A DNA stretch of 64,000 bases from positions 1 through 64,000 of the forward strand of contig JAAYCR010000034.1 of assembly GCA_012729675.1 (NCBI GenBank), given 5' to 3'. The notes under the pieces were generated by a model. The model searched no databases. It was not told the DNA's origin and saw only the letters and a program-made list of their open reading frames with translations. This document shows, one piece after another, positions 1-64,000 of this stretch; the stretch's first letter is position 1, and each line of letters begins with the position of its first letter. The stretch comes from Phycisphaerae bacterium. GTDB taxonomy: Bacteria > Planctomycetota > Phycisphaerae > Sedimentisphaerales > Anaerohalosphaeraceae. The position numbers and the translations under genes are program-made.

Positions 1-347
1 TCGCCTGTCGGTAATACGCAAACTTGCGTTTTATCTACTCCGCCTGTCGGTAACTTAGGCGAATTTTCGCTTAAGTCGTTTCTATGCTCTTTGAGGATTT
101 CGGCCAGCGGTCGGCCTGTCCTTTTGGACTGAACATCGAACACGTCGCCCCCTTCGCCGCAACTTTGGCAATGCCAGCGATAAACGCCGTCTTGACCCTG
201 AAAGACCCCCGCGCTAGGGGTCTTGTCTCCGTTGCGGTGGTTCTCTGGACAAAGGCAATGCATCGCCCGGCCTTTGAATTTCGCCCCAGCCGCCAAGAGT
301 TCGGCTTTGAGTTCATTCTCTGATAACTGTTTGGGGTGTGGTGTCAT
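1..347 (-). CDS. CHC2 zinc-finger primase N-terminus, partial at left edge
   Basis: The reading frame opens at ATG 347-345 and stays open to the window edge, so only about 115 residues are seen. It has a DnaG-type CHC2 zinc finger: Cys31/Cys33 and His37 in CLCPENH, then Cys60 and Cys63 in WHCQSCGEGGD, the usual lead-in to a primase catalytic domain. CHC2 proteins of phages, plasmids and integrative elements make RNA primers for element replication. The ATG overlaps the stop of the upstream gene (ATGA), which supports the start and suggests translational coupling. The last visible codons encode LPTG twice, from a 13-base direct repeat at 2-14 and 41-53. The chromosomal dnaG lies separately at 14203-16029, so this is an element-borne primase. 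The toprim or helicase part would lie outside the window. Confidence 0.8.
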   Translation of the reverse strand, partial: MTPHPKQLSENELKAELLAAGAKFKGRAMHCLCPENHRNGDKTPSAGVFQGQDGVYRWHCQSCGEGGDVFDVQSKRTGRPLAEILKEHRNDLSENSPKLPTGGVDKTQVCVLPTG

Positions 348-832
348 AGTGCCAGCCCTAAGCTCTCCAGTACCCGCCGTTCGCGCTCCGGGTCGGGGGT
401 TTCCGGTGTGGGGTTTGTTTCCGATGGGGTTTCATTATTGGCATCGGAAAAAGAAAAATTCTCTTCTTCTTTTATTTTTCTATTCTGTTTGACGTGGGGG
501 TCAGAGTAAATCGACGTGGGGGTCAAAGTAGAATCTGAAAATGTCAAAGTAAAATCATCTTTTACTTTGACCTCAGCGTCAAAGTATAACCGCCGCCAGC
601 GTGATTGATTCCCGGTGATCTTGACCCAGCCCCCGGCTTCAAGTTTCTTGACAAGACGGGAAACGGTGTCGGGGTGTTTGCAAAGAATCCGCCCGATTTC
701 GGCGTTGCTTAATCGCAGCCCGTCGGGAAAAGTCCAGACCAGACCCAGCAGCATTTTTTCCGGCAAGGATAGTTCAGGGTGATAAAGTACCGCCCCCGGG
801 ATCCGGCAGGTTTTGACCCCGGCAGTCGTCAT
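344..832 (-). CDS. Replication-type helix-turn-helix protein
   Basis: A 162-residue protein with a winged-HTH-like core near residues 25-75 (LSNAEIGRILCKHPDTVSRLVKKLEAGGW) and an acidic, Ser/Pro/Glu-rich tail. This resembles the N-terminal HTH of phage and plasmid replication initiators, in which lead residues (PGAVLYHPELSLPEKMLL) precede the HTH. ATG 832 overlaps the upstream stop as ATGA; a longer frame from 862 would overlap the upstream gene more and is less likely. The stop overlaps the primase ATG the same way, so this sits inside a tightly packed element operon. A role in initiation or copy control is inferred from context only. Confidence 0.65.
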   Translation of the reverse strand: MTTAGVKTCRIPGAVLYHPELSLPEKMLLGLVWTFPDGLRLSNAEIGRILCKHPDTVSRLVKKLEAGGWVKITGNQSRWRRLYFDAEVKVKDDFTLTFSDSTLTPTSIYSDPHVKQNRKIKEEENFSFSDANNETPSETNPTPETPDPERERRVLESLGLAL

Positions 833-1032
833 CGGCCTAACTCCGTTTCGGCCTGCCTCCATCCCTTCAAAAAATCTGCTTTAAGTCGGTTCTGTTTGTG
901 GTGATCGGCCAGAATGACCAAGACGGCCTGAACAATGGCAGGCGTCGCCGTAGCGATTAACCGCTTGACCTGTCGCCGTTGTTTGTCAATATCGCCGGGC
1001 AATGGGAATATTGGTTCTAAGGGTTTGCTCAT
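829..1032 (-). CDS. Small hypothetical protein of the element operon
   Basis: A 67-residue, basic protein with a predicted helical centre (AIVQAVLVILADHHKQNRL). I do not recognise a family. Its start (ATG 1032) overlaps the stop of the HTH gene upstream and its stop overlaps the next ATG, both as ATGA. This phase-shifted packing is the main evidence that it is translated. No catalytic motif, signal peptide or membrane segment is visible. Confidence 0.5.
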   Translation of the reverse strand: MSKPLEPIFPLPGDIDKQRRQVKRLIATATPAIVQAVLVILADHHKQNRLKADFLKGWRQAETELGR

Positions 1033-1220
1033 ACCGTCGCCCCCTTACACGCCTGAATAAACGCTTCCAAGTCCCGGACGTCGAACCGTACGCAGCGTTG
1101 GCCGAGACGGACAGCCCGAATCCGTCCTTGCTGCGTCAAGGTGTACAGGGTGCGTTCGCTTATGGCCAGCGTCTTTGCTGCGTCTCGTGATGATAATAGT
1201 AGGGGGGTTTTATTTTCCAT
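1029..1220 (-). CDS. Excisionase/MerR-like HTH (HTH_17) protein
   Basis: A 63-residue DNA-binding protein of the excisionase-like HTH_17 type: RDAAKTLAISERTLYTLTQQGRI forms the helix-turn-helix, followed by the wing strand pattern AVRLGQRCVRFDVRDLEAFI. Proteins of this size in integrated elements act as recombination directionality factors or small regulators. It is followed by an ATGA overlap with the next gene and overlaps the end of another HTH_17 gene upstream by about 11 bases. Two adjacent, different HTH_17 proteins suggest separate regulatory and excision roles, but which is which cannot be told here. Confidence 0.7.
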   Translation of the reverse strand: MENKTPLLLSSRDAAKTLAISERTLYTLTQQGRIRAVRLGQRCVRFDVRDLEAFIQACKGATV

Positions 1221-1389
1221 CTTGTCGCCCCTTCAGGAATCGCAGCACGTCGCCAGCATCAAAACGAATCGTTTTTGGCGAAACGACGATACGGGGGATT
1301 TTGCCCTCACTCGCCCAGCGCGACACGGTGCCGGGCTTGACCCGCAACAGCCGGGCAACTTGTTCCTTTGTCAAAAGTTCATCTTGCAT
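1210..1389 (-). CDS. Second excisionase-like HTH (HTH_17) protein
   Basis: About 59 residues from ATG 1389; an in-frame ATG at 1437 would add 16 residues of unlike composition. The body reads LLTKEQVARLLRVKPGTVSRWASEGKIPRIVVSPKTIRFDAGDVLRFL, the canonical HTH_17 arrangement of helix-turn-helix, wing and closing helix. It lies directly upstream of the other HTH_17 gene and overlaps it by about 11 bases. It is probably a directionality factor or repressor of the integrated element. Confidence 0.65.
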   Translation of the reverse strand: MQDELLTKEQVARLLRVKPGTVSRWASEGKIPRIVVSPKTIRFDAGDVLRFLKGRQDGK

Positions 1390-1508
1390 AATCGCATCCC
1401 ATAAAAGTACCGTTTCTTTTATGGTGCGTTTATGCAACGCATAATTTGCATAATGCCGCCGATGGGCTTATGGCGTGGTTATAGTTGAAAGTTCGATTGC
1501 ATAAAAAA

Positions 1509-2150
1509 TTATTTTGTGGGCTTTTTGGGGGGCTTTCGGCTATCCGTCCGCGCCCCTAATTTGAGCGCATCGGCATCGACAATGGTTTTCCCGGCCTTTG
1601 GTGCGGCCTTGTCTGTCGGCAGCCCTTGCTGTTCCAACCAATCCCTATACTCTGTCGTCCATCGCGAAACGCTATGCTGTCCAATTTTCCGCCCAAGCTC
1701 TCTTGACATCATCCGGGCAACCTCTGTTTGTGTCCCGACATCGGCAATGCAATATAGCTGGAACGCAATTCGCGCCTCTTTTGGCGGCTTTTTGGTTTTC
1801 CGGGCAGGTTTGGACGGTGTGGTGTTTTGGGAGTCAAGATAATCTTGAACATATACCCCAATTTCATTCCAAGTAAGTTTCTTGAGTTCATCGCCAGTCA
1901 AGTGATATACCCGCCGCAAAAAGGCATCCAACCGCCGTGTGGACAAGTCAGGCACTGCCGCCGCCAGCAGCAGCAATTCGTTGTTAGTCAGCGTCGCCCT
2001 GTAGCCCTTCTTCGTGGGTTCGCCCGGTGCAACAAATAAAATCGGTTCTTCTGAAAATGGACATTCTGGAATTGTAATTCTGAAGGTTTCGACGATTTTT
2101 TCCCAAAACGCAGTCAATGCCTCTTTACCGTATAATACTTTTTTCGCCAT
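1509..2150 (-). CDS. Hypothetical protein of the integrated element
   Basis: A 213-residue protein of unknown family. The N-terminal half is mixed (residues 1-110). The middle carries a Lys/Pro-rich linker (SKPARKTKKPPKEAR) followed by a predicted HTH-like segment (TQTEVARMMSRELGRKIGQHSVSRWTTEYRDWL, about residues 140-175), and the tail is very basic. The segment suggests DNA binding. It is the first sizeable gene of the minus-strand cargo as read from the attachment-like site at 2507. I cannot assign a function. Confidence 0.5.
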   Translation of the reverse strand: MAKKVLYGKEALTAFWEKIVETFRITIPECPFSEEPILFVAPGEPTKKGYRATLTNNELLLLAAAVPDLSTRRLDAFLRRVYHLTGDELKKLTWNEIGVYVQDYLDSQNTTPSKPARKTKKPPKEARIAFQLYCIADVGTQTEVARMMSRELGRKIGQHSVSRWTTEYRDWLEQQGLPTDKAAPKAGKTIVDADALKLGARTDSRKPPKKPTK

Positions 2151-2247
2151 ATCGCATCGCCTTTACGAATCGCCAAAAGTTCAAAGCAAGGGCAGCCGGT
2201 GGCGTGCCGGTTTTCGGGTGCGCGCCCTATCCCTTGCCTGTATTGTA

Positions 2248-2544
2248 TTATTTTTCCATCTTCTTTTCAAGATTAATCCCGGCCAGCGCCAGAATCGCAA
2301 CCCGAACATTTTCGGGCAGTGAATCCCAGACAAGAGCAAGCCGTTGTAAATCGCCCGAAAGTGTTTGACCGTGTACCTCTTTAGGGGTAGAATTCTGGGG
2401 AAAAGTATAAATGTGTGCCGATTTTTGTACCCTCTGGGTTTCGGAGTTTTCTGTAAGTGTACTGTTTTTAATGCTTTGTGATTTTGGGTTCAAGTCCCTC
2501 ACCGCCCAGTGTTGTAAAGCGTTGAAATGCAGCACCATACACAA
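2248..2544 (-). CDS. Doubtful ORF spanning the attachment-like site
   Basis: This 98-residue frame begins inside chromosomal and tRNA-fragment DNA (HWAVRDLNP is the antisense translation of a tRNA 3' end), so its N-terminus is not credible. Only the last 40 or so residues (LQRLALVWDSLPENVRVAILAL) look protein-like. They resemble short tails I associate with tyrosine-recombinase ORFs at tRNA attachment sites, which I could not check. It may be a recombinase remnant fused to the attachment site. Confidence 0.3.
   Translation of the reverse strand: MCMVLHFNALQHWAVRDLNPKSQSIKNSTLTENSETQRVQKSAHIYTFPQNSTPKEVHGQTLSGDLQRLALVWDSLPENVRVAILALAGINLEKKMEK
2483..2507 (+). other. tRNA 3'-end fragment, probable attachment site of the element
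   Basis: The sequence GGGTTCAAGTCCC followed by TCACCGCCCA has the form of a T-arm (loop TTCAAGT) plus the 3' acceptor strand and discriminator base. No matching 5' acceptor strand (TGGGCGG or similar) exists in the preceding 80 bases, and the outer T-stem pairs are lost just before the GGG. So this is a 3' fragment, not a tRNA gene. That is what remains at one side after integration into a tRNA 3' end. Its position at the border between element cargo and chromosomal genes supports this, and a terminator follows 36 bases downstream. Confidence 0.55.
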
Positions 2545-2576
2545 AAGCTCTTGCTTTACAGCAAGGGCTTTTTCTG
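2543..2576 (+). terminator. Intrinsic terminator downstream of the tRNA fragment
   Basis: A 13-base-pair hairpin (arms AAAAGCTCTTGCT and AGCAAGGGCTTTTT, one G-T pair, loop TTAC) followed by T-rich sequence. The A-rich 5' side makes it potentially bidirectional. It probably served the tRNA whose 3' end survives at 2483-2507. Confidence 0.65.
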
Positions 2577-2617
2577 TTTTTCTCTATAATGTCGGTGTAA
2601 TGAGTCGAGAGGATAGC

Positions 2618-3541
2618 ATGAAGCATTTGCTTTTTTTATTGTGCGGCGTGGTGTTTGGGCTGTCGGGGTGCGACACCCAGTCTCGGATCGAGCGGCGGGC
2701 GGCGGCGTTTGAGCCTGCGGGCGAGACGGTCAAGGTGATGACGTTTAACATTCGCTATGGCACGGCCAACGACGGCGAGGATCACTGGGATTATCGTAAG
2801 GAGATGGTGTTTGATCTGATCGCCGGGCATGGAGCGGACGTGGTCGGCTTGCAGGAGGCGCTGGATTTTCAGGTCAGCGAGATTCGTCGGGCGGTGCAAG
2901 GCTATGGCGTCGTGACCGCCGGGCGGGACGATGGCCTTCAGGCCGGGGAGCACTGCACTATTCTGTATCGCCGCGACCGATTTCGTGCGGCCGATTCGGG
3001 GACGTTCTGGTTTTCCAATTCGCCGTGGGTGCCTGGATCGATGCACTGGGGCAACCGTATCCCGCGGATTTGTACTTGGGTGCGGCTGGTCGAGCGGGAA
3101 ACGGGCAATGCCTTTTGTGTGTATAACCTGCATTTGGATCACCAGTCGCAGGAGTCGCGGTTCAAAAGCGCCCAGTTGCTGGCTCGGCGTGTGGCGGCGC
3201 GCGAGCCGAAAGATCCCGTCGTGGTGATGGGGGATTTCAATATGGGACTGGATAATCCGGGGATGCTGTATCTGCGGCGGCTGGGGTATCCAGATGGGCC
3301 GGTTGAGCTGCTGGATACGTGGCGGCTGATGCAGCCGGATGCGCCGGATACACGGACGTATCATGGGTTTAAGGGCGGAACCGAGGGCGTTAAGATCGAT
3401 CAGATCCTCGTTGAACGAACGAGCGAGGTACTGGCCGCCGAGATTGACCGCACGACAAATGAAGAAGGGCGATACCCTTCTGACCATTACCCGGTGACGG
3501 CGACGCTGAAATTGTGGAATAACGCATCCAGCGATTTTTGA
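2618..3541 (+). CDS. Endonuclease/exonuclease/phosphatase-family lipoprotein
   Basis: A 307-residue exported member of the EEP superfamily (metal-dependent phosphoesterases acting on nucleic acids, phosphoinositides or sphingomyelin). Residues 1-18 form a lipoprotein signal with lipobox LSGC, lipidated at Cys18. Family motifs appear in order: MTFNIRYG, VGLQEALDFQ (catalytic Glu), YNLHLDH, VVMGDFN and SDHYPVTA (catalytic Asp-His). The start ATG 2618 is chosen because AGAGGA lies just upstream and the signal peptide begins there. The substrate is unknown. Its 3' end overlaps the end of convergent waaA by 55 bases, so antisense transcription through both tails is likely. Confidence 0.85.
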   Translation: MKHLLFLLCGVVFGLSGCDTQSRIERRAAAFEPAGETVKVMTFNIRYGTANDGEDHWDYRKEMVFDLIAGHGADVVGLQEALDFQVSEIRRAVQGYGVVTAGRDDGLQAGEHCTILYRRDRFRAADSGTFWFSNSPWVPGSMHWGNRIPRICTWVRLVERETGNAFCVYNLHLDHQSQESRFKSAQLLARRVAAREPKDPVVVMGDFNMGLDNPGMLYLRRLGYPDGPVELLDTWRLMQPDAPDTRTYHGFKGGTEGVKIDQILVERTSEVLAAEIDRTTNEEGRYPSDHYPVTATLKLWNNASSDF

Positions 3542-4788
3542 GTTGCGCCCTGATTGCGGCGGATGATGTCGCGTCCGGCATCGGCGATGCGGCCGGCATA
3601 ATCGGCATCCGACAGGCATTTTTGAACCGCTGTGAGCAGTTCTTCCGCGTTTTTTATCTCAATCGCTCCGCCGCCGGAGAGCAGGGCGTCCACCGTTTGT
3701 TTGAAATTGAAGGTGTGCGGCCCGAAGAGTGTGCATTTGCCCAAGGCCGCCGGCTCCATCATATCCGAGCCGCCCATCGGCGTGAGGGTTCGCCCGACAA
3801 AGACGACTGTCGCCAAGGCATAAAACTTTTTCAGGTCGCCCATTGTGTCGCCGAGAATGACCGTCGGCTTTCCGCCGGTGCAGGAGTCCATCTTCTTGAG
3901 TTCACTGTATCGCACAAATTCCAACCCCGCCTGTTCGATCAGTGCGGCGACCTCGTCAAACCGTTCGGGTTTTCGCGGAACAATCGCCAGCCGCAGGTCT
4001 TCGAAGGCCGGCTGCTGACGGAGTCCCCTGAAGACCTCCAGACCGATGGCTTCCTCGCCCGGGCCGGTTCCCCCCAAGACCCATAGGCGTTCTTTGCCGA
4101 GATTGATCTGTTCGACCAGTCGTGCCGTGCCGGGCACTTCGCCGTCGATCTGGGCGGTGTCATACTTGAGCGAGCCGGTCACCTGTACCCGTTCGGCCGG
4201 GCAGCCTAATGCGATGAAGCGTTCGGCATATTCAGGGGTCTGTGCGAGCACCAGGCCGACACGGCTGAACATCGGTCGAATCAAGCGGCGGATTTTGAGA
4301 TATTTGGGAAAACTGCCGTCGCTGATGCGGCCGTTGACCACCGCCACCGGAATTTGTCTGTCGGCCGCGAATCGTGCCAGATTCGGCCAGACCTCCAACT
4401 CCATCAGGCAGATGATGGCGGGGTTGATGTTTGTGATCGCCCGGCTCATCACGCAGGATAGGTCAAACGGAAAGTAAAACACATCGCAGTCGCTCTGGTA
4501 GATCGCCTTGGCTCGGGCCAGGCCGGTGTCGGTCGTGGCGGAAACGGCCACTGGCATATTGGGATGTTGGCGGTGCAGGGCGTCAATGAGCGTGCGAGCG
4601 GCATTGACCTCGCCGACGCTGACGGCGTGAATCCAGATGCAGGGCTGTTGGGGGGTGCGACGGCGGATGTCGCCCAGCCGCTGTCCCCAGCCGCCTCGAT
4701 AGCGTTTGTGGGCCAGTCGGCGGTATAGAATCACCGGGCTGTAGGCCGCAATCGCAAGTATGTAGAGAAAATCAATCGCATATCGCAT
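3487..4788 (-). CDS. waaA: 3-deoxy-D-manno-octulosonic acid (Kdo) transferase
   Basis: A 433-residue GT30 glycosyltransferase that moves Kdo from CMP-Kdo to lipid A at the inner face of the cytoplasmic membrane. It has an N-terminal membrane anchor (residues 3-22), the catalytic Glu60 in HAVSVGE, a donor-site region with IVPRKPERF, and the C-terminal GGSDMMEPAALGKCTLFGPHTFNF signature. ATG 4788 is preceded by AAGGAT at proper spacing. Together with lpxB (22534-23727) it shows the organism makes Kdo-lipid A. The divergent neighbour is the Rrf2 regulator. Confidence 0.93.
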   Translation of the reverse strand: MRYAIDFLYILAIAAYSPVILYRRLAHKRYRGGWGQRLGDIRRRTPQQPCIWIHAVSVGEVNAARTLIDALHRQHPNMPVAVSATTDTGLARAKAIYQSDCDVFYFPFDLSCVMSRAITNINPAIICLMELEVWPNLARFAADRQIPVAVVNGRISDGSFPKYLKIRRLIRPMFSRVGLVLAQTPEYAERFIALGCPAERVQVTGSLKYDTAQIDGEVPGTARLVEQINLGKERLWVLGGTGPGEEAIGLEVFRGLRQQPAFEDLRLAIVPRKPERFDEVAALIEQAGLEFVRYSELKKMDSCTGGKPTVILGDTMGDLKKFYALATVVFVGRTLTPMGGSDMMEPAALGKCTLFGPHTFNFKQTVDALLSGGGAIEIKNAEELLTAVQKCLSDADYAGRIADAGRDIIRRNQGATQKSLDALFHNFSVAVTG

Positions 4789-4925
4789 GGATATATCCTT
4801 GGCTGCATCGATAACGGGTAAAGCATAGTCCAAAATGCTTGTTAGGTCAATTCTATTAACACTCACACGTTGGTTTCTGTGGGCAATCGCTATAATATTT
4901 CGAAAATATTTATTTATTTTTAGGG

Positions 4926-4954
4926 TTGACTCGTTTTCAAGGATACATTTATAT
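4926..4954 (+). promoter_or_regulatory. Sigma-70-type promoter of the Rrf2 gene
   Basis: -35 TTGACT (4926-4931), a 17-base spacer and -10 TTATAT (4949-4954). The predicted transcription start is near 4961, inside the inverted repeat that follows. Confidence 0.6.
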
Positions 4955-4972
4955 ACGACTATTCGAGTCGTA
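4954..4972 (+). promoter_or_regulatory. IscR-type operator overlapping the transcription start
   Basis: A perfect inverted repeat, TACGACT-ATTCG-AGTCGTA. Its core GACT-N5-AGTC matches the architecture of E. coli IscR type 1 sites, and it sits on the expected +1 of the rrf2 transcript. Autorepression by the Rrf2 protein is inferred. The half-site GACTATTC recurs before the sulfate-binding-protein remnant at 5471-5478. Confidence 0.6.
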
Positions 4973-4986
4973 CTAAGGATTGAAAT

Positions 4987-5451
4987 ATGAAAGTATCGAT
5001 GAAAACCGATTATGCGTTTCGCGTTCTGTTTACGCTGGTAGAGCATTACCAGCGGGGGCCGATCCCTATCCGCGAACTGGCTCGGCGGAATGAGGTACCG
5101 AAGCGATTTCTGGAGCAGATTATGCTTGAAATGAAGGCCAAGGGTTGGGTCGCGAGCATTATGGGCAAGCAGGGGGGGTATGTGCTTTCCAAGTCGCCCG
5201 ATAAAATCACGGCAGGTGCAGTTATAAGGCATTTTTATGGGGTATTGGCGCCCATCGGATGCGTGTCGGTGATCCAATATGAGCCGTGCAGCCAAGAGCC
5301 GGTGTGCCGGTTTCGGCGGCTGTTTCTGGATGTCCGCAATCATGCGGCTCGGCTGATGGATTCGGCGACGCTGGACAGTATTTATCAGGGCAAACCCGTT
5401 CGGCAGGAAGAGGTGTTTAATATGGAATTGACCGGCGGGGCGGGGATTTGA
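4987..5451 (+). CDS. Rrf2-family regulator, IscR/CymR-like with three cysteines
   Basis: A 154-residue Rrf2 regulator. The N-terminal winged HTH reads MKTDYAFRVLFTLVEHY...IPIRELARRNEVPKRFLEQIM, with the wing GKQGGYVLSKSP. Three cysteines, Cys92, Cys101 and Cys107, fall in the loop that holds the [2Fe-2S] cluster in IscR (Cys92, 98, 104), so cluster-based sensing is plausible. It precedes a former sulfate-uptake gene and cysK, and an IscR-type operator overlaps its own promoter. It is therefore probably the controller of cysteine or Fe-S supply. The RBS AAGGAT lies upstream of ATG 4987. Whether it senses Fe-S status, cysteine or O-acetylserine/CysK (as CymR does) is open. Confidence 0.88.
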   Translation: MKVSMKTDYAFRVLFTLVEHYQRGPIPIRELARRNEVPKRFLEQIMLEMKAKGWVASIMGKQGGYVLSKSPDKITAGAVIRHFYGVLAPIGCVSVIQYEPCSQEPVCRFRRLFLDVRNHAARLMDSATLDSIYQGKPVRQEEVFNMELTGGAGI

Positions 5452-5465
5452 TTTTTTTGTTTATA

Positions 5466-5497
5466 AATAGGACTATTCCTATTGAACCTATAGGGTT
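5466..5497 (+). promoter_or_regulatory. Operator-like inverted repeats upstream of the sbp remnant/cysK
   Basis: AATAGG-ACTATT-CCTATT is a perfect inverted repeat (5466-5483), followed by AACC-TATAG-GGTT (5485-5497). The octamer GACTATTC is shared with the operator at 4957-4964. It is likely a second Rrf2 binding site controlling the sbp-cysK transcript. Confidence 0.45.
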
Positions 5498-5529
5498 AAT
5501 CGAATCGAGTTGTCTCGAGGGGAAGATAT

Positions 5530-5736
5530 ATGAAGATATCGAACACTATCGGATGGGGTGTTGCAGTGGCGGTGCTTGTGGCCGCGGCGGTCTTCACTGC
5601 CGGTTGTGATCGCGACAAGGACGGGCAGGCCGTGACGCTGCTGAATGTCTCGTATGACCCGACGCGGGAGTTATATCAGGACTTCAACAAGTATATTTTT
5701 CCGCACACAACGCAGTGTTTCGCGAAGACTATATGA
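5530..5736 (+). pseudogene. Truncated sulfate-binding protein (N-terminus only)
   Basis: The frame starts with a good RBS (AGGGGAAG) and a lipoprotein-like signal ending in FTAGC. Residues 36-53 (VTLLNVSYDPTRELYQDF) are the hallmark start of periplasmic sulfate/thiosulfate-binding proteins (Sbp/CysP), which normally run about 330 residues. After DFNK the frame switches to unrelated sequence and stops at residue 68. So the ligand-binding body is gone, apparently by deletion, and cysK follows 38 bases later. The promoter and RBS still look intact and probably serve cysK. Confidence 0.75.
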
Positions 5737-5774
5737 TCTAATAAACCCTTTTGATAAACAGAAAGGAACATATC

Positions 5775-6722
5775 ATGGCGGATTATGCTGAAAACATTTT
5801 GCAGACAGTAGGCGGCACGCCGCTGGTCCGGGTCAATAAATTGATCTCGGGCGCGACGGTGCTGGCAAAACTCGAAAGCCGCAATCCGCTGGCGTCGGTC
5901 AAAGACCGCATCGGCGTATCGATGATTGAGGCAGCGGAAAAGGCCGGCTACCTTAACGACAAGACCGTCATCATCGAGCCGACCAGCGGCAATACCGGCA
6001 TCGCGCTGGCGTTTGTGTGCGCGGCCAAAGGGTATCGGCTGCTGTTGACGATGCCGGAGTCGATGAGCCTGGAGCGGCGTAAGGTGCTCAAGGCCCTCGG
6101 GGCCGAGCTGGTGCTGACGCCGGCGGCCAGCGGGATGAAAGGGGCGATTGCCACGGCGCAGGAAATTCTTGAGGCCGAGAAGAATGCGTTTATGCCACAG
6201 CAGTTTGAGAACCCGGCCAACCCGGAAGTTCATCGGCGTACGACCGGCGAGGAGATTTGGGCCGGTACGGACGGCAAGATCGATTATCTCGTGTCGGGCG
6301 TCGGTACTGGCGGCACGATCACGGGCGTCGCGGAAGTCATCAAGTCGCGCAAACCGGAGTTTAATGCGGTGGCGGTCGAACCGGCGCAAAGCCCGGTCTT
6401 GACGCAGACGCTGGCCGGTCAGGAGCTTAAGCCCGGGCCGCACAAGATTCAGGGCATTGGCGCGGGGTTTGTGCCGAAGGTGCTGAACCTAAAGATCGTC
6501 GATGAGGTCATCGCTGTCGATCAGGACGAGGCAATTGACTGGGCGCGTCGGGCGGCCAAGCTCGAAGGCTTGTTCGTCGGTCTGTCGTCCGGCGCTGCGC
6601 TGCGGGCGGCCGATATCATTGCCTCCCGGCCGGAAAACAAAGGCAAGCTGATTGTGGCGATTATCCCCAGCTTCGGCGAGCGGTACTTGTCGTCGGCGCT
6701 GTTTGCGGATATCATAACCTAA
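5775..6722 (+). CDS. cysK: Cysteine synthase A (O-acetylserine sulfhydrylase)
   Basis: A 315-residue fold-type II PLP enzyme making L-cysteine from O-acetyl-L-serine and sulfide. PLP lysine Lys43 is in [11 protein letters not shown], the substrate loop TSGNTG spans 70-75, and the glycine-rich phosphate loop is [10 protein letters not shown]. The C-terminal [10 protein letters not shown] is typical. ATG 5775 is preceded by AAAGGAA. It is full length between two gene remnants (sulfate-binding protein upstream, C-terminus of a Cys/Met-metabolism PLP enzyme downstream), as if it alone survived in a former sulfur-assimilation operon. It could use sulfide directly from an anoxic environment. It is probably controlled by the upstream Rrf2 protein. 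Confidence 0.95.
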
Positions 6723-6827
6723 ATCAAGATTAAAAATCAGTACTGTCCGGTCATAAGTCGAATAAGGGCAGTTGGTTATAGTTTTGTCGTTCTTTAAAAA
6801 CATACGGATTTTCTGTAAGTGCTTGTT

Positions 6828-6968
6828 TTAGCGGTGTGCCACCGCGCGATGAGTCCCGAAGAAAAGCAGAAAATCGGCATCTCCAAAGGTACGATCCGGC
6901 TGTCCATCGGGATTGAGGATGTGGACGATTTGATTGCCGATCTCCAAAATGCACTGGATAGGATATAA
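6828..6968 (+). pseudogene. C-terminal remnant of a Cys/Met-metabolism PLP enzyme (MetB/MetC/MetY type)
   Basis: Reading frame 6828-6968 gives HRAMSPEEKQKIGI, then SKGTIRLSIGIEDVDDLIAD and the end LQNALDRI. This matches the conserved C-terminus of cystathionine gamma-synthase/O-acetylhomoserine sulfhydrylase enzymes (normally about 390-430 residues). Nothing upstream (6723-6827) matches the rest of the enzyme and there is no plausible start, so only about 46 codons survive. Its stop TAA overlaps the mnmA ATG (TAATG). The original arrangement cysK-metY-mnmA has thus been shortened by a deletion. Confidence 0.75.
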
Positions 6969-8056
6969 TGGGTACAGCCTCAGGCAAGAATAGGGCGATT
7001 GTGGCGCTTAGCGGCGGAGTGGATTCGGCGGCGGCGGCGGTCTTGCTCTGTCAGGCCGGGCTGGAGGTGACGGGGGTGTATATCTGCCTGCAGCAGGAAC
7101 ACGGCGAGACGGCAGGGGGACGCAAGTCGTGTTGCTCGCCGCAGGATGCTGCCGATGCCGCTGCGATTGCGTCACGGCTGGGGATTGATTTTCAGGTGGT
7201 CGATGGCAATGACGAGATGACGCGGATTAAAGACGCCTTTGCGCAGGCCTACGCCGACGGGCGGACACCGAACCCCTGTATTGTGTGCAATCAGTTGATT
7301 AAATTCGGAAAACTCTTTGAAATCGCTGATGAGATCGAGGCGTATTCTATCGCGACCGGTCATTATGCGCAAATTGTCGGCGAAGACGGCCACGCGGCGC
7401 TGCATCGCGCGATGGCGAAGGACAAAGATCAGTCGTATGTGCTGTTTGGCATCGACCGTTCTCGGCTGGGGCGTGTGCGGTTTCCGCTGGGGCGGTTGTC
7501 GAGCAAAGAGCAGGCGCGGGCGATTGTCAAAGACGCCGGGCTAAGTGTCCACGACAAGCCGGACAGTCAGGAGATATGTTTTGTGCCGGATGGGGACTAT
7601 CGGGCGATTCTGAAAGGGCGGGCCGAGCGCGCCTTGCGGCCGGGGCCGATTTTGGATGAGGCGGGCAAAGTGCTGGGGACGCACGACGGTTGCGGGTTGT
7701 TTACCATCGGCCAGCGGCGCGGAATTCGGATCGCCGCCGCCGAGCCGCTGTATGTGCTGTCCATCGACCCGCAGCAGCGTAGTATCACCATTGGGCCGAA
7801 GGTGTCGCTGGCGTGTTGCGGACTGCGGGCCGGCGGAGCCAACTGGCTGGCGGATGTGCCGGAGACGTTTGATTGTACGATCCAGATTCGGTACAATCAT
7901 CGCGGCGCGGCAGGGACGGTACGGCGGCTGGATGATGAGTGCTTTGAGGTTGCCTTTGATGAGCCGGTCGATGCCGTGACGCCGGGGCAGGCGGCGGTAC
8001 TGTATGACGGCGATAAAGTGCTTGGCGGAGGCTGGATAGACAGTGCTGTGAAGTAA
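6968..8056 (+). CDS. mnmA: tRNA-specific 2-thiouridylase
   Basis: A 362-residue enzyme that thiolates U34 of tRNA-Lys/Glu/Gln, using persulfide sulfur and ATP. The N-terminal P-loop-like motif is LSGGVDSAAAAVLL, the catalytic Cys is in TPNPCIVCN, and the second Cys is in the SQEICFVPDGDY segment. The C-terminal beta-barrel domain is present (GLFTIGQRRGIRI). Length is normal. The start overlaps the stop of the enzyme remnant upstream, so it was probably translationally coupled to that gene. The normal sulfur donor is a cysteine desulfurase; the nearest candidate in the window (8932-9210) is a remnant. MnmG at 23720-25561 modifies the same base. Confidence 0.95.
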   Translation: MGTASGKNRAIVALSGGVDSAAAAVLLCQAGLEVTGVYICLQQEHGETAGGRKSCCSPQDAADAAAIASRLGIDFQVVDGNDEMTRIKDAFAQAYADGRTPNPCIVCNQLIKFGKLFEIADEIEAYSIATGHYAQIVGEDGHAALHRAMAKDKDQSYVLFGIDRSRLGRVRFPLGRLSSKEQARAIVKDAGLSVHDKPDSQEICFVPDGDYRAILKGRAERALRPGPILDEAGKVLGTHDGCGLFTIGQRRGIRIAAAEPLYVLSIDPQQRSITIGPKVSLACCGLRAGGANWLADVPETFDCTIQIRYNHRGAAGTVRRLDDECFEVAFDEPVDAVTPGQAAVLYDGDKVLGGGWIDSAVK

Positions 8057-8162
8057 ATTCTAAATTTTAAGCACTAAATTCTAAACAAGATCAGAAAACA
8101 TAAAAAGAAAAAATTAGAAACTTCATGAGCTTCAAGCTCTTCATGGTTAATAAAGCGGTACG

Positions 8163-8942
8163 ATGATATCAAAACGATTTTCACGGCAGATTGCGTTTGC
8201 GGCGTTTGGGACAGACGGACAGGTTCGGCTGGGCAAAGGCCGGGCGATGGTGGTCGGCGTCGGCGGTTTAGGGTCGTGGGTTGCCGAACTGCTGGTGCGG
8301 GCGGGGGTCGGGATGCTGCGGATTTGCGATGACGACAGCGTGGAACTATCCAACCTCCACCGGCAGGCGCTGTATGTCGAGGCCGATGCCGCGCAATGGC
8401 CGTTGAAAGCGGAGGCGGCCGCGAAGCGACTGAGTGCGATTAACAGCGATTGTCAAATTGAGCCGTTTTGCGAGCGGATTGATCGGCTGACGATTCACCG
8501 GGCGGCCAAAGAGATCGAAGTCATTATTGATGCGACGGATAATTTCGAGACGCGGTTTTTGATCAACGACTATGCCGTCAAATACAGTGTTCCGTGGGTG
8601 TCGGCGGGCGTGATGGAAGGCGAAGGGCAGGTGATGACGCTGATGCCTGGCACAACGCCGTGCCTGCGGTGCATTCTGCCGTCGGCGCCGTCCTGCTGTG
8701 CGGGCGATTCCAATGCCTGCTTTCAGTTCGGCGTGCTGGGGCCGGTGGTTGCCGCAATGGCGTCGATGCAGGCGGTCGAGGCGGTCAAACTCCTGGCCGA
8801 CTTTGCCGACAAGGCCAGTCCTTGCTTGACCAAATTCGATTTGTGGAATAATACTCTTCAGCGTATCCCGTTGTCCACATTGGGGCCGGTCGCAGACTGC
8901 CCCTGCTGCGGACGGAAGGAGTTTGACTATCTTGAGCCTTGA
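8163..8942 (+). CDS. HesA/MoeB/ThiF-family E1-like adenylyltransferase
   Basis: A 259-residue E1-like enzyme that adenylates the C-terminus of a ubiquitin-fold sulfur carrier (ThiS, MoaD or similar). The ATP-binding motif is VVGVGGLGSWVAELLVRAG, the adenylate residues are in DDSVELSNLHRQ, and the Asp motif is DATDNFETRFLINDY. Zinc cysteines pair as CLRC (middle) and CPCC (C-terminus), as in MoeB/ThiF. No ThiS/MoaD-like carrier is nearby. It is directly followed by the cysteine desulfurase remnant, whose probable TTG start overlaps its end, so the pair formerly looked like a sulfur-transfer operon with mnmA. Confidence 0.88.
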   Translation: MISKRFSRQIAFAAFGTDGQVRLGKGRAMVVGVGGLGSWVAELLVRAGVGMLRICDDDSVELSNLHRQALYVEADAAQWPLKAEAAAKRLSAINSDCQIEPFCERIDRLTIHRAAKEIEVIIDATDNFETRFLINDYAVKYSVPWVSAGVMEGEGQVMTLMPGTTPCLRCILPSAPSCCAGDSNACFQFGVLGPVVAAMASMQAVEAVKLLADFADKASPCLTKFDLWNNTLQRIPLSTLGPVADCPCCGRKEFDYLEP

Positions 8943-9210
8943 ATCGCAGCCCATTTATCTGGATTACAACGCCACCACACCGCTGGATCGGGCGGCGCTG
9001 TCGGCGCACAAGATATACGGCCCCACCGGCTCGGCTTGTGACTCGGCATCGGGTGACTCCAATTATGTGCTCAAGGCCATCGGGGCAGAACAGGACAGCA
9101 TCGCCGGTGCTGTCCGATTCAGCCTCGGGCGGTTTACTCGCTTAGACGACATTGAGACGGCCATTGCCGCCATCATCAAGGCAGTCGAGCAGATGCGAAA
9201 CAATGTTTAA
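8932..9210 (+). pseudogene. Cysteine desulfurase (IscS/NifS) collapsed by internal deletions
   Basis: The frame encodes about 92 residues against about 390 for IscS/NifS. It keeps, in correct order, the N-terminus (IYLDYNATTPLD), the PLP-lysine motif (SAHKIYGP), the active-site cysteine motif (GSACDSASG) and the C-terminus (AVRFSLGRFT), while the sequence between them is missing. At least two deletions are needed: one between TTPLD and SAHK, one between GP and GSAC. The frame stays open, but no PLP fold can form. A TTG at 8932 has AAGGAG ten bases upstream; a TTG at 8923 is also possible. Confidence 0.75.
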
Positions 9211-9630
9211 TCAGCGGGTTTTGAGCAGGTCGCGAATTTCTTCCAGCAAAACTTCCTGTTTGCTCGGCGGCGGAGGGGGGGCGGGAGCAGTGGCCTCTTT
9301 TTTATGCAGTGTGTTCATCGCCTTGATCAACATAAAAATCGCAAAAGCAATGATAATAAAGCTGATGATGGTGTCGATGAAGACACCGTATCGTAGTTCA
9401 ACGGCCGCTGCGGTTACATTGCCCGCTTCGTCCAGAACGGCGTCATGAAGCGTGAGCGTCAAGTCTTTAAAATCCACCTTGCCCAGCAGCATTCCTATCG
9501 GCGGCATCAGGACATCGCTGACAAGCGAGCTGACGATCTTGCCGAACGCGCCGCCGATGATGATACCGACGGCCATGTCCATTACATTGCCGCGCATTGC
9601 AAACGCCTTGAACTCTTTGAGCAGACTCAT
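9211..9630 (-). CDS. mscL: Large-conductance mechanosensitive channel
   Basis: A 139-residue channel protein that opens under membrane tension to relieve hypo-osmotic shock. The N-terminal helix and TM1 read [33 protein letters not shown]2 reads [23 protein letters not shown], and a Pro-rich linker leads into the C-terminal amphipathic helix ([11 protein letters not shown]). Length matches the family. ATG 9630 follows AAAGGG; longer frames start in unrelated sequence. It ends one base after the cysteine desulfurase remnant on the other strand, and is the last gene of a probable rrf2-mazG-mscL unit. Confidence 0.95.
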
Positions 9631-9713
9631 CGGGTTTCCCTTTCTAGAGTGGTTACTGTGAATTTGTTTGAAATGAAAAGGGCAGGCGGCATCTGCCATC
9701 CTGCCCCTCGTAC

Positions 9714-9977
9714 TTACTTAAATCCCTCAATACGGTTTGAGGTGTATTTCTGAATTGCTTTTTCCATATCCACATCGTTGATATTGGCCAAGGTGAACAG
9801 CCACGCCAAGACGTCGGCAAACTCCTCTTCTTTGTTTGCCGCATCGTCCCCGGCCAGCGCCGTTGCCAATTCGCCGACTTCTTCGATCAACCACATAAAC
9901 GTCGCCGGCGTACCGCGCTGTCGGTCGCGCGTGCCGTACCGTTCGTTGATCATTCGCTGAAAGGCGCCAATATCCAT
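9714..9977 (-). CDS. MazG-like nucleotide pyrophosphohydrolase
   Basis: An 87-residue single-domain MazG/all-alpha NTP pyrophosphatase. The metal-binding pattern EEVGE (residues 32-36) followed by [11 protein letters not shown] is intact. Such short forms hydrolyse (d)NTPs or non-canonical nucleotides to monophosphates and pyrophosphate and work as dimers. It starts 22 bases after the end of the Rrf2 gene upstream, so co-transcription is likely. The nucleotide substrate cannot be told from sequence. Confidence 0.82.
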
Positions 9978-9999
9978 GTCGTGTTACGCCGTTGTCGAA

Positions 10000-10398
10000 T
10001 TATTCGCCCAGCATTGTGGACAATTTGGCGCGTCCGTAAATCTCGCGGACTTCTTCGATGGCGTTGCGGCAGACATTTTCCATTTTCTGACTGAATGCCG
10101 CGTTGTCGGTCAACTCCGCCAGATGCAGATGACTCATCAGCGGGCCGTCCACCGCCTCAATGACCTCCAGCAGGGTGATGTTGTCGGCCGTACGCGACAG
10201 GAAAAATCCGCCGCGGGGCCCGCGCTTGCTGCGCAGGACATTGGCGCGAACCAACTGCTGCAGAATCTTGAGCAGATATTCCAGCGGAATATTGTACTCT
10301 TTCGAAATGCGGGCGGCCAACACAGCACCGTCCTTGTAGTTCTGGGCGATGTACCCAACCGCAACCAACGCATACCCTGTAGATCGGCTGATTTTCAT
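10000..10398 (-). CDS. Second Rrf2-family regulator, without cluster cysteines
   Basis: A 132-residue Rrf2 protein: MKISRSTGYALVAVGYIAQNY, recognition helix region IPLEYLLKILQQLV, wing KRGPRGGFFLSR. The loop that carries three Cys in the regulator at 4987-5451 has none here; the only Cys (ENVC) lies in the dimerization helix. It therefore probably does not bind an Fe-S cluster. AGGAGA precedes ATG 10398. It leads the unit with mazG and mscL and may regulate it; its signal is unknown. Confidence 0.85.
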   Translation of the reverse strand: MKISRSTGYALVAVGYIAQNYKDGAVLAARISKEYNIPLEYLLKILQQLVRANVLRSKRGPRGGFFLSRTADNITLLEVIEAVDGPLMSHLHLAELTDNAAFSQKMENVCRNAIEEVREIYGRAKLSTMLGE

Positions 10399-10728
10399 AA
10401 TCGGATTCTCCTGTAAAAAAGTTTTGTTATATTTCTCGTATAATCCGCAGTGATCCTAAATAATAATCACAAGACCCAAAAACCGCCCGAAGCGGTTCAG
10501 TCAAAAAACACTAAAACTTTATATGAACCCATACTTGTTACTCTATACAAGAATTATCAGTAATTGTTCAGGAGTTGCAAGGGAATTTTTATCTAAATAA
10601 CGAAAATCCGTCCTTAATGCCGGTCAAAAACGCTATAAATATATGTTATAGCTGGAATTGCTAAAAATCAAAAAAGTCGCCAATATTCACAAATTTTGAG
10701 GCAAAATACAATAGAATCGTCATTTTAC
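10399..10728. other. AT-rich divergent intergenic region
   Basis: About 330 bases between the divergent Rrf2 and STAS genes. It holds the Rrf2 leader with AGGAGA and a TTATAC hexamer (minus strand) and a long AT-rich stretch. I see no ORF and no RNA gene here. Confidence 0.5.
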
Positions 10729-10757
10729 TTGACAGGTATGTCGCGATTGCATAGGAT
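10729..10757 (+). promoter_or_regulatory. Sigma-70 promoter of the STAS/anti-sigma operon
   Basis: -35 TTGACA (perfect), 17-base spacer, -10 TAGGAT, followed by RBS GGGAGG just before ATG 10794. This is a strong housekeeping-type promoter. Confidence 0.7.
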
Positions 10758-10793
10758 TTCGATTTGATATAAATAATTGACAGGGAGGTTTAT

Positions 10794-11156
10794 ATGGATC
10801 AATTGAGTCCTAATTTAGAAATCAAATATCACGGCACGGTCATCCTTGCGACACTGGCCGATGAAAAAATTCTGGATGACACTCAAATCCAGGAGTTGGA
10901 AGGTTCGTTTATGCCGCTGGTTGAGCAAAATGACGCCATTCAACTGATTATCGATTTTTCGAACGTCAAATTTCTGACCAGCTCGGTGCTGGGCCTGCTG
11001 ATTCGCATCAGTAAAAAAATCTATGAAAAAGGCGGCAAGCTGCGCTTGTGTGCGATTGACGCCAAAATTATGGAAGTCTTTCGCATTACCCGTCTGGACA
11101 AGATATTTGAGATTTTTTCCGACCAAGACGACGCCCTTGTAGGGTTGAAGCGATAG
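10794..11156 (+). CDS. STAS-domain anti-sigma factor antagonist (RsbV/SpoIIAA-like)
   Basis: A 120-residue single STAS domain. The switch region is VKFLTSSVLGLL, with Ser63 at the position phosphorylated in SpoIIAA/RsbV; the Asp that normally precedes it is Thr62. In partner switching the dephosphorylated STAS protein binds the anti-sigma kinase and frees the target. The kinase-like partner follows 61 bases downstream, and rpoD is convergent just beyond. No alternative sigma gene is in the window, so the final target is unknown. Confidence 0.88.
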   Translation: MDQLSPNLEIKYHGTVILATLADEKILDDTQIQELEGSFMPLVEQNDAIQLIIDFSNVKFLTSSVLGLLIRISKKIYEKGGKLRLCAIDAKIMEVFRITRLDKIFEIFSDQDDALVGLKR

Positions 11157-11217
11157 CGCGAAAGCATATTGTGGTTTCTGGATAACGATTAGAGATGAAC
11201 GGAACCGGAAGCAGTTG

Positions 11218-11667
11218 ATGGCCCCAACAACAGTTTGGCATAAATCCTGGAATATCTCCAGCGTTCGCAGAGAAGCCGAAGCGGTTTGTCGGGAACTGCT
11301 TAAGGCGGTGCAGATTCGCGGCTATGACGAGCACGAGTTGTTCGGTGTGCATCTTGCGCTTGAGGAGGCCTTTATGAACGCCATCCAGCACGGCAATCAC
11401 GGCGACCCGGCCAAGCGCATATCCATTGACAGTCTCATCACGCCCGAAAAAATCGATATTTCCATTACAGACGAAGGGACAGGGTTTAACCCGAAAGGGC
11501 TGCCCGACCCCCGGCATGGCAACAACTTGTATAAATGTTCGGGCAGGGGGGTCCTGCTGATTCGGGCCTATATGGACGTGGTCGAGTACAACGAGCGGGG
11601 AAACTGTGTGCATCTGATCAAATTTCGCGATACGCAGGGACGGATAAAAAAGGCTCTCGATTCATAG
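11218..11667 (+). CDS. RsbW/SpoIIAB-like serine kinase, anti-sigma factor
   Basis: A 149-residue GHKL-type ATPase with the N-box HLALEEAFMNAIQHGN, G1 box ITDEGTGFNP and G2 box GRGVLLIRAYMD. This is the standard layout of SpoIIAB/RsbW kinases, which phosphorylate the STAS antagonist and sequester a sigma factor or another regulator. The start is ATG 11218 (a TTG directly before it is in frame). It lies in the same operon as the STAS gene. Many planctomycete kinases of this class control outputs other than sigma factors, so the target is open. Confidence 0.87.
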   Translation: MAPTTVWHKSWNISSVRREAEAVCRELLKAVQIRGYDEHELFGVHLALEEAFMNAIQHGNHGDPAKRISIDSLITPEKIDISITDEGTGFNPKGLPDPRHGNNLYKCSGRGVLLIRAYMDVVEYNERGNCVHLIKFRDTQGRIKKALDS

Positions 11668-11773
11668 GATTTTGGTTGTTTTTTTGCCGAAGGGGCGATT
11701 TTTTTCAGAATTTTCACCTCAATTTTCATTTTTTGCGTAAGCGGTATCCTTTATTTTCCGACATTGACCTCAC

Positions 11774-12244
11774 ATGGATACGATCTATAAAGATATGTTC
11801 GATTCGTCCCATCTGCTCTGTGAGCAGATCCGCCGGCAATTATTCAAGCTGGTCGTGCCGGAAGGGCCGGCGCTGGTCGTGCTGGATACGGAGCGGCGGC
11901 TGCAGACCAGTCATCCGGGGCGGATCGGATTTTTGCTGGGTGACAACGAGCGATTGGTCGAACAGATGTGCGCCCGGCTGGATGACGGCGAGGATCCGCT
12001 GGTCATCCCAGTCAAAGGGGGTTGTGCGGCCGCCTGTCAATTGGCGACCGAGCGGGTGCATTGCGGCTATCTGATTGTGTTGTTTGAAGGATACGACGCC
12101 GAGACACTCAGCGCGAATATGGCGATGGTCGAGCTGATTTTGGCGCAGGCGCAACTTATCTGTGAGCTGCTCGACAAGAACAACCAACTCCATCACCTCA
12201 GACTGCTCGACCTGAGCCGTTCGTCCGAAGTACTGACGCGGTAA
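11774..12244 (+). CDS. Hypothetical cytosolic protein next to the partner-switch pair
   Basis: A 156-residue soluble protein that I do not recognise. The central part (residues 28-110: GPALVVLDTERRLQTSHPG, then PLVIPVKGGCAAACQLATE and CGYLIVLFEGY) alternates strands like a small GAF/PAS-type sensor domain. The C-terminus is a long amphipathic helix (ELILAQAQLICELLDKNNQLHHLR) suited to coiled-coil dimerization. It follows the STAS/kinase pair on the same strand after 106 bases and ends eight bases from the end of rpoD. A signal-input role for the partner switch is a guess from position and shape. Confidence 0.55.
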   Translation: MDTIYKDMFDSSHLLCEQIRRQLFKLVVPEGPALVVLDTERRLQTSHPGRIGFLLGDNERLVEQMCARLDDGEDPLVIPVKGGCAAACQLATERVHCGYLIVLFEGYDAETLSANMAMVELILAQAQLICELLDKNNQLHHLRLLDLSRSSEVLTR

Positions 12245-12251
12245 TAGTTTT

Positions 12252-14171
12252 TCAGACGGCCGGCTTGTTGTCGATGAATCCCTCAAGTTTTCGGGCGCGG
12301 ACCGGGTGCTGGAGTTTTCGGATGGCCTTAGCCTCCACTTGCCGGACGCGCTCGCGCGTCACTTTAAAGATGCGTCCCACCTCTTCAAGCGTGTAGGTAT
12401 AGCCGTCGCCGATGCCGTATCGCAGTTTGATGATTTCCCGCTCTCGGTAAGTCAGCGTCTTGAGCACCTGTTCGATGCGGTCTTTGAGCATCTCCTGGGT
12501 GGCCGACTGTACCGGAGATTCGATGCGCTCGTCCTCGATAAAATCGCCGAAGTAGCTGTCTTCGCTTTCGCCGATAGGACGGTCGAGGCTGAAGGGGTGC
12601 TTGCTGATCTTGAGCACACGACGGGTCTCGGCGATGCTCATTTCGGCTTCTTTGGCGATTTCTTCGATCGTTGGCTCGCGTCCGAGTTCCTGCATCAGGT
12701 TTTTGCTGATCGTTCGCAGTTTGCTCATCGTTTCGATCATGTGCACCGGAATGCGGATGGTGCGGGCATGGTCGGCGATGGCGCGGGTGATGGCCTGCCG
12801 GATCCACCAAGTGGCATACGTGCTGAACTTATAGCCGCGGCGGTATTCGTATTTATCGACGGCGCGCATCAGGCCGGTGTTGCCTTCCTGAATGATATCG
12901 AGGAAGCTGAGGCCCCGATTGCGATATTTTTTGGCAATGGAGACGACCAGTCGAAGGTTTCCTCCGGACAGCCGTCGTTTGGCCTCTTCGTACTGAGCAT
13001 AAACGGCCTCGATGGCGCGCAGGCGTTTGTCAAGCTGCTTGGGGGTTTCAAGTACCAGATCCTGCATGCCATACAACTCCTGCTTCATCGCTTCGATGTC
13101 GTCGGTGTCGTAATCCCGTCCGGTACCGTCATCGATGACTCCTTGAAGCTGGTGCATTTTGATCTGAATGCCCTGAAGTTTTTTCATCATCGGCTGAATG
13201 CGGCTGGTGCGCAGCGTCAATTCCTCCAGCAGCGTGGCGACCTTGCGTCGGTTGCGATGAATCTGGCGGACAAGCGCCTTGATGTCGTCCACACGTTTGG
13301 CCTCAAGCGATTTAATGAACAGGTTGGTGTTGCGATCCAGCAGCTTCGTAACGGTATCGATGTTGGCGGGCAGCCGTTTTTTAACGATCAGGCGTTCCTG
13401 TCCTTCGCCGCTACTCATTTTCATTGTGCGGTCAAACGGCAGCGACCCTTCATCGACCTGCTGGAGTATTTCGATGGCGGTGCGGGCGCAGTAATCGCTT
13501 TCGAGTACCTTGCGGCGAAACGCGATTCGGGTCAATTCTATTTTACGGGCCAGGCTAACCTCTTCTTCGCGTGTCAGCAGCGGAATTTCGCCCATCTGCG
13601 TCAGGTACATGCGAATCGGGTCGTCGATCTTGCGGCCTTCGCTTTCGACGAGTTCTTCTTCGATGCGAAGGTCTTCTTCAATCTCTTCATCGTCGCCGCG
13701 GCCGACTTTGTCGGTCTCCTCAAAGTCATCGTCGGTATCTTTTTCGACGTCCGACTCGTCCAGAATCTGCACACCCAGTTCATCGAGCGTCATTAACAGA
13801 CTGTCCAGGCGGGCCGGGCTGATGATCTCATCGGGGAGGGTGTCGTTAATCTCCTCATAGGTCAGGAAGCCCTTTTCGCGACCTTTCTGGATGATCGTGC
13901 CGATGACCTTTTCAATGAGTTCTTTGCGGCCGGCCGCCTTGGCCGGGTCGTCGTCGTCGTCCGGAGAGGGATTTGGCTCTGGCGAGGAAGATTCATCCAC
14001 AGCATGCGATTCGTCTGGAAGATTCTCGGCATCTTCTTCAGATTCCAAGTCGTCCAAATCCTCTTCATCGTCGTCTTCTTCGTCGTCGATTTCCAAGTCG
14101 TCCAGCTCTTCGGCCGCAATGTCCTGTTCTTCGACAATGTCGCTATTTTTCTTTTTTTTACTGTTTGCCAT
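12252..14171 (-). CDS. rpoD: Primary RNA polymerase sigma factor (sigma-70)
   Basis: A 639-residue housekeeping sigma factor. The N-terminus is extremely acidic (Asp/Glu runs, residues 10-75), then come region 1.2 ([21 protein letters not shown]), a non-conserved insertion, region 2 ([27 protein letters not shown] and [10 protein letters not shown]), region 3 (RIPVHMIET) and region 4 ([27 protein letters not shown]). ATG 14171 has AAGGA upstream. It follows dnaG by 31 bases, the classic macromolecular-synthesis order, with rpsU not present upstream. It converges with the anti-sigma operon. Confidence 0.96.
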
Positions 14172-14202
14172 ATCAATCCTTAAAGTTGTGTTCGCCTTCG
14201 TT

Positions 14203-16029
14203 TTATTGCAGACCGCCGCATCGAAGGTTTCCTTTTTGCTGTTTCAAGCGTTCGTGAATCTGTTGTAATGCATCCAAACCCTCGTCCGCCAAACGTTGTT
14301 TGTGCGTATCAATGGCCTTTTGGTGTCGCTGCTGGTCCAACATCGCCAGCGAATCTTCAAGCCGACGCAGTCCGGAGCCTTTGGCGCCGCCGTCCGAGGT
14401 CATCTGTGTCAGCAGCATGGCGCTTTGTGGCGACTCGATGCTGCGGTAAATCTGTGCCAGTTCCGGTTCGATCCCGGCGTCAAACAGCGGCAATACCGCT
14501 TCGGCGATCTCGCGTAACGGCCCCCCCCCGCCGAAATCCTTAAGTTTTAGTCGCCCCTTGATCGAGACGTACAGCGCCGGTTCGTGGAGGATCACCTCAA
14601 GAATTTCTCGCCGTGCCTTGTGGGCGGGGTCCTCAGCCGTCTCCTTAATGTCAACGATTCGGTGCGGCTGTTCTTGCGTACGCTCCGGTTTTGTTTTTTG
14701 TAAAAAAAGCTTTTTCAATTCATCATCTATAAAAGACTTAGGCATTTTGAGCATACTGCTGAGCCGCCCGATCAGCATTGCCAGACTGAGCGAATCGACC
14801 TTGCCGGCCTGCACTGCCATCGCCACCGTTTTCAGGAACTGCTGCACCGCCTCCGTCCGCCCGGCCAAGTTGTCCTGTGCGGCCAGTTCGTCGGCCAGAT
14901 GCTTCCACTTAAACGACAGTACGTCCTCGGCGGCCTCGATCACCGCCTCGAATGCCTCCGGCCCGGCCTCGAGCACATAGTCGCACGGGTCCTTACCCTC
15001 CGGCACAAACGCAAGACGGATATCGACTTTGCCGGTCAGACAGACCTCCAGGGCGCGGTTGGCGGCTGTGCGTCCGGCGACGTCGCTGTCAAAAACCAGC
15101 ACGATCCGCTCGGCGTATCGCCGCAGCACCTTGGCGTGCTCGCTGGTCAGGCTCGTGCCGAGGGCCGCCACGACCGTCTGGACGCCGTGCTGATGGGCCA
15201 TGATCACATCCGTATAACCCTCGACGACGACGGCCCGTTTGGCCTTGACGATGGCCTCGCGACCCTGCCGCAGGCCGTAAAGCTGTTGGCTTTTGTCAAA
15301 GAGCGCCGTCGCGGGCGAGTTCATATACTTGGCCGGGTCTGTACCGAGCGTTCGCCCACCGAACCCCACCACCCGACCGGTTACGTCCGCAATCGGGAAC
15401 ATCAGCCGGTTGCGAAATTTGTCATAACAGCCGCCTGATTCCTCACGGCGGACGGCAAGCCCGCCCTCGACCAGCAGCTTTTCCGAGATTCTATCCTGCA
15501 ATCCTTTTTGGATCAGGTCGTCCCAGCTTTCCAGCGCAAAGCCCAACCCCCACTTGCGGGCAGACTCTTCGCTGATGTTGCGCTGTGCCAGATACTGGCG
15601 GGCACCAGCGCCTTTTGCTTCGTCCCACAGGTTCGCCACCCAGTGTTTGGTCGCCCAAGCATTGATCTTGGCCAGCACATTGGGGCTAAGCGAACTCTGC
15701 TCTTCACCTTGGTGTCGGGGCTTAAAGGCCGGCAGTGCGATGCCCGCCCGCTGTGCCAACCGCTCGACGGCCTGCACAAATGTCAGATTTTCCTTCATCT
15801 GGACGAACTTGAGCACATCGCCTCCGGCACCGCAGGCAAAGCACTTGAAGATCTGCTTGGGCGGGCTGACGTACATACTCGGCTTGTGATCCGTATGGAA
15901 CGGACATAGACCGACATATTCCTTGCCGCGTTTGTCCAGATTCAGATACTCGGAAACAACGTCCACGATCTCGTTAGCCTGCTGAATCCGACTGATTAGA
16001 CTGTCATCCCACTTACCGCCCAAAACCAC
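14203..16029 (-). CDS. dnaG: DNA primase
   Basis: A 608-residue chromosomal primase that makes RNA primers at the replication fork. The CHC2 zinc finger uses Cys42, His45, Cys63 and Cys66 ([11 protein letters not shown] and [11 protein letters not shown]). The toprim catalytic domain includes [16 protein letters not shown] and [17 protein letters not shown], and the C-terminal helicase-binding part is divergent. The frame starts with GTG 16029. It lies 31 bases upstream of rpoD and is probably co-transcribed with it. It differs clearly from the element-borne CHC2 primase at the left edge. Confidence 0.95.
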
Positions 16030-16072
16030 TCCACTGGCGAATCAACCGCCTAAAGATTCATATAATACAAAA

Positions 16073-16105
16073 GTCGGACCCTGTTTTCAGGGACCGACAT
16101 TTTTT
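16073..16105. terminator. Hairpin terminator upstream of dnaG, probably bidirectional
   Basis: Arms GTCGGACCCTG and CAGGGACCGAC with one internal mismatch and loop TTTT, then six T on the plus strand. On the minus strand it is followed by TTTTGT. It can end minus-strand transcripts from the HAD phosphatase gene before they reach dnaG. Confidence 0.6.
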
Positions 16106-16296
16106 CTATACGTATCATCACCTCTCCGGTTTCCCGCAGACATGTTGGAAAAATTGAAGATAATTAAGTATAGACCCTTTTGTTAATAAGTCAAGTCCAC
16201 CCATTAAAATTGCATAATAGGATTAAATAACGGGCTTTTGCTTACATCTGGACACTTGGCCTATAAATACGATAAATAGCATAGATAACTCGCAAA

Positions 16297-16995
16297 TTAG
16301 TATGCGGGCGATTTTTTGCATAATTTCCGCAGTATGTCCGAGGAAATTGTATCCAATCGATCCACCACCAGCTCGGCTTTTTGAAGTAATTCTGCCCGGC
16401 TGTAGGTGTTGGTGACGGCAATCGGGTGCATCCCGGCGGCCGTGGCGGCCTCTAATCCCCAGTGAGAGTCTTCAATGACCGCGCAATCGGCCGGGGCGAT
16501 GTCCTTGCCGGTCGCGGCCTTGAGCTTATCCAGTGCCAGAAGATAGCCTTCGGGGTCGGGTTTGCCTTTTGTGACGTCGTCGGCGGTCACGATAATCTTG
16601 AAGACCTCGGCCAAGCCGGAGCCGTTGAGCATCAGGTCAATGTCGCTGCGAAGGGCACCGGAGCAAATCGCCCGGTCGATGTCGTGTTCGACCAGCATCC
16701 GGACAAACGGCGTAACGCCATCAATGATCAGCGACTCGGTGCGGGCCATTTCTTCGAAGACATCCTTTTTCTCGGCCATCAGCCGTCGCATTCCCGCTTC
16801 GTCAAGCCCCATCCGGTAGTCTGCATTAACCGCCTCGATGTTCTCCCGGTCGGTATAGCCGAGGTACTTGTCCCAATGCACCGCTTTGGGCACATCCACG
16901 CCGTACCGGTTAAACACTGCATTCAGCGCACGATAATGCAGCAGCTCCGAATCGCAAATCACCCCGTCAAAATCAAATATCACTGCTTTAAGCAT
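16297..16995 (-). CDS. HAD-superfamily phosphatase/phosphomutase-like hydrolase
   Basis: A 232-residue HAD hydrolase of the beta-phosphoglucomutase/phosphoglycolate phosphatase subfamily. Motif I is FDFDGVICDSE (nucleophile and acid Asp), motif II is the Ser of AICSGA, motif III is the Lys of GKPDPEGYL, and motif IV is AVIEDSHWGLEAA. A helical cap sits between residues 15 and 90. ATG 16995 begins the conserved MLKAVIFDFDG; longer frames add unlike sequence. The substrate, probably a small sugar phosphate or similar, is undetermined. A 190-base AT-rich leader-like gap separates its end from the terminator at 16073. Confidence 0.85.
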   Translation of the reverse strand: MLKAVIFDFDGVICDSELLHYRALNAVFNRYGVDVPKAVHWDKYLGYTDRENIEAVNADYRMGLDEAGMRRLMAEKKDVFEEMARTESLIIDGVTPFVRMLVEHDIDRAICSGALRSDIDLMLNGSGLAEVFKIIVTADDVTKGKPDPEGYLLALDKLKAATGKDIAPADCAVIEDSHWGLEAATAAGMHPIAVTNTYSRAELLQKAELVVDRLDTISSDILRKLCKKSPAY

Positions 16996-17123
16996 AGCAC
17001 AATCCTGACTTTGGATATCCCAAACATAGCACAATAATCGCGTGTTTAAGTGTTGCTCAGTGAGAGCTATTCTTTCTCGGCTATAATCAGTTGTATTTGT
17101 GTTCTCAGTAACGGCAGTTCGTT

Positions 17124-17405
17124 CTACACAACCGACCAAACCAAATTGTAGTCAACTCCGAAATAAAAATGAATCAGCTTGTCCCGCATTGCGGCGATTT
17201 TGCGCCAAGGGATTTCGGGATACTCTTGTTTGATGGAGTCTGGTACATTTTTTACCGTTTCACCCATAATCTCCAAGCTTCTAATGAATGGTCGTTTACG
17301 CGTTTCATCTTCACAAAATTCCTGAAGCGTCATCCCGGCAGAGGAAGTGACAAGATAATCGATTTCCTGAAGGATGTGTATCAGGTAAGGCTTATAGGCT
17401 TTCAT
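17124..17405 (-). CDS. hepT: HepT-like HEPN toxin (RNase), shortened C-terminus
   Basis: A 93-residue HEPN-domain protein of the HepT/DUF86 family, the toxin of MntA-HepT systems. The RNase motif R-x4-H-x-Y is intact as Arg74, His79, Tyr81 in MRDKLIHFY. Family members usually run 110-120 residues with another helix after VDYNLVW; here a TAG follows VWSVV, so the last helix is missing. In the known systems the antitoxin adds AMP to the Tyr of this motif. It overlaps the antitoxin gene by 14 bases. The truncation may have weakened the toxin. Confidence 0.82.
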   Translation of the reverse strand: MKAYKPYLIHILQEIDYLVTSSAGMTLQEFCEDETRKRPFIRSLEIMGETVKNVPDSIKQEYPEIPWRKIAAMRDKLIHFYFGVDYNLVWSVV

Positions 17406-17688
17406 ATTTGATTTCCTTCTGAATATAAGGCATGATGTGCGGGCTGATTTGATCGGGCGTCAGGACATCCACCTTGGTATGCAGCAAGTCCTCAAGAAAA
17501 AACGTCAACTCCATATAGGCGTCGAAATTCAGCTTATCGGGGTCAAAATATACAAGCAAATCAATGTCGGAGTCCGGTTTTTGCTCGCCGCGAACATAAG
17601 AGCCGAAAAACCCAATTTTATTGACACCGAACGCGCGAATCGTCTGTCGCTTATCCAGTATCTGTTTTCGAATTTCCTCAAAGCTCAT
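17392..17688 (-). CDS. mntA: MntA-like minimal nucleotidyltransferase antitoxin
   Basis: A 98-residue MNT-domain protein with the nucleotidyltransferase signature GS-x10-DxD: Gly29-Ser30, Asp41 and Asp43 in FGSYVRGEQKPDSDIDLLV. In characterised MntA-HepT pairs this enzyme AMPylates HepT and inactivates it. ATG 17688 (MSFEEI) is preferred over one two codons earlier. It is the first gene of the pair and overlaps hepT. Together they form a type VII toxin-antitoxin module. Confidence 0.87.
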   Translation of the reverse strand: MSFEEIRKQILDKRQTIRAFGVNKIGFFGSYVRGEQKPDSDIDLLVYFDPDKLNFDAYMELTFFLEDLLHTKVDVLTPDQISPHIMPYIQKEIKYESL

Positions 17689-17713
17689 AACCACCTGCCT
17701 GTCTGATTATATC

Positions 17714-17745
17714 AAAAAAGCCTCGGCGTTTGCGGGCCGGGGCTT
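17714..17745 (-). terminator. Terminator of the etf/acyl-CoA dehydrogenase operon
   Basis: On the minus strand, arms AAGCCCCGGC and GCCGAGGCTT (one mismatch) are followed by TTTTTT. It lies 37 bases past the stop of the acyl-CoA dehydrogenase gene and upstream of mntA. Confidence 0.7.
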
Positions 17746-17781
17746 ATTATACGGTATTCAGTACTGAATTAGCAATTGTTT

Positions 17782-19587
17782 TTATCCGATTTCGGGGACG
17801 GGGCCGGCGAGGATTTCGTATTCGCGGAAGCTGCTCTTGTCGCCGCTGGTGATTTGTTCAGCCCACGCCTTGATCTGGGCGGCGTTTCGGGTGATGTACC
17901 GGCGGGCGACCATCAGCTTGCGGTCGGCCATGGAGACCTTTTTGGGTATCTGAGCGTCGTCGGATTCGGCCACCGCCGTGTCCATCGTGACCGCACTGGA
18001 GGCCTGGCCGCAGAACAGGTAGCCGTTGATGAGGGCAATCGCCATATCCACCAGCGGACGGCCCCACAGATCCATATAATCCACTCCCTGCTCTTTGGCG
18101 TAGGCGGCAGATTTCTTCAGCGTCTCGGTACCCTCGGCCAGCAGGGCCAGCAGGTCTTTGACGCGGTCGGCATAGTTCAATGCCGCCAGTTCTTCAAGAT
18201 ATTTTTCGGCCGTGCCGCCGCAGACACCGCGCACCGCCGCAACCACCTGAAGCTGGCTGGTTCCCTCATAAATTGTCGTGATGCGGGCGTCGCGGGCCAG
18301 CCGTTCGCTGGCATAGTCGCGCATATAGCCGCTGCCGCCTAAGACCTGAATCGCGTCGTAGGTTACGGTATTGCTCATCTCCGAGCAATAGTATTTGCTC
18401 ATCGGCGTCAGCATTGCCGCCAGACGCTTGATCTTGCGAAGGGCCTGCTTGGCCTCTTTGGCGGCGGCCGGGTCGCTGTCCTTGCCTTCGGCGATTTTGC
18501 TCAGGCCGACTTCGAAGTCCACCACGCGGCTGGTTTCATACAGCAGGGCACGTCCGGCCTCGATCATCATCTTCATGTCGATCACCAGATCGCGTACGGC
18601 CGGGAGCTTTTCAATCGGGCCGCCGAATTGCTCGCGGCTGGCCGCGTAGTCGCGGGCAATCCGCCAAGCCGCTTCGGCAATGCCCATCGACTGGCCGGCG
18701 ATACCGATGCGGGCGCCGTTCATCAGGCTCATCACATACGTTACCAGCCCGCGCTGCCGCTCGCCGATCAGCTGGCATGGCGTATTGTCAAAGAACAGCT
18801 CGCACGTCGGCGAGCCGTGAATGCCCAGTTTGTCTTCCAGCCGCCGCACCCTGACGGTCGGCCCGCGATCGCAGACGAACAGGCTCAGTCCCAGGCCGCC
18901 GCTGCGGTCGGGTTCGGAGCGGGCCAGCACCAGCAGCACCTCGCCGCAGCCGTTGGTGATAAACCGCTTGACACCGTGCAGATACCAGTTGCCGTCGTCG
19001 TCCTGAAAGGCACGCAGCTTGACGGCCTGCAGGTCCGAACCGGCGTCCGGCTCGGTCAATACCATCGCGCCGGTTACGTTGCCGGCGGCAAAATCGTGCA
19101 GGTAATGCTGTTTGATGTCTTCGTCGGCAAAGAAGTTGATTGTCTCGGCGATGCCCTGCAGGCCGAAGATGTTCATTAGCGACGCATCCGCACGCGAGAC
19201 GATTTCAATCGCAATCGAATAAATCAGATTCGGGAAGTTCAGTCCGCCAAACCGATGCGGCAGCGTAAAGCCCATCACGTCGGCCTTGGCCAGCGCGTTG
19301 AGCGACTCGGCGATGCCTTTGGCGTAGCTGACCGTACCGTCGGGATTCAGCGTGTTGCCTTCGCGGTCGATATCTTCGCTGCGCGGGGCGATGAACTCGG
19401 CGGCCAGCTTGCCGACGGCGTCGAGCACCAAATTATAGTTGGTAATCGCTTCAGCAGCGTCCTTCGGGGCTGTCTCAAACTGACCGGCGTACTTGTATCC
19501 TTCCTCGGCATACGCGGCGATCTCGCCCAAATCCAGATGCTTGAACAAAAACTGAATATCGTCATTATCTCGATAAAAATTTCCCAT
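17782..19587 (-). CDS. Acyl-CoA dehydrogenase, long form
   Basis: A 601-residue FAD-dependent acyl-CoA dehydrogenase that oxidises acyl-CoA to enoyl-CoA and passes electrons to ETF. FAD/substrate motifs include AMVLTEPDAGSDLQAVKLRA and YLHGVKRFITNG. The catalytic Glu lies in TTIYEGTSQLQ, near IQVLGGSGYMRDY. The length exceeds the usual 380-400, with an extra C-terminal domain of about 170 residues, as in the long ACAD forms. ATG 19587 is preceded by AAAGGA. It follows etfA and etfB, so all three probably form one electron-transfer operon. Confidence 0.93.
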   Translation of the reverse strand: MGNFYRDNDDIQFLFKHLDLGEIAAYAEEGYKYAGQFETAPKDAAEAITNYNLVLDAVGKLAAEFIAPRSEDIDREGNTLNPDGTVSYAKGIAESLNALAKADVMGFTLPHRFGGLNFPNLIYSIAIEIVSRADASLMNIFGLQGIAETINFFADEDIKQHYLHDFAAGNVTGAMVLTEPDAGSDLQAVKLRAFQDDDGNWYLHGVKRFITNGCGEVLLVLARSEPDRSGGLGLSLFVCDRGPTVRVRRLEDKLGIHGSPTCELFFDNTPCQLIGERQRGLVTYVMSLMNGARIGIAGQSMGIAEAAWRIARDYAASREQFGGPIEKLPAVRDLVIDMKMMIEAGRALLYETSRVVDFEVGLSKIAEGKDSDPAAAKEAKQALRKIKRLAAMLTPMSKYYCSEMSNTVTYDAIQVLGGSGYMRDYASERLARDARITTIYEGTSQLQVVAAVRGVCGGTAEKYLEELAALNYADRVKDLLALLAEGTETLKKSAAYAKEQGVDYMDLWGRPLVDMAIALINGYLFCGQASSAVTMDTAVAESDDAQIPKKVSMADRKLMVARRYITRNAAQIKAWAEQITSGDKSSFREYEILAGPVPEIG

Positions 19588-19667
19588 CGTTTGTTCCATC
19601 CTTTAAATCAGTCTGTTTGCGGCACGGCCGTCTTGGACGTGTCCCACGGACTGGAAGCCCGTGTCAC

Positions 19668-20696
19668 TTATACTTTTTCCTTGATCGCCTTAATCATCAT
19701 CGGGATGACCTGCGTCAGGTCGCCGACGATTTTGTAATGGGCGATGTTGAATATCGGCGCATCGGGGTCGTTGTTGATGGCGATAATCTTCTGGCTGTCG
19801 CCCATGCCGGCCTGATGCTGAATCGCCCCGCTGATGCCCGCGGCGACATACAGAATCGGCCGCACGGTCGTGCCGGTCTGGCCGATCTGGTGGTCGCGGT
19901 CAATAAAGCCCAGGTCAATAGCCGCACGGGTCGCGCCGGGCGCTGCACCCAGGCAATGCGCCAGGTCCCAGATGAGTTTGAAATTGTCTTTGCTGCCGAC
20001 GCCGGCGCCGCCGGCGACGATGATGCGCGAGGCCTTGAGGTTGACTTTGCGCTGCTGGCGGTGTTCGGCCAGTATCTCAATGGCCAGATCGTCCTGCGAC
20101 AGATGCACGGTTTCTTTGACGACCTGTGCCTTTTTGCTGACATTCGGCGTCGGCATGGGCATCACGCCTTCACGCACAGTGGCCATCTGCGGCCAGCGGT
20201 CGTAGTTGATGATGGTGGCGATGATGTTACCGCCGAAGGCCGGGCGAATCTGAAACAGAAGATTGTCGTAAACTTCGCCGGTTTTTTTGATTTCGTGCTT
20301 GCCGATTTGCAGGTCGGTACAGTCGGCGGTCAGTCCCGCCTTCATCGCGCTGGCGATGCGCGGCGCCAGGTCGCGGCCGCACGGCGAAGCACCGTATAGC
20401 ATTATCTGGGGCTTGTGTTTCTGGATCAGTCCGTCAATGACTTTCGCATAGCTGCTGGTCTGGTAATGCTCCAAAAGCGGATGCTCGGCCAGATAGACCT
20501 TGTCGGCCCCGTAGTGTCCCAATCGCTCGCACAGATCGGCTACCCGGCTGCCCAACAGCACCGCCGCCAGCGGAACCTTGAGCGTATCGGCCAACTCGCG
20601 TCCCTTGCTCATCAGCTCGACCGGCACTTCTTCCAGCTTACCGCCGTGCTGCTCGGCGAAGACCCAAACCTCTCCCTGTTTATTGACTTCTATCAT
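19668..20696 (-). CDS. etfA: Electron transfer flavoprotein alpha subunit
   Basis: About 342 residues. The C-terminal FAD-binding domain is clear: GAGVGSKDNF, GATRAAIDLGFID, then GQTGTTVRP and AAGISGAIQHQAGM, ending NIAHYKIVGDL. With EtfB it carries electrons from the acyl-CoA dehydrogenase to a quinone reductase or another acceptor. ATG 20696 has AGGGA upstream; a GTG six bases earlier is possible. It is separated from etfB by a 100-base gap containing two hairpin repeats. No NAD-bifurcation partners are visible, so ordinary or bifurcating function cannot be decided. Confidence 0.94.
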   Translation of the reverse strand: MIEVNKQGEVWVFAEQHGGKLEEVPVELMSKGRELADTLKVPLAAVLLGSRVADLCERLGHYGADKVYLAEHPLLEHYQTSSYAKVIDGLIQKHKPQIMLYGASPCGRDLAPRIASAMKAGLTADCTDLQIGKHEIKKTGEVYDNLLFQIRPAFGGNIIATIINYDRWPQMATVREGVMPMPTPNVSKKAQVVKETVHLSQDDLAIEILAEHRQQRKVNLKASRIIVAGGAGVGSKDNFKLIWDLAHCLGAAPGATRAAIDLGFIDRDHQIGQTGTTVRPILYVAAGISGAIQHQAGMGDSQKIIAINNDPDAPIFNIAHYKIVGDLTQVIPMMIKAIKEKV

Positions 20697-20730
20697 TTGC
20701 ACATCCCTTATTTTTTGTTTTATGATTCCG

Positions 20731-20800
20731 TAGGGGCGAACCTATGGTTCGCCCTTTGGGGCAAGCGCACCCCAGGGCAGACACACTGGTCTGTCCCTAC
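20731..20800. repeat. Two palindromic repeat units between etfB and etfA
   Basis: GGGCGAACC-TAT-GGTTCGCCC is a perfect hairpin (20734-20754). The second is GGGCAGAC-ACACTG-GTCTGTCCC (20775-20797), nearly perfect. The second unit recurs almost unchanged at 43811-43832 behind ahcY, so it is a dispersed intergenic repeat. Here it could modulate etfB/etfA mRNA levels. Confidence 0.6.
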
Positions 20801-20805
20801 GCAGC

Positions 20806-21693
20806 TTAACCTATCGTATGATCCACAATCAACTCGTGTACCATAGCCTCAATCGCCGCCTGTGTCGGTTCGACCGATTTGGTCTCTTTGGCTGTCAGCA
20901 CGACGCTCTGGATGCGATGCACCTTGGTCGGCGAGCCGTCCCGGCCGCACCATTGCATGTCGGCCTCAAGAAAATCCAGATCCCATTGATGAATCAGCAA
21001 TCCCTTGCTGTCCAAATCCTTGCACACGGCATCGACGTTGATCGAGGCATCGTCTTTGGCCATCGCCTCAATCTCGGCGCGGCATTTGGCGAATTTGCAT
21101 TTCATCATTTTCAGTGCCCGCTGGACGCGCGGTTCATTGGCAGTATCCACCACCGTCAGCACGACCGGCAAGGTTGTTTTGACTTCCTGCCATCCGTTGC
21201 CGAGGTTACGCCGGGCAACCATTGTATTGCCGTCCAGTTTCAGCACCTCTTCGACATAAGTGATCTGGGACAGGTCGAGTTTTTCTGCCGTTTGCGGGCC
21301 GACCTGGGCGGTGTCGCCGTCAATCGCCTGACGGCCGCACAGGATGATGTCCGGATTGAGCTTGCGGACGCCGCAGCTCAAGATATAGCTGGTCGCCAAT
21401 GTGTCGCTGGCCGCACACCGCCGGTCCGTAATCAGCACCGCCCGGTCGGCCCCGCGATACAGCGCCTCGCGCAGCACATCCACCGCCGTCGGCAGGCCCA
21501 TCGTCATCACCGTCACCGTCCCGCCGTGCGCATCCTTAATATCCAGCGCCATTTCCAGCGCATGCAAATCCTCCGGGTTGAAGATCGCCGGCAAAGCCGC
21601 CCGGTTGACCGTCCCGTCTTCGTTCATCGCCTGACCGGTAATCCGCTTGGTATCCGGCACTTGCTTGACCAATACTACACAATGATATCCCAC
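20806..21693 (-). CDS. etfB: Electron transfer flavoprotein beta subunit
   Basis: A 295-residue EtfB. It has the AMP-binding beta-subunit features: VVLVKQVPDT at the N-terminus, LYRGADRAVLITDRR, ILCGRQAIDGDTAQVGPQ and LPVVLTVV. The start is GTG 21693, because GGAGG lies at ideal spacing and the conserved N-terminus starts there; an upstream frame adds 25 unlike residues. It is the first gene of the etfB-etfA-acyl-CoA dehydrogenase operon. The C-terminus (residues 220-295) is typical of the long EtfB forms. Confidence 0.93.
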   Translation of the reverse strand: MGYHCVVLVKQVPDTKRITGQAMNEDGTVNRAALPAIFNPEDLHALEMALDIKDAHGGTVTVMTMGLPTAVDVLREALYRGADRAVLITDRRCAASDTLATSYILSCGVRKLNPDIILCGRQAIDGDTAQVGPQTAEKLDLSQITYVEEVLKLDGNTMVARRNLGNGWQEVKTTLPVVLTVVDTANEPRVQRALKMMKCKFAKCRAEIEAMAKDDASINVDAVCKDLDSKGLLIHQWDLDFLEADMQWCGRDGSPTKVHRIQSVVLTAKETKSVEPTQAAIEAMVHELIVDHTIG

Positions 21694-22008
21694 GAAAATG
21701 CCTCCATGAAGGTCGTTTTCAAAAAATCCACTTTGATAAAGCCCCGTAGTGTAGCCTGAAATAACCACAAGTCAACCAAAAAATTAGCTGACCCAAATCG
21801 ACACAAAAAAAGATATCGGGACAACAGAACCCCCTTTTGTGTTGAATAATTCCTCAATACGGCGATTTTGTGCCGGAGCAAATTATATTTGTGTGGATTT
21901 TTTATTTAGATAAGGATATAGTAACACCCGTCTAAACTTACGAGGTTCACTCCTCAATCCTATTATCCGACCGCTTGCCCGGGGTCAATACGAAAGATCG
22001 GAGACTTT

Positions 22009-22437
22009 ATGTCAAAGAAACTGTACGTCGGCAACTTAAATTATGATGTCGATAGCCAAACCCTGACCGATTTGTTTTCGGAGTATGGGACCGTCGAAAG
22101 CGTCAATCTGATTACCGATCGCGCCACGGGCCGGAGCAAAGGTTACGCATTTGTTGAAATGGGCAGCGAGGAAGAGGCCAAGGCGGCCGTTGCTGCATTG
22201 AATGAATCCGACCAGAATGGCCGCGAGATGAAGGTCGCCGAGGCCAATCCGCCCAAGGCACGCCCGCAGCGTAAGGGCGGCGGACGCGGGTTTGGCGGCG
22301 GCGGTGGCGGTGGGTACGGCGGCAACCGTGGCGGTAGCGGTGGCGGCGGTGGGTACGGCGGCGGCGGCCCGCGCGGACGCAGCAGTGGCGGATACGGCGG
22401 CGGCGGTGGTGGAGGCGGCGGAAGACGCCCCCGCTAA
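22009..22437 (+). CDS. Glycine-rich RRM RNA-binding protein
   Basis: A 142-residue protein with one RNA-recognition motif (residues 3-82): RNP2 LYVGNL and RNP1 KGYAFVEM, both with their aromatic residues. A Gly/Arg/Tyr-rich low-complexity tail follows (GGGG, YGG and RGG-like units, residues 90-142). Bacterial RRM proteins of this form are small RNA chaperones, often cold-induced in cyanobacteria. GGAG sits before ATG 22009. The 300-base gap upstream may hold a structured 5' UTR. It converges with lpxB across a long hairpin. Confidence 0.9.
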   Translation: MSKKLYVGNLNYDVDSQTLTDLFSEYGTVESVNLITDRATGRSKGYAFVEMGSEEEAKAAVAALNESDQNGREMKVAEANPPKARPQRKGGGRGFGGGGGGGYGGNRGGSGGGGGYGGGGPRGRSSGGYGGGGGGGGGRRPR

Positions 22438-22498
22438 GCGATTTGCGTCACAACGTTTTTTTGCGACATCAACTCACGCATTAAGCTGATATGGCTGA

Positions 22499-22546
22499 CC
22501 CGATCGAATGACAAAGCGATTGTTCGCTCTCTGTCATTTGATCGGG
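22499..22546. terminator. Long hairpin between convergent RRM gene and lpxB
   Basis: Outer arms CCCGATCGAATGACA and TGTCATTTGATCGGG (one G-T pair) enclose an inner AGCGA-TTGT-TCGCT hairpin. No T-run follows on either strand, so termination efficiency is uncertain. The lpxB stop codon lies inside the right arm. Confidence 0.45.
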
Positions 22547-23727
22547 AGCATTTCTAACACCAATGCGGCAACGTTGTCGCGGGCTTTGGCGGTGGTCAGA
22601 GGTTTTACGAGTTCGGTGAGGGACTGGCTGGTCTGCATGAGTTTGAGGGGGTTGGCCAGCAAGCCGTGGGCGGTCGTGAAGATCGGCTCGACGGCGTCGA
22701 AATAGGGCATATATTCGGGGACGAGTTCTTTGCGGGCCAGGATGTTGACCAGCGAAAGCCAGCGGGTGCGGAGGAGCCAGCGGCCGACGATGTGCCATAT
22801 CCATTTATTGCTCTGGTACATTACCGCCATCGGGCAACCCGCGGCGGCGACCTGAAGCGTGGCGCTGCCGCTGGCCACGAGGACAAAATCGCACGTCTTG
22901 ACGGTTTCGTAGAGCCGTCCCTGTTCATAGTGTATCGCCGGGCCGCCTAAGGCCAATTTCTGCATCATCTCCAGTTTTTCGTCGTCGGCGGCACAGGAGA
23001 CAAACGTCGCGTGCGGGTGGCATTCCCGGATCATTGCCGCGATTTCCAGCATTGCCGTCCAGAGGGTCTTGATTTCGGCGTCGCGCGAGCCGGGCAGCAG
23101 GGCGATGCGGGGCGCATCGCTACGATAGTTGGCATAGGTTTTGAGGTTCTTTTCAACAGGTTCGTCCATCTCGTCAAAGAGCGGGTTGCAGACAAACGTC
23201 GCGTCCACGCCTCGGGTGCGGAACCACTCTTCTTCAAATGGCAGGATGCACGCCAGTTTGGTGCAGCATCGCCGCAACTTATGAATGCGCCACGGCGCCC
23301 ACGCCCACAACTGCGGCGCGACATAAAACAGTACCGGTATCCCCAGCTTCCTCGCCGCCTTGGCGATATGGAAATTAAACGCCGGCGAATCGCACACTAC
23401 GACCAGATCGACGGGGTTTTCGGCCAGATACCGTTTGGCCTGACGAATAAGTTTTTTGTAATAGCCAAGCTGTGTAAAAACGTTGAAGATCATCGCCGCC
23501 CGCTGGACGGGGTTGGCCAGCAGGGTGCAGCCGGCTACGGCCATCTTGTCGCCGCCCAAGCCGACCCACGCGATCCGCTGCGGCTCGGTGTGTGAATCTT
23601 CGCCGCTTGGCCACGCCCGCTGAGCCGAAAGCCGGTCGTTGACCGCGCCGATCAGATTGGCGCAGTGCATCTCGGCGCTGTGCTCGCAGGCACTGATGAA
23701 AATCCGTTTGCTGGAGATGTCATTCAT
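22534..23727 (-). CDS. lpxB: Lipid-A-disaccharide synthase
   Basis: A 397-residue GT19 enzyme joining UDP-2,3-diacylglucosamine and lipid X to form the lipid A disaccharide. Recognisable elements are FISACEHSAEMHCANLI at the N-terminus, WVGLGGDKMAVAGC, FYVAPQLWAWAPWRIHKLR, ALLPGSRDAEI and the donor region FVLVASGSATLQVAAAGCPMAVMYQ. Length is normal. Its start overlaps the end of mnmG by eight bases. It is the last gene of the ppiC-acpS-mnmG-lpxB operon. Confidence 0.94.
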   Translation of the reverse strand: MNDISSKRIFISACEHSAEMHCANLIGAVNDRLSAQRAWPSGEDSHTEPQRIAWVGLGGDKMAVAGCTLLANPVQRAAMIFNVFTQLGYYKKLIRQAKRYLAENPVDLVVVCDSPAFNFHIAKAARKLGIPVLFYVAPQLWAWAPWRIHKLRRCCTKLACILPFEEEWFRTRGVDATFVCNPLFDEMDEPVEKNLKTYANYRSDAPRIALLPGSRDAEIKTLWTAMLEIAAMIRECHPHATFVSCAADDEKLEMMQKLALGGPAIHYEQGRLYETVKTCDFVLVASGSATLQVAAAGCPMAVMYQSNKWIWHIVGRWLLRTRWLSLVNILARKELVPEYMPYFDAVEPIFTTAHGLLANPLKLMQTSQSLTELVKPLTTAKARDNVAALVLEMLPIK

Positions 23728-25561
23728 GTGCGGTATTGTAGCGGGCGGCGTTGTGTTTTTTCAAGTAAATTTGGATGACGGTCAGGTCGGCGGGGGTGAT
23801 GCCGCCGATGCGGCCGGCCTGGCCGAGGGTGAACGGGCGCAGGGCGGCGAGTTTTTCCTTGGCCTCGAAACGCAGGTGCGGGATGTCGTGATAGGGTAAA
23901 TCATCGGGCAGCTTGATGTATTCCAGATTGCGGAAGGCCGCGATCTGCTTGTCCTGTCGGGCGAGGTAGCCTTCGTATTTGCACGCGATTGCCGCTGCAT
24001 CTATAACGTCGCGGTTTAGCCCCATCGCCGCGACGGATGCATCGGCCGCCAGATTTTCGGCCAGGGGATGCGCCGGTTGTTTGGCCCATTCCCACAGGCT
24101 CTTGCCGCCGGTGTGGGTGGCTTTCAGGAAGGATTGCAATTGTTCCACGGACTGCTGTTTGGCGAAGAACCGCGTCCAGCGCATGTCATCGACCAATCCG
24201 ATATCGCGGCCGACAGGGGTCAGTCGAGCGTCGGCGTTGTCGCTGCGCAGGGTCAGTCGATACTCTGCGCGGGAGGTGAACATTCGGTACGGCTCGTCGA
24301 TGTCGCGGGTCAGGAGGTCGTCGATCATCACGCCCAGATACGCCTGATCGCGCTGCAAGACCAGCGGCTCTTGCCCGGCAAGCTTTCGCACGGCGTTGAC
24401 GCCGGCCAGCAGGCCTTGTCCGGCGGCCTCTTCGTAGCCGCTGGTGCCGTTGATCTGTCCGGCCATGAACAGCCCCGGAACGCGGCGCGTTTCCAGACTC
24501 GGCGCAAGCTGCGTGGCGGGGCAATAGTCGTACTCGATGGCGTAGGCGTAATGGACGATCCGCGCATGCTCTGTGCCGGGCATCAGCCGCAGCATTTGCT
24601 GCTGGATGTCTTTGGGGTAGGACGTGCTGATACCGTTGCAGTAGATGGTTGAGACGGCCTCGTCTTCCGGTTCGAGAAACACCTGATGGCGTTCTTTGTC
24701 GGCGAACCGCATAATCTTGGTCTCGATGCTGGGGCAGTAGCGTGGGCCGGTGGATTGAATCTGGCCGGTGTACATCGGGGCCAGGTGGAGATTTTCCCGC
24801 AGCAGGTCGTGGATGGCCGGGTTGGTGTAGGTGATCCAGCAGGGCACACAGGGGCGGTCGAGGCGGTCGTTTAGAAACGAAAATGGTATCGGGTCGGTGT
24901 CGCCGGGCTGGAGTTCGGTCTTGTCATAATCCAGCGTCGCCCCGTCCAACCGCACGGGCGTGCCGGTTTTGAGCCGTCCGAGGGTCAGCCCCAGTTGCCT
25001 CAGGCAGTCGCTCAGGGCGTTGCTGGCCGGCTCATCCAGCCGACCGCCCGGCCATTGTTCGTTGCCCATGTGCATGATGCCTCGCAAAAATGTCCCGGTC
25101 GTCAAAATCACCGCCGGGGCGATGTATTCGGCTCCGTCTTCGCATCGCACGCCGTACACCCGGCCGTCGCGGGTCAGGATTTCGGCGGCTGTGCCTTCGG
25201 CAATCGTCAGGTTGGCTGCCGACTCCAGCGCGTGCCGGATAAACTCCTGATACTTGTATTTATCCGTTTGGGCGCGAGGGCTTTGCACGGCGGGGCCTTT
25301 GGAGCGGTTCAGCATCCGAAACTGTATGCCCGTCGCGTCGGTCGCCAGTCCCATCAGGCCGCCGAGGGCGTCGATCTCGCGGACGATCTGGCCTTTGCCC
25401 AGTCCGCCGATGGCCGGATTGCAGCTCATCTTGGCGATGGTGTCGCGGCGCATCGTCAAGAGCAACGTCCGTGCGCCCAGGCGCGCAGCCGCGTGCGCCG
25501 CCTCTGCACCGGCGTGGCCAGCCCCAACGACAATGATGTCAAACGTATCTGTTTTGAACAT
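23720..25561 (-). CDS. mnmG: tRNA U34 carboxymethylaminomethyl-modifying flavoprotein
   Basis: A 613-residue MnmG/GidA. With MnmE it installs the (carboxymethyl)aminomethyl group on U34 of several tRNAs. The FAD-binding Rossmann motif is VVGAGHAGAEAA, and the signatures SCNPAIGGLGKGQIVREIDALGG, TGTFLRGIMHMG, GLFMAGQINGTSGYEEAAGQGLLAG and FTSRAEYRL are intact, followed by the helical C-terminal MnmE-binding domain. Length is normal. It complements mnmA (6968-8056), which acts on the same nucleotide. It sits in the operon between acpS and lpxB. Confidence 0.96.
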   Translation of the reverse strand: MFKTDTFDIIVVGAGHAGAEAAHAAARLGARTLLLTMRRDTIAKMSCNPAIGGLGKGQIVREIDALGGLMGLATDATGIQFRMLNRSKGPAVQSPRAQTDKYKYQEFIRHALESAANLTIAEGTAAEILTRDGRVYGVRCEDGAEYIAPAVILTTGTFLRGIMHMGNEQWPGGRLDEPASNALSDCLRQLGLTLGRLKTGTPVRLDGATLDYDKTELQPGDTDPIPFSFLNDRLDRPCVPCWITYTNPAIHDLLRENLHLAPMYTGQIQSTGPRYCPSIETKIMRFADKERHQVFLEPEDEAVSTIYCNGISTSYPKDIQQQMLRLMPGTEHARIVHYAYAIEYDYCPATQLAPSLETRRVPGLFMAGQINGTSGYEEAAGQGLLAGVNAVRKLAGQEPLVLQRDQAYLGVMIDDLLTRDIDEPYRMFTSRAEYRLTLRSDNADARLTPVGRDIGLVDDMRWTRFFAKQQSVEQLQSFLKATHTGGKSLWEWAKQPAHPLAENLAADASVAAMGLNRDVIDAAAIACKYEGYLARQDKQIAAFRNLEYIKLPDDLPYHDIPHLRFEAKEKLAALRPFTLGQAGRIGGITPADLTVIQIYLKKHNAARYNTAHE

Positions 25562-25596
25562 TTGAATTTGGGTTGTTCAGAGTTGTTTCGGATTTT

Positions 25597-25989
25597 TTAT
25601 TTGGAGTTGACCGGCAGGGCGATTGCCGAGGCCATTGCGAAGTTGGCGGTATGGGTGATGCTGACCGTAACCGGCCCCAGCCCCATCGCGTCGATATGTT
25701 CTTTGACCTTGCCGCAGAGAGTGACTTGCGGCTGGCCGAGCGGATTGTTGACGACTTCGATATCCGTCCACGCCACGCCGTCGCGCCAGCCTGTGCCGAT
25801 GAGTTTCATCACGGCTTCTTTGGCCGCAAAGCGTCCGGCCAGCTTTTCGATGCGATTCTTCACCGCCGCCGCATCGGCCTGCTCGCGGGCGGTGAACACC
25901 CGGTCCAGAAACCGCTCCCCGTGCTTGTCGAGCATTTGCTCGATGCGTCCGAAGTCCACCAGGTCAATGCCGTGTGCCGCCGCTGTCAT
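25597..25989 (-). CDS. acpS: Holo-[acyl-carrier-protein] synthase
   Basis: A 130-residue phosphopantetheinyl transferase that activates ACP from CoA. The two hallmark motifs are present: GIDLVDFGRIE (Mg-binding Asp) and LAGRFAAKEAVMKLIGTG (Glu and Lys); SITHTANFAMA ends the fold. The length fits a trimeric AcpS. It lies six bases after the PpiC gene and 35 bases before mnmG on the same strand. Confidence 0.93.
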   Translation of the reverse strand: MTAAAHGIDLVDFGRIEQMLDKHGERFLDRVFTAREQADAAAVKNRIEKLAGRFAAKEAVMKLIGTGWRDGVAWTDIEVVNNPLGQPQVTLCGKVKEHIDAMGLGPVTVSITHTANFAMASAIALPVNSK

Positions 25990-25995
25990 CGGTTA

Positions 25996-27129
25996 TTACG
26001 TCCTCCAGCGTTCGTAGGCGGCATTGACGCAAAACTCAACGAACCGTTCCATCTCGACCTGATCGGTCTGCTTGATCAATTCATTGATATAGGTGTCATA
26101 TTGTTTGCGGCGGTGTTCGAATTGAAGCTGCTGTTCGATCAGCGGCTGAACCTCCTCAAACGGCTGGCATCCGCCCAATTCTTTGCGATCCAGTTTTAGA
26201 ATGAAGATATGTCCGTCGCCGATGATGGGCTCGGAGATACCGCCTTCATCCATCGCCAAGGCCGCGTTTTCCAGCACGTCATATGGTTCCATCAGGGCGT
26301 TGGCGCCGACTGTCACCGGCAGCCATTTGCCGCCGGCACGCGCCAGTGGGCCGTGAGAATGCTGCCGCGCCAGTTCCGCAAAGTCCTCTCCCATGCGCGC
26401 CCGCATCGCCAGGGCCATCGCCAGTTCCATGGCCGCTTCCTGAGCGGATTGGCCGGGGCCAATCTGCGCGGCGGTCAACTGCTGCGGCACGAGATCAATC
26501 GCGTGAAATTCCAGCGTTCCACTCCGGCAAAATTGTTTATCTCGCACCATCTCGTAGTACTCGGTCATCTGGCGGTGTGTAAAGCGTGCCGTTTCATTCA
26601 GTTTGCTGGACAGGTACGAATGCGTCATAATCAGCTTTTTCTGGTACTGGCGAAACGTCCGCCAGTCCATGCCCATCCGGCGAATCTCGGCCTCGGCCAG
26701 CGCGTAGTTGTTGCCGAACCCGGCAACGAATCGATTGATTTCCTGATCGACTGCTTTGTCCAAGGCATCCTCGATGTTGGCAGGTGCATTATTTCGGGCT
26801 TCGGCATACAGCAAAATGTCCGACACCTTGCTGCGCACCGTCTCGCGTACCAGTGGTACGGCTCCGGCGGTAAACATCTGTCGATCCATCTGTGCCGCGG
26901 CCGGGCGGAGCCGGTCTTCCAGTGTGATGAGGATTTCGTCATTCGTGATCGTCTCGGAGGCCAGACTCATCGCCATGCCGCCGGTGGCTGGCGGCAGCTC
27001 ATCCCGGTTGGCCAGCGGAATCGTCTGCATCTGCTCTTCGGTAAATTTCCCCTTTGGCTTGCCGCCGCATCCTGCGGCCCACAGGACTGCTAAACAGCCA
27101 GTCAGAACCCATACTGTGCGAAAATTCAT
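25996..27129 (-). CDS. PpiC/SurA-type peptidyl-prolyl isomerase lipoprotein
   Basis: A 377-residue exported chaperone. The signal peptide ends in a lipobox-like LWAAGC (Cys19-20 region). An N-terminal SurA/SurN-like helical domain spans about residues 60-210, followed by a PpiC parvulin domain (about 215-330: SGTLEFHAIDLV...GEDFAELARQHSHGPLARAGGKW...GGISEPI) and a C-terminal helix. It probably assists folding of outer-membrane proteins in the periplasm. ATG 27129 follows AGAGGG. It heads the minus-strand operon and is divergent from mgtE. Confidence 0.85.
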   Translation of the reverse strand: MNFRTVWVLTGCLAVLWAAGCGGKPKGKFTEEQMQTIPLANRDELPPATGGMAMSLASETITNDEILITLEDRLRPAAAQMDRQMFTAGAVPLVRETVRSKVSDILLYAEARNNAPANIEDALDKAVDQEINRFVAGFGNNYALAEAEIRRMGMDWRTFRQYQKKLIMTHSYLSSKLNETARFTHRQMTEYYEMVRDKQFCRSGTLEFHAIDLVPQQLTAAQIGPGQSAQEAAMELAMALAMRARMGEDFAELARQHSHGPLARAGGKWLPVTVGANALMEPYDVLENAALAMDEGGISEPIIGDGHIFILKLDRKELGGCQPFEEVQPLIEQQLQFEHRRKQYDTYINELIKQTDQVEMERFVEFCVNAAYERWRT

Positions 27130-27235
27130 ACCATTGACCCTCTGTAAAAAAGTCTTTTTTTCCAAACACAGGATGGAATTATATGTGTTTTCTGAAAAAA
27201 AGCAAAAGATCCCCCTCAAAAACAAAAGATTTATT

Positions 27236-27264
27236 TTGCCGTCACAACGCTGGCATGGTACACT
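27236..27264 (+). promoter_or_regulatory. Promoter of the mgtE leader
   Basis: -35 TTGCCG (27236-27241), 17-base spacer, -10 TACACT (27259-27264). Transcription would start near 27271, almost at the ATG of the upstream ORF, so that ORF may be read from a nearly leaderless RNA. Confidence 0.5.
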
Positions 27265-27271
27265 TTTTGTT

Positions 27272-27403
27272 ATGGAAAAACTGCATAAAACAAGATACAG
27301 ACCGGTTTTGGAGTCGGCCGGGGACAAGGCATCGGCATTGTCCGAGACCGGCGACGACCCTGGGTCGCAACGGCGACCAAGGCGTCAAGGCAAACCGCTG
27401 TAG
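27272..27403 (+). CDS. Upstream ORF in the mgtE leader (putative leader peptide)
   Basis: A 43-codon ORF starting MEKLHKTRYRPV, with ETGDDPGS and then RRPRRQGKPL at its end. It has no clear RBS, but the predicted transcription start lies next to its ATG. Its TAG stop (27401-27403) falls five bases after the first arm of the leader hairpin, so a terminating ribosome would cover that arm. The acidic-proline-then-arginine-rich make-up recalls the MgtL leader peptide of enterobacterial mgtA, where such sequences stall or destabilise ribosomes at low Mg2+. The two are not homologous, and translation is inferred from layout only. Confidence 0.4.
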   Translation: MEKLHKTRYRPVLESAGDKASALSETGDDPGSQRRPRRQGKPL

Positions 27404-27466
27404 CCTCTTTATTGCATCGGGTTTGCCTTGAAAACGACAGAACAACGTTTCGTGAGGCAAACCATG
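27386..27466 (+). promoter_or_regulatory. Two-state RNA switch sequestering the mgtE ribosome-binding site
   Basis: Arm 1 CAAGGCAAACC (27386-27396) pairs perfectly with arm 2 GGTTTGCCTTG (27420-27430). The nine bases AGGCAAACC of arm 1 are repeated at 27455-27463, covering the Shine-Dalgarno and ending at the mgtE ATG, so arm 2 can pair there instead, extended by AAACG/CGTTT in the loop. The two hairpins exclude each other: 1-2 leaves the RBS free, 2-3 hides it. The loop of 1-2 also contains GCCTC, complementary to the RBS segment GAGGC. The upstream ORF ends inside this element. Confidence 0.6.
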
Positions 27467-28846
27467 AAAAACCCATTGCTCATCCCCGAACTGCGGGAAT
27501 TGATGGCCGTCAACGATACGGCCGCAATCCGCGAATTTTGTCAGCAATCCCATCCGGAATCGGTTGCCGAATTGATTGAGGCGCTGGATACCGAAGAAAT
27601 TTGGCGGATTCTGCAAATGCTCGATCTGCCGCAGCGTGCGTCGATTTTCTCCCATTTTGATCTTGACCAGCAGGTTGAACTGGCCACCGGCCACAATCGT
27701 GTGCAAATGGCGCATCTGCTGGAAGAAATGCCCGCTGACGACCGGGCCGACTTGGTGCAGAACCTCGACAAAAAGGTGCGCGACGAACTGCTGCCGCTGG
27801 TGGCCCGCGCCGAACGCGAGGACATCAAGCGACTGGCCCGGTACGAAGAAGAGACCGCCGGGGCGGCGATGAGTACCGACTATGCGGTTCTGCGGCCGGA
27901 TGTCACGATTGAAGAGGCCATTCATCAGCTTCGCGCACAGGCGCCCGATAAAGAGACGATCTATTATATCTATGTAGTGGACGAATACCGCAAGCTCATC
28001 GGGTTTGTCTCGCTCAAAGACATCATCGTCGCCCGCCCCGGAAGACTTATCCGCGACTTGATGCATACCGACGTGATCAAGGCCAACGTCCATGACGACC
28101 AGGAAAGCGTTGCCAATCAAGTTGAAAAGTATGACTTGATCGCAATCCCCGTTGTCGATGACGATAATGTAATCGTGGGTATTGTTACGCACGACGACGC
28201 CATCGACATTATTCGTCAGGAACAGACCGAAGATATCGAAAAACTGATGGCGATATCCGGTGAGCACGAAAGCACGCCGTATCTGAAGATTTCCGCCTGG
28301 CGGCATTTTCGCAATCGGGCGACCTGGATATTTATTTTGGGGCTGGTTAGTCTCATCGGCGGACTGATCATCCAGCTTCATGAAGAGATGTTAGTGCAAA
28401 TTGCCGTACTGGCAACCCTGATTCCGATGCTGGCGGCCACCGGCGGCAACACCGGCAGTCAGTCGGCTGCACTGGTGATTCGGGCGTTGGCGGTAAAAGA
28501 AATTTTCGGTCGAGATATCCTTCGCGTCTTGTTTAAGGAATTCTGTGTCGCGCTGCCGCTGGCGTTTGTGATGTCCATATTGGCTTTTGGGCGATTGTTT
28601 TTGTTCGCAAGTGGCGAAACAATGCCGCCGGGGGTGTCGTTATGGATGCTGGCATTTGCGGCCGGGGTGGCGTTGGCGTTGCAGGTGCTGTCCTCTACGC
28701 TCATTGGCGCGCTGCTGCCGTTGGGGGCGGTTGCCTTAAAGCTCGACCCGGCGGTTGTCGCCAGTCCGTCGCTTGCAACAATTGTCGATATCACGGGCTT
28801 ATTGATATACTTTACCGTTGTCAGCGTCATGGTAATGCCGGCTTAG
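27464..28846 (+). CDS. mgtE: MgtE-family magnesium transporter
   Basis: A 460-residue Mg2+ channel/transporter of the inner membrane. The N-terminal MgtE_N superhelical domain (about residues 20-120, ending LLPLVARAEREDIKRLARYEEETAGAAMS) is followed by two CBS domains (about 125-250) that sense cytosolic Mg2+, and five membrane helices from about residue 275. The pore signature is PMLAATGGNTGSQSAAL. ATG 27464 has GTGAGG upstream; a TTG at 27428 would read through the regulatory hairpin and is rejected. Expression is probably controlled by the leader at 27272-27466. Confidence 0.95.
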   Translation: MKNPLLIPELRELMAVNDTAAIREFCQQSHPESVAELIEALDTEEIWRILQMLDLPQRASIFSHFDLDQQVELATGHNRVQMAHLLEEMPADDRADLVQNLDKKVRDELLPLVARAEREDIKRLARYEEETAGAAMSTDYAVLRPDVTIEEAIHQLRAQAPDKETIYYIYVVDEYRKLIGFVSLKDIIVARPGRLIRDLMHTDVIKANVHDDQESVANQVEKYDLIAIPVVDDDNVIVGIVTHDDAIDIIRQEQTEDIEKLMAISGEHESTPYLKISAWRHFRNRATWIFILGLVSLIGGLIIQLHEEMLVQIAVLATLIPMLAATGGNTGSQSAALVIRALAVKEIFGRDILRVLFKEFCVALPLAFVMSILAFGRLFLFASGETMPPGVSLWMLAFAAGVALALQVLSSTLIGALLPLGAVALKLDPAVVASPSLATIVDITGLLIYFTVVSVMVMPA

Positions 28847-28881
28847 CAAGTTTTATAAAGCAGGGGGGGCGGGCCAACCGC

Positions 28882-31800
28882 TTATAACAGCCGTACCGCC
28901 TTTCGGCAATCGGCAAAGTACAGCCAGCTTGAGACGACGGGTTTGTTGAGGATCGCCGCCGCGGCGCGGGCGTACCATGCCAGCGGCTCACGATAATGCG
29001 TCGTGCGTTGCTGGAGTGCGGCTTCGTCCCGAATTCGGTCGGTCTTGAAGTCGGCCACGATCAACCCGTCAGCAGTCGGAATGATCAAGTCCACAATGCC
29101 CTGCACGATGACAATTTCTCCCTGATTCGTCGGGTTGTTTGTAGTACACGCTTTAGCCTGTTCTCCACTTAACAAGCTGAAGCTTGAACTACGAACAATG
29201 TCCATTGCGTCCACTGCCAGCGTGAACGGCCATTCGCGCATCGCCGCAGTGCCAGCCGCGAGCGCCGCTTGGCCCGGTTCGGTATCGAAAAACGCCGCGA
29301 TGGCCGCGGTATCGATGCGCCTGGCTATGGCTGGCGCGATGATCCCTTCGCCGACGAGTTTGCTCAGTGTCGCCGCCGCCGTCTGCGGCGTCACCGACCC
29401 CTCCAGCGGCAGATGCTCAAACACCCGATGCGCCGCTGTGCCCGCCAGCCGCCGCCCGATGTGCTCATCGATCACCGCGCCCGCCTGAACCGTCGCAGGT
29501 ATGGCGTCAAACGCCCCCGACACATCCGCCGGTGAAAACTCATCATCCCGATGCGTCAGCGTGCTGACCGAATACTTGGCGCAGATTCCGCACACGTCCT
29601 CAAAGGGATACACCGCCGTGAGCGTCGCTTCCAGTTGTTCATAGCGGGCCGCAAACTCCGCCGCCTGTTGGTGCGACAGTTTCGGTGGGGTGGTGATGCT
29701 CGCCAGTGACCGCTTGCTGTCCAGAAGCCGTGTCGTCAGGCCGTCCAGTTCCTGCCGTTTGACACACTGCGCGACAAACAGCCCTTGTTCTGACAGTTCG
29801 GCGTCACACTCCGTCTCAAAGAGCGTGTGCAGCGTTGCCTCATCGGCCAGCGCCGCCAGAATCCAATCCAGATGCCGCCGCGTCTCGACCAGCTTCCATT
29901 CGGCCAGGCCGCCGGTCATCATCGCCCCCTCGATCAGCCGCTGACGGCAAAGGTCGGCCTTATGCGAGGCTGTCAGCACCAGCTTTTCCCGCGCCCGCGT
30001 GAGCATCACGTACAAAATCCGCATCTCCTCTTCGACGGTCTGCCGGCGTTTGCGCTCGGCCAGCACCTGATGCGCCGCGCTGCTAAGCCGAAACCGCCCG
30101 CCCTCGATGGCCGCCTGCAGGCCGATGGTGTCCTCGTCGATCAAACATTCCCCGACGGTGTCGGTCATATTAAAGCGGGTGTTCAATTCCGCTGCAAACA
30201 CCACCGGAAACTCAAGACCCTTGCTCTTGTGCACGCTCATCACGCGGACGGCGTTTTCCATACTGTCCGGCTGCCCCGGCGCCCAGTCCTGCTCCTGGTC
30301 CTGAAGTTTTTCCAGAAACTCCACAAACCGAGCCAGTCCCATTCCCGGCCGGGACGTGCGAAACTGTTCGAACTGAATCGCGCGGTCGTGCAGCTTCAAG
30401 AGGTTCGCCCGCCGCACCGCGCCGTTCGGCAGGGCGGCGTAAAAGGCGAGCAGCCCCGTCGTGCGGAAGACCTCATCCAGCAGCGTCGCGATGTTGCCGT
30501 GCTGTGCGGCCTGCCGCCATTTGTCAAGCTGACGCAGCGCATCGCACACGGCTTTGTGCAATGCCGCATCAGGCCCATCCTCAGCGTACCGCAACACCGC
30601 CTGATAAAACGGTTTTTTCCTGCCGATGGTGTCCTCGGCATAAAAGCGTATCGTCGCCAGTGCCGTATCGTCAAAGCCGAACAGCGGGCTGCGCAGCGTC
30701 GCGGCCAGTTCGATATCCCCGTCGGGGTTGTCCAGCGTCTTGAGCAGACTCAGGCAGTCGCTTATTTCAGTCGTCTCGAAATACCCGCACGCGCTTTGCG
30801 AATTGACCGGAATCTGCGCCAGCCGTAAAATCTCGACATACGTATTGGCCTTGTGCGACAGCGACCGCATCAGAATTACAATATCCCCGTACCGCACATC
30901 TCGGTACCCGCCGGTCGTGCGGTCATAGACCTGAAACTCGGCCTTGCCGCCGTCGGCTCCGACCATCTGCCGGATGCGATGTGCGATGAAGGCCGCCTGC
31001 CGCTGCGCGGCGTCGATCAATTCGGCAGGCTCCGTTGAATGCGTGTCGCTGTCGTCGTCAGCCGCCTCGTCGCTGCCGTCGCTTTCTTCGTCCAGAATGA
31101 CCAGTTCGACCGGATGGCCGCTGCCGAAGGGGGCATACTCAAACTGCGCCTTGAGCATCGCCCGTTGGTCGTACTGCATTTTGGCGGCGCTGTCGGTCAT
31201 AATCCGCCCGAAGACGGCATTGACAAAGTCCAGCACCTCCTTTCGCGAGCGGAAGTTTTCGGCCATATCCACCCGCAGCGGCTTGTCTGCTGTCTCCGGG
31301 CGGTCCGTCGCCGTTTTCAGCCGGGTCAAGAATATCTCCGGCCGGCTCTGACGGAAGGCGTAGATGCTCTGCTTGACATCGCCGACGGCGAACACATTGT
31401 CCCCGCGGCAGAGGCAATCCAGAATCCGCTGCTGCACGGTGTTGATGTCCTGATACTCATCGACGAACACATACTCAAACCGCTCGCGGAGGGCGGCGGC
31501 GATGTCCGCATTGTTTTCCAGCAGCCGCAGCGTATGATGTTCCAGATCGGCAAAATCCAGTACGTTCTGTGCCGCCTTGGCCGCCGCGTATGCCGCGTCG
31601 AACCGCCGCACCAACCCCAGCAATGTTCGGCTCTGCTGCGAAACGGTTTCGGTCAATGCGGCATAGCCCGGATTCAGGACGGCAAAGGCTTTCATCGCCG
31701 AGAACTCTTTCTTGACCTTGGCCGCGGACGCCTTGATAAAGTCCGCTGTCTCTTTGTCAAGGTCTTTGGGCTTATTGGGAAATCGCCCGAAGTTTGGCGT

Positions 31801-32646
31801 TTCAATCATTTCAATGATTCTGTCCAGCCGACCCTGCTCGGCCAATACACGGCACGACTCGATCTGCGGGATATACACCGTCTGTATCGTCTTGCTGATA
31901 AAACCACCGCCGCAGTAATGGGCATCCAGCGCCAAGGCATAATCCAGCCGCTGCCGCATCATCGTCAGGGCATCGCAGAGGATCGCCTTCTGTTCATTGA
32001 GCAGGGCGGTATAGGCCGCGTCGGTCGCGTCGTTGAGCCGTGCGGCCTGCTCATAAAACGCTTCGCGGTCGGCCACGCTGTCCAGAAACGCCGACAACGG
32101 AATAATCTTATCGACAAAACTCCGCGTTCCCGGCTGCAATCGCCGGCCTGCGAACAGTTCGCGCATCGCCGGCGCCAACTCCGGCTCCTGCCAAGCCGCC
32201 TCCAGCACGGCCTCCAGTGTCTCGGACTTGAGTAACCGCTGCTCGTCGGCGTCGATGATGCCGAACGCCGGGTCGATGTCCGCGGCGTGGAAAAACTCCG
32301 TTAGCGTTCGCTTGCAGAAGGCGTGAATGGTGCTGATATTCGCCACGTCCAGCAGTATCGCCTGCTGCCGCAGTCGGCTGTCCTGTTTTTCGCGCGCCGC
32401 GGCCCGCAGCGTCTGGCCGATCCGCTCACGCATCTCTTCGGCCGCCGCGTCCGTGAACGTCAGCACCAGCAGCCGATCCACATCCACTGCTTGATGCGTA
32501 TCGCACACCCGCGCCACACACCGCAGGCTCAGCGCCGCCGTCTTGCCTGTCCCCGCCGAGGCGGTCACCAGCACATCGCACCCCACCGTCTCCACCGCCC
32601 GCCGCTGCGCCTCGGTCAATTTGATTATTTGTTTTGGTTTATCCAT
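28882..32646 (-). CDS. addA: AddA-like UvrD/REP helicase-nuclease
   Basis: A 1254-residue helicase-nuclease that processes double-strand breaks. Walker A is VTASAGTGKTAALSLRCV, and motif II is FEYVFVDEYQDINTVQQ. Further helicase motifs include DVKQSIYAFRQSRPEIF, MSVHKSKGLEFPVVF and LYVMLTRAREKLVL. The C-terminal RecB-type nuclease motif is GIVDLIIPTADGLIVADFKTDR. ATG 32646 precedes TEAQRRAVE; the longer frame from a TTG is unlike the family. AddA normally pairs with AddB, which is neither upstream nor downstream here, so AddB must lie elsewhere or be absent. Confidence 0.88.
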   Translation of the reverse strand: MDKPKQIIKLTEAQRRAVETVGCDVLVTASAGTGKTAALSLRCVARVCDTHQAVDVDRLLVLTFTDAAAEEMRERIGQTLRAAAREKQDSRLRQQAILLDVANISTIHAFCKRTLTEFFHAADIDPAFGIIDADEQRLLKSETLEAVLEAAWQEPELAPAMRELFAGRRLQPGTRSFVDKIIPLSAFLDSVADREAFYEQAARLNDATDAAYTALLNEQKAILCDALTMMRQRLDYALALDAHYCGGGFISKTIQTVYIPQIESCRVLAEQGRLDRIIEMIETPNFGRFPNKPKDLDKETADFIKASAAKVKKEFSAMKAFAVLNPGYAALTETVSQQSRTLLGLVRRFDAAYAAAKAAQNVLDFADLEHHTLRLLENNADIAAALRERFEYVFVDEYQDINTVQQRILDCLCRGDNVFAVGDVKQSIYAFRQSRPEIFLTRLKTATDRPETADKPLRVDMAENFRSRKEVLDFVNAVFGRIMTDSAAKMQYDQRAMLKAQFEYAPFGSGHPVELVILDEESDGSDEAADDDSDTHSTEPAELIDAAQRQAAFIAHRIRQMVGADGGKAEFQVYDRTTGGYRDVRYGDIVILMRSLSHKANTYVEILRLAQIPVNSQSACGYFETTEISDCLSLLKTLDNPDGDIELAATLRSPLFGFDDTALATIRFYAEDTIGRKKPFYQAVLRYAEDGPDAALHKAVCDALRQLDKWRQAAQHGNIATLLDEVFRTTGLLAFYAALPNGAVRRANLLKLHDRAIQFEQFRTSRPGMGLARFVEFLEKLQDQEQDWAPGQPDSMENAVRVMSVHKSKGLEFPVVFAAELNTRFNMTDTVGECLIDEDTIGLQAAIEGGRFRLSSAAHQVLAERKRRQTVEEEMRILYVMLTRAREKLVLTASHKADLCRQRLIEGAMMTGGLAEWKLVETRRHLDWILAALADEATLHTLFETECDAELSEQGLFVAQCVKRQELDGLTTRLLDSKRSLASITTPPKLSHQQAAEFAARYEQLEATLTAVYPFEDVCGICAKYSVSTLTHRDDEFSPADVSGAFDAIPATVQAGAVIDEHIGRRLAGTAAHRVFEHLPLEGSVTPQTAAATLSKLVGEGIIAPAIARRIDTAAIAAFFDTEPGQAALAAGTAAMREWPFTLAVDAMDIVRSSSFSLLSGEQAKACTTNNPTNQGEIVIVQGIVDLIIPTADGLIVADFKTDRIRDEAALQQRTTHYREPLAWYARAAAAILNKPVVSSWLYFADCRKAVRLL

Positions 32647-32766
32647 AGTAATTCGAGTTTTTGGAGTACGTTTTACATTCGCTGTCGAATTCCCGAATGA
32701 GCGTTCCAAACTCCCTGCTAACAACCTTTCGGGCCTGCGGCCCTTGAAGTCTGTCTACTGTGAAGG

Positions 32767-33861
32767 TTAAAGGCATATCGGCACAGTATCGACATCGATC
32801 TCGAAGCGTTTGTCCCGGCTGAGGATTTTGCCGTTGGTGTCGGTGACGAGTATGTCGTCTTCGAGCCGGATGCCGAACTTGCCGGGCAGATAGACCCCCG
32901 GCTCAATCGTGATGACCTGGCCGGCCTGCAGCCGCGTCTTTCTGTCCAGTCCCGACACAGACGGCATCTCGTGCACCTGGAGGCCCAGCCCGTGTCCTGT
33001 GCCGTGGCCGTAGGCCGGCAGGTGGGCGGCCTCAATGACCTGCCGCGCGGCCGCATCCACATCGCAAACCCTGACGCCCGCCCGCACCGCCGCTATGGCC
33101 GCTTTCTGCGCCCGCGCGACCGTCTGATACACCCGGCAGTAAAAATCGCTCGGCGTACCGACCGCAAAGCACCGCGTCATATCGCTGATATAGCCGTTGT
33201 AATTGGCCCCGAAGTCCAGCAGCAGCACATCATTGTTCGCCAGTTTTCGCTCGCTGGGCTGGTGGTGATTCCGCGACCCGTTCGGGCCGAAACACACGAT
33301 CGTCTCAAACCCCTCCGTCGCGTCGTAATGGCTGAGCCGATAGACATACATCGCCGCCAACTGACGCTCCGTCATTCCCGGCTGAAGCTGCCCCAGCGCC
33401 CAGTCCATCGCGTCAAACGCGATTTTGGACGCCTTTTGAATCAGGCGTACCTCCGTTTCGGTCTTGATCATCCGAACGGCCTCCACCACATTCCGGACGG
33501 GCTTAACCCGGACCGACATCGCTTTTCGAATGCCCTGTAGCGTTGCTACCGTGCAATTGTCTTCGACTCCGACCGCCTCGATGGTTCGCGTTTCCAAAAG
33601 CTCGTTGACTTTTATGGCCAACGGCCCTTTGCGTTCGACTACCCGACAGCCGATACACTCGGCCATCGCCTGCTCGGTATAACGGCTGTCCGTAACCAGT
33701 ACCACGCTTTTGGGCAGTACCACCGCCCAACTGTCATGGCCGGTAAAACCCGTCAAATACCGTACATTTTCAACCCCCGTCACGATCAGCCCGTCCAGTC
33801 GCTCCTCGTGCAACCGTTGCCGTACTGCACGCACCCGCCATTTTATCTGTACCGCATCCAT
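32767..33861 (-). CDS. M24-family Xaa-Pro aminopeptidase/dipeptidase
   Basis: A 364-residue pita-bread metallopeptidase. The N-terminal creatinase-like domain (1-130) precedes the catalytic domain with the five metal ligands in sequence: LLDFGANYNGYISDMTRCF (two Asp), GHGTGHGLGLQVHEMP (His), VITIEPGVY (Glu) and GIRLEDDI (Glu). It releases N-terminal residues next to proline or cleaves X-Pro dipeptides. No signal peptide is present, so it is cytoplasmic. It lies upstream of addA on the same strand. Confidence 0.9.
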   Translation of the reverse strand: MDAVQIKWRVRAVRQRLHEERLDGLIVTGVENVRYLTGFTGHDSWAVVLPKSVVLVTDSRYTEQAMAECIGCRVVERKGPLAIKVNELLETRTIEAVGVEDNCTVATLQGIRKAMSVRVKPVRNVVEAVRMIKTETEVRLIQKASKIAFDAMDWALGQLQPGMTERQLAAMYVYRLSHYDATEGFETIVCFGPNGSRNHHQPSERKLANNDVLLLDFGANYNGYISDMTRCFAVGTPSDFYCRVYQTVARAQKAAIAAVRAGVRVCDVDAAARQVIEAAHLPAYGHGTGHGLGLQVHEMPSVSGLDRKTRLQAGQVITIEPGVYLPGKFGIRLEDDILVTDTNGKILSRDKRFEIDVDTVPICL

Positions 33862-33965
33862 AGTGTCTCCGCAAATTTTTATAGAAGAAGCCCGATAATT
33901 TCATAAAACGGGCATTATAAAGCAATAATTTTCGAAAAACACAAGAAAAACACATTTTTCAGCCC

Positions 33966-34135
33966 TTGGCGTTGCCCGCCGCCTCTCTGTATCTTAAGTT
34001 TTATTTGTTAGGAAAACGGCAGAACAATACAATCGCACTTGTTGTAGAGCCAATCTCCTCTCCTGTCTTTTCCTTGCATGGATGCACGACGAGGCAGTAG
34101 TCCGCCGGGGGCGGAGGACTGCCTCGTCTTTTTTA
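33966..34135 (+). ncRNA. Candidate small RNA ending at a strong orphan terminator
   Basis: The 424-base gap between the divergent M24 peptidase and rhomboid genes holds a strong intrinsic terminator on the plus strand with no protein gene upstream on that strand. A promoter-like pair TTGGCG (about 33966) and TATCTT with an 18-base spacer would give a transcript of about 140 bases. I see no known RNA family. The promoter is weak, so this is only a candidate. Confidence 0.3.
34088..34134 (+). terminator. Strong intrinsic terminator in the peptidase-rhomboid gap
   Basis: Arms GACGAGGCAGT and ACTGCCTCGTC pair perfectly, continue after a two-base bulge with TCCGCC and GGCGGA, loop GGG, then six T. 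It works only on the plus strand. Confidence 0.75.
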
Positions 34136-34285
34136 TCCCCATCGTCCGCTGGGCCTGTGCTGCCTTTTTCGCGCGGCTTGTTTTCGTCCTTGTCGAATGT
34201 ATTACATGCGGTTACAATAGGTGTCCGTTGTGCTTTAGTGCACATAAACCCTGACTGGAACGATGACAAGGACAATTGAGATTAT

Positions 34286-35464
34286 ATGCTGCTTCCGATA
34301 CGCACCAGCATCAGCCCGCGCAGGACGCCGTATGCCAATTATATCCTGATTACGACCAACATCGTGATCTTTATGCTCAGCTACTGGCCGCACCAAGTCG
34401 GGCCGTATATCGAGCCGCTGCGAAACTGGGCGCAGCCGTTTATGCTACTTCCCGAACATCCCTATATCTGGCAGTTTGTGACATACGCTTTTCTGCATGG
34501 AAGCCTGATGCACATTCTGGGTAATATGTATTTTTTATATATTTTTGGCAACAATGTCAATGATAGGCTGGGCAATGTCGGCTATATCTGCTTTTACCTG
34601 GGCGGAGCGGTCTTTTCGGGGCTGGGGCATGCATTGCTGCATAGTAACCCCGTCTTGGGCGCCAGCGGGGCCGTCGCGGCGGTGACGGGGGCGTACCTGG
34701 TGCTGTTTCCTCACACCTTTCTCACGGTGATCTATATGTTCATCATTATTGGCACGTTTGAGATCAAAGCGATGTTTCTGATTGCCATCAAGCTGATCTT
34801 ATTTGACAATTTTCTGCAAAAGCATATTTCGACAGCCAATATCGCGTTTGACGCTCATTTGGCTGGATATGGCTTCGGGATTATTGTCCTTATGGGGTTG
34901 CTGGCTGTCAAAATTCTTGACAGCAGCTATGCCGATCTTTGGGGGTCGCTGCGGCAGTGGAACCGGCGTCGGCGGTTTCGCGACATTGCCGCCGATGACT
35001 ATGACCCGTGGGGGCATCGCGTCGGGCGAAAGCCTGTTACGGCCAAGGTCGAGGACAGCGGCAAGGCCGACCCGAATGTCGAGCGGATTCTTGGCCTGCG
35101 AGCCCAGATCGGGCAGGCGATGAACCGGCACGACAACCAACAGGCCGCCCGGTTGTACGAGGAACTGCTTGATCTCGACCCCCGGCAAGTGCTGCCGCGT
35201 CAGCTTCAACTGGATATGGCCAATCAGCTTTTTTCAGATGGAAAATGGAAACTTTCATCGAAGACTTATGAACTCTTTTTGGCCTCTTATAGCAATTATG
35301 AGCATGCCGAACAGGTGTTTTTAATGCTCGGCCTGCTGTACGGCCGATATCTGAATCAGCGGGACATCGCCCTCGACTATTTAAATCGCGCTAAAGACCG
35401 GCTGACCGACCCCGGGCAGAAGTCTCTGTGTACACAGGAAATCAGTCGTTTGGAAAATGCGTAG
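34286..35464 (+). CDS. Rhomboid intramembrane serine protease with C-terminal TPR-like domain
   Basis: A 392-residue protein. The N-terminal rhomboid domain (about 1-215) has six membrane segments, the conserved HGSLMHILGNMYFLYIFG, catalytic Ser128 in GASGAVAAV and catalytic His191 in AHLAGYGFG. Residues 220-392 are soluble, with helical repeats of TPR character (QAARLYEELLDLDP, YELFLASYSNYEHAEQVFLMLG, ALDYLNRAKD). The soluble part may bind partners or regulate proteolysis. Substrates are unknown. Confidence 0.88.
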   Translation: MLLPIRTSISPRRTPYANYILITTNIVIFMLSYWPHQVGPYIEPLRNWAQPFMLLPEHPYIWQFVTYAFLHGSLMHILGNMYFLYIFGNNVNDRLGNVGYICFYLGGAVFSGLGHALLHSNPVLGASGAVAAVTGAYLVLFPHTFLTVIYMFIIIGTFEIKAMFLIAIKLILFDNFLQKHISTANIAFDAHLAGYGFGIIVLMGLLAVKILDSSYADLWGSLRQWNRRRRFRDIAADDYDPWGHRVGRKPVTAKVEDSGKADPNVERILGLRAQIGQAMNRHDNQQAARLYEELLDLDPRQVLPRQLQLDMANQLFSDGKWKLSSKTYELFLASYSNYEHAEQVFLMLGLLYGRYLNQRDIALDYLNRAKDRLTDPGQKSLCTQEISRLENA

Positions 35465-35585
35465 GCGGCCCCCTGAAAAGCATTGACAAGTGAATGAGGA
35501 GATGGTAGCCTTATCGTTTATAAAGATTGTGGAAAAGGTATATCCGGATAGGATGGAGTTTAGACTGCAATTACGGAGAGTAGTT

Positions 35586-36863
35586 ATGGTATTGAAAATA
35601 CAAATGATCGGTTGGATTACACTGACCTCGTCGGCCTTTGTGTCGCTTGCCGTCGCACAAACGACCCCCTCAATCGCCGGACAACCGGCGGCTGTCGCCT
35701 ATCCCTTTATCGCAGAGTTAACGGGCAATGACGTGTATATCCGTTCGGGACGCGGGCCGGGGTATTATCACTGCGGACAAGTCAATCGGGGTGACCAGGT
35801 TACTGTGGTCGAAGAAGTCAGCGGCTGGGCGAAAATTTTGCCGTTGCCGGAGAATTACTCTTGGATTCACAAAAACTACGTCCGGCTGGATCCGCAAAAC
35901 CGCAACATCGGAACGGTGACCGGGGATAATGTCCGGGTGTGGGCGGGGTCGGACTTTATCGATCCGATTCGGTCGTTCAGTATCCAGACACGGCTGAACA
36001 CCGGCGAGTTGGTTGATCTGTTCGACCCGGCGCAGCCGGATTCAGGCGACTACTACAAGATTAAATCGCCTACCGGGGCGTATCTGTGGATCAGCAGCGA
36101 GTATCTTCGCTATGTCGGTCCGATCAAACCCGTCGAATCGATTGAGCCGGTCGAAGTCCCTGATTCCGACCCCGTCGTCGTCGGAGAACAGCTTACGCTT
36201 GAAGAACTGTTGGGCGTTGAACCGAGGCCAGCCGTACCCCCGGCCAGTGAAGAGCCAAGACCTGTCGAACCGGAAATCAAACCCGAAGAACCCGAGCCGA
36301 CACCGGTGTCCAAAGAAGTCGAATATTTGCAGCGGTGCTATCAGTTGGCCGACAAGATCAATGCGGAAGTCAAAAAGCCGATCAATGAGCAGGACTACAG
36401 CGAGTATAAACAGCAATTGATTGCGATGACCGAAGATCCTCAAGCGGGCAGGGCCGCCACTCATGCTCAGATACTGATCGATCGCATCGAGCGTTTTGAA
36501 CTGGCTATCGGCGTAACGCAAACGCTTAAAGAACAAGACGCCCGGCTTGAACAAATCCGTGCGGAGATCGAAAGGGCGCGGCAAGCTCAGGTGCAGCGCA
36601 TTGGCGATCCGCAGCAGCGGCCGCTTTTCACCGGTACGGTGCGGCCCTCGTTTGTCTATGCCGCATCGACCGGCCAAAAACGTTATCTGCTGACGGATAA
36701 CGAGGGCCTTATCCAGTGTTATATGCTGGCGGCGGGGCCGGAAATCGAAAGTCGTCTCGAACAGCTTGTGGACAGTCGCATCAGCATTCGCGGCGAGATT
36801 ATCAGCGACCCCCAGGCGCTGGTTACGCTGGTGTCGGTAACGTCGATTCAGATGCAAGAATAA
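35586..36863 (+). CDS. Exported protein with bacterial SH3 domains
   Basis: A 425-residue protein with a signal peptide (MVLKIQMIGWITLTSSAFVSLAVAQ, split after AQ). An SH3b domain follows (about residues 40-105: DVYIRSGRGPGYYHCGQV...WAKILP...WIHKNYV) and a second related SH3-like segment (about 110-180). A Pro/Glu-rich linker (200-245) and a helical region (250-345) lead to a C-terminal beta domain. SH3b domains often bind cell-wall or surface ligands in the periplasm. ATG 35586 follows GGAGAG. The function is otherwise unknown. Confidence 0.75.
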   Translation: MVLKIQMIGWITLTSSAFVSLAVAQTTPSIAGQPAAVAYPFIAELTGNDVYIRSGRGPGYYHCGQVNRGDQVTVVEEVSGWAKILPLPENYSWIHKNYVRLDPQNRNIGTVTGDNVRVWAGSDFIDPIRSFSIQTRLNTGELVDLFDPAQPDSGDYYKIKSPTGAYLWISSEYLRYVGPIKPVESIEPVEVPDSDPVVVGEQLTLEELLGVEPRPAVPPASEEPRPVEPEIKPEEPEPTPVSKEVEYLQRCYQLADKINAEVKKPINEQDYSEYKQQLIAMTEDPQAGRAATHAQILIDRIERFELAIGVTQTLKEQDARLEQIRAEIERARQAQVQRIGDPQQRPLFTGTVRPSFVYAASTGQKRYLLTDNEGLIQCYMLAAGPEIESRLEQLVDSRISIRGEIISDPQALVTLVSVTSIQMQE

Positions 36864-36890
36864 GAACTTTAAAAAAAACACATATTTTAA

Positions 36891-36922
36891 GACCGATCTG
36901 ATGTTTTCAGGTCGGTTTTTTT
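36891..36922 (+). terminator. Terminator after the SH3 protein gene
   Basis: Arms ACCGATCTGA and TCAGGTCGGT (one G-T pair), short loop, then seven T. It separates the SH3 gene from the hydrogenase operon. Confidence 0.75.
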
Positions 36923-37015
36923 ATGCCTAAATTCCTCGATTTTCAACTGCCACGAAAGCAACGCCTTATAATATCCTTCTAATTGACGAATAATCCGTGT
37001 AATCATAATGTAATT

Positions 37016-37066
37016 TTTATGTGACACATTTCACATAAATCTGTCGGCATTTTTACTGAGTACAAT
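37016..37066 (+). promoter_or_regulatory. CRP/FNR-family operator and class II-type promoter of the hydrogenase operon
   Basis: A perfect 24-base palindrome spans 37016-37039: TTTATGTGA, six bases CACATT, TCACATAAA. It contains the full TGTGA-N6-TCACA consensus. A -10 hexamer TACAAT (37061-37066) lies downstream without a good -35, placing the palindrome centre about 45 bases before the likely start, the position used by class II activation. A CRP/FNR-type activator therefore probably switches on the hydrogenase-MCP operon. The region 36923-37015 is AT-rich with no ORF. Confidence 0.6.
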
Positions 37067-37209
37067 TTAGGTGTAATTTTGTCAAAAGTATCAATTGAAT
37101 TGTGTCGATAATACAAAAACAATTCAGGCTCACAAGGTAATACTAAACCTTCCAGAACTGGCGTTTCGCAAAGTAACCGGAAGAATAAAGCATTAAACAG
37201 GAGTCAGAT

Positions 37210-38748
37210 ATGACAACGACTGTCAGCATCAGTCCTCTGACGCGGATTGAGGGGCATTTGGCCATTCATACAGCGTCGGAAAGTCTGCCCGATCAGAAAG
37301 GCGTGCGCATCACGGAAGCCCGCTGCGAGGGGGAAATGTTCCGTGGGTTTGAAACGATTTTGAGCGGGCGAGACCCCTTGGACGCCCAGCAAATCACCCA
37401 GCGCATCTGCGGGGTCTGTCCGATTTCGCACGGGATGGCTTCCCTGACGGCACAGGAGATGGCTTACGGCGTGACACCGACCCGCAACGGCCGTTTGGGG
37501 CAGAATCTGGTATTCGCAGCCAATTATCTCCAGTCTCATATCCTTCACTTTTATCATCTGGCGGCACTGGATTTCGTCGATATTACGGCCGTACTCAAAT
37601 ACAATGGTAACGATCCGCTGCTCAAGTCGCTCCGGGCATGGGTGGAGACGGCGGTTGCCCAAAATCAGATTTTTGCCGGCGCGCCGTTCCTGCCGCGTTA
37701 TGAAGTCAACCAGTATATTGCATCCGACGACGCCAACTGGCAGTTGATCGGCCATTATGTCGAAGCGCTGAATCTGCGTACGATTGCGCATGAGATGGCC
37801 GCGGTGTTCGGCGCCAAGCTGCCGCACTCGACCGCACTGGTTCCGACAGGCATCACCGGACGCATAACTATGGAGCGCATTTTGGCCTATAAAAGCCGGC
37901 TGACCAAGCTGACCGACTTTGTCAACAACGTGTATTTGCCTGATTTGCTTACGGCGGCCAAGGCCTTTCCGAACTATTGGGCGATTGGCGTCAGCTATCC
38001 GAACTATTTGAGCTTCGGGGCGTTTCGGATGGAAGAGGCGACGGGCGAGCGCGTCCGAACGTTTATCCCCGGCGGCGTGGTGATCAACGGCCGTTACCAA
38101 ACGCTGGACACCGGCAAGATCGGCGAATACGTCGGGCATTCCCATTATTCGTCACGCTCCGGACTGCATCCGTTCGAAGGGCAGACCACGCCGGATACCG
38201 GCAAGGGGTACAGTTGGCTCAAAACGCCGCGCTACGACAATCAGGTGATGGAGGTCGGTCCGCTGGCGCGTGTGATGGCGGCGTATTATGCACCGGGCGG
38301 AGAGTTCTTCAAAAATGAAGTGGATGCAGTGCTGGCGTCTGTGAATTTGACTCCCGATAAACTGAACTCGGTGCTGGGGCGGCATTTGGCGCGCGGACTG
38401 GAGGCCAAGTGGATCGCACAACAGGCGGGGCGATGGCTGGATGAACTTGTGCCGGGCGAGCCGGCCGCCAAGAAATTCGCTATCCCCAAAACCGGTCGGG
38501 GCTTTGGTCTTGTGGAAGCACCGCGCGGGGCGCTGGGACACTGGCTGACGATTGAGGAGCATAAAATCGGCCGCTATCAGTGCATTGTTCCGACGACCTG
38601 GAACTGTTCTCCGCGCGACGACGCCGGCCGTCCCGGCGCGGTTGAGAAAGCCCTGGAGGGCACCCATATCGCCGATCCGGCCCAGCCGATTGAGGCCGGA
38701 CGTGTGGTTCGTTCGTTCGATCCCTGTATTGCCTGTGCGGTACATTAA
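37210..38748 (+). CDS. [NiFe] hydrogenase large subunit without C-terminal extension
   Basis: A 512-residue catalytic subunit. The Ni-binding L1 motif is RICGVCPISHG (Cys67, Cys70), the L2 motif is DPCIACAVH (Cys506, Cys509), and other signatures are SPLTRIEGHL and ARCEGEMFRGFE. The protein ends exactly at the L2 His512, where most large subunits carry a peptide removed by a maturation protease. So no such cleavage is needed, as in sensory HupUV/HoxBC-type and CooH hydrogenases. The gene order large then small is the reverse of most group 1 operons. No Hyp maturation genes are in the window. Confidence 0.93.
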   Translation: MTTTVSISPLTRIEGHLAIHTASESLPDQKGVRITEARCEGEMFRGFETILSGRDPLDAQQITQRICGVCPISHGMASLTAQEMAYGVTPTRNGRLGQNLVFAANYLQSHILHFYHLAALDFVDITAVLKYNGNDPLLKSLRAWVETAVAQNQIFAGAPFLPRYEVNQYIASDDANWQLIGHYVEALNLRTIAHEMAAVFGAKLPHSTALVPTGITGRITMERILAYKSRLTKLTDFVNNVYLPDLLTAAKAFPNYWAIGVSYPNYLSFGAFRMEEATGERVRTFIPGGVVINGRYQTLDTGKIGEYVGHSHYSSRSGLHPFEGQTTPDTGKGYSWLKTPRYDNQVMEVGPLARVMAAYYAPGGEFFKNEVDAVLASVNLTPDKLNSVLGRHLARGLEAKWIAQQAGRWLDELVPGEPAAKKFAIPKTGRGFGLVEAPRGALGHWLTIEEHKIGRYQCIVPTTWNCSPRDDAGRPGAVEKALEGTHIADPAQPIEAGRVVRSFDPCIACAVH

Positions 38749-38777
38749 CCTGTTTATTAATCGAAAAGGAAAGGCTT

Positions 38778-39743
38778 ATGAAAACCGCTTTTTCACGACG
38801 CGATTTTATGAAGCTTGCAGGGATGCTGACTGCTTCAGCGGCACTACCGAAACACCTGACGGAGGTCTTTGCGGCCGGGCTGGAACGACTTGCCGAATCG
38901 ACCCGGGTCGTCTGGCTTCAGGGGCAGTCCTGCAGCGGCGAGTCGATTTCGCTGCTGAACTCGATTGACCCGAATCCCGCCGATCTGCTGACCCGTTATA
39001 TTACGCTGGTCATCCATCAGAACATCGGTGCCGCGCAGGGGCAGACCTTTATGGATACGCTGGATAAGGCGCGGCTTACAAAAGATTACATTCTCGTCGT
39101 CGAAGGCTCCATTCCGCTGAATATGCCCAAAGCTTGCATCATCGGCGGACGTACCTTTGAAGCGATTCTACTGGAGATGATTCCGGACGCCAAGGCGATT
39201 GTCGCCGCCGGCACGTGCGCTGCGTTCGGGGGTATCCCCGCCGCCGAAGGCAATCCGACCGGGTCTGCGGGCGTCAAGGATTTTATGGAACATCACCATT
39301 TATCGTGGCGAGGAAAGCTGATCAACTGTCCGAGCTGCCCGACGCATCCGATGTCGATTGTCGGGACGCTGGCGTATCTGGCGGCCGGCCGATTCCCCGA
39401 AATCGACGAAACCCTGCTGACGCCGAAGATGTGTTATCATCACAGCACGCACGACCAGTGTCCGCGCTATCATGATTTTGAGCGAAAGATATTCGCCGAG
39501 CATTTCGGCCAGCCGGACGGCTGTCTGTTTAAACTGGGCTGCCTGGGGCCGCTGACACACACCGAGTGTCCGCATCGTCAATGGAACTCCGGCGTCAACT
39601 GGTGCATCCGGGCGTCCGCGCCGTGCATCGGATGCAGCTGGCAGGATTTTTGCAGGAAAAAAGATTTTCCACTGTACCGCATCGGCGAAGCGTCGCATGC
39701 CGTCAGCTACACAGAACATGATCGTTCGGGAGGCACACTATGA
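38778..39743 (+). CDS. [NiFe] hydrogenase small subunit, Tat-exported, altered proximal cluster site
   Basis: A 321-residue electron-transfer subunit. The Tat signal [10 protein letters not shown] (residues 6-15) predicts export of the folded heterodimer to the periplasm. Proximal cluster ligands are Cys52 in GQSCSGES, Cys147 in GTCAAFGG and Cys187 in NCPSCP; the second Cys of the usual C-x2-C is Glu55, and an extra Cys184 lies nearby. Distal (HSTHDQC, CLFKLGC) and medial (NWC, PCIGC) ligands are present. There is no C-terminal membrane helix, and no cytochrome b gene follows, so the enzyme appears soluble in the periplasm. Its stop overlaps the MCP start (ATGA). Confidence 0.93.
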
Positions 39744-41317
39744 GCTTAAAACGTCTGAATCTGTTTACCAAGATATTGCTGGTTGCGATTCTGCCCATCC
39801 TGTTTTTGGGAATTACGCTTCAAACCATCAATTACTCGCTGAGCCGAAACTCACTGGCGGCCATGTCGGAACAGTTTGGTGAGAGCCTGAATCAGCTCAG
39901 CCGAGAATCCATTGACGAAATGATCAGCATGAGCGAACAGGCAGCGCGCGATCTGTTGCTGGAAATCCGCATCGCTGTGGGCAATTCGCTGCAGCCGGGC
40001 GAAGCGGCCAAATTCCTCGATCTGGCCAAGCAGCAGGCCGAGCTGGAACAGGTGGCGGAGTTTTCCTATTACGGCCCCGACGGGACGCTTGAGCTGTCCT
40101 CCAATGAAAATTCGGCCCGCCGCTCCGTCCCGGCCGATATTCTGAACGAGGCTCAAAAGACACGTCAACTGGTCATTCGCGGAACCGAAGAATCCGCCCG
40201 GACGATGTGCTTCTATCAGCCGCTCTTTATGGATGCGGATATGATTCGGATGAATCCTGACTACCGGATCGGCCAGTTTTTCGGGATGCTGTTTGTCGAA
40301 TTCAGCAAAGACCGCATTTTTGACAGCATTCGGACGCAGCGGGAACGCATTGACGAAGCGGTTGACATCGGACATTCCACTGCCGAAAACTTTATTGCAC
40401 GAAATCTGTGGGTCAGTTTTACTGTGGTTGCGGTATTTGTGGCATTATTGTCGGTCATTACCATACCGCTGGTCAAACGCACGGTCATCCGTCCGATGAA
40501 ATCCGCGATTGAGTCCAATCATCAGATTGCCGCGTTTTTGTCTTCGGCGGCGTTTCAGTTCCGCTCGGCTTCGGAAGTGATCGCACAGGGCGCAACCGAA
40601 CAGGCGTCCGGACTTCAGGAGACGTCTTCGAGCCTCGATGAAATTACGTCCATGACCCGAAGCAACGCCGAGCATGCCGGGCAGGCCAATATTCTGGCGG
40701 CCAACGCACGCAAGGCGGCCGATACGGGCGTCGAAGCCATCAACCAGATGAATCAGGCGATTTTAGAGATTCGCACCAGCGCCGATGAGACGTCCAAAAT
40801 CGTCAAGGTCATCGATGAAATCGCATTTCAGACCAACCTGCTGGCGCTCAACGCGGCCGTCGAAGCCGCCCGTGCCGGCGAAGCAGGCAAGGGATTTGCC
40901 GTGGTGGCCGAAGAAGTCCGCAATCTTGCCATTCGCAGCGCAGAGGCCGCCAAAGACACCTCTGCCAAAATCGAACAATCCGTCCAGCAGACGCAAAACG
41001 GCGTCAAGCTGGCTGAAGGTGTTAGCAAGGCCCTGCGGGATATTGCCGAGCAAATCGGAAAAACCGCCGAGTTGGTGCAGGAGATTTCACAGGCCAGCAG
41101 CGAACAGGCACAGGGCATCGAGCAGATCAACACGTCGATTGCGGAAATGGACAAAATTACACAGCAAAATGCAGCAAACGCCGAAGAGACCGTCAGTTCA
41201 GCCGAAGAATTGAACTGTCAGGCCGAACAGCTTATTGAAACAGTCGACAGTCTTGTGACGTTGGTCGGCAGCATCAACCGGCAGGCCGATACGCTGGCGA
41301 TTAAAGAGATGGCATAA
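39740..41317 (+). CDS. Methyl-accepting chemotaxis protein coupled to the hydrogenase
   Basis: A 525-residue chemoreceptor. TM1 spans about residues 10-30, a periplasmic sensor domain about 31-225 and TM2 about 228-250, followed by a short or degenerate linker and the signalling domain with the hairpin tip [39 protein letters not shown]. There is no C-terminal NWETF-type CheR/CheB tether. The ATG overlaps the small-subunit stop, so receptor and hydrogenase are translationally coupled. The sensor may read the hydrogenase state or a product in the periplasm; this is inferred from context alone. Confidence 0.92.
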
Positions 41318-41357
41318 CCCTTGCGTTCGGCCCGGATCACTGTCCTTCTGACACGGT

Positions 41358-41391
41358 AACGGGACAAGCTTCGCTTTGTCCCGTTTTTTTT
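41358..41391 (+). terminator. Terminator of the hydrogenase-MCP operon
   Basis: Arms AACGGGACAA and TTGTCCCGTT with a short TTCG-containing loop, then eight T. Confidence 0.85.
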
Positions 41392-41407
41392 GCGCGTTCG
41401 GACAGTG

Positions 41408-42037
41408 TTAAAAGGTCTTGGCTTGGGTGTCGGCCTGTTTGACGGCGGCGGCGAGGGCTTTTTTTGCGACTTCTTCGCCTTCCTGCAGTGTCGGTTCGAC
41501 GATCAGGCGGTGTAACGTCGTAAAGCCCATGAATCTGAAAATCTGTTCGACATAGCGTATTTGCAAATCATAAGCCTCACCCGGCGTGCCGGGCGGAAAC
41601 GCCCCGCCGCGAGCATAGACGCCCAGCAGGGGTTTTCCGGTCACCAAGCCCTCGTAGCCGTTGTCACCGATAGTGAAGGTGTAGCCGGGCTGGACGAGGA
41701 TGTCGATGTATTGCTTGAGCCGGTATGGAATAGAGAAATTCCACATCGGCGAGGCCAGCACATATTTGTTGGCCGCCTTGAACCGCTCAATGACGGCCTC
41801 TACCTCCTGCCAGACCTTTCGCTCTTCGGGCGTGGCGGGCTGGTTGTTGGGAATTTTGAATTTGGCGGCTGTGGCCGTGCCGTCAAATTCCGGAAGGTCG
41901 GCCTCAAAAAGATTCAATGTGTCGATCCGGTCGTCCGGATGTCCGGCCTTGTACGCCTTGAGAAATGCATCGGCGGCCTGAATGGATTTGGAACGTTCTC
42001 CGCGCGGCGAGGCCTGAAGGTACAATACAGTTGCCAT
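41408..42037 (-). CDS. azoR: FMN-dependent NADH-azoreductase family flavoprotein
   Basis: A 209-residue flavodoxin-like quinone/azo reductase of the AzoR family. The FMN phosphate loop is LQASPRGERSKS, the isoalloxazine loop is ASPMWNFSIPYRLKQYIDILVQPG, and ARGGAF follows. It reduces quinones and azo compounds with NADH and may protect against electrophiles. Length is normal. The ATG is preceded by AGAGAGGAAT. It is monocistronic, converging with the hydrogenase operon. Confidence 0.92.
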   Translation of the reverse strand: MATVLYLQASPRGERSKSIQAADAFLKAYKAGHPDDRIDTLNLFEADLPEFDGTATAAKFKIPNNQPATPEERKVWQEVEAVIERFKAANKYVLASPMWNFSIPYRLKQYIDILVQPGYTFTIGDNGYEGLVTGKPLLGVYARGGAFPPGTPGEAYDLQIRYVEQIFRFMGFTTLHRLIVEPTLQEGEEVAKKALAAAVKQADTQAKTF

Positions 42038-42163
42038 AGCAATTCCTCTCTTTTATGTGCTTCAACAACACAAATTCTTCTGCAATCAAGATAATTTTGA
42101 TTGCAACATTATACGGGATAACCAGCTTTTTCAAAGACCATTATACAATTGACTATTGTCCTT

Positions 42164-42337
42164 TCAAGCAGAATAATGCTCCTGGAAGCAAAATAGCAGT
42201 GATGCCGATATTTTGTGATTAGCCATTAATTGTATTGTCATTTTGAGCATCTTATTCATCATTGCCCATAACACGGAGGGAATATCGGTGCGTATTCGTG
42301 AATCAGACTTAACGAGAAATGGCTGTGATTCACTCAT
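42164..42337 (-). pseudogene. Decayed third copy of the tandem H-X9-DG gene
   Basis: The first 27 codons (MSESQPFLVKSDSRIRT, then DIPSVLWAMM) match the start of the gene at 42350-42922 with few changes; after WAMM the frame diverges and stops at 57 codons. The 12-base spacing to the upstream gene is the same as between the two intact genes. It is the truncated end of a tandem array. Confidence 0.7.
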
Positions 42338-43030
42338 GAAAAGCTCCAGTTAGTCGGGTGTCCAGCGGAGGGTGTGGAGTTGGTTGGCGGGGACGAATTG
42401 GACGCTGCCGTCGGCGAAGAGGACGTTACAGCCCTCGCCTTGGTGGTATTCGGTCGTGAGAGATTCGGGGCCGCCGGATGGGTTCCAGCGGCGGGGGCCG
42501 GGGGAGACTTCAAAGAGCAGGACCATATCAGGGGGGATTTCTCTGAAGCGTTGGCTGGCGGCGTTGTGGTTTATGGCGTATGAGGATTTCCCTTCGGAAG
42601 CGTCATCGCCGGGACAGAGAAATAATTTCGGGGAGATGTCCGCATCTTTGAGCAAAACGTCACACCAGTTATCAGCGAATGAGAGTGGTTTCTCATAATC
42701 CTTGGCATAGACGATCAGGGCAACCCCAAGTTCTCTGAGGTTGGTCCTGCAGACTGCGCGGTGGGCAAGAGCTTTCGATTTACTGAAAGCTGGCATCATG
42801 ATTGCAAATATCAGCCAGATAAAACAAATACTTACAACTGCCATCATTGCCCAAAACACAGAGGCAATTTTGGTGCGTATTCGTGAATCAGACTTAACGA
42901 GAAATGGCTGTGACTCACTCATGAAAAGCTCCAGTTAGTCGGGTGTCCAGCGGAGGGTGTGGAGTTGGTTGGCGGGGACGAATTGGACGCTGCCGTCGGC
43001 GAAGAGGACGTTACAGCCCTCGCCAAGGTG
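42260..43030. repeat. Tandem duplication with a 585-base period
   Basis: The block around 42260-42445 recurs at 42845-43030, offset 585 bases, with near identity over the end of each gene, the 12-base intergenic spacer and the first codons of the next gene. It reflects a recent unequal duplication producing copies A, B and a truncated C. Confidence 0.75.
42350..42922 (-). CDS. Exported H-X9-DG-type protein, copy B
   Basis: A 190-residue protein with one N-terminal membrane segment (VFWAMMAVVSICFIWLIFAIMMPAF), followed by a pseudopilin-like domain (CRTNLRELGVALIVYAKDY, ...LFLCPGDDA). It ends in the planctomycete H-X9-DG-like tail (EYHQGEGCNVLFADGSVQFV). Such proteins resemble type II secretion/pilin-like DUF1559 proteins, but the cleavage-site pattern here is not the classic one. 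It is a tandem paralogue of the next gene; their last 60 residues are nearly identical. Its function is unknown. Confidence 0.7.
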   Translation of the reverse strand: MSESQPFLVKSDSRIRTKIASVFWAMMAVVSICFIWLIFAIMMPAFSKSKALAHRAVCRTNLRELGVALIVYAKDYEKPLSFADNWCDVLLKDADISPKLFLCPGDDASEGKSSYAINHNAASQRFREIPPDMVLLFEVSPGPRRWNPSGGPESLTTEYHQGEGCNVLFADGSVQFVPANQLHTLRWTPD

Positions 43031-43657
43031 GTATTCGGTCGTGAGAGATTCGGGACCGCCGGAGTGATTCCAGCGGCGGTGGCCGGAGGAGACCTCAAAG
43101 AGCAGGATCATATCGGCAGGCAGGTCGCTGAGGCGTTGGCCGGCGGCGCTGCGGTTGATGGCGTATGAGGATTGGCCCTCGACGGCATCGCTCGACGGAC
43201 AGATGAACGATTTTGGCGAGACATCCGCTTCGCTTATCAGGACATCGCACCAGGTATCGGCGGGGGGGAGCATTTGGTCGTTATGATGAGCATACACTAT
43301 CATGGCGGTTCCCAGCCCTTTGAGGTTGGTGCCGCAGACGACCCGTTGGGCGATCATTTTGGTTTTGCTGAGAGCGGGCATGAGGATGGCGAGCTGCAGG
43401 GGTATGATGACGGTCAGGACGGCTGGGATGACGATCCCGGTGACGGCCATCCATCGGCCCTTGAGGGTGCCGCTTGAGCCGCTGATCTTCACCAGGGCGA
43501 CGATGCCGCAGAGGATGGCCGGGATAAAGAGAATCGGCCACAGAACACCGCAGGTAAACAGGCACAGCAGGGACATGATAAATGACGTGAGGGCCAGTCT
43601 GCTGGTTTTGGGTGGTGCCGCTGCGACAAAGGTCGGGGGTTGGGGGATGTCGTTCAT
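42935..43657 (-). CDS. DUF4190-like membrane protein with H-X9-DG tail, copy A
   Basis: A 240-residue protein. Residues 20-95 form a DUF4190-like double membrane segment (LALTSFIMSLLCLFTCGVLWPILFIPAILCGIVAL and WMAVTGIVIPAVLTVIIPLQLAILMPALS). The pseudopilin-like domain follows (CGTNLKGLGTAMIVYAHH, ...SFICPSSDA), with the same H-X9-DG tail as copy B. It is probably the ancestral copy, since it keeps the longer N-terminus. It lies 12 bases upstream of copy B on the same strand. Confidence 0.7.
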   Translation of the reverse strand: MNDIPQPPTFVAAAPPKTSRLALTSFIMSLLCLFTCGVLWPILFIPAILCGIVALVKISGSSGTLKGRWMAVTGIVIPAVLTVIIPLQLAILMPALSKTKMIAQRVVCGTNLKGLGTAMIVYAHHNDQMLPPADTWCDVLISEADVSPKSFICPSSDAVEGQSSYAINRSAAGQRLSDLPADMILLFEVSSGHRRWNHSGGPESLTTEYHLGEGCNVLFADGSVQFVPANQLHTLRWTPD

Positions 43658-43803
43658 TTTACGGTCTCCTTGATTTTGAAAGCCATTGAAATTCCTTATT
43701 GCACCTGAATATAAGGGCGATTGTAGGCGGGATGGGGCGGAAACGCAAAGAATAAAATGAGAATAATAGAAATTGCGGCGACGGCTGGAAGCGGGGGGTA
43801 CGC

Positions 43804-43832
43804 AAAAAAAGGGCAGACACAGAGGTCTGCCC
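43804..43832 (-). terminator. Terminator of ahcY, shared with the dispersed repeat
   Basis: On the minus strand GGGCAGAC-CTCTGT-GTCTGCCC is a perfect 8-base-pair hairpin followed by seven T, 24 bases after the ahcY stop. The same palindrome occurs at 20775-20797 without the T-run. Confidence 0.75.
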
Positions 43833-43855
43833 CTACGATGTGCGGGAAGCTGATA

Positions 43856-45298
43856 TCAATAACGGTAGTGTTCGGGCTTGAAGGGGCCGTCGGGGCTGAT
43901 GCCGAGGTAGTCGGCCTGCTGTTGGGTCAGTCGGGTGACGGCTCCGCCGAGGGCCTGAACGTGCAGGCGGGCGACTTCTTCGTCGAGCTTTTTGGGCAGG
44001 GTATAGACGCCGGGTTTGGGGGTTTCGGTCGCCAGCATAATCTGCGCCAGACACTGGTTGGTAAAGCTGTTGCTCATTACGAAGCTCGGATGGCCGGTCG
44101 CGCAGCCGAGGTTGACCAGTCGCCCCTCGGCCAGTACGAGGATGGAGCGGCCGCTCTTGAGTGTCCACTTATCGACCTGCGGCTTGATGACCTCTTTGGT
44201 CGCGTGGCCGCCGTCTTCGAGGTAGGTCATTTCGATTTCGCTGTCAAAGTGGCCGATGTTGCAGATGATGGCCTCGTTTTTCATCTGTTCCATGTGCCGG
44301 CCGCAGATGACGTCGCAGCAGCCGGTGGCCGTGACGAAGATGTCGCCGACGGGGGCGGCTTTTTCCATGGTCGTCACTTCGTAGCCTTCCATCATCGCTT
44401 GCAGGATGCAGATGGGGTCGATCTCGGTGATCATCACGCGGGCGCCGAGAGCCTTCATCGAGTGGGCACAGCCCTTGCCGACGTCGCCGTAGCCGCAGAC
44501 GACGACGACCTTGCCGGCGATCATGACGTCGGTGGCGCGTTTGATGCCGTCGGCCAGCGACTCGCGGCAGCCGTAGAGGTTGTCAAATTTGGATTTGGTG
44601 ACCGAGTCGTTGACGTTGATCGCCGCAAACGGCAGCTCGCCGGTCTTTTGCAGTTGGTACAGCCGGTGGACGCCGGTGGTGGTCTCTTCGGAGACGCCGC
44701 GGAGGTGTTTGGCGACGGCGGTCCAATGGCCGGGGCGTGTACGGTGGCTTTCGCCCAGCCGATCCATAATAACCTGAAACTCTTTGTTGTCGTATTTTTT
44801 GTCCAGCAGGGACGGGTCTTTTTCGACGCGTATTCCCTGGATAATCATCATGGTGGCGTCGCCGCCGTCATCGACGATCAAGTCCGGCCCCGATCCGTCC
44901 GGCCAGGTCAGCGCCTGCTCGGTGCACCACCAGTAATCGGCCAGCGTCTCGCCTTTCCATGCGAAAACCGCTGTGCGTCCGGCGGCGGCGATGGCGGCCG
45001 CGGCATGATCCTGCGTCGAGAAGATATTGCACGAGGCCCAGCGGACATCGGCGCCCAAGGCCTCCAGCGTCTCGATGAGCATGGCCGTCTGGATGGTCAT
45101 GTGCAGGGAGCCGGTAACCTTTAGGCCCGCCAGCGGTTTGGCCTTGCCGTATTTTTCGCGGACGGCCATCAGGCCGGGCATCTCTTTTTCGGCCAACTGC
45201 ATCTCTTTGCGGCCCCACTCGGCCAGAGACAAATCCGCCACTTTATAGTTTAGACCAGGGTCAACGACCTTGACTGTCTTAATTGCGTTGTTCTGCAT
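43856..45298 (-). CDS. ahcY: Adenosylhomocysteinase
   Basis: A 480-residue NAD-dependent enzyme splitting S-adenosylhomocysteine into adenosine and homocysteine in the methyl cycle. It includes [32 protein letters not shown], the NAD motif [23 protein letters not shown] and the C-terminal [10 protein letters not shown]...[10 protein letters not shown]...PFKPEHYRY. The insert near residues 150-190 is typical of the longer bacterial form. The start is ATG 45298, or GTG 45307, which is better spaced from AAAGGA. It is monocistronic, with its own promoter and terminator. No SAM or SAH riboswitch is recognisable upstream. Confidence 0.95.
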
Positions 45299-45349
45299 TG
45301 TTTCCACTGTATTCCTTTCGGCTGGATGTTCCAATTTGTAAGTTTTGCC

Positions 45350-45378
45350 AGTATAACCCGTTAGGCCGCCTGTTTCAA
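45350..45378 (-). promoter_or_regulatory. Sigma-70 promoter of ahcY
   Basis: On the minus strand -35 TTGAAA (45378-45373), a 17-base spacer and -10 TATACT (45355-45350). The predicted 5' leader is only about 40 bases, too short for a metabolite riboswitch. Confidence 0.7.
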
Positions 45379-45602
45379 GGGGTTTCTTGAAACCAGCGGA
45401 GGGACACGGCCGGGGTGGCCGGGTCATAGGGGTTCTTCGACAAAACAGGCCGAAAGGCAGGGCGATGGATTTCCCCTTGGCGATTAACCACGGGTTACTG
45501 AAATCCGGCCACTGATCGCTGCCAGAAACAAACCCAAACAAAGACAAAATGTTCTCCCGGAAAATATTCTCACATACCAGATGTTTTTGGCGAAAATCCT
45601 CT

Positions 45603-45630
45603 TGCCAAATCAACAAAAATGTGTATATTC
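45603..45630 (+). promoter_or_regulatory. Promoter of tRNA-Leu
   Basis: -35 TTGCCA, 16-base spacer, -10 TATATT, ending about 12 bases before the tRNA 5' end. Confidence 0.5.
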
Positions 45631-45641
45631 AGCGTCCTGTT

Positions 45642-45727
45642 GCCCGGATGGCGGAATTGGCAGACGCGTCAGGTTGAGGGCCTGATGGGGTTAATACCCC
45701 GTGCTGGTTCGACTCCAGTTCCGGGCA
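45642..45727 (+). tRNA. tRNA-Leu (anticodon GAG)
   Basis: A complete 86-base class II tRNA. The acceptor stem is GCCCGGA/TCCGGGC with discriminator A. The anticodon stem CAGG/CCTG carries the loop TTGAGGG (anticodon GAG), there is a long variable arm (TGGGGTTAATACCCC), and the T-arm is CTGGTTCGACTCCAG. CCA is not encoded. A T-run follows directly. Confidence 0.95.
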
Positions 45728-46118
45728 ATTTTTTTTATTCAAAGTCCCCGCTCAAACGAATGGTCCCGTCTGGCGGTCTCATACCACAGCCCCGATACCG
45801 CAATTCAACCTCCTCAATAACCGTTACACCGTCCGTAACCTCTGAACAGCACAATATACCTCCATTTCATCAAGTTCGTGTGCTCACCGGACCGGACGGA
45901 AACCTCATAGCATCTCTCGAAGGGTAGTACCCACAATGCGGCAAATTTACATTTTCCATATCCTTAAATCAATAAATCTATTGGGAGATTTACCTATAAT
46001 TTTCAATATTTCGCTTCATTTTTATTCTTGAGGCTTGCATTTTTCGTTTAATTTAAAGATAATATGGATAATGTAATTTATCTGCGTTTACGAAAGGATT
46101 CTGCTTTGGAGGGCTGTT
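45728..46118. other. Intergenic region after tRNA-Leu
   Basis: About 390 bases. Apart from the T-run after the tRNA and AT-rich sequence before the next gene I see no gene, repeat or RNA motif. Short open frames here look random. Confidence 0.4.
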
Positions 46119-46571
46119 ATGGAACGAGAACGCGATGCGGCAACCATTGAGTTGCTCAAAAATCTGAGAGCGAAGTTGTTTTCCGAGAACATTTCCACGG
46201 CTCGTGTTGCAGGCTACAATCTTTCGTGGCTTCAAGAAGACGGTCTGACCATCCTCAAGGAAGCGTTGTTCGGGGATTATTCCAAAACCGTCAAAAAGGC
46301 TGCTGCCTACGGGCTTCGGAATATGAAGGGTCGAATGAAAAAACTGGCGGTTGAGGTGCTTGAGCAGGGTCAGAAGAATTCGGACAATACCACGCGCGAG
46401 ACATGCGCCAAGTCCCTGTATCTGATGCAACATAAACCTGCTCCCAAAAAATTCGCCCCCAGAAGAAAGAGTTCCGGAAAGCCCAAGCCGCGTCAATCCA
46501 TCAAAGAAATTCCCAATCATAACCGAAAACCTCAGCAGCTTCGGGGTCAAAAGAGGCCTTTTAATCGGTAA
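46119..46571 (+). CDS. HEAT-repeat-like protein with basic tail
   Basis: A 150-residue protein. Residues 5-108 are alpha-helical with two or three HEAT-like units (STARVAGYNLSWLQEDGLTILKEALF, KTVKKAAAYGLRNMK, TRETCAKSLYLMQ). Residues 109-150 are Lys/Arg/Pro-rich and disordered, suited to nucleic-acid or ribosome contact. A role is not known. It lies nine bases before the next gene, so the two are probably co-transcribed. Confidence 0.6.
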   Translation: MERERDAATIELLKNLRAKLFSENISTARVAGYNLSWLQEDGLTILKEALFGDYSKTVKKAAAYGLRNMKGRMKKLAVEVLEQGQKNSDNTTRETCAKSLYLMQHKPAPKKFAPRRKSSGKPKPRQSIKEIPNHNRKPQQLRGQKRPFNR

Positions 46572-46580
46572 GTCTCATTC

Positions 46581-47165
46581 ATGGCCGAGATTGTTCCGAT
46601 AGAGCCGTTATGTGGGGAACTACTCGCTCCTGTTTCGTATGTGCGTTCGGATCGCGCCAAACGGCTGCGCATCACGATCCGGCCGGAACCGTCGGTAACC
46701 GTCACGGTGCCGCGGCGAGCCAGCCTTGATGAGGCCAAACGATTTGTGGCCGCCCGTCAGGCGTGGATACGCAAGCACCTTCGGCAAATGGCCGAAAAGC
46801 GGCGGAACGCTCAAAATAACCCTCCTCCCGACGTATCCAAAATCGATCTAAACAAGGCTCAGGACGAATTGTTTGAGCGGCTGGAGACATTCTCACGGCA
46901 ACACAACTTGCCCTATCGTCGGGCGGCGTTTCGCTGCCAGAAGACCAAATGGGGAAGTTGCTCGTCCCGGAACAATCTCAGCCTGAACATCAACATCGTG
47001 TTTTTGCCTCGCCACTTACAGGATTATCTTCTGCTACATGAGCTGGCGCACGTCCGGCACAAAAACCACAGCCCGGCCTTTTGGCAGGAGTTGGATCGCC
47101 TCTGCGGCGGCCGCGCCAGGGCGCTGACCCGCGAACTGAAGCAACACACCATGCACCTGAAATAA
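46581..47165 (+). CDS. YgjP-like metal-dependent hydrolase (DUF45/WLM-type)
   Basis: A 194-residue minimal metalloprotease-like protein. The zinc motif is HELAHVRHKNHSPAFW (H-E-x2-H with the downstream NHSPxFW of the YgjP family), preceded by the family signature TKWGSCSSRNNLSLN. No signal peptide is seen. The length is about 40 residues below the E. coli YgjP type. It follows the HEAT-like gene in the same unit. The substrate is unknown. Confidence 0.85.
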   Translation: MAEIVPIEPLCGELLAPVSYVRSDRAKRLRITIRPEPSVTVTVPRRASLDEAKRFVAARQAWIRKHLRQMAEKRRNAQNNPPPDVSKIDLNKAQDELFERLETFSRQHNLPYRRAAFRCQKTKWGSCSSRNNLSLNINIVFLPRHLQDYLLLHELAHVRHKNHSPAFWQELDRLCGGRARALTRELKQHTMHLK

Positions 47166-47266
47166 AAGGCCAAAAACATTTGGGCACGACGATGCCGAAA
47201 TCCGAAATTCGAATATCAAAAATCTCAATGCGCCAAACCAAATAATACGTGTGTGAGACAATTTCC

Positions 47267-47292
47267 CATCGGTCTGCTGCGCAGAGCCGATG
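47267..47292. repeat. Palindromic repeat family, copy A
   Basis: CATCGGT-CTGC-TGC-GCAG-(A)-GCCGATG, a near-perfect hairpin. Other copies lie at 49606-49631, 49649-49674 and (inverted) 55712-55737, all intergenic. Confidence 0.7.
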
Positions 47293-47335
47293 CCACCATC
47301 ACCCCCACCGGATTATTGGGGGGGGCAGATACTTA

Positions 47336-47361
47336 GACAAAAGTGCATGGCAGCTTTTGTC
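47336..47361 (-). terminator. Hairpin after the cyclophilin pair
   Basis: GACAAAAG-TGCATGGCAG-CTTTTGTC, an 8-base-pair perfect hairpin eight bases past the stop of the minus-strand cyclophilin. It lacks a clear T-run. Confidence 0.35.
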
Positions 47362-47368
47362 GGGATGC

Positions 47369-47881
47369 TCAGGAATCCGATTCGACTTTCATCGACAGGA
47401 TTTCGACGGGTTCGGCGGGGACATCATCATGATAGCCGTGGCGTTTGGTCTTGACGGCGGCGATCTTGTCCAGCACGTCCAACCCCTCAACCACTTTGCC
47501 GAAGACGGCGTAGCCGATACGATCAGGCGTCGGGCCTTTGTAGTCCAGAAAATCGTTGTCCTTGTGGTTGATGAAGAACTGGCTGGTGGCACTGTTCGGA
47601 TCGGAGGTGCGAGCCATCGCCAGCGTACCGCGCAGGTTCTTGAGGCCATTGGACGCTTCGTTGACAATCGGGGCCTTGTTGGGCTTTTCCTTCATGTCTT
47701 TGGTCATCCCGCCGCCCTGAATCATAAAGCCGGAGATAACACGGTGGAAGATCGTTCCGTCGTAAAAGCCGTCGTTGACATAAGCGAGAAAATTCTTGAC
47801 TGTAATCGGCGCTGCATCGGTATCCAACTCGATCAGCATCTCGCCGTGCGAGGTTTGCATTTTGACTTGTCCAGACTGCAT
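47369..47881 (-). CDS. Cyclophilin-type peptidyl-prolyl isomerase, cytoplasmic copy
   Basis: A 170-residue single cyclophilin domain with no signal peptide. The catalytic region is [17 protein letters not shown] (active-site Arg), followed by [23 protein letters not shown] and [21 protein letters not shown] 47881 (MQSGQ) has CGGAGA upstream; the longer frame overlaps the neighbour. It lies directly downstream of a lipoprotein paralogue, a tandem pair in which one copy serves the cytoplasm and one the envelope. Confidence 0.93.
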
Positions 47882-47901
47882 GGAATATCTCCGTTGAAGG
47901 T

Positions 47902-48579
47902 TCAAGGGTTGACGACTTGCACGGATTCGATGAAGATCGGTGTGACGGGCACGTCGCGGTGCGGGCCGGCCTGTCCAGTTTGGACGGCGGCGATTCTATC
48001 GACCACGTCCATGCCGCTGACGACCTTGCCGAAGACGGCGTAGCCGATCAGTTGAGCCTGCGGGCCGCGGTAGTCCAGTGCGGGGTTGTCGCGGTGGTTA
48101 ATGAAGAACTGACTGGTCGCGCTGTCGGGAACATTTGTACGGGCCATCGCAATCGTGCCGCGAAGGTTCTTAAGACCATTGGCCGCTTCATTCTTGATGG
48201 GCGGCCGAGTGGCTTTTTGCTGCATATCAGGTGTAAATCCGCCGCCCTGGATCATAAAGCTCGGTATGACCCGGTGAAAGATCGTGCCGCTGTAAAAGCC
48301 GGAATCGACATAGGCTAAAAAGTTATCCACTGTGATCGGCGCTTTCTGGGCGTCCAGTTCAATCGTGATAACGCCCATTGATGTGGTCATCGTGACGATC
48401 GGCGATTTGACCGGTTTGACGCCCTCGGCAACCGCCACGGGCGGTTGTTCCTGCGGTTGTACTGCGACGGGGGCGGGGGTGGTTTCAGCCTGGGGCGGCG
48501 TTTGGGTATCCTGTTCGCCGCTGGACGGCGTACAGCCGGCCAGCAGGACGGCACACAGAGAAACAATAAGATATTTCAT
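47902..48579 (-). CDS. Cyclophilin-type peptidyl-prolyl isomerase, lipoprotein copy
   Basis: A 225-residue envelope-anchored cyclophilin. The lipobox is VLLAGC (Cys15), then a Pro/Gln/Thr-rich linker (residues 20-55) leads to the cyclophilin domain ([58 protein letters not shown]). ATG 48579 with GGAGA upstream gives the signal peptide; the longer frame has no sense as a protein start. It is probably attached to a periplasm-facing membrane, where it assists protein folding. Confidence 0.92.
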
Positions 48580-48701
48580 CGGTTCTGTCTCCATAATAAA
48601 GATTGACGGTTCAATTAAACATGGTATGGGCTTGTCAGCCCCTGAACACGGCCAAGCTGGTCGTGCTGCGTTCTTTACTGTAACCGAATCGGCGGCAAAG
48701 T

Positions 48702-49454
48702 TCAAGGCTTCTTCGTACCGTTTTTGAGCGGCGGGCTGATATTGCCGGTGAGGGCAAACGTCAGCCGGCTGATGAGTACGGCAGCGGCGATGCCGAAGAT
48801 CGCCGTGGCAATATCCATCCACCAGACGGTTTTGTCGAAGAACGGCGCGGCGACCGCAACCAGCCCAAGCATCGCCAGCGGCAGCGCGGCGGCGACCAGC
48901 AACCAGGCGGCGCGGTTGCTCGACAGATACAGATGCCGGTCGATGTGCTGAATCCAGATCAGGCATAGGGCGGCATAGGCGCTGAAATGATAGGCCGTAT
49001 TCAAATGAAAATGTGGATACAAGGCAGTCAGATTTGACATATTGGAGATGACAAAGATGGATGCGGCCGCGCTGATCAGCAGTGCCGACCAAAAATGGAA
49101 AACGCTCAGTACACCCATCGCCAGCGTGATGCCGAAAAGATTGGCGATAAAGTCGTCCACGCACGTCCCTCGGCCGACGAAGCTCTGAAGGTATTCATCC
49201 AGCGCTCCGTATACCGCCAGAGTGCCGAACACCCACCATGTTTTGGCGCGATGCCATTCGATGCGGCGATAGGGACTGACGGCGCACCAGACCAGAAATG
49301 TCAGCACAAAAAACGCCATTATGTGCATGGTCTTGTCGCTCATGCCGCTATTGCGCGTGATGTCGCGCATCGGGATATGTGTCAGCGTGAACACCAGCGG
49401 CCAATAGGCGGCAAGTGCGATCAGGCTGTATTTATGTCGGCGACGCAATTTCAT
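48702..49454 (-). CDS. VanZ-like membrane protein
   Basis: A 250-residue polytopic membrane protein with about seven predicted helices. The first half matches the VanZ-like pattern: [57 protein letters not shown] (the D-E...D-x2-A-N signature). The second half adds three more helices of unknown role. VanZ proteins affect teicoplanin resistance in some Firmicutes, but in Planctomycetota and others the function is unknown. It ends in a basic tail. Confidence 0.75.
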
Positions 49455-49605
49455 GGCAGCTATTCCAAACGATTAAAATTTCGGAACAGCATAGCCATTC
49501 GCCGCCGAAAGTAAAGCTTCAAATTTATTCCGAAGTACGATATCCGAAATCCGAAACAAATTCAAAATCAGAGTGTTCAAATGACAAAACCATCTGACAA
49601 TCTCC

Positions 49606-49631
49606 CATCGGTCTGCTGCGCAGAACCGATG
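49606..49631. repeat. Palindromic repeat family, copy B
   Basis: CATCGGT-CTGC-TGC-GCAG-(A)-ACCGATG. Followed 17 bases later by an identical copy. Confidence 0.75.
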
Positions 49632-49648
49632 CCACCCGTCACCTCTCC

Positions 49649-49674
49649 CATCGGTCTGCTGCGCAGAACCGATG
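49649..49674. repeat. Palindromic repeat family, copy C
   Basis: Identical to copy B, same orientation, both flanked by CTCC on the left and GCCAC on the right. Confidence 0.75.
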
Positions 49675-49759
49675 CCACTCCAGCACGCCCATTGGGCTAG
49701 GCTGTCCCATGTTTGCTCTTTCGGGGTGAAACCCGCTCGCATTTCCGAAAAACACAGAC

Positions 49760-50821
49760 TCACTCGCTCGGAGGGTTGTCCGGCTCGTCGGGTGCGGGGG
49801 TCGGTTCGATGTCGGTGGTTTCGAAGTCCACGACGTCGGCGGCTTGCGGGACGAGCGGATTTGCGAGGGCAAAGACATTGTACGCTTCGCCGAACTGGGC
49901 CAAAAACAGCACCGCGTAGCTGCGCCGCCAGACGTGCAGCGGCAATGTCAGGACGGTGAACAGATAGCCGCCGATGATGGGAATCACCAGCACCCACGAC
50001 ACACAGAAAAAACAGCAGCAGGCCGCAACGGCGATCATCGAGGACAGAATGCCCAAGGCGATGCCCGCGGCCAAAATGACGAGCAGGTACAGAATAAACC
50101 GCCCGATGTTGGCCGAGAGCATGCCGAAAAACTCTTTCCAGGCCGCCTTCACGCCGCAGCGCCGCAGCATCATCACCGGCACGACAAAATCATCCGTCAG
50201 TACGGTAATAAGTCCATACACCAGGCACAACAGAAACAACCCAAGCACCAGAAACGACGCGCCGACCAACGGTCCGGCGAGCAGTACCTTGAAATCGGTT
50301 CGGGCAAAGGCTATTACAATGATAATCAATGGGATCACCGCCGCAACCGTCAGCACAAAGGAGGCCAGCCAGAGGACAAATTTGAAGCCGAACAGCGAGT
50401 TACCCTCTTTTTTATAAGCGGTCCACGGGGCTGAGACCGCTCCGCGATTGTGCACGATGCAGTCCAGAAACATAAACTGCCCCCGGCTCTTGAGCCAGAT
50501 GACAAGCACGGCAATCGCCAGAACGACGAATAGGACCACCACGCCCAGCGGAATCAGCCACGGCAGCGATTGGGACACAAAGGCCCCGACATCTTGGCCG
50601 ATCCGGTGCATATTGGGCGTATGGTCTGACGAGCCGGCGGAATAATTGCCTTGGAAATTGAACCCGCCGCCTCCGCCGGCCAGCCCGGCCAGCCAGGCAC
50701 AAAACCCGATGACAAACCACTTCTCAAGGTTAAAGGGGTCAAAGAGAATGTATTTGGTCTTGTTAATTGCGTGTCCGATCGGTTCCATGACACTCACGCC
50801 GCCAGCCTTGTCAGTCTCCAT
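49760..50821 (-). CDS. Polytopic membrane protein of unknown function
   Basis: A 353-residue protein with about six to seven membrane helices, starting with FDPFNLEKWFVIGFCAWLAGLAGGGGG, a pattern seen in planctomycete DUF7544-like proteins. A glycine-rich loop follows, then helices near residues 80-105, 140-175, 180-205, 235-260 and 265-300. A cysteine cluster (ACCCFFC) lies in the sixth. The C-terminus is Pro/Glu-rich. ATG 50821 or ATG 50788 could be the start. I cannot assign a function. Confidence 0.65.
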   Translation of the reverse strand: METDKAGGVSVMEPIGHAINKTKYILFDPFNLEKWFVIGFCAWLAGLAGGGGGFNFQGNYSAGSSDHTPNMHRIGQDVGAFVSQSLPWLIPLGVVVLFVVLAIAVLVIWLKSRGQFMFLDCIVHNRGAVSAPWTAYKKEGNSLFGFKFVLWLASFVLTVAAVIPLIIIVIAFARTDFKVLLAGPLVGASFLVLGLFLLCLVYGLITVLTDDFVVPVMMLRRCGVKAAWKEFFGMLSANIGRFILYLLVILAAGIALGILSSMIAVAACCCFFCVSWVLVIPIIGGYLFTVLTLPLHVWRRSYAVLFLAQFGEAYNVFALANPLVPQAADVVDFETTDIEPTPAPDEPDNPPSE

Positions 50822-51271
50822 CGTTTCGGCCTTTCAAAAAGCGATTGGGTTTGTAGTTTTCATCGTTATTATGACACAAGACCTGTTGGGATGCCAGCGT
50901 ATTCCCCGAAAAACGGTATATTTTGGTTTGAGGGCTGGGTCGGCCTTGAAAAAATTGGCTTTGATTGGCTTTGTTTTTTGGCAGTCAACCGTTGTCAGTT
51001 ATCAGTAAACAGTTGTGGAATAAAATCTTATGATTTTTGCAAAATAGAAAATTGGGTTTGTTTGTTCACTTTTTAAAGAAGCCAGAAGCCAGAACTCAGG
51101 AGTCAGGAGGTCTGGATTTTCGATTCATTTCTCTTCCTCTCTCGGAGCGGGGGACGCTCACGGGTAGAAATCATATCACAATGTTAGATGGATGTCAAAC
51201 CTTTTTCCATTTGTGGGTTCGTCGTTCCGGAGCAGCCCCGGGTGTTCGGTCGAAAAATGATTCGTTTTGGG
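50822..51271. other. Intergenic region upstream of the GH127 gene
   Basis: About 450 bases of mixed composition before the GH127 promoter. I see no ORF with family features, no hairpin with a T-run and no known RNA. The segment around 50990-51020 contains short direct repeats of a GTCAGTTATCAGT type. Confidence 0.4.
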
Positions 51272-51300
51272 TTGAAGTATGTTGTGCAAGCGATTATACT
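51272..51300 (+). promoter_or_regulatory. Promoter of the GH127 gene
   Basis: -35 TTGAAG (51272-51277), 17-base spacer, -10 TATACT (51295-51300), 75 bases before the ATG. Confidence 0.6.
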
Positions 51301-51374
51301 GGGGTCGACAGCTGTCCGCGAATTGTCCGCGGGTGCGTTTTACGATTGAAACTTGATAATAGCGAGGAAAACAG

Positions 51375-53729
51375 ATGAAACTCCGGATTGCCCTCATTCT
51401 TATGGTATCAGCGGCCGCGTGTGCGGTTGAACCCTTTCATCTTAGCCACGTGCGTTTGCTTGATGGGCCTTTTAAGCACGCGCAGGATCTGAATTTGCAG
51501 CATTTGCTGCAGTATGACGTGGATCGGCTGCTTGCTCCGTTTCTTAAGGAAGCGGGGCTGGAGCCAAAAGGGGAGGATTACTTGAATTGGGCCGGTTTGG
51601 ATGGGCACATCGGTGGACATTATTTGTCTGCGATGGCGTATTATGTGGCGGCGACGGGGGACGCCGAAGCCAAACGCCGAATGGCTTATATGGTTTCGGA
51701 ACTGGCGGCATGCCAGAAACGGCATGGTGACGGTTATGTGGGCGGTGTTCCGGGCGGCCGGGCGATGTGGGCGCAAATCGCTCGAGGAGATATTCGGGCC
51801 AACGGGTTCGGCCTTAATGATAAGTGGGTGCCGTGGTACAATCTGCAGAAACTGTTTGCAGGGCTGCGGGATGCGTGGCTAGTGGCGGGCAGCGAGCAGG
51901 CGCGTGATATGCTGATTGCGCTGTCGGACTGGTGCGTGACGTTGTGCGGCAACTTGAGCGATGCGCAGATGCAGCGGATGATGGTCGCCGAGCACGGGGG
52001 AATGAACGAGGTGCTGGCGGACGTGTATGCGATCACCGGCGAAGCGAAATATCTTGAGCTGGCTCGGCGGTTTTCGCATCGGGTTTTGTTGGATCCGCTG
52101 TCGCAGAGGCGGGATACCCTTGACAATATGCATGCCAATACGCAGGTTCCCAAAGCGGTGGGGTTTCAGCGGATCGCGGAATTAGGGGGCGACAAGTCGT
52201 TCGGCGATGCGGCGTTATTTTTCTGGGAGACGGTTGTGGGCAATCGCACGCTGGCGTTCGGTGGCAACAGCCGGCGGGAGCATTTTCCATCTGCGCAAGC
52301 GTGCACCGACTGGGTTGAGGAGCGCGAGGGGCCGGAGACGTGCAATACGTATAATATGCTGAAGCTGACGGCCGGCCTGCACCGGATGCGGCCGGAGGCG
52401 CGGTATGCGGATTATTATGAGCGGGCGATGTATAATCATATTTTGTCCACGCAGCATCCGGAGCACGGGGGGTATGTGTATTTTACGCCGGTTCGGCCGC
52501 AGCATTATCGGGTGTATTCGGCGCCGAATGCGGCGATGTGGTGCTGTGTGGGGTCGGGGATGGAAAATCACGTACGGTACGGCGAGTTCATCTATAGTCA
52601 CGACAAGGACAGCCTGTATGTGAATTTGTTTATCGCGTCTGAATTGGAGTGGGCGGAGAAGGGCGTTCGCGTGCGTCAGGAGACGCGGTTCCCGGATGAG
52701 GGCAAGACGACGCTGACGGTGCTGACGGATGCGCCGGTGACATTTACGCTTAAGGTTCGGCATCCGGCGTGGGTCAAGTCCGGTCAGATGGGGCTGACGC
52801 TGGGCGAGCGGACATGGACGGCGGATTCCGAGTCGTCCTCGTATGTGAGCATTGAACGGACGTGGCGCAACGGGGAGCGTCTGGAGATTTCGCTGCCGAT
52901 GTACACTTATGTTGAGGAAATGCCGAATGTGCCGGAATATGCGGCGGTGTTGCACGGACCGATCGTGCTGGCGGCCCGGACGGGCAGTGAGGACCTTCGG
53001 GGGCTGGTTGCCGATGACGGGCGGTGGTCGCATATCGCGCACGGCCGACTGCTTGGGCTTGACGATGCGCCGATGCTGGTGGGGGACAAAACGTCCATTC
53101 CCGAAAAAATCCGGCCTCTGGAGAACGAACAGGGGCTTCGGTTCAAGGCCGACGGACTGATTCGACCTGAGCGATTTACGGATCTTGTACTGGAGCCGTT
53201 CTTTCGTATCCACGATGTTCGGTATATGATGTATTGGCGCATCACGAGTGCTCAGGAGTATGCGGCGGCGATGGCCGAGATACGAGAAAGGGAGCAGGAG
53301 ACGTTGCGTCTTGACCAGCGTACGGTGGATCGCGTTATCCCGGGAGAGCAGCAGCCCGAAGTCGATCACAAGTTCAAGTCCGAAGGGTCCGAGGCGGAGG
53401 TGTTTCGCGGGGCGTCGCAGCGGCGCGTGCGGGCGCCGGGGTGGTTCAGTTATGAGATGCGCGTTGAGCCGGACAAGCCGCTTGAACTGCGTGTACGTTA
53501 TTGGGGTAATGAACGGGGTAGTCGCACGTTTGATATTCTGGTCGATGGGGAAGTCCTTGTGACTGAGACGATTTCCAGGAAGTGGAATCGTGAGGAGTTT
53601 GTCGATGTGCGATATCCCCTGCCGGCCGAGAGGGTCGAGGGCAAAGACTATGTAACAGTGACTTTCCGGCCGCATGCGAATAATGTTGCAGGGGGAATTT
53701 TCGATCTCCGGATTGTGCGGACAGAGTAA
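51375..53729 (+). CDS. GH127 (DUF1680) beta-L-arabinofuranosidase
   Basis: A 784-residue glycoside hydrolase releasing L-arabinofuranose from plant-type glycans. A short N-terminal hydrophobic segment (1-18) may be a signal peptide. The (alpha/alpha)6 barrel carries the zinc-thiolate site of the family: Glu321 and Cys323 in GPETCNTYN, and Cys390-Cys391 in MWCCVGSG, one of which is the catalytic nucleophile in characterised members. Beta domains follow (about 430-620), and a C-terminal beta-sandwich (about 660-784) resembles the DUF6805-type tail of GH127 proteins. There is no PUL-type neighbour, so the gene stands alone. Confidence 0.92.
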   Translation: MKLRIALILMVSAAACAVEPFHLSHVRLLDGPFKHAQDLNLQHLLQYDVDRLLAPFLKEAGLEPKGEDYLNWAGLDGHIGGHYLSAMAYYVAATGDAEAKRRMAYMVSELAACQKRHGDGYVGGVPGGRAMWAQIARGDIRANGFGLNDKWVPWYNLQKLFAGLRDAWLVAGSEQARDMLIALSDWCVTLCGNLSDAQMQRMMVAEHGGMNEVLADVYAITGEAKYLELARRFSHRVLLDPLSQRRDTLDNMHANTQVPKAVGFQRIAELGGDKSFGDAALFFWETVVGNRTLAFGGNSRREHFPSAQACTDWVEEREGPETCNTYNMLKLTAGLHRMRPEARYADYYERAMYNHILSTQHPEHGGYVYFTPVRPQHYRVYSAPNAAMWCCVGSGMENHVRYGEFIYSHDKDSLYVNLFIASELEWAEKGVRVRQETRFPDEGKTTLTVLTDAPVTFTLKVRHPAWVKSGQMGLTLGERTWTADSESSSYVSIERTWRNGERLEISLPMYTYVEEMPNVPEYAAVLHGPIVLAARTGSEDLRGLVADDGRWSHIAHGRLLGLDDAPMLVGDKTSIPEKIRPLENEQGLRFKADGLIRPERFTDLVLEPFFRIHDVRYMMYWRITSAQEYAAAMAEIREREQETLRLDQRTVDRVIPGEQQPEVDHKFKSEGSEAEVFRGASQRRVRAPGWFSYEMRVEPDKPLELRVRYWGNERGSRTFDILVDGEVLVTETISRKWNREEFVDVRYPLPAERVEGKDYVTVTFRPHANNVAGGIFDLRIVRTE

Positions 53730-53883
53730 ACGACAAGCTGATTAAGACGGCGGGAACACCTTTTTCTTTATGTATTTGACGGCACGCGTCGAAAACGCCT
53801 GCTCGTTAAGATCAACGGAGAATAAGGGGTTCCCCCGCCCCCCTAATAACTGATTCTACCCGCCCAATTGCTTCAGATAAGGC

Positions 53884-53912
53884 TTGACTTTCCTGGCGCC
53901 TGTGGGTATAAA
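53884..53912 (+). promoter_or_regulatory. Promoter of the Na/Pi symporter gene
   Basis: -35 TTGACT (53884-53889), 17-base spacer, -10 TATAAA (53907-53912), 76 bases before the ATG. Confidence 0.65.
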
Positions 53913-53987
53913 CCACGTCTATAGTCACTCAAGACAGTCTTGTTTTAATCAATTTCTCATAACCATATTAACAAAAAGGCGTACTGG

Positions 53988-55676
53988 ATGGATATCGCAG
54001 GAATGATATTCGGGATTACCGGCGGGTTGGGGCTGTTTCTTCTGGGGATGAAGAACATGTCCGAGGGGATGCAGGCGGTCGCAGGCGAACGGCTGCGCCG
54101 GATGATCGGAGCGGTGACCAACAATCGCATGCTGGCCTGCGGCGTCGGCATGGGGGTTACGACCCTCATCCAGTCCAGTTCAATTACGACCGTGATGGTG
54201 GTGGGCATGGTCAACGCCGGAATCATGACGCTGATACAGGCCATCGGCGTCATTGCCGGCGCTAACATCGGCACCACGATTACCGGCTGGGTGGTCACCC
54301 TGAGCGTGGACAAGTACGGTCTGCCGCTGCTGGGGGCCGCGGCACTGTTTTTCGTATTCACCAAACGCGACAAAATTCGGTTTACCGCCCTCTTTCTGAT
54401 GGGTCTCGGAATGGTTTTCTACGGCCTGCAACTGATGAAGGAAGGGTTTTCGCCTATCAAAGACATCCCCGCTTTTGTGGAATGGTTTCACCGGTTTGAG
54501 CCGGTCAACTACATCGGCGTACTGAAATGCTGCTTGGTCGGGGTGGTGCTGACCGCAATCGTACAGTCTTCCTCGGCCACACTGGCGATCACGATGACAT
54601 TGGCCTACAGCGGTGCCATCAGCTATCATACTGCCGCGGCGCTGGTGCTGGGCGAAAATATCGGCACGACGATCACCGCCTTTCTCGCGTCGCTGGGGAC
54701 ATCGACCAATGCCCGCCGCGCCGCCTACGCGCATATCATGTTCAACGTCTTCGGGGTGTTGTGGATCACGGCGATCTTCTCTTATTATACAAAGGGCGTG
54801 CTTTGGTTCCTTGACCTATTTCCTTCTACAGAATTGCCGGACGTGGAGGTTTATACGGAAATGGGAGTCACCTATCCCCATGTTATGACTGCGATTGCCG
54901 TAACCCATACGGGATTCAACGTCGTTAATACCCTTCTGTTTTTGCCGCTGATCGGCTACGTGGCGCGCTTTCTGAACTGGGCGGTGCGGGAACGCACGAC
55001 GCCGGAGGAACCACGGCTGACCTATCTGGACGTACGGCTGTTTGATACGCCGAATATCGCCCTGGAACAGTCAGACAAGGAAGTGAACAAGATGGGAGCA
55101 GCGGTGATTCGGATGCTCAATCAGTTAAAGGATATCTTTGCGACAGGCAATCTGGAGTCGGAGAAGGTCGAGCCGATTTTTCAGGCGGAGAACGATCTGG
55201 ATATCGTTCAGAAGGAAATCGTCGAATTCATCGGTCGTATCATGGCGGGCAATATTACGCATGATACGATGAAAATCGCGCGCGAGCAACTTCGCATGGC
55301 CGACGAGTTCGAATCGATCAGCGATTATGTGACAAACATCGTCAAGCTGCGTCTAAAAATGAAAGACACCGACCAAGTCCTCAGCTCTGAAGCGCTGGAG
55401 GATGTTCTCCAACTGCACGATGTGGTGCAGGCGTATGTGCAAAATATCTATCAGGCGGTGGAGACCGAAAACCGGCGCATTTTGCCTGAGGCGAAGAGCA
55501 AAGGCAGCGAGGTGACCAAATTTATGAAAGACTGCCGCAGCAGGCACCTGGCGCGCGTCGGGGACGGCAAAGCCACGCCGCTCAAGAGCCTGATTTACAC
55601 CGATATGCTCAGCGGCTATCGGCGGATCAAGGACCACGCCTTCAACATCGCCGAGGTGTTGTCGGGCGAAAAATAG
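53988..55676 (+). CDS. Na/Pi cotransporter family protein with PhoU-like domain
   Basis: A 562-residue NptA/YjbB-type transporter. Two inverted Na/Pi repeats carry QSSS motifs: TTLIQSSSITTVMVVGMVN (about residues 60-78) and TAIVQSSSATLAITMTLAY (about 187-205). Eight or so helices end near residue 330. Residues 345-560 are a PhoU-like helical domain (NKMGAAVIRMLNQLKDIF, RIKDHAFNIAEVL). It probably exports or imports phosphate coupled to Na+; bacterial YjbB acts in efflux. Its promoter is immediately upstream. No Pho box is recognisable. Confidence 0.92.
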   Translation: MDIAGMIFGITGGLGLFLLGMKNMSEGMQAVAGERLRRMIGAVTNNRMLACGVGMGVTTLIQSSSITTVMVVGMVNAGIMTLIQAIGVIAGANIGTTITGWVVTLSVDKYGLPLLGAAALFFVFTKRDKIRFTALFLMGLGMVFYGLQLMKEGFSPIKDIPAFVEWFHRFEPVNYIGVLKCCLVGVVLTAIVQSSSATLAITMTLAYSGAISYHTAAALVLGENIGTTITAFLASLGTSTNARRAAYAHIMFNVFGVLWITAIFSYYTKGVLWFLDLFPSTELPDVEVYTEMGVTYPHVMTAIAVTHTGFNVVNTLLFLPLIGYVARFLNWAVRERTTPEEPRLTYLDVRLFDTPNIALEQSDKEVNKMGAAVIRMLNQLKDIFATGNLESEKVEPIFQAENDLDIVQKEIVEFIGRIMAGNITHDTMKIAREQLRMADEFESISDYVTNIVKLRLKMKDTDQVLSSEALEDVLQLHDVVQAYVQNIYQAVETENRRILPEAKSKGSEVTKFMKDCRSRHLARVGDGKATPLKSLIYTDMLSGYRRIKDHAFNIAEVLSGEK

Positions 55677-55711
55677 GAACACATCCCACGTGAGCTGGCA
55701 TCGTCGGGTGG

Positions 55712-55737
55712 CATCGGTTCTGCGCAGCAGACCGATG
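55712..55737. repeat. Palindromic repeat family, copy D (inverted)
   Basis: CATCGGT-T-CTGC-GCA-GCAG-ACCGATG, the reverse orientation of copies B and C, lying between the transporter and a convergent small membrane protein. Confidence 0.7.
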
Positions 55738-55750
55738 GAATATCCGCAGA

Positions 55751-55987
55751 CTATAAAACAACCGCCAAAAACATCAGCAGCATAGAGATGATCACTCCGG
55801 TCAGCGTAGCGCGGCACCAGACATTGTAGCGGGCCAGGCCGGGATGGTGGTCTTCAAATTCGTGATAATACTCGTCCAGATCGGAGTCGTCGCGAGGACG
55901 CAGCCGCACCTTGGCGTAGATATGCGCGGCTGTGGATATGAAAAACAGCGTCCCGGCAACCAACATGAGTATTACGTTTATCGGCAT
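55751..55987 (-). CDS. Small two-helix membrane protein
   Basis: A 78-residue protein with hydrophobic helices at about 4-22 (VILMLVAGTLFFISTAAHIYA) and 58-77 (ATLTGVIISMLLMFLAVVL), separated by an acidic loop (RPRDDSDLDEYYHEFEDHHPG). ATG 55987 is chosen because longer frames add polar unlike sequence. I do not recognise the family; it resembles small planctomycete membrane proteins of unknown role. Confidence 0.55.
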   Translation of the reverse strand: MPINVILMLVAGTLFFISTAAHIYAKVRLRPRDDSDLDEYYHEFEDHHPGLARYNVWCRATLTGVIISMLLMFLAVVL

Positions 55988-56263
55988 ACGTACTAAGGTA
56001 TCCTGTGTAGAATGATCTGTAAACCGTAATTTTGCCTCTGCGGAAATTCGGTTTGTTTGCCAGGAACACATTATTTACGATGCTGTCAAACCGGAAATTC
56101 ATGCAATAGCCACGGTTTCCGTCATAATCAGTGTTGACAACACGACAGAAGTGAGTATAATCATCGCGTACAGGTGGCGTGAAAGTCCTTTTTGTTCACG
56201 GCTTAAGCCCATTGATTGCAGCGGTTTAGGTTTTGGGTTTCCCATTTATATAACCCCGGTGTC
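55988..56263. other. Intergenic region before the tRNA-like fragment
   Basis: About 275 bases of mixed sequence without a recognised gene. A 48-codon minus-strand frame (MGNPKPKPLQSMGLSREQKG) is open but has no family features. Confidence 0.35.
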
Positions 56264-56288
56264 GGTGGTTCGTATCCACCCGCCGTTA
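56264..56288 (+). other. tRNA 3'-end-like fragment
   Basis: GGTGG-TTCGTAT-CCACC forms a perfect T-arm, directly followed by CGCCGTT and A, like an acceptor 3' strand with discriminator. No 5' acceptor (AACGGCG) or normal anticodon arm is found upstream. It may be another integration scar; the intact tRNA-Glu lies 57 bases downstream. Confidence 0.35.
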
Positions 56289-56344
56289 TCCAAACCGCCT
56301 GTTTTTGGACGTGCTTTTGATGTGACGCTTGCCAACAAACAGCC

Positions 56345-56417
56345 GCCCCCATCGTCTAGCGGCCTAGGACGCCGGGTTCTCATCCCGGTAACAGGGGTTC
56401 GAGTCCCCTTGGGGGTA
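56345..56417 (+). tRNA. tRNA-Glu (anticodon CTC)
   Basis: A complete 73-base cloverleaf. The acceptor stem is GCCCCCA/TGGGGGT (outer G-T pair) with discriminator A. The D-arm is CGTCTAGCGGCCTAGGACG, the anticodon stem CCGGG/CCCGG has loop TTCTCAT (anticodon CTC), and the T-arm is AGGGGTTCGAGTCCCCT. CCA is not encoded. Confidence 0.95.
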
Positions 56418-56469
56418 TCCATAAGTATTTTAAGGTACAGCACTTGCGCATCGCGTAATCGCGGCGGTG

Positions 56470-56890
56470 TTATCGGTATAACGGCCAGAGGCGCATAATC
56501 AGCGGTACCGCCGTTGCGACGACTCGTAACGATAAGGGCAGGCCCATCCGCCAATAATCCCCGAATTTGTAGCCGCCGAGGGTTCTCACCATTGACTCCG
56601 GTGCGATAATCGCCTCCGTCACGCTGACCTCGTCGGATGCGATTGCTTTTTCTTCGGTATTCTCGTCCTTGACTTTTTCTTTCTCCTTGTCGCTTTCGAC
56701 AAACTCCAGCCCGCCGTCATCGATCAGACTCTTGAGGCTGTCCGAGTCTGTCTTGACCATCAGGATATCGCCGGCACGCAGCACCCGATACATCGACGGC
56801 GATTTATGGAGTCAGACGCCAGCCGATCCAGACAAACAGGATGAGCATCGCGGTCAGGACGGCGTAAATGAATATCTGCTCTGTGGTCAT
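56470..56890 (-). pseudogene. SLC13-type transporter (with TrkA-C domains) collapsed by internal deletions
   Basis: Three pieces remain in order. The N-terminus is at 56890-56804 (MTTEQIFIYAVLTAMLILFV, then WIGWRL and a stop). A TrkA-C border segment follows (YRVLRAGDILMVKTDSDSLK, LIDDGGLEFV, then SDEVSVTEAIIAPESMVRTL). The last piece is the C-terminal helix (GYKFGDYWRMGLPLSLRVVA, then TAVPLIMRLWPLYR). SLC13 transporters with TrkA-C domains run about 600 residues and many carry sulfate; almost all membrane helices are missing here, including the whole first half. It is the fourth collapsed gene in the window. Confidence 0.72.
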
Positions 56891-56940
56891 AGCGATTTCA
56901 TTTCGCCGAAAACTCTATCCGAAAAGCGGTGTTCTGTAAA

Positions 56941-59900
56941 TTACACGCCGAATAATTTACGCAGCAGGGCCAGCAGGGTCGGGGGTTCGAAGTAGTTTTT
57001 CTCCAGCCGCAAGTGGACGGTGCGGGGGTCGGGAATGCGGACGGTGCCGTGATAGCGTGCGAACAAATCTTTGCTGTTTGCGCCGTCGGTAAAGGTGAAG
57101 ATCACATCCGGCCCGTGTACGACGATGCTTTTGATATGTCGCGCATCGGCCAGCAGGCGAATCCGCGCCAGTTCCAGCGTCAGCGTGACCTGTTTGGGAA
57201 CCGGGCCGAACAAGTCCCGCAGTTCCTCGGCCAGCCGGTCGAGGTCTTTGGGCGTTCGCGCCGTCGCCAGCCGTCGATAGACCTCCAGCCGCTGACGGTC
57301 GGAGTGGATGTAGTTTTTGGGGATGTAGGCCGCAAAGCCCAAGTCGATGACGGCCTGCGGCTCGGTTTCAGGCGGCTCGGTTTTCAGCCGGCGCACCGCA
57401 TTGGCCAGCAGCTTGCAATACAATTCATACCCGACGGTGTTGATATGCCCCGATTGTTCGGCGCCGAGGATGTTGCCCGCTCCGCGAATCTCCAGATCGC
57501 GCAGCGCGATGCGAAAACCGGCGCCCAGCTCCGAGTATTCCTCAATCGCCTTAAGCCGCTTGCCCGCCGCCGGCGTGACCGAGCGTGCTTCGGGCAGCAG
57601 CAGGTACGCATACGCCCGATGCTTGTACCGCCCGACGCGTCCGCGAAGCTGATGAAGCTGTGCCAGCCCCAGCCGGTCGGCCTCGCTGATAATGATGGTG
57701 TTGGCGTTGGGGATGTCGATGCCGGATTCAATGATGGTCGAGCAGACCAGCACATCCGTATCGCCGGTGATAAAACGGATCATCGCGTCTTCCAGTTCGT
57801 GTTTGGCCATCTGGCCGTGCGCGATATCAACGCGGATGCGCGAATCGCCAATGACCTGACGCAGTTTCCACGCCGCTTGCTCAATCGTCTGGACGCGGTT
57901 GTGCAGGTAGAACACCTGCCCGTCCCGCGCCGACTCGGTTAATATCGCTTTGCGGATGACCTGGGGATCGTAACGGCTGACCCTCGTCGTTACGCTGCGC
58001 CGATCCAGCGGGGGGGTCGATAGCGAGCTGATATCGCGCAGGCCGATCAGTGACATGTGCAGCGTGCGGGGGATGGGCGTGGCCGTGAGCGTCAGGATAT
58101 CGACATTGATCCGAAAGCGTTTAAGTCGCTCTTTGTGCTCGACGCCGAACCGCTGCTCTTCGTCGATGATCAGAAGCCCCAAATCGTTGAAGCCCACATC
58201 GTCGCTGAGCAGCCGATGCGTGCCGATGAGAATATCCACCTGTCCTTTGCGCGTTGCCGATAGAATTTCACGTATCTCCTTCGGCGCGGTAAAACGATTC
58301 AGCACCTCAACCCGCACGGGAAAATCCGCAAACCGCTGGCGAAACGTCCGCCCGTGCTGGACACACAGCACCGTCGTCGGTACCAGAATCGCCACCTGCT
58401 TGCCCACCTGCACTGCCTTGAACGCCGCCCGCATCGCCAGTTCCGTCTTGCCGTAGCCGACATCCCCGCACAGCAGACGATCCATCGGCCTGTCCGAGGC
58501 CATATCCCGTTTGATGTCCGCCGCCGCGGTGGTCTGGTCGGGCGTCTCCGGATACAAAAACGACTCCTCAAACTCCTTTTGCCACAAGGTGTCTTGCCCG
58601 AAGTTTAAACCGCCCAGCTTTCGCCGCCGGGCCTGCGTGGCCAACAGCTCGGCCGCCAGTTCTTCCACGCCTTGCGCGACCTGTTCCTTTTGCCGCTCCC
58701 AGCGTTTGCCGCCAATCTTGCTGAGCCGCGGCCGCGTCGGGCCGGAACCGATATACTTTTGCACGAGATGAATGTTGGAAACCGGTACGTGAATCTGTAC
58801 CTTGTCGGCGTACTCCAGCGTCAGGTACTCGGCCTTTGAGTCGCCCTTGTCCATCGTCTTGATGCCGATGAATTTGCCGATGCCGTGTGTGATATGCACG
58901 ACTATATCGCCGCGCTGCAAGTCCAGCACGCTGTCGATGCCCGACACGCCGCTGATGCGCCGGACGCGCCGCCGCACCGAGACCTGCCCGAACAGTTCAT
59001 GATGGGTAATGACCGCCGTCTTCAGCGATGGGAGGATAAATCCCTGTCGGATAAAGCCCAGACACAGCTTGAGGGAGTCCGGAATCGGGCCGCGTTCGGT
59101 CAGGATCTCCTGCACCCGCTGAATCTCGGCCTGGTTTTCGCAGTACAGCAGCACCGTGTGCGTGGCGGCAAAGTCGAGCAGTTCATCCAGCACCGCGTGC
59201 TGCTCTTTCCACACCGCACCGGACTTGTGCTCAAACTGCTGGGCGCTGGTGACACCCAGATGAATGTCGCAATCGGCCCCGGTCGAAAACCGGCTGATCT
59301 CCAGCCGGGCAAACCGCGCCGCCGCCTTATAAATCGCCGCAAACGGGTACAGTCCCCGCGGGTCGTCCAGCCGACTGAGGAATACCTCCGAGACCTCCTG
59401 CGCTTCGAGCGGTTCTTCAAAGATCAAAATCGTTTCGGGCGGGAGCAGATTCAGCAGCAGTTCCGTGCCCTCGGCATCGACCCGCGGCTGCGGCGCAACG
59501 ACCGACACCTGCCGTATCGATTGGCTCGACCGCTGCGTATCCAGATCAATTCGACGAATGCTTTCGATCTGATCGCCGAAAAACTCCACCCGCACCGGCG
59601 ACGGCTCGGCGGGGCCTGTCGCCTCCTCGTCTATCGAGGCGACCGGCGAAAATATGTCGATAATTCCCCCGCGATGGGCAAACTGCCCCGGCATATCCAC
59701 CCGGTCGGTTCGCTCAAACCCCTGATCGACCAGCCACGCTGCCGCCAGTTCCGGCTCCATCGTCTGGCCGACCGCCAGTGTCAAGGACTGCGCCGCCAGC
59801 GTCTGGAGCCTGCACACCGGCTGATTGATCGCCTGAATGCACGTCGTCATCAAAAACGGCCCGGCCGTGCCGCTGCCTTGCATCCGCCCCAGCCACAGTG

Positions 59901-60213
59901 CCAGCCGCAACCGCTGCGCCCCGATCTCATCGGTGGCGTCCGTGGGCCCGCGCTCGCCTTCCCACACCGGAAACGTCGTCGCCGCCTGCCCTGCAAACAC
60001 CTGCACATCGTCGGCGGCACTGTCGGCGTCATCGATATGGGGGGTGATGTAAAGAACAGGGCGGTGGAGGGTTTTGAACAGGTAGGCCGCCAGCATCGGC
60101 GCGTACGATCCCCACGTCCCGTTCGCTTTGACCGGGGCTGTCATGCCCGCCGCACCCGACAACCGCGCCGCAATGTCGCGCACGGCGGCGTCTTTTTCCA
60201 GTGAAATACACAC
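56941..60213 (-). CDS. mfd: Transcription-repair coupling factor
   Basis: A 1090-residue Mfd that removes stalled RNA polymerase from lesions and recruits UvrA. The N-terminal UvrB-like domain (about 1-330) contains FPVWEGERGPTD and the D2/D3 region. The RNAP-interaction domain (about 435-500) includes GDIVVHITHGIGKFIGIKTM. The RecG-like helicase includes Walker A LCGDVGYGKTELAMRAAF, DEEQRFGVEHKERLK, TATPIPRTLHMSL and QLHQLRGRVGRYKHRAYAYLL, followed by the C-terminal TRCF domain. The start is GTG 60213 with GGGAG upstream. It ends the kinase-dus-mfd set of minus-strand genes. Confidence 0.95.
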   Translation of the reverse strand: MCISLEKDAAVRDIAARLSGAAGMTAPVKANGTWGSYAPMLAAYLFKTLHRPVLYITPHIDDADSAADDVQVFAGQAATTFPVWEGERGPTDATDEIGAQRLRLALWLGRMQGSGTAGPFLMTTCIQAINQPVCRLQTLAAQSLTLAVGQTMEPELAAAWLVDQGFERTDRVDMPGQFAHRGGIIDIFSPVASIDEEATGPAEPSPVRVEFFGDQIESIRRIDLDTQRSSQSIRQVSVVAPQPRVDAEGTELLLNLLPPETILIFEEPLEAQEVSEVFLSRLDDPRGLYPFAAIYKAAARFARLEISRFSTGADCDIHLGVTSAQQFEHKSGAVWKEQHAVLDELLDFAATHTVLLYCENQAEIQRVQEILTERGPIPDSLKLCLGFIRQGFILPSLKTAVITHHELFGQVSVRRRVRRISGVSGIDSVLDLQRGDIVVHITHGIGKFIGIKTMDKGDSKAEYLTLEYADKVQIHVPVSNIHLVQKYIGSGPTRPRLSKIGGKRWERQKEQVAQGVEELAAELLATQARRRKLGGLNFGQDTLWQKEFEESFLYPETPDQTTAAADIKRDMASDRPMDRLLCGDVGYGKTELAMRAAFKAVQVGKQVAILVPTTVLCVQHGRTFRQRFADFPVRVEVLNRFTAPKEIREILSATRKGQVDILIGTHRLLSDDVGFNDLGLLIIDEEQRFGVEHKERLKRFRINVDILTLTATPIPRTLHMSLIGLRDISSLSTPPLDRRSVTTRVSRYDPQVIRKAILTESARDGQVFYLHNRVQTIEQAAWKLRQVIGDSRIRVDIAHGQMAKHELEDAMIRFITGDTDVLVCSTIIESGIDIPNANTIIISEADRLGLAQLHQLRGRVGRYKHRAYAYLLLPEARSVTPAAGKRLKAIEEYSELGAGFRIALRDLEIRGAGNILGAEQSGHINTVGYELYCKLLANAVRRLKTEPPETEPQAVIDLGFAAYIPKNYIHSDRQRLEVYRRLATARTPKDLDRLAEELRDLFGPVPKQVTLTLELARIRLLADARHIKSIVVHGPDVIFTFTDGANSKDLFARYHGTVRIPDPRTVHLRLEKNYFEPPTLLALLRKLFGV

Positions 60214-60317
60214 GGTTTTACTCCCTTTTCATACCAACAGGGAGTCGGATATTCAAGCCAAATTTGAAATTACAGTTATCGTAAAAGGCTATGCCGTTTT
60301 GACCTTGGGTATTTCGT

Positions 60318-61307
60318 TTAGACTCCGTAGGCGGTTTTGATGGCGTCGAGGAGTTGTGGGCGGGTTTTGGCGGCCAGCAGGGCGAGCATGGTTTTTTTGC
60401 GTTCGGGGTGGCGTTTGCTGTAGCCGACGGCGAACTTGCGGAAGTAGGGCACGGCCCGGTTGTCTTTGCGGCCCTGGCAGATCATCTCAAAGTGTTCCTG
60501 CATCACGCGGCCCTGCTCGGCCAATGTCGGCGGCGGCGGGGGGGGGCTGCCCTGCGAGCGGGCCAGCAGCTCGGCGAAGAGCCACGGGTTGCCGACGGCG
60601 CCGCGAGCGACGAGGACGCCGTCGATGCCGGACTGCGTCTGCCGTTCAATCGCGGTGTCGGCGCAGAAGATGTCGCCGCTGCCGAAGACCGTCAGGCGGG
60701 GGAATCGCTGCTTGACGGCGGCGATGCGCGACCAGTCGGCCTTGCCGCGATATTTTTGGCTGACGGTGCGGCCGTGGATGGCGAGCATATCGACGCCCTC
60801 ATCGGCGGCGATCTGGCAGATCGACTGGAAATCCTCTTCCGACGCGGCACTGTGGTCATAACCGATGCGAATTTTCATCGAGACAGGGCAGGCGACGGCC
60901 TGGCGCGTCAGCCGCACGGCCTGGAGGATGATGTCGGGTTTTTGCATCAGAAAGCCGCCGCGCAGACGACGCAGCACCTTCGGCACGGGACAGGCGAAGT
61001 TCAGATCGACCGCCGCGTAGCCGACCTGCTCGAAGACCGCCGCGGCCTGTGCGATGATCGCCGGGTCGTCGCCGAGGATTTGCGCGACGACGGGGTGTTC
61101 GCCGTCGTGGGGGAGAAATTTCAATTGCCGCATCGCCTTCGGATGCAGCGCGATGCGATCCAGCATCACGCCCGTAAACGTCAGAGGGCAGCCGAACCGA
61201 CGCGCCAGATGCCGCATCGGGTAATCCGTATAACCGGCCAGCGCCGCCTGAATGAACGGCATACTCAATTCGAGCGTTCCAATTTTGATCGTGTTGTAAG
61301 GTGTCAT
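60318..61307 (-). CDS. dus: tRNA-dihydrouridine synthase
   Basis: A 329-residue FMN-dependent enzyme reducing uridines in the tRNA D-loop. The TIM-barrel signatures are IQAALAGYTDYPMRHLARRFG, VVAQILGDDP, VDLNFACPVPKVLRRLRGG (active-site Cys), MKIRIGYDH, MLAIHGRTVSQKYRGKADW and GSGDIF...GVLVARGAVGNPWLF. A proline run (SPPPPPPTLAE) sits in a surface loop. Length is normal. Which Dus subfamily (DusA/B/C) cannot be decided. It lies between the LPS kinase-like gene and mfd. Confidence 0.93.
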   Translation of the reverse strand: MTPYNTIKIGTLELSMPFIQAALAGYTDYPMRHLARRFGCPLTFTGVMLDRIALHPKAMRQLKFLPHDGEHPVVAQILGDDPAIIAQAAAVFEQVGYAAVDLNFACPVPKVLRRLRGGFLMQKPDIILQAVRLTRQAVACPVSMKIRIGYDHSAASEEDFQSICQIAADEGVDMLAIHGRTVSQKYRGKADWSRIAAVKQRFPRLTVFGSGDIFCADTAIERQTQSGIDGVLVARGAVGNPWLFAELLARSQGSPPPPPPTLAEQGRVMQEHFEMICQGRKDNRAVPYFRKFAVGYSKRHPERKKTMLALLAAKTRPQLLDAIKTAYGV

Positions 61308-61339
61308 CTGAGAAACCGGCGTTATCTCTATTGAGCGAA

Positions 61340-62173
61340 TCAGGCCAATTGCATGAGACGTTCAAGACCGGGTTTTTTGCGGCGGGCCGTGAGCGTTTGT
61401 TCGCGTTTTTTCAGCGTATCCAGAAACGCCTGTCGGTTTGCGACCGCTTCGCCGTCGGCCGATTCGAGATACGTATTGATGAATACGTCGCGCAGGCGGG
61501 TGTCAAACCATTCATCCGGCAGGCTAAACAGCAGCGCGCCCAGATTACGTGCGGCGTGGCGCGAGGCGGCAACATTAAGCTGCATCCGGTGCAGGTCAAT
61601 AATTGCGAATTGGTATGACTCGGCCGGGTCGATTGGTTCAATTAGAAACAGATGCCATAGGTAGGAATCCGGCAGGCTGACTTTGATCCGATGCAATTTG
61701 CGAAAAAACGCCGCCAGAGATTTGACGAGCTTTTCTTGTTGGGATTGATCAAAGCTATCCCATTGATCGAGCATGAAATCGATGAGGCTGCGGCCGTTGA
61801 TTTTTTGAGTCACAAAAAACGACCGGCGTTCGATGCCGCAGCAGGTGTCGGCTCCCCACGCGGCGGGGCGATAAGTCTCGATGCTGTTGTGCAGCAGGGT
61901 GTGTGCGTTGCGCCACTCCAACTCGGCCTGCGAACACAGTTTGCCGAAGTTCATAAAGGTAAAAAACATATCTTTCGGGTGGGGAGAAAAAAAACGCTTC
62001 ATAAAGTACGTGCGCTGCCCCTGCGGGCTTTGCAGCGTCAGGATGTGGACATCTCGCTTTTCATTGCGATTGATTCGTTTGCCCTTGTCAAAGGTGATAA
62101 AATCATCAACGGTTTTCAGCCCGTTCTGCGCGAAGATTGCCTCCTGCGCCGCCTCAAATTCAATACGCTGCAT
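61340..62173 (-). CDS. WaaP/InaA-type LPS kinase-like protein
   Basis: A 277-residue kinase-like protein of the Kdo/WaaP family. It has a Lys in TYFMKRFF (about residue 60), the Glu-containing N-lobe segment AELEWRNAHTLL, a hinge with FVTQKINGRSL, the catalytic-loop equivalent FFRKLHRIKVSLPDSYLWHLFLIE and the metal-binding segment FAIIDLHRMQL. Such kinases phosphorylate heptose or Kdo in the LPS core. It fits with waaA and lpxB elsewhere. A small membrane protein gene is directly upstream, dus directly downstream. Confidence 0.75.
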   Translation of the reverse strand: MQRIEFEAAQEAIFAQNGLKTVDDFITFDKGKRINRNEKRDVHILTLQSPQGQRTYFMKRFFSPHPKDMFFTFMNFGKLCSQAELEWRNAHTLLHNSIETYRPAAWGADTCCGIERRSFFVTQKINGRSLIDFMLDQWDSFDQSQQEKLVKSLAAFFRKLHRIKVSLPDSYLWHLFLIEPIDPAESYQFAIIDLHRMQLNVAASRHAARNLGALLFSLPDEWFDTRLRDVFINTYLESADGEAVANRQAFLDTLKKREQTLTARRKKPGLERLMQLA

Positions 62174-62214
62174 AACGTTCTTTCAATCCAGTCGTCCGGT
62201 CTGCCGTTTGTCTG

Positions 62215-62427
62215 TCACCAGGGTGTCGCGGGAGCAAGGGTCGGCACGCCGCCGTCCGGGTCCGGCATGTTGGGGTCGTAGGCGGATATCGCCAACCGAG
62301 ACGATGGATTTTCGTCATTTGGCGTCGTATTTTGCTTGAATTGTGAATGCAGTACCGCAATGGCCAGCGAGGAAACTGCCAGCAGCACAACCGCCGGATA
62401 CGCCCAAGACTTATGTTGTGGTTTCAT
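62215..62427 (-). CDS. Small membrane-anchored protein
   Basis: A 70-residue protein. One N-terminal hydrophobic helix (AYPAVVLLAVSSLAIAVLH, about residues 9-27) is followed by a polar, Pro/Asp-rich tail outside. No family is recognised. It starts at ATG 62427 and precedes the LPS kinase-like gene by 41 bases, probably in the same unit. Confidence 0.45.
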   Translation of the reverse strand: MKPQHKSWAYPAVVLLAVSSLAIAVLHSQFKQNTTPNDENPSSRLAISAYDPNMPDPDGGVPTLAPATPW

Positions 62428-63013
62428 GGCTATGATCCTGAACTTAATTGTTTTGACGTGCGTCATTATAAAAGACTTATTGGCCGAAGGCAAATCTTAA
62501 ATGGAATTTGCCGCGGTCTTGCCTGATATTATTATTATCGGCTAATTGTCTCGAAAAGATTCACAAATTAGCGGAGACAGCGTCCGATAGTATCGCAAGT
62601 ATAGTGGGCACAGCGGGGGGCTGTTGGATATTGTAAAATTACAACATATTGTGTATTGCCTGTTTTGCCTATTTTGCCAAAATGTCCTTAATAAAAGAGG
62701 GAACGGAGACGGTAAAATTGCCTTTTTCGTGATTATTATTGAGTTTTTTGTATCATTTTTTAAGTAACCCCTTTTTTCTGAAAGGATTAAGTAAATTTAA
62801 AAAAAATTGAAGTTTTCATCGCCGTGCTGACGATACCAGTAGTGCAAGGGGTATTGACGGCCTTGCAAGACCGATAAACATTATACAAGATGTTGTGGGT
62901 AGCAAGAAAAGTGATTAACGCCTCATAATGGACTCGAGGAGACAACAAAGTGGTGCGGCGGGCTGACCCGTCGCCGGTTGCTCAGACTGCAAGGAGTGTC
63001 GTCGGAGCGATTG
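62428..63013. other. AT-rich intergenic region
   Basis: About 585 bases with two AT-rich stretches (62520-62820). No ORF with family features. A GACCGATAA sequence at about 62868 resembles a sigma-28 -10 element but lacks a matching -35; no other promoter is convincing. Confidence 0.35.
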
Positions 63014-63346
63014 ATGAGGTTGGATATAATTATGGATACAGCAAAAACAAGACGTTTGTTCCTGGAACAGCAGCGATTGGCCGAGCGGGAAAATAGGACG
63101 CAGGGCGGTCAAACGCCCTCCGGGCCGTTGTGGGCAGAACCGGATTTTCCGACGGAACACATCGTCAGGCATCTTGATACCAATCCTATCGGGAAATTGC
63201 TGGAATTGATCGCTGCGCTGCCGGATGTTCGGTATGACAAGATCGAACATGCACGACGGCAGTTGTCGCTTTCGGAAGAGGCGTTGGACGCGCGGCTGGA
63301 CATCGCCCTGGATCGCGTCCTCGAAGAAATTACCACGGAAATTTAA
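63014..63346 (+). CDS. Small soluble protein, weakly FlgM-like
   Basis: A 110-residue helical protein. The C-terminal half (IAALPDVRYDKIEHARRQLSLSEEALDARLDIALDRVLEEI) recalls the anti-sigma-28 factor FlgM, which binds with helices of the form VRxDKVExLR...DxxxIAxxLL. The match is weak, and there are no flagellar genes nearby. ATG 63014 has GGAG at good spacing; ATG 63032 is also possible. If true, the MCP at 39740 would fit a motile life stage. Confidence 0.35.
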   Translation: MRLDIIMDTAKTRRLFLEQQRLAERENRTQGGQTPSGPLWAEPDFPTEHIVRHLDTNPIGKLLELIAALPDVRYDKIEHARRQLSLSEEALDARLDIALDRVLEEITTEI

Positions 63347-63684
63347 GGTCTGTCGGTTTGTGCAGGCCGTGACACGACGTGTATTGGCCTATGGGGTCAA
63401 TAGGGCTTACACTGTTTATTTCAAATTTCAGATTTGAGAAACGGGGTTGTTTTGCCCCTATCGGGGCTTTTGGATTTTTGTGTTCGGCTTCCGGATGCTG
63501 ACGACTCGTGCTCAACCGGGAGCGATGCCTAATATAATCATTAAATGGCTCTATTTTTGTTTGTCTGGCTGCCTGAAGACACGTTGTGAATTCAATAATC
63601 TTTTTTATCTGATTTCAAATCTCAAATTTGAGATTTCAGATATTAGATCACACAAGTCAAATTTGAGAATTGAAATCTGAAATT
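63347..63684. other. AT-rich intergenic region with a 20-base palindrome
   Basis: About 340 bases. AAATCTCAAA/TTTGAGATTT (63617-63636) is a perfect palindrome, and related TTTGAGA and CAAATTTCAGA segments recur around 63415-63435 and 63655-63690. I see no gene. Confidence 0.45.
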
Positions 63685-64000
63685 TCAAAAACCTCTGCTC
63701 TGTTTTGCCATTTCTTCAATCTGTTCCAAAAACGCCTGTCGCGATTTTTCGCGCTGTTCCTGTTCCCTGCTTTCGGCGGTCAAGAATTTTTGCCCTTTGA
63801 TGGGACTGTCCTGCAGCGATTGCGCCCATCCGCGGAGTTGCCGTGCGATGGACTCGACTGTCTGCCGGTATTTGATGATGTCTTTTTGTATGGCATCGGT
63901 ATTCGGCACAAAATCCATCATGGCGAGCATCGAGCGTACCTCGCCGGCCGAGCCGCGGGCATAGTACAAAAATGAAATCAACTCCTTTGTCGTGCCGCGT
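63685..64000 (-). CDS. Four-helix-bundle (23S rRNA IVP-like) protein, partial at right edge
   Basis: The frame is open across the window edge; 105 residues are seen. TTKELISFLYYARGSAGEVRSMLAMM matches the second half of the four-helix-bundle S23/IVP family, small proteins encoded within rRNA or as orphan genes in many bacteria. Helices then follow to a Lys/Gln/Glu-rich end. The start is beyond position 64000; a TTG at 63981 is in frame but is not the true start. Function unknown. Confidence 0.75.
   Translation of the reverse strand, partial: RGTTKELISFLYYARGSAGEVRSMLAMMDFVPNTDAIQKDIIKYRQTVESIARQLRGWAQSLQDSPIKGQKFLTAESREQEQREKSRQAFLEQIEEMAKQSRGF

Follow-up and report, generated by a model that had tools for sequence, protein, structure and literature searches.

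The Rrf2 regulator encoded in the window (the whole 64,000-nucleotide stretch that was analysed, from a Phycisphaerae bacterium) is best read as an autoregulating, probably cluster-dependent repressor that governs the adjacent sulfur-acquisition operon through the site at 4954-4972. We put the probability of this reading at roughly 70%. The organism belongs to the Sedimentisphaerales, an order of the Planctomycetota in the class Phycisphaerae. Operators and ligand residues are conserved among its relatives, in which the positions of the operators and the genes linked to them are directly observed.

The site is a perfect palindrome, TACGACT-ATTCG-AGTCGTA, lying between a sigma70-type promoter and the Rrf2 gene (Table 1). 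The first-pass annotation, whose span of 4926-4972 comprises the -35, the spacer, the -10 and the palindrome, had recognized the GACT-N5-AGTC core of IscR type 1 sites and its overlap with the predicted transcription start of the gene, and both observations hold. Written as GAC-N7-GTC, this core has the same spacing as CCGACTAAATCAGTCAAG in the iscR promoter of E. coli K-12. The -35/-10 pattern was recovered by script in 5/5 family orthologs, with a spacer of 17 nt in four and 18 nt in genome G013; in each of the five, the -10 ends exactly at operator 1, 30-32 nt before the ATG. The promoter is absent from the listing of a general promoter scan of 4700-5900, and we accept it because the same arrangement recurs in all five family orthologs.

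Table 1 Features of the rrf2 locus in the window.
Feature	Position	Strand	Evidence or detail
Sigma70-type promoter	4926..4954	+	-35 TTGACT 4926-4931, 17-nt spacer, -10 TTATAT 4949-4954
Operator 1, TACGACT-ATTCG-AGTCGTA	4954..4972	+	Abuts -10, spans presumed +1
Rrf2 regulator, 154 aa; Asp8, Arg12, Cys92, Cys101, Cys107	4987..5451	+	Pfam PF02082, 103.9 bits
Operator 2 counterpart by position, decayed (TAGGACTATTCCTATTGAA)	5468..5486	+	9/14 matches, p 0.18
sbp (sulfate-binding protein) remnant, 68-aa open frame	5530..5736	+	NCBIfam PRK10752 2.3e-07
cysK, cysteine synthase A	5775..6722	+	TIGR01139, 436 bits over cut-off; synteny
CGS-type (Cys/Met metabolism) PLP enzyme, C-terminal remnant	6840..6956	+	tblastn 51% over residues 347-385

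Palindromy by itself proves little, since the 64-kb window holds 11 perfect 7-5-7 inverted repeats. Chance was a real possibility on that count and is ruled out by conservation in 5/5 family orthologs. Across the five, window included, operator 1 matches 14, 13, 13, 12 and 12 of the 14 fixed bases, each with p at the floor of 1/301 in shuffles; the upstream DNA is otherwise hardly alignable, with the -10 and the palindrome preserved. A riboswitch at the locus was rejected for lack of any Rfam match in 4700-7100. A T run follows the rrf2 stop codon at 5449-5460, as it does in G013, G125, FKSedi and many loci of a distant group described below.

A half-site before the sbp/cysK transcript had also been noticed in the first pass. 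It is indeed present (GACTATTC, 5471-5478), but as an operator it reaches just 9 of 14 matches (p = 0.18 against shuffles), and the "sbp" is a remnant. The decayed site that contains it occupies the position of an intact second site in three relatives, with 12/14 matches each (p 0.003-0.007), placed before sbp in G013, a TauE-family permease in G006 and a porin-sbp-cysT-cysW-cysA series in G004. The counterpart in G035 is degraded (7 matches, p 0.98). Within the family, site 2 is thus intact wherever a transporter follows it (3/3 genomes) and degraded in both genomes that have none (2/2), the window and G035. The intact sites in relatives show the window half-site to be left over from a real second operator at that position: it is not callable from the window DNA by itself, and comparison with relatives places a putative operator there. 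The motif does therefore precede other sulfur genes in related genomes, as the earlier proposal required; they are sbp, TauE, porin-sbp-cysTWA and cysK operons.

The genes behind the operators can be compared with those of a sister genome of the same genus, G034, which carries sbp (cut by a contig edge), cysT, cysW, cysA and cysK, the last beginning 23 nt past the end of the cysA match. Just 25 matching residues of sbp remain in the window genome. By this comparison, the window appears to have lost most of sbp and all of cysTWA and to have retained rrf2 and cysK. The CGS-type remnant sits between cysK and mnmA.

Further downstream, in a 95-aa open frame (8923-9210, + strand), the beginning of an IscS/NifS-type cysteine desulfurase is joined to its C-terminal portion. 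Homologs are near full length in the sisters G034, G035 and G036, and another complete copy lies on contig C19 of the window genome. Three broken sulfur genes (the sbp, CGS-type and iscS-like remnants) thus fall within 4 kb of window sequence, which may reflect either real decay or an assembly fault. The second cysK of the window genome (G000:C19:46489-47196) has an internal deletion relative to sister G035 and other relatives; the window cysK would then be the sole intact cysK found in the genome.

Close orthologs of the regulator (72-87% identity) occur in 4/38 other genomes of the family, and orthologs at 49-73% identity elsewhere in the phylum, beyond the family, the order and the class. 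The searches covered 161 order-level, 397 class-level and 392 phylum-level genomes, many of the genomes compared being drafts of uncultured species; 150, 386 and 351, respectively, gave no match at the set thresholds. Linkage was scored against a reference list of sbp, cysT/W/A, cysK, the CGS-type enzyme and TauE. A sulfur gene comes next on the same strand in 17 of the 21 clade loci, which include the window, the family orthologs and G126; in G004 it comes after the porin. In G799, sbp-cysTWA lies just upstream of rrf2, and in G545 3.2 kb downstream. G562 has the operator and none of the reference-list sulfur genes within 16 kb, and D8MAG has solely distant, weak matches to them. In one complete genome, the window-type Rrf2 is present a second time, at 50% identity (G758:C1:3605554-3606012). 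A distant sister group in the same phylum (22 loci, 38-45% identity), from genomes that we suspect to be anammox relatives, has as its next gene an SsuA-type sulfonate-binding protein in 18/22 loci and a DASS/sodium:sulfate symporter (SLC13) in 1/22, with neither in 3/22.

Both groups show an operator on either side of the gene. Counts were made in 100-base regions and compared with dinucleotide shuffles; as the loci are related, the counts are not independent. With at least 8/10 matches to ACGAC-N7-GTCGT, the 20 loci of the main clade yield 9 upstream regions (0.60 expected) and 7 downstream (0.65 expected). The 22 distant loci yield 13 upstream regions (0.70 expected) and 19 downstream (0.60 expected) for TCTAC-N7-GTAGA. 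Control spacings of 5, 8 and 9 stay near chance. Spacing 6 is raised in the main clade (5/20 and 4/20 against about 0.8 expected), its matches lying mostly elsewhere and those of G125 and G133 close to the expected site. No operator 1 is recognisable in G231, G799, G545, G725, G758 and D8MAG, and the half-site of G373/G441 differs from the main-clade operator. The main-clade counts leave out G126 (gene cut at a contig end), G136, G102, G064 and G548, as well as G255 and G331, which are without the cysteines.

Control seems to be local. Among the matches listed with up to two mismatches in the five family genomes, those outside rrf2 loci fall mostly inside long open frames. Inspection covered the loci returned and 20 fetched stretches, a subset of the listed places. 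The Fe-S side of the first-pass expectation found no counterpart in this material, no isc/suf gene being recognised behind the motif outside rrf2 loci at the places inspected, and a genome-wide regulon is unsupported by them. Among the places listed for three distant-group genomes (G703, G694, G563), the exact operator is found solely at the rrf2 locus, with one-mismatch matches elsewhere inside open frames. A perfect match in G004 (C54:38906), before a prfA-like gene (named by eye), is followed by a T run; because of that run, we read it as a probable terminator. A looser site in G013 (C39:3363-3381, TAGGACTAAATTAGTCATA) shares the GACT-N5-AGTC frame; the gene that it precedes encodes another Rrf2 and is close to an hcp-like gene (named by eye). 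The frame may be common to several Rrf2 types in this lineage.

The protein passes the superfamily models PF02082 (103.9 bits, cut-off 30) and TIGR00738 (98.8, cut-off 73.3) and fails the equivalog models for IscR (57.8 bits, cut-off 207.55), CymR (80.8, cut-off 195) and NsrR (40.9, cut-off 182). CymR is nevertheless the best named NCBIfam match. The best PDB match is Thermincola potens IscR, 4cic (E 4e-18), and CymR is also a top structural relative. In the tree, the window clade (97/97) joins the distant group (92/78) and lies outside a branch (98/87) that unites E. coli IscR, T. potens IscR, B. subtilis CymR and paralog B, a second Rrf2 of the window genome. The main clade was also recovered in an earlier tree that omitted NsrR. 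The long branches of E. coli NsrR, very remote at 3.65, and of E. coli IscR leave the exact placement of these two unsure.

Cys92, Cys101 and Cys107, already pointed out in the first pass, are spaced by X8 and X5 and are invariant, together with Asp8 and Arg12, in 20/20 main-clade and 22/22 distant proteins, 42/42 in total. According to passages of PMC5411485, holo-NsrR of S. coelicolor holds its cluster by three Cys and by an Asp8 that comes from the other subunit and forms a salt bridge with Arg12, and the E. coli IscR ligands include Cys104 and His107. The column of the IscR His has Arg in 20/20 main-clade proteins, and Arg or Lys over both clades. An NsrR-like ligand set, three Cys with Asp8/Arg12, is thus predicted in a sulfur regulator. 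The window protein shares with E. coli IscR the Rrf2 fold, three Cys, the GAC-N7-GTC frame of a type 1 operator and, as predicted, autoregulation at its own promoter. It differs in its place outside the IscR branch, in Arg for the His ligand, in the outer operator bases ACGAC/GTCGT and in its link to sulfur acquisition rather than Fe-S assembly. In the solved T. potens construct, Ser occupies the three Cys columns, and their X8/X5 spacing is the same; that protein has His at position 8 and Gln at 12 and groups with CymR and IscR. We conclude from tree and alignment that the window Rrf2 is not an IscR but a member of a separate Planctomycetota clade. The IscR-like sulfur regulator outside Proteobacteria that had been proposed thus keeps its operator at its own promoter and its link to sulfur uptake and cysteine synthesis, but not its IscR-like protein. 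That a true IscR ortholog governs both Fe-S assembly and sulfur uptake here is highly improbable: the operator frame is that of the E. coli iscR promoter, but the branch (98/87), the missing His ligand and the motif search described above all speak against it.

Two other known systems bear on the signal. CymR of Bacillus and Staphylococcus controls cysteine and sulfur genes, as is proposed for the window Rrf2, and in a CymR-like mechanism (passages of PMC2940859) the partner CysK would set DNA binding and report O-acetylserine or cysteine, the cysteines of the regulator being secondary or thiol sensors. The profile match (80.8 bits against 57.8 for IscR, both below cut-off) and the structural likeness fit this, as does a CysK relative as the next listed gene in 6/21 clade loci (G035, G355, G177, FKSedi, G555 and, after the sbp remnant, the window). 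We nevertheless consider it unlikely. CymR, described as without a cluster in passages of PMC9338935, is also without the three Cys and Asp8, whereas these and Arg12 are invariant in window-type proteins; CymR groups with paralog B and not with the window clade, and transporter-linked clade loci outnumber the cysK-linked ones. The second system, NsrR (Streptomyces, E. coli), shares three Cys, Asp8 and Arg12, the set matching that of the S. coelicolor protein (passages of PMC5411485). The window protein differs from NsrR in its very distant sequence, in its X8/X5 Cys spacing and in linked genes for sulfur instead of NO. A sensor of NO or redox state with an NsrR-type [4Fe-4S] cluster might control sulfur genes incidentally, for example for rebuilding damaged Fe-S clusters. 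This appears quite improbable in view of the remoteness of E. coli NsrR in the tree and of the linked genes, none of which, among those recognised, serves NO detoxification, a weak test as the reference set contained no such gene.

Paralog B, on contig C19, precedes cysK and cysE (the latter named by eye). It is present in 36/39 family genomes, against 5/39 for the window-type Rrf2, and a crude motif test finds a cysK-like start after it in 27/32 loci. It has Arg8 in 32/32 and an operator of its own, approximately CCTAC-N7-GTAGG, in 14/32 loci against 0.20 expected; the copy of the window genome is not among the clear ones.

The cluster-dependent repressor that we favour would work as follows. 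The position of operator 1 at +1 points to a dimer that represses sterically, regulates its own gene and acts locally on the following operon: an Rrf2 dimer would bind ACGAC-N7-GTCGT just downstream of the -10 and block RNA polymerase at the rrf2 promoter. In most relatives, the repressor would also bind a second copy and so control the next operon, with sulfate import, sulfonate import, cysteine synthase or a cystathionine/homocysteine-type enzyme as targets. An Fe-S cluster is probably ligated by the three Cys together with Asp8 from the partner subunit. With sulfur, cysteine or Fe-S clusters in good supply, the cluster-bearing form would repress; in shortage, loss of the cluster would turn uptake and synthesis on, a direction taken by analogy from IscR and NsrR. 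Binding, repression, the cluster and the signal, which may be Fe-S status, cysteine or NO, are all inferred. In the window genome, the transport genes would have been lost and the second operator would have decayed, leaving rrf2 and cysK.

For Firmicutes (CymR) and Proteobacteria, the control of sulfur assimilation is well documented. Searches of openly licensed full texts, including passages of PMC4055776, PMC9338935, PMC2940859, PMC4618611 and PMC5411485, brought up no Rrf2 regulator of sulfur genes described for Planctomycetota; elsewhere, such a regulon may have been predicted. A phylum-wide family, to which we give slightly less than even odds, would use an Asp8-ligated cluster to read the Fe-S or sulfur status of the cell and paired local operators to gate the acquisition of sulfate, sulfonate and cysteine. 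On a fixed N7 frame, divergence of the operator letters from clade to clade (ACGAC, TCTAC, CCTAC) would separate paralogs in one genome. If the repressor reading is right, complete genomes of the phylum would offer operators and targets that can be tested. That reading would also join three features known separately among Rrf2 proteins, an IscR-type operator frame, CymR-type targets and NsrR-type ligands, and so bear on how these regulators diverge, and it would offer a natural case of two paralogous regulators held apart by small half-site changes.

Follow-up and report, generated by a model that had tools for sequence, protein, structure and literature searches.

The mgtE Locus and Its Upstream Reading Frame

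The 64,000-nucleotide stretch of DNA analyzed here (the window) belongs to a 2.8-Mb draft assembly; the closest relatives that carry a name are uncultured Phycisphaerae (Planctomycetota). It encodes a canonical MgtE protein (27464-28846) with an MgtE_N domain, two CBS stretches, and an MgtE domain (Pfam). An upstream open reading frame (uORF) runs from an ATG at 27272 to a TAG at 27401-27403 and encodes a 43-residue peptide, MEKLHKTRYRPVLESAGDKASALSETGDDPGSQRRPRRQGKPL, for which no Pfam match was found; the features of the leader are collected in Table 1. A divergent gene (25996-27130, minus strand) has a product resembling a PrsA/SurA-type lipoprotein, and in two related loci (L002 and L003) the strand opposite mgtE likewise encodes the N-terminus of such a product upstream of that gene. 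Elsewhere in the window, an int-alpA RNA (RF02996; 2172-2237, minus strand) scores above the Rfam gathering score; this RNA type is usually associated with integrase/AlpA regions, and the match may reflect a mobile element at the left end of the window.

Table 1. Coordinates in the window of mgtE and the elements of its leader
Feature	Position	Strand	Support
Promoter-like element TTGCCG-17 nt-TACACT	27236..27264	+	4/4 species of the genus
uORF / leader peptide, 43 aa, ...TGDDPGSQRRPRRQGKPL*	27272..27403	+	comparable uORF in 30 close orthologs
Acidic-Pro motif DDPG (family form [DE][DE]PGP)	27353..27364	+	motif enrichment in close leaders
Arm 1 (putative anti-sequestor), copy of the SD arm, in the last uORF codons	27386..27396	+	exact pairing with arm 2
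Arm 2 (putative anti-SD), common to 1:2 and 2:3	27420..27430	+	pairing, covariation
Arm 3, SD GAGG plus flank ending directly ahead of the mgtE start codon	27454..27463	+	covariation with arm 2
mgtE, Mg2+ channel/transporter, regulated gene	27464..28846	+	Pfam above curated cut-offs

A generic promoter scan of the window leader returned no textbook promoter. A hand-picked element of the form TTGCSG-17 nt-TANANT lies exactly 7 nt upstream of the uORF ATG in all four species of the window's genus, and no Shine-Dalgarno (SD) sequence precedes the ATG at 27272. The fixed distance in four of four species suggests a leaderless start; transcription is expected to begin at or next to the ATG, and the uORF is probably leaderless throughout this genus, as far as sequence alone can indicate. 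In many relatives a good SD sequence stands ahead of the uORF, e.g., AGAAGGAGGAAAGGT-ATG (L129) and CTGAGGAGCAGA-ATG (L021).

Alternative Pairings in the Window Leader

A repeat search identifies two duplexes, each 100% complementary, that compete for arm 2: 1:2 (27385-27396 with 27420-27431, 12 nt) and 2:3 (27420-27428 with 27455-27463, 9 nt). Arm 3 overlaps the GAGG of the mgtE SD sequence (27454-27457) and ends at the base preceding the ATG at 27464. Duplexes matching these arose in 2 of 200 dinucleotide shuffles for 2:3 and in 1 of 200 for 1:2; the leader as a whole has a folding z-score of -2.7, and none of 200 shuffles was as stable. Locally the 1:2 and 2:3 folds are less than 1 kcal/mol apart (-28.0 and -27.1 kcal/mol); over the whole leader the values are -72.0 and -73.6 kcal/mol, and the sequestered state is already favored without a ribosome. 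When a ribosome is simulated by masking the uORF stop, 2:3 folds best and the SD sequence is sequestered; a mask at DDPG gives 1:2 instead, with the SD sequence free. The first-pass annotation of this DNA had described both a 43-codon uORF and three arms, the second able to pair with either of the others; the reading frame is confirmed, with its stop beginning 5 nt beyond the end of arm 1, and sequence and repeat search reproduce the arm positions and pairings exactly.

We propose, with a probability of roughly 70%, that this configuration switches mgtE translation through a leader peptide, turning the gene on at low Mg2+. A short transcript leader would encode the 43-residue peptide. When Mg2+ is sufficient, ribosomes would pass the acidic-Pro motif and reach the end of the uORF; by covering arm 1, those on the uORF tail would leave arm 2 to pair with the mgtE SD region (2:3), and mgtE would be off. 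When Mg2+ is low, ribosomes would be destabilized or stalled at the motif, upstream of arm 1, which would then be free to pair with arm 2 (1:2), releasing the SD sequence so that MgtE is made. Such an output would be physiologically sensible, with the channel on when Mg2+ is scarce. As a prediction from sequence, the three-arm device is well supported by comparison across orthologs. Mg2+ as the signal and the polarity of the response are inferred, there being no expression data for these organisms; the signal is assigned by analogy, from the downstream gene and the resemblance to MgtL and MgtQ, and drop-off rather than stalling at the motif is likewise an inference.

The Acidic-Proline Motif

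A comparable uORF precedes mgtE in 30 of 49 close orthologs, in hosts from at least five phyla (Planctomycetota, Kiritimatiellae, Zixibacteria, WOR-3, and Spirochaetota); its stop lies mostly 50-75 nt upstream of mgtE, and some close orthologs have no uORF at all. A first, simple scan for such frames also counts chance ORFs, so the criteria adopted were the peptide motif, the position, and the SD hairpin. Searches with the leader at the DNA level gave mostly chance-level matches in relatives beyond the genus.

Within the genus the end of the uORF aligns over 16 codons with no indels, the peptides ending in DDPGPRRSDVHQGKPL, EDPGPRSDAIQQGKPL, and EDPASRRAGIRQGKPH in three other species and in DDPGSQRRPRRQGKPL in the window. 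Outside the genus the acidic-Pro motif alone survives, in the forms DDPGP, EDPGP, DEPGP, DEPHP, DEPDP, EDPES, and DDPHE, found in other Planctomycetota, Kiritimatiellae, Zixibacteria, WOR-3, and one spirochaete. Two peptide features had been singled out initially; the acidic-Pro stretch is indeed conserved, but the Arg/Pro-rich end is not. The strict form [DE][DE]PGP occurs in 11 of the 49 close-ortholog leaders, against 0.03 expected from shuffles, and is absent from the reverse strand and from all 41 distant MgtE leaders. It begins at residues 10-28 in relatives (DDPG occupies residues 28-31 of the window peptide) and lies 16-24 codons from the uORF stop. The motif is not universal: the window itself reads DDPGS instead of DDPGP, only 10 of the 30 uORFs carry the strict form, and even a relaxed form is missing from 14, mainly spirochaetal, in which acidic residues cluster at the N-terminus (M-N-D-S-D-G type) or acidic-Pro stretches of another form occur. 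In the motif codons the first two positions are invariant and every third position varies, which indicates selection on the peptide. The motif is similar to the NPGP with which viral 2A skipping peptides end, presumably through convergence on slow Pro-Gly-Pro chemistry. Before the genome's second, distant MgtE the acidic-Pro motif was not found, and a leader of the same type there was rejected.

Asp-Pro and Pro-Gly-Pro are slow contexts for peptide-bond formation, and attenuators of similar layout sense tRNA charging. It is accordingly conceivable that the same uORF and arms report another signal, such as Pro or Asp tRNA charging, EF-P activity, or general translation stress, with mgtE merely following. 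The codons of the motif vary freely, however (CCT/CCC/CCA/CCG and GAC/GAT/GAA/GAG), so no single tRNA is selected; moreover, the downstream gene is always mgtE (although the ortholog set was collected by an MgtE search), and a response to Mg2+ is already established for leader peptides of the acidic-Pro kind that precede Mg2+ transporter genes (PMC11282234, PMC8092293). We regard a signal other than Mg2+ as unlikely, if the least implausible of the alternatives.

Pairing of the SD Sequence across Leaders

In 25 of the 30 uORF-containing leaders, the interval from the uORF stop to the SD sequence contains a complement to the SD arm (p <= 0.05, mean z -2.8), compared with 2 of 23 close orthologs without a uORF and 1 of 41 distant MgtE leaders; the co-occurrence of uORF and SD-sequestering arm gives a Fisher p of 4e-8. 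Across 24 leaders, 9 of the 11 pairs of the 2:3 duplex show changes on both sides and 88.6% of cells pair; none of 500 shuffles reached the covariation score, of which slid registers retain less than half. These figures are not probabilities: the arms were selected by best duplex, which biases them toward pairing, and relatedness among the sequences inflates the shuffle statistics. A lack of covariation among the arms had been set in advance as grounds for refuting the switch; this condition did not arise, since the arms covary, 2:3 strongly, with 1:2 significant in only 19 of the 30 uORF leaders. In 29 of 30, the best duplexes of the uORF tail and of the SD arm both use arm 2.

The competition itself is visible when the uORF tail is masked, which raises SD:arm 2 pairing in 19 of 30 leaders and lowers it in 1; with the mask moved further upstream the balance reverses, with decreases in 15 and increases in 2. 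The effect of natural tails is 0.24, against 0.03 for shuffled tails (p = 3e-4). The first-pass annotation had reasoned that a ribosome terminating at the uORF would favor sequestration and that one held up earlier would free the SD sequence. This agrees with the predicted folds of the window leader and with the geometry of the genus, where arm 2 starts 17-18 nt past the uORF stop, outside the ribosome footprint, but it does not extend to all orthologs: as a general rule, sequestration by a ribosome exactly at the stop fails (p = 0.87) and was kept for the window's genus only. Elsewhere arm 2 mostly begins 3-12 nt past the stop and is itself covered by the stop mask, which is why SD sequestration does not rise generally; timing or queued ribosomes must then matter outside the genus, or the polarity could differ there.

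This geometry leaves some room for the opposite polarity, in which ribosomes on or close to the uORF stop would cover arm 2, freeing the SD sequence, and uORF translation would promote that of mgtE. The stop mask does lower SD:arm 2 pairing in several orthologs, and removing the start codon of Salmonella mgtQ lowers mgtB translation (PMC8092293). In the window and its genus, on the other hand, arm 2 lies beyond the footprint and a ribosome at the stop yields the sequestered fold, and the above-chance competition of the uORF tail with the SD hairpin would be pointless if stop-bound ribosomes opened that hairpin. We consider a reversed switch improbable.

Slightly less probable still is control at the level of transcription, whereby uORF translation would expose a Rho site and stop mgtE transcription, the SD hairpin being secondary. 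The MgtL and CorL leaders do act through Rho (PMC11282234, PMC11552253). The covarying partner of arm 2, however, is precisely the SD sequence and its flank up to the start codon, which a transcriptional device would not need, and a scan of the window leader found no intrinsic terminator-like site. Rho-dependent control and an SD hairpin can coexist.

M-box (ykoK leader) riboswitches often control mgtE-type genes in response to Mg2+, sensing the ion without a peptide; the type of regulated gene is alike, but the aptamer is absent from the window leader. No M-box or other family was detected there by an Rfam search at gathering or at E <= 5, in line with the initial impression that M-box features were lacking, and with no match in eight related loci either the M-box is excluded. 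Direct sensing of Mg2+ by the RNA, with an incidental uORF, could draw on the stable, structured leader and on the M-boxes before other mgtE genes, but is highly improbable given that the upstream half is conserved as peptide rather than as RNA, that no Rfam family matches, and that uORF and SD hairpin co-occur.

Relation to Known Mg2+-Responsive Leader Peptides

Sensing of Mg2+ through a peptide and the ribosome has been described for enterobacterial mgtA, mgtB, and corA (PMC11282234, PMC8092293, PMC11552253). MgtL is a leader peptide with EPDP at which ribosome drop-off at low Mg2+ turns mgtA on (PMC11282234); mgtQ involves ribosome-destabilizing acidic residues, L31, and alternative stem-loops that hide the mgtB ribosome-binding site (PMC8092293); and translation of the CorL uORF is inversely tied to corA through Rho-dependent termination (PMC11552253).

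The mgtE leaders share with the mgtQ region of Salmonella mgtCBRU a short acidic ORF and alternative stem-loops that hide or release the SD sequence of a transporter gene at the translational level. They differ in that mgtQ encodes 8 residues, the second and fifth of them acidic, is enterobacterial and intergenic, precedes a P-type ATPase gene (mgtB), and uses four arms (1:2 plus 3:4 versus 2:3) (PMC8092293), whereas the mgtE leaders encode about 24-46 residues with the motif mid-peptide, lie in the 5' leader, have three arms, and occur in several other phyla. With MgtL they share alternating acidic and Pro residues, relatives even reading DEPDP (L021) or EEPDPP (L132); MgtL, however, is short, has its EPDP at the N-terminus, and acts through Rho-dependent termination of mgtA (PMC11282234), in contrast to the SD hairpin and usual [DE][DE]PGP of the mgtE leaders. 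CorL is also a uORF before a Mg2+ transporter gene, but it is Rho dependent and has few acidic or Pro residues, and no shared sequence was noted (PMC11552253). The Thioalkalivibrio mgtE motif SRC-65-1 is likewise a conserved leader, in which a stem has the mgtE SD sequence and AUG at its base; it is a riboswitch candidate limited to Thioalkalivibrio and not classed as a uORF (PMC11109978). Judged by description, without a comparison of alignments, the two are separate.

The features of a leader of the MgtL/MgtQ kind that sequence can show are present: a conserved uORF before a true Mg2+ transporter gene, an acidic/Pro stretch in roughly the first 30 residues of the peptide (ribosome destabilization there, and any Mg2+- and L31-dependent drop-off, being inferred by analogy), and, as in mgtQ, a transporter SD hairpin competing with a structure that overlaps the uORF. 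Membership in the mgtQ family proper is ruled out (43 residues in the 5' leader of mgtE versus 8 between mgtC and mgtB), as is membership in the MgtL family, with its different peptide and gene. The device works like mgtQ and MgtL but belongs to neither by sequence, gene, or layout. No earlier mgtE uORF of this type was found in the open literature (openly licensed papers; subscription papers and preprints were outside the scope).

Conservation is unusually broad for an MgtL/MgtQ-like device. It is an evenly balanced question whether [DE][DE]PGP marks a new and widespread class of nascent-peptide Mg2+ sensor, unrelated in sequence to MgtL and MgtQ, that uses the ribosome as a Mg2+ gauge beyond the enterobacteria and is coupled to leaderless initiation in the window's genus. 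If it does, ribosome-based Mg2+ sensing is a general principle or has arisen repeatedly, given the different transporter family and several deep-branching phyla involved; a compact motif would be available whose action on the ribosome is directly testable in a purified system; and short ORFs that annotation pipelines miss would gain a function. The leaderless start, if real, may add a second Mg2+-dependent step via 70S stability.

Additional and Variant Leaders

In a Spirochaetota-dominated group the strict motif is absent and acidic residues directly follow the start codon (MNDSDG, MSDSDG, VNDSEGG). Seven spirochaetal loci (L113, L114, L116, L123, L126, L127, and L129) have mgtE leader peptides beginning MNDSDG, MSDSDG, MDDG, or similar, several with a strong SD sequence. 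Judged from the peptides, these may perhaps constitute a second subtype with N-terminal acidic residues like those of MgtL and MgtQ. In another locus (L080) the uORF, which contains LDDPGPQ, lacks a stop codon ahead of mgtE and enters the mgtE start in another frame, which reflects either overlapping translation or a frameshift in the assembly.

A class-wide search made after the criteria were fixed added 11 orthologous loci. Six have a uORF, four of them with a clear motif: GDDPGP in two, SDDDPNP in one, and EEPDPP in one (at the end of a contig, recognized by eye). Five of the six have a significant SD-sequestering arm; 1:2 pairing, as defined here, is significant in none. On inspection by eye, the uORF tail at some of the loci instead appears to complement the SD-hairpin loop (GCGGAACG/CGTTCCGC in L134 and GCGGAATG/CATTCCGC in L131). 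Leaders in other Phycisphaerae (L131, L132, L134, L135, and L137) are longer, with the uORF stop about 85-95 nt from mgtE, and in them the uORF tail may pair with the SD-hairpin loop; comparison of L131 with L134 points to a possible compensatory change in this tail/loop pairing.
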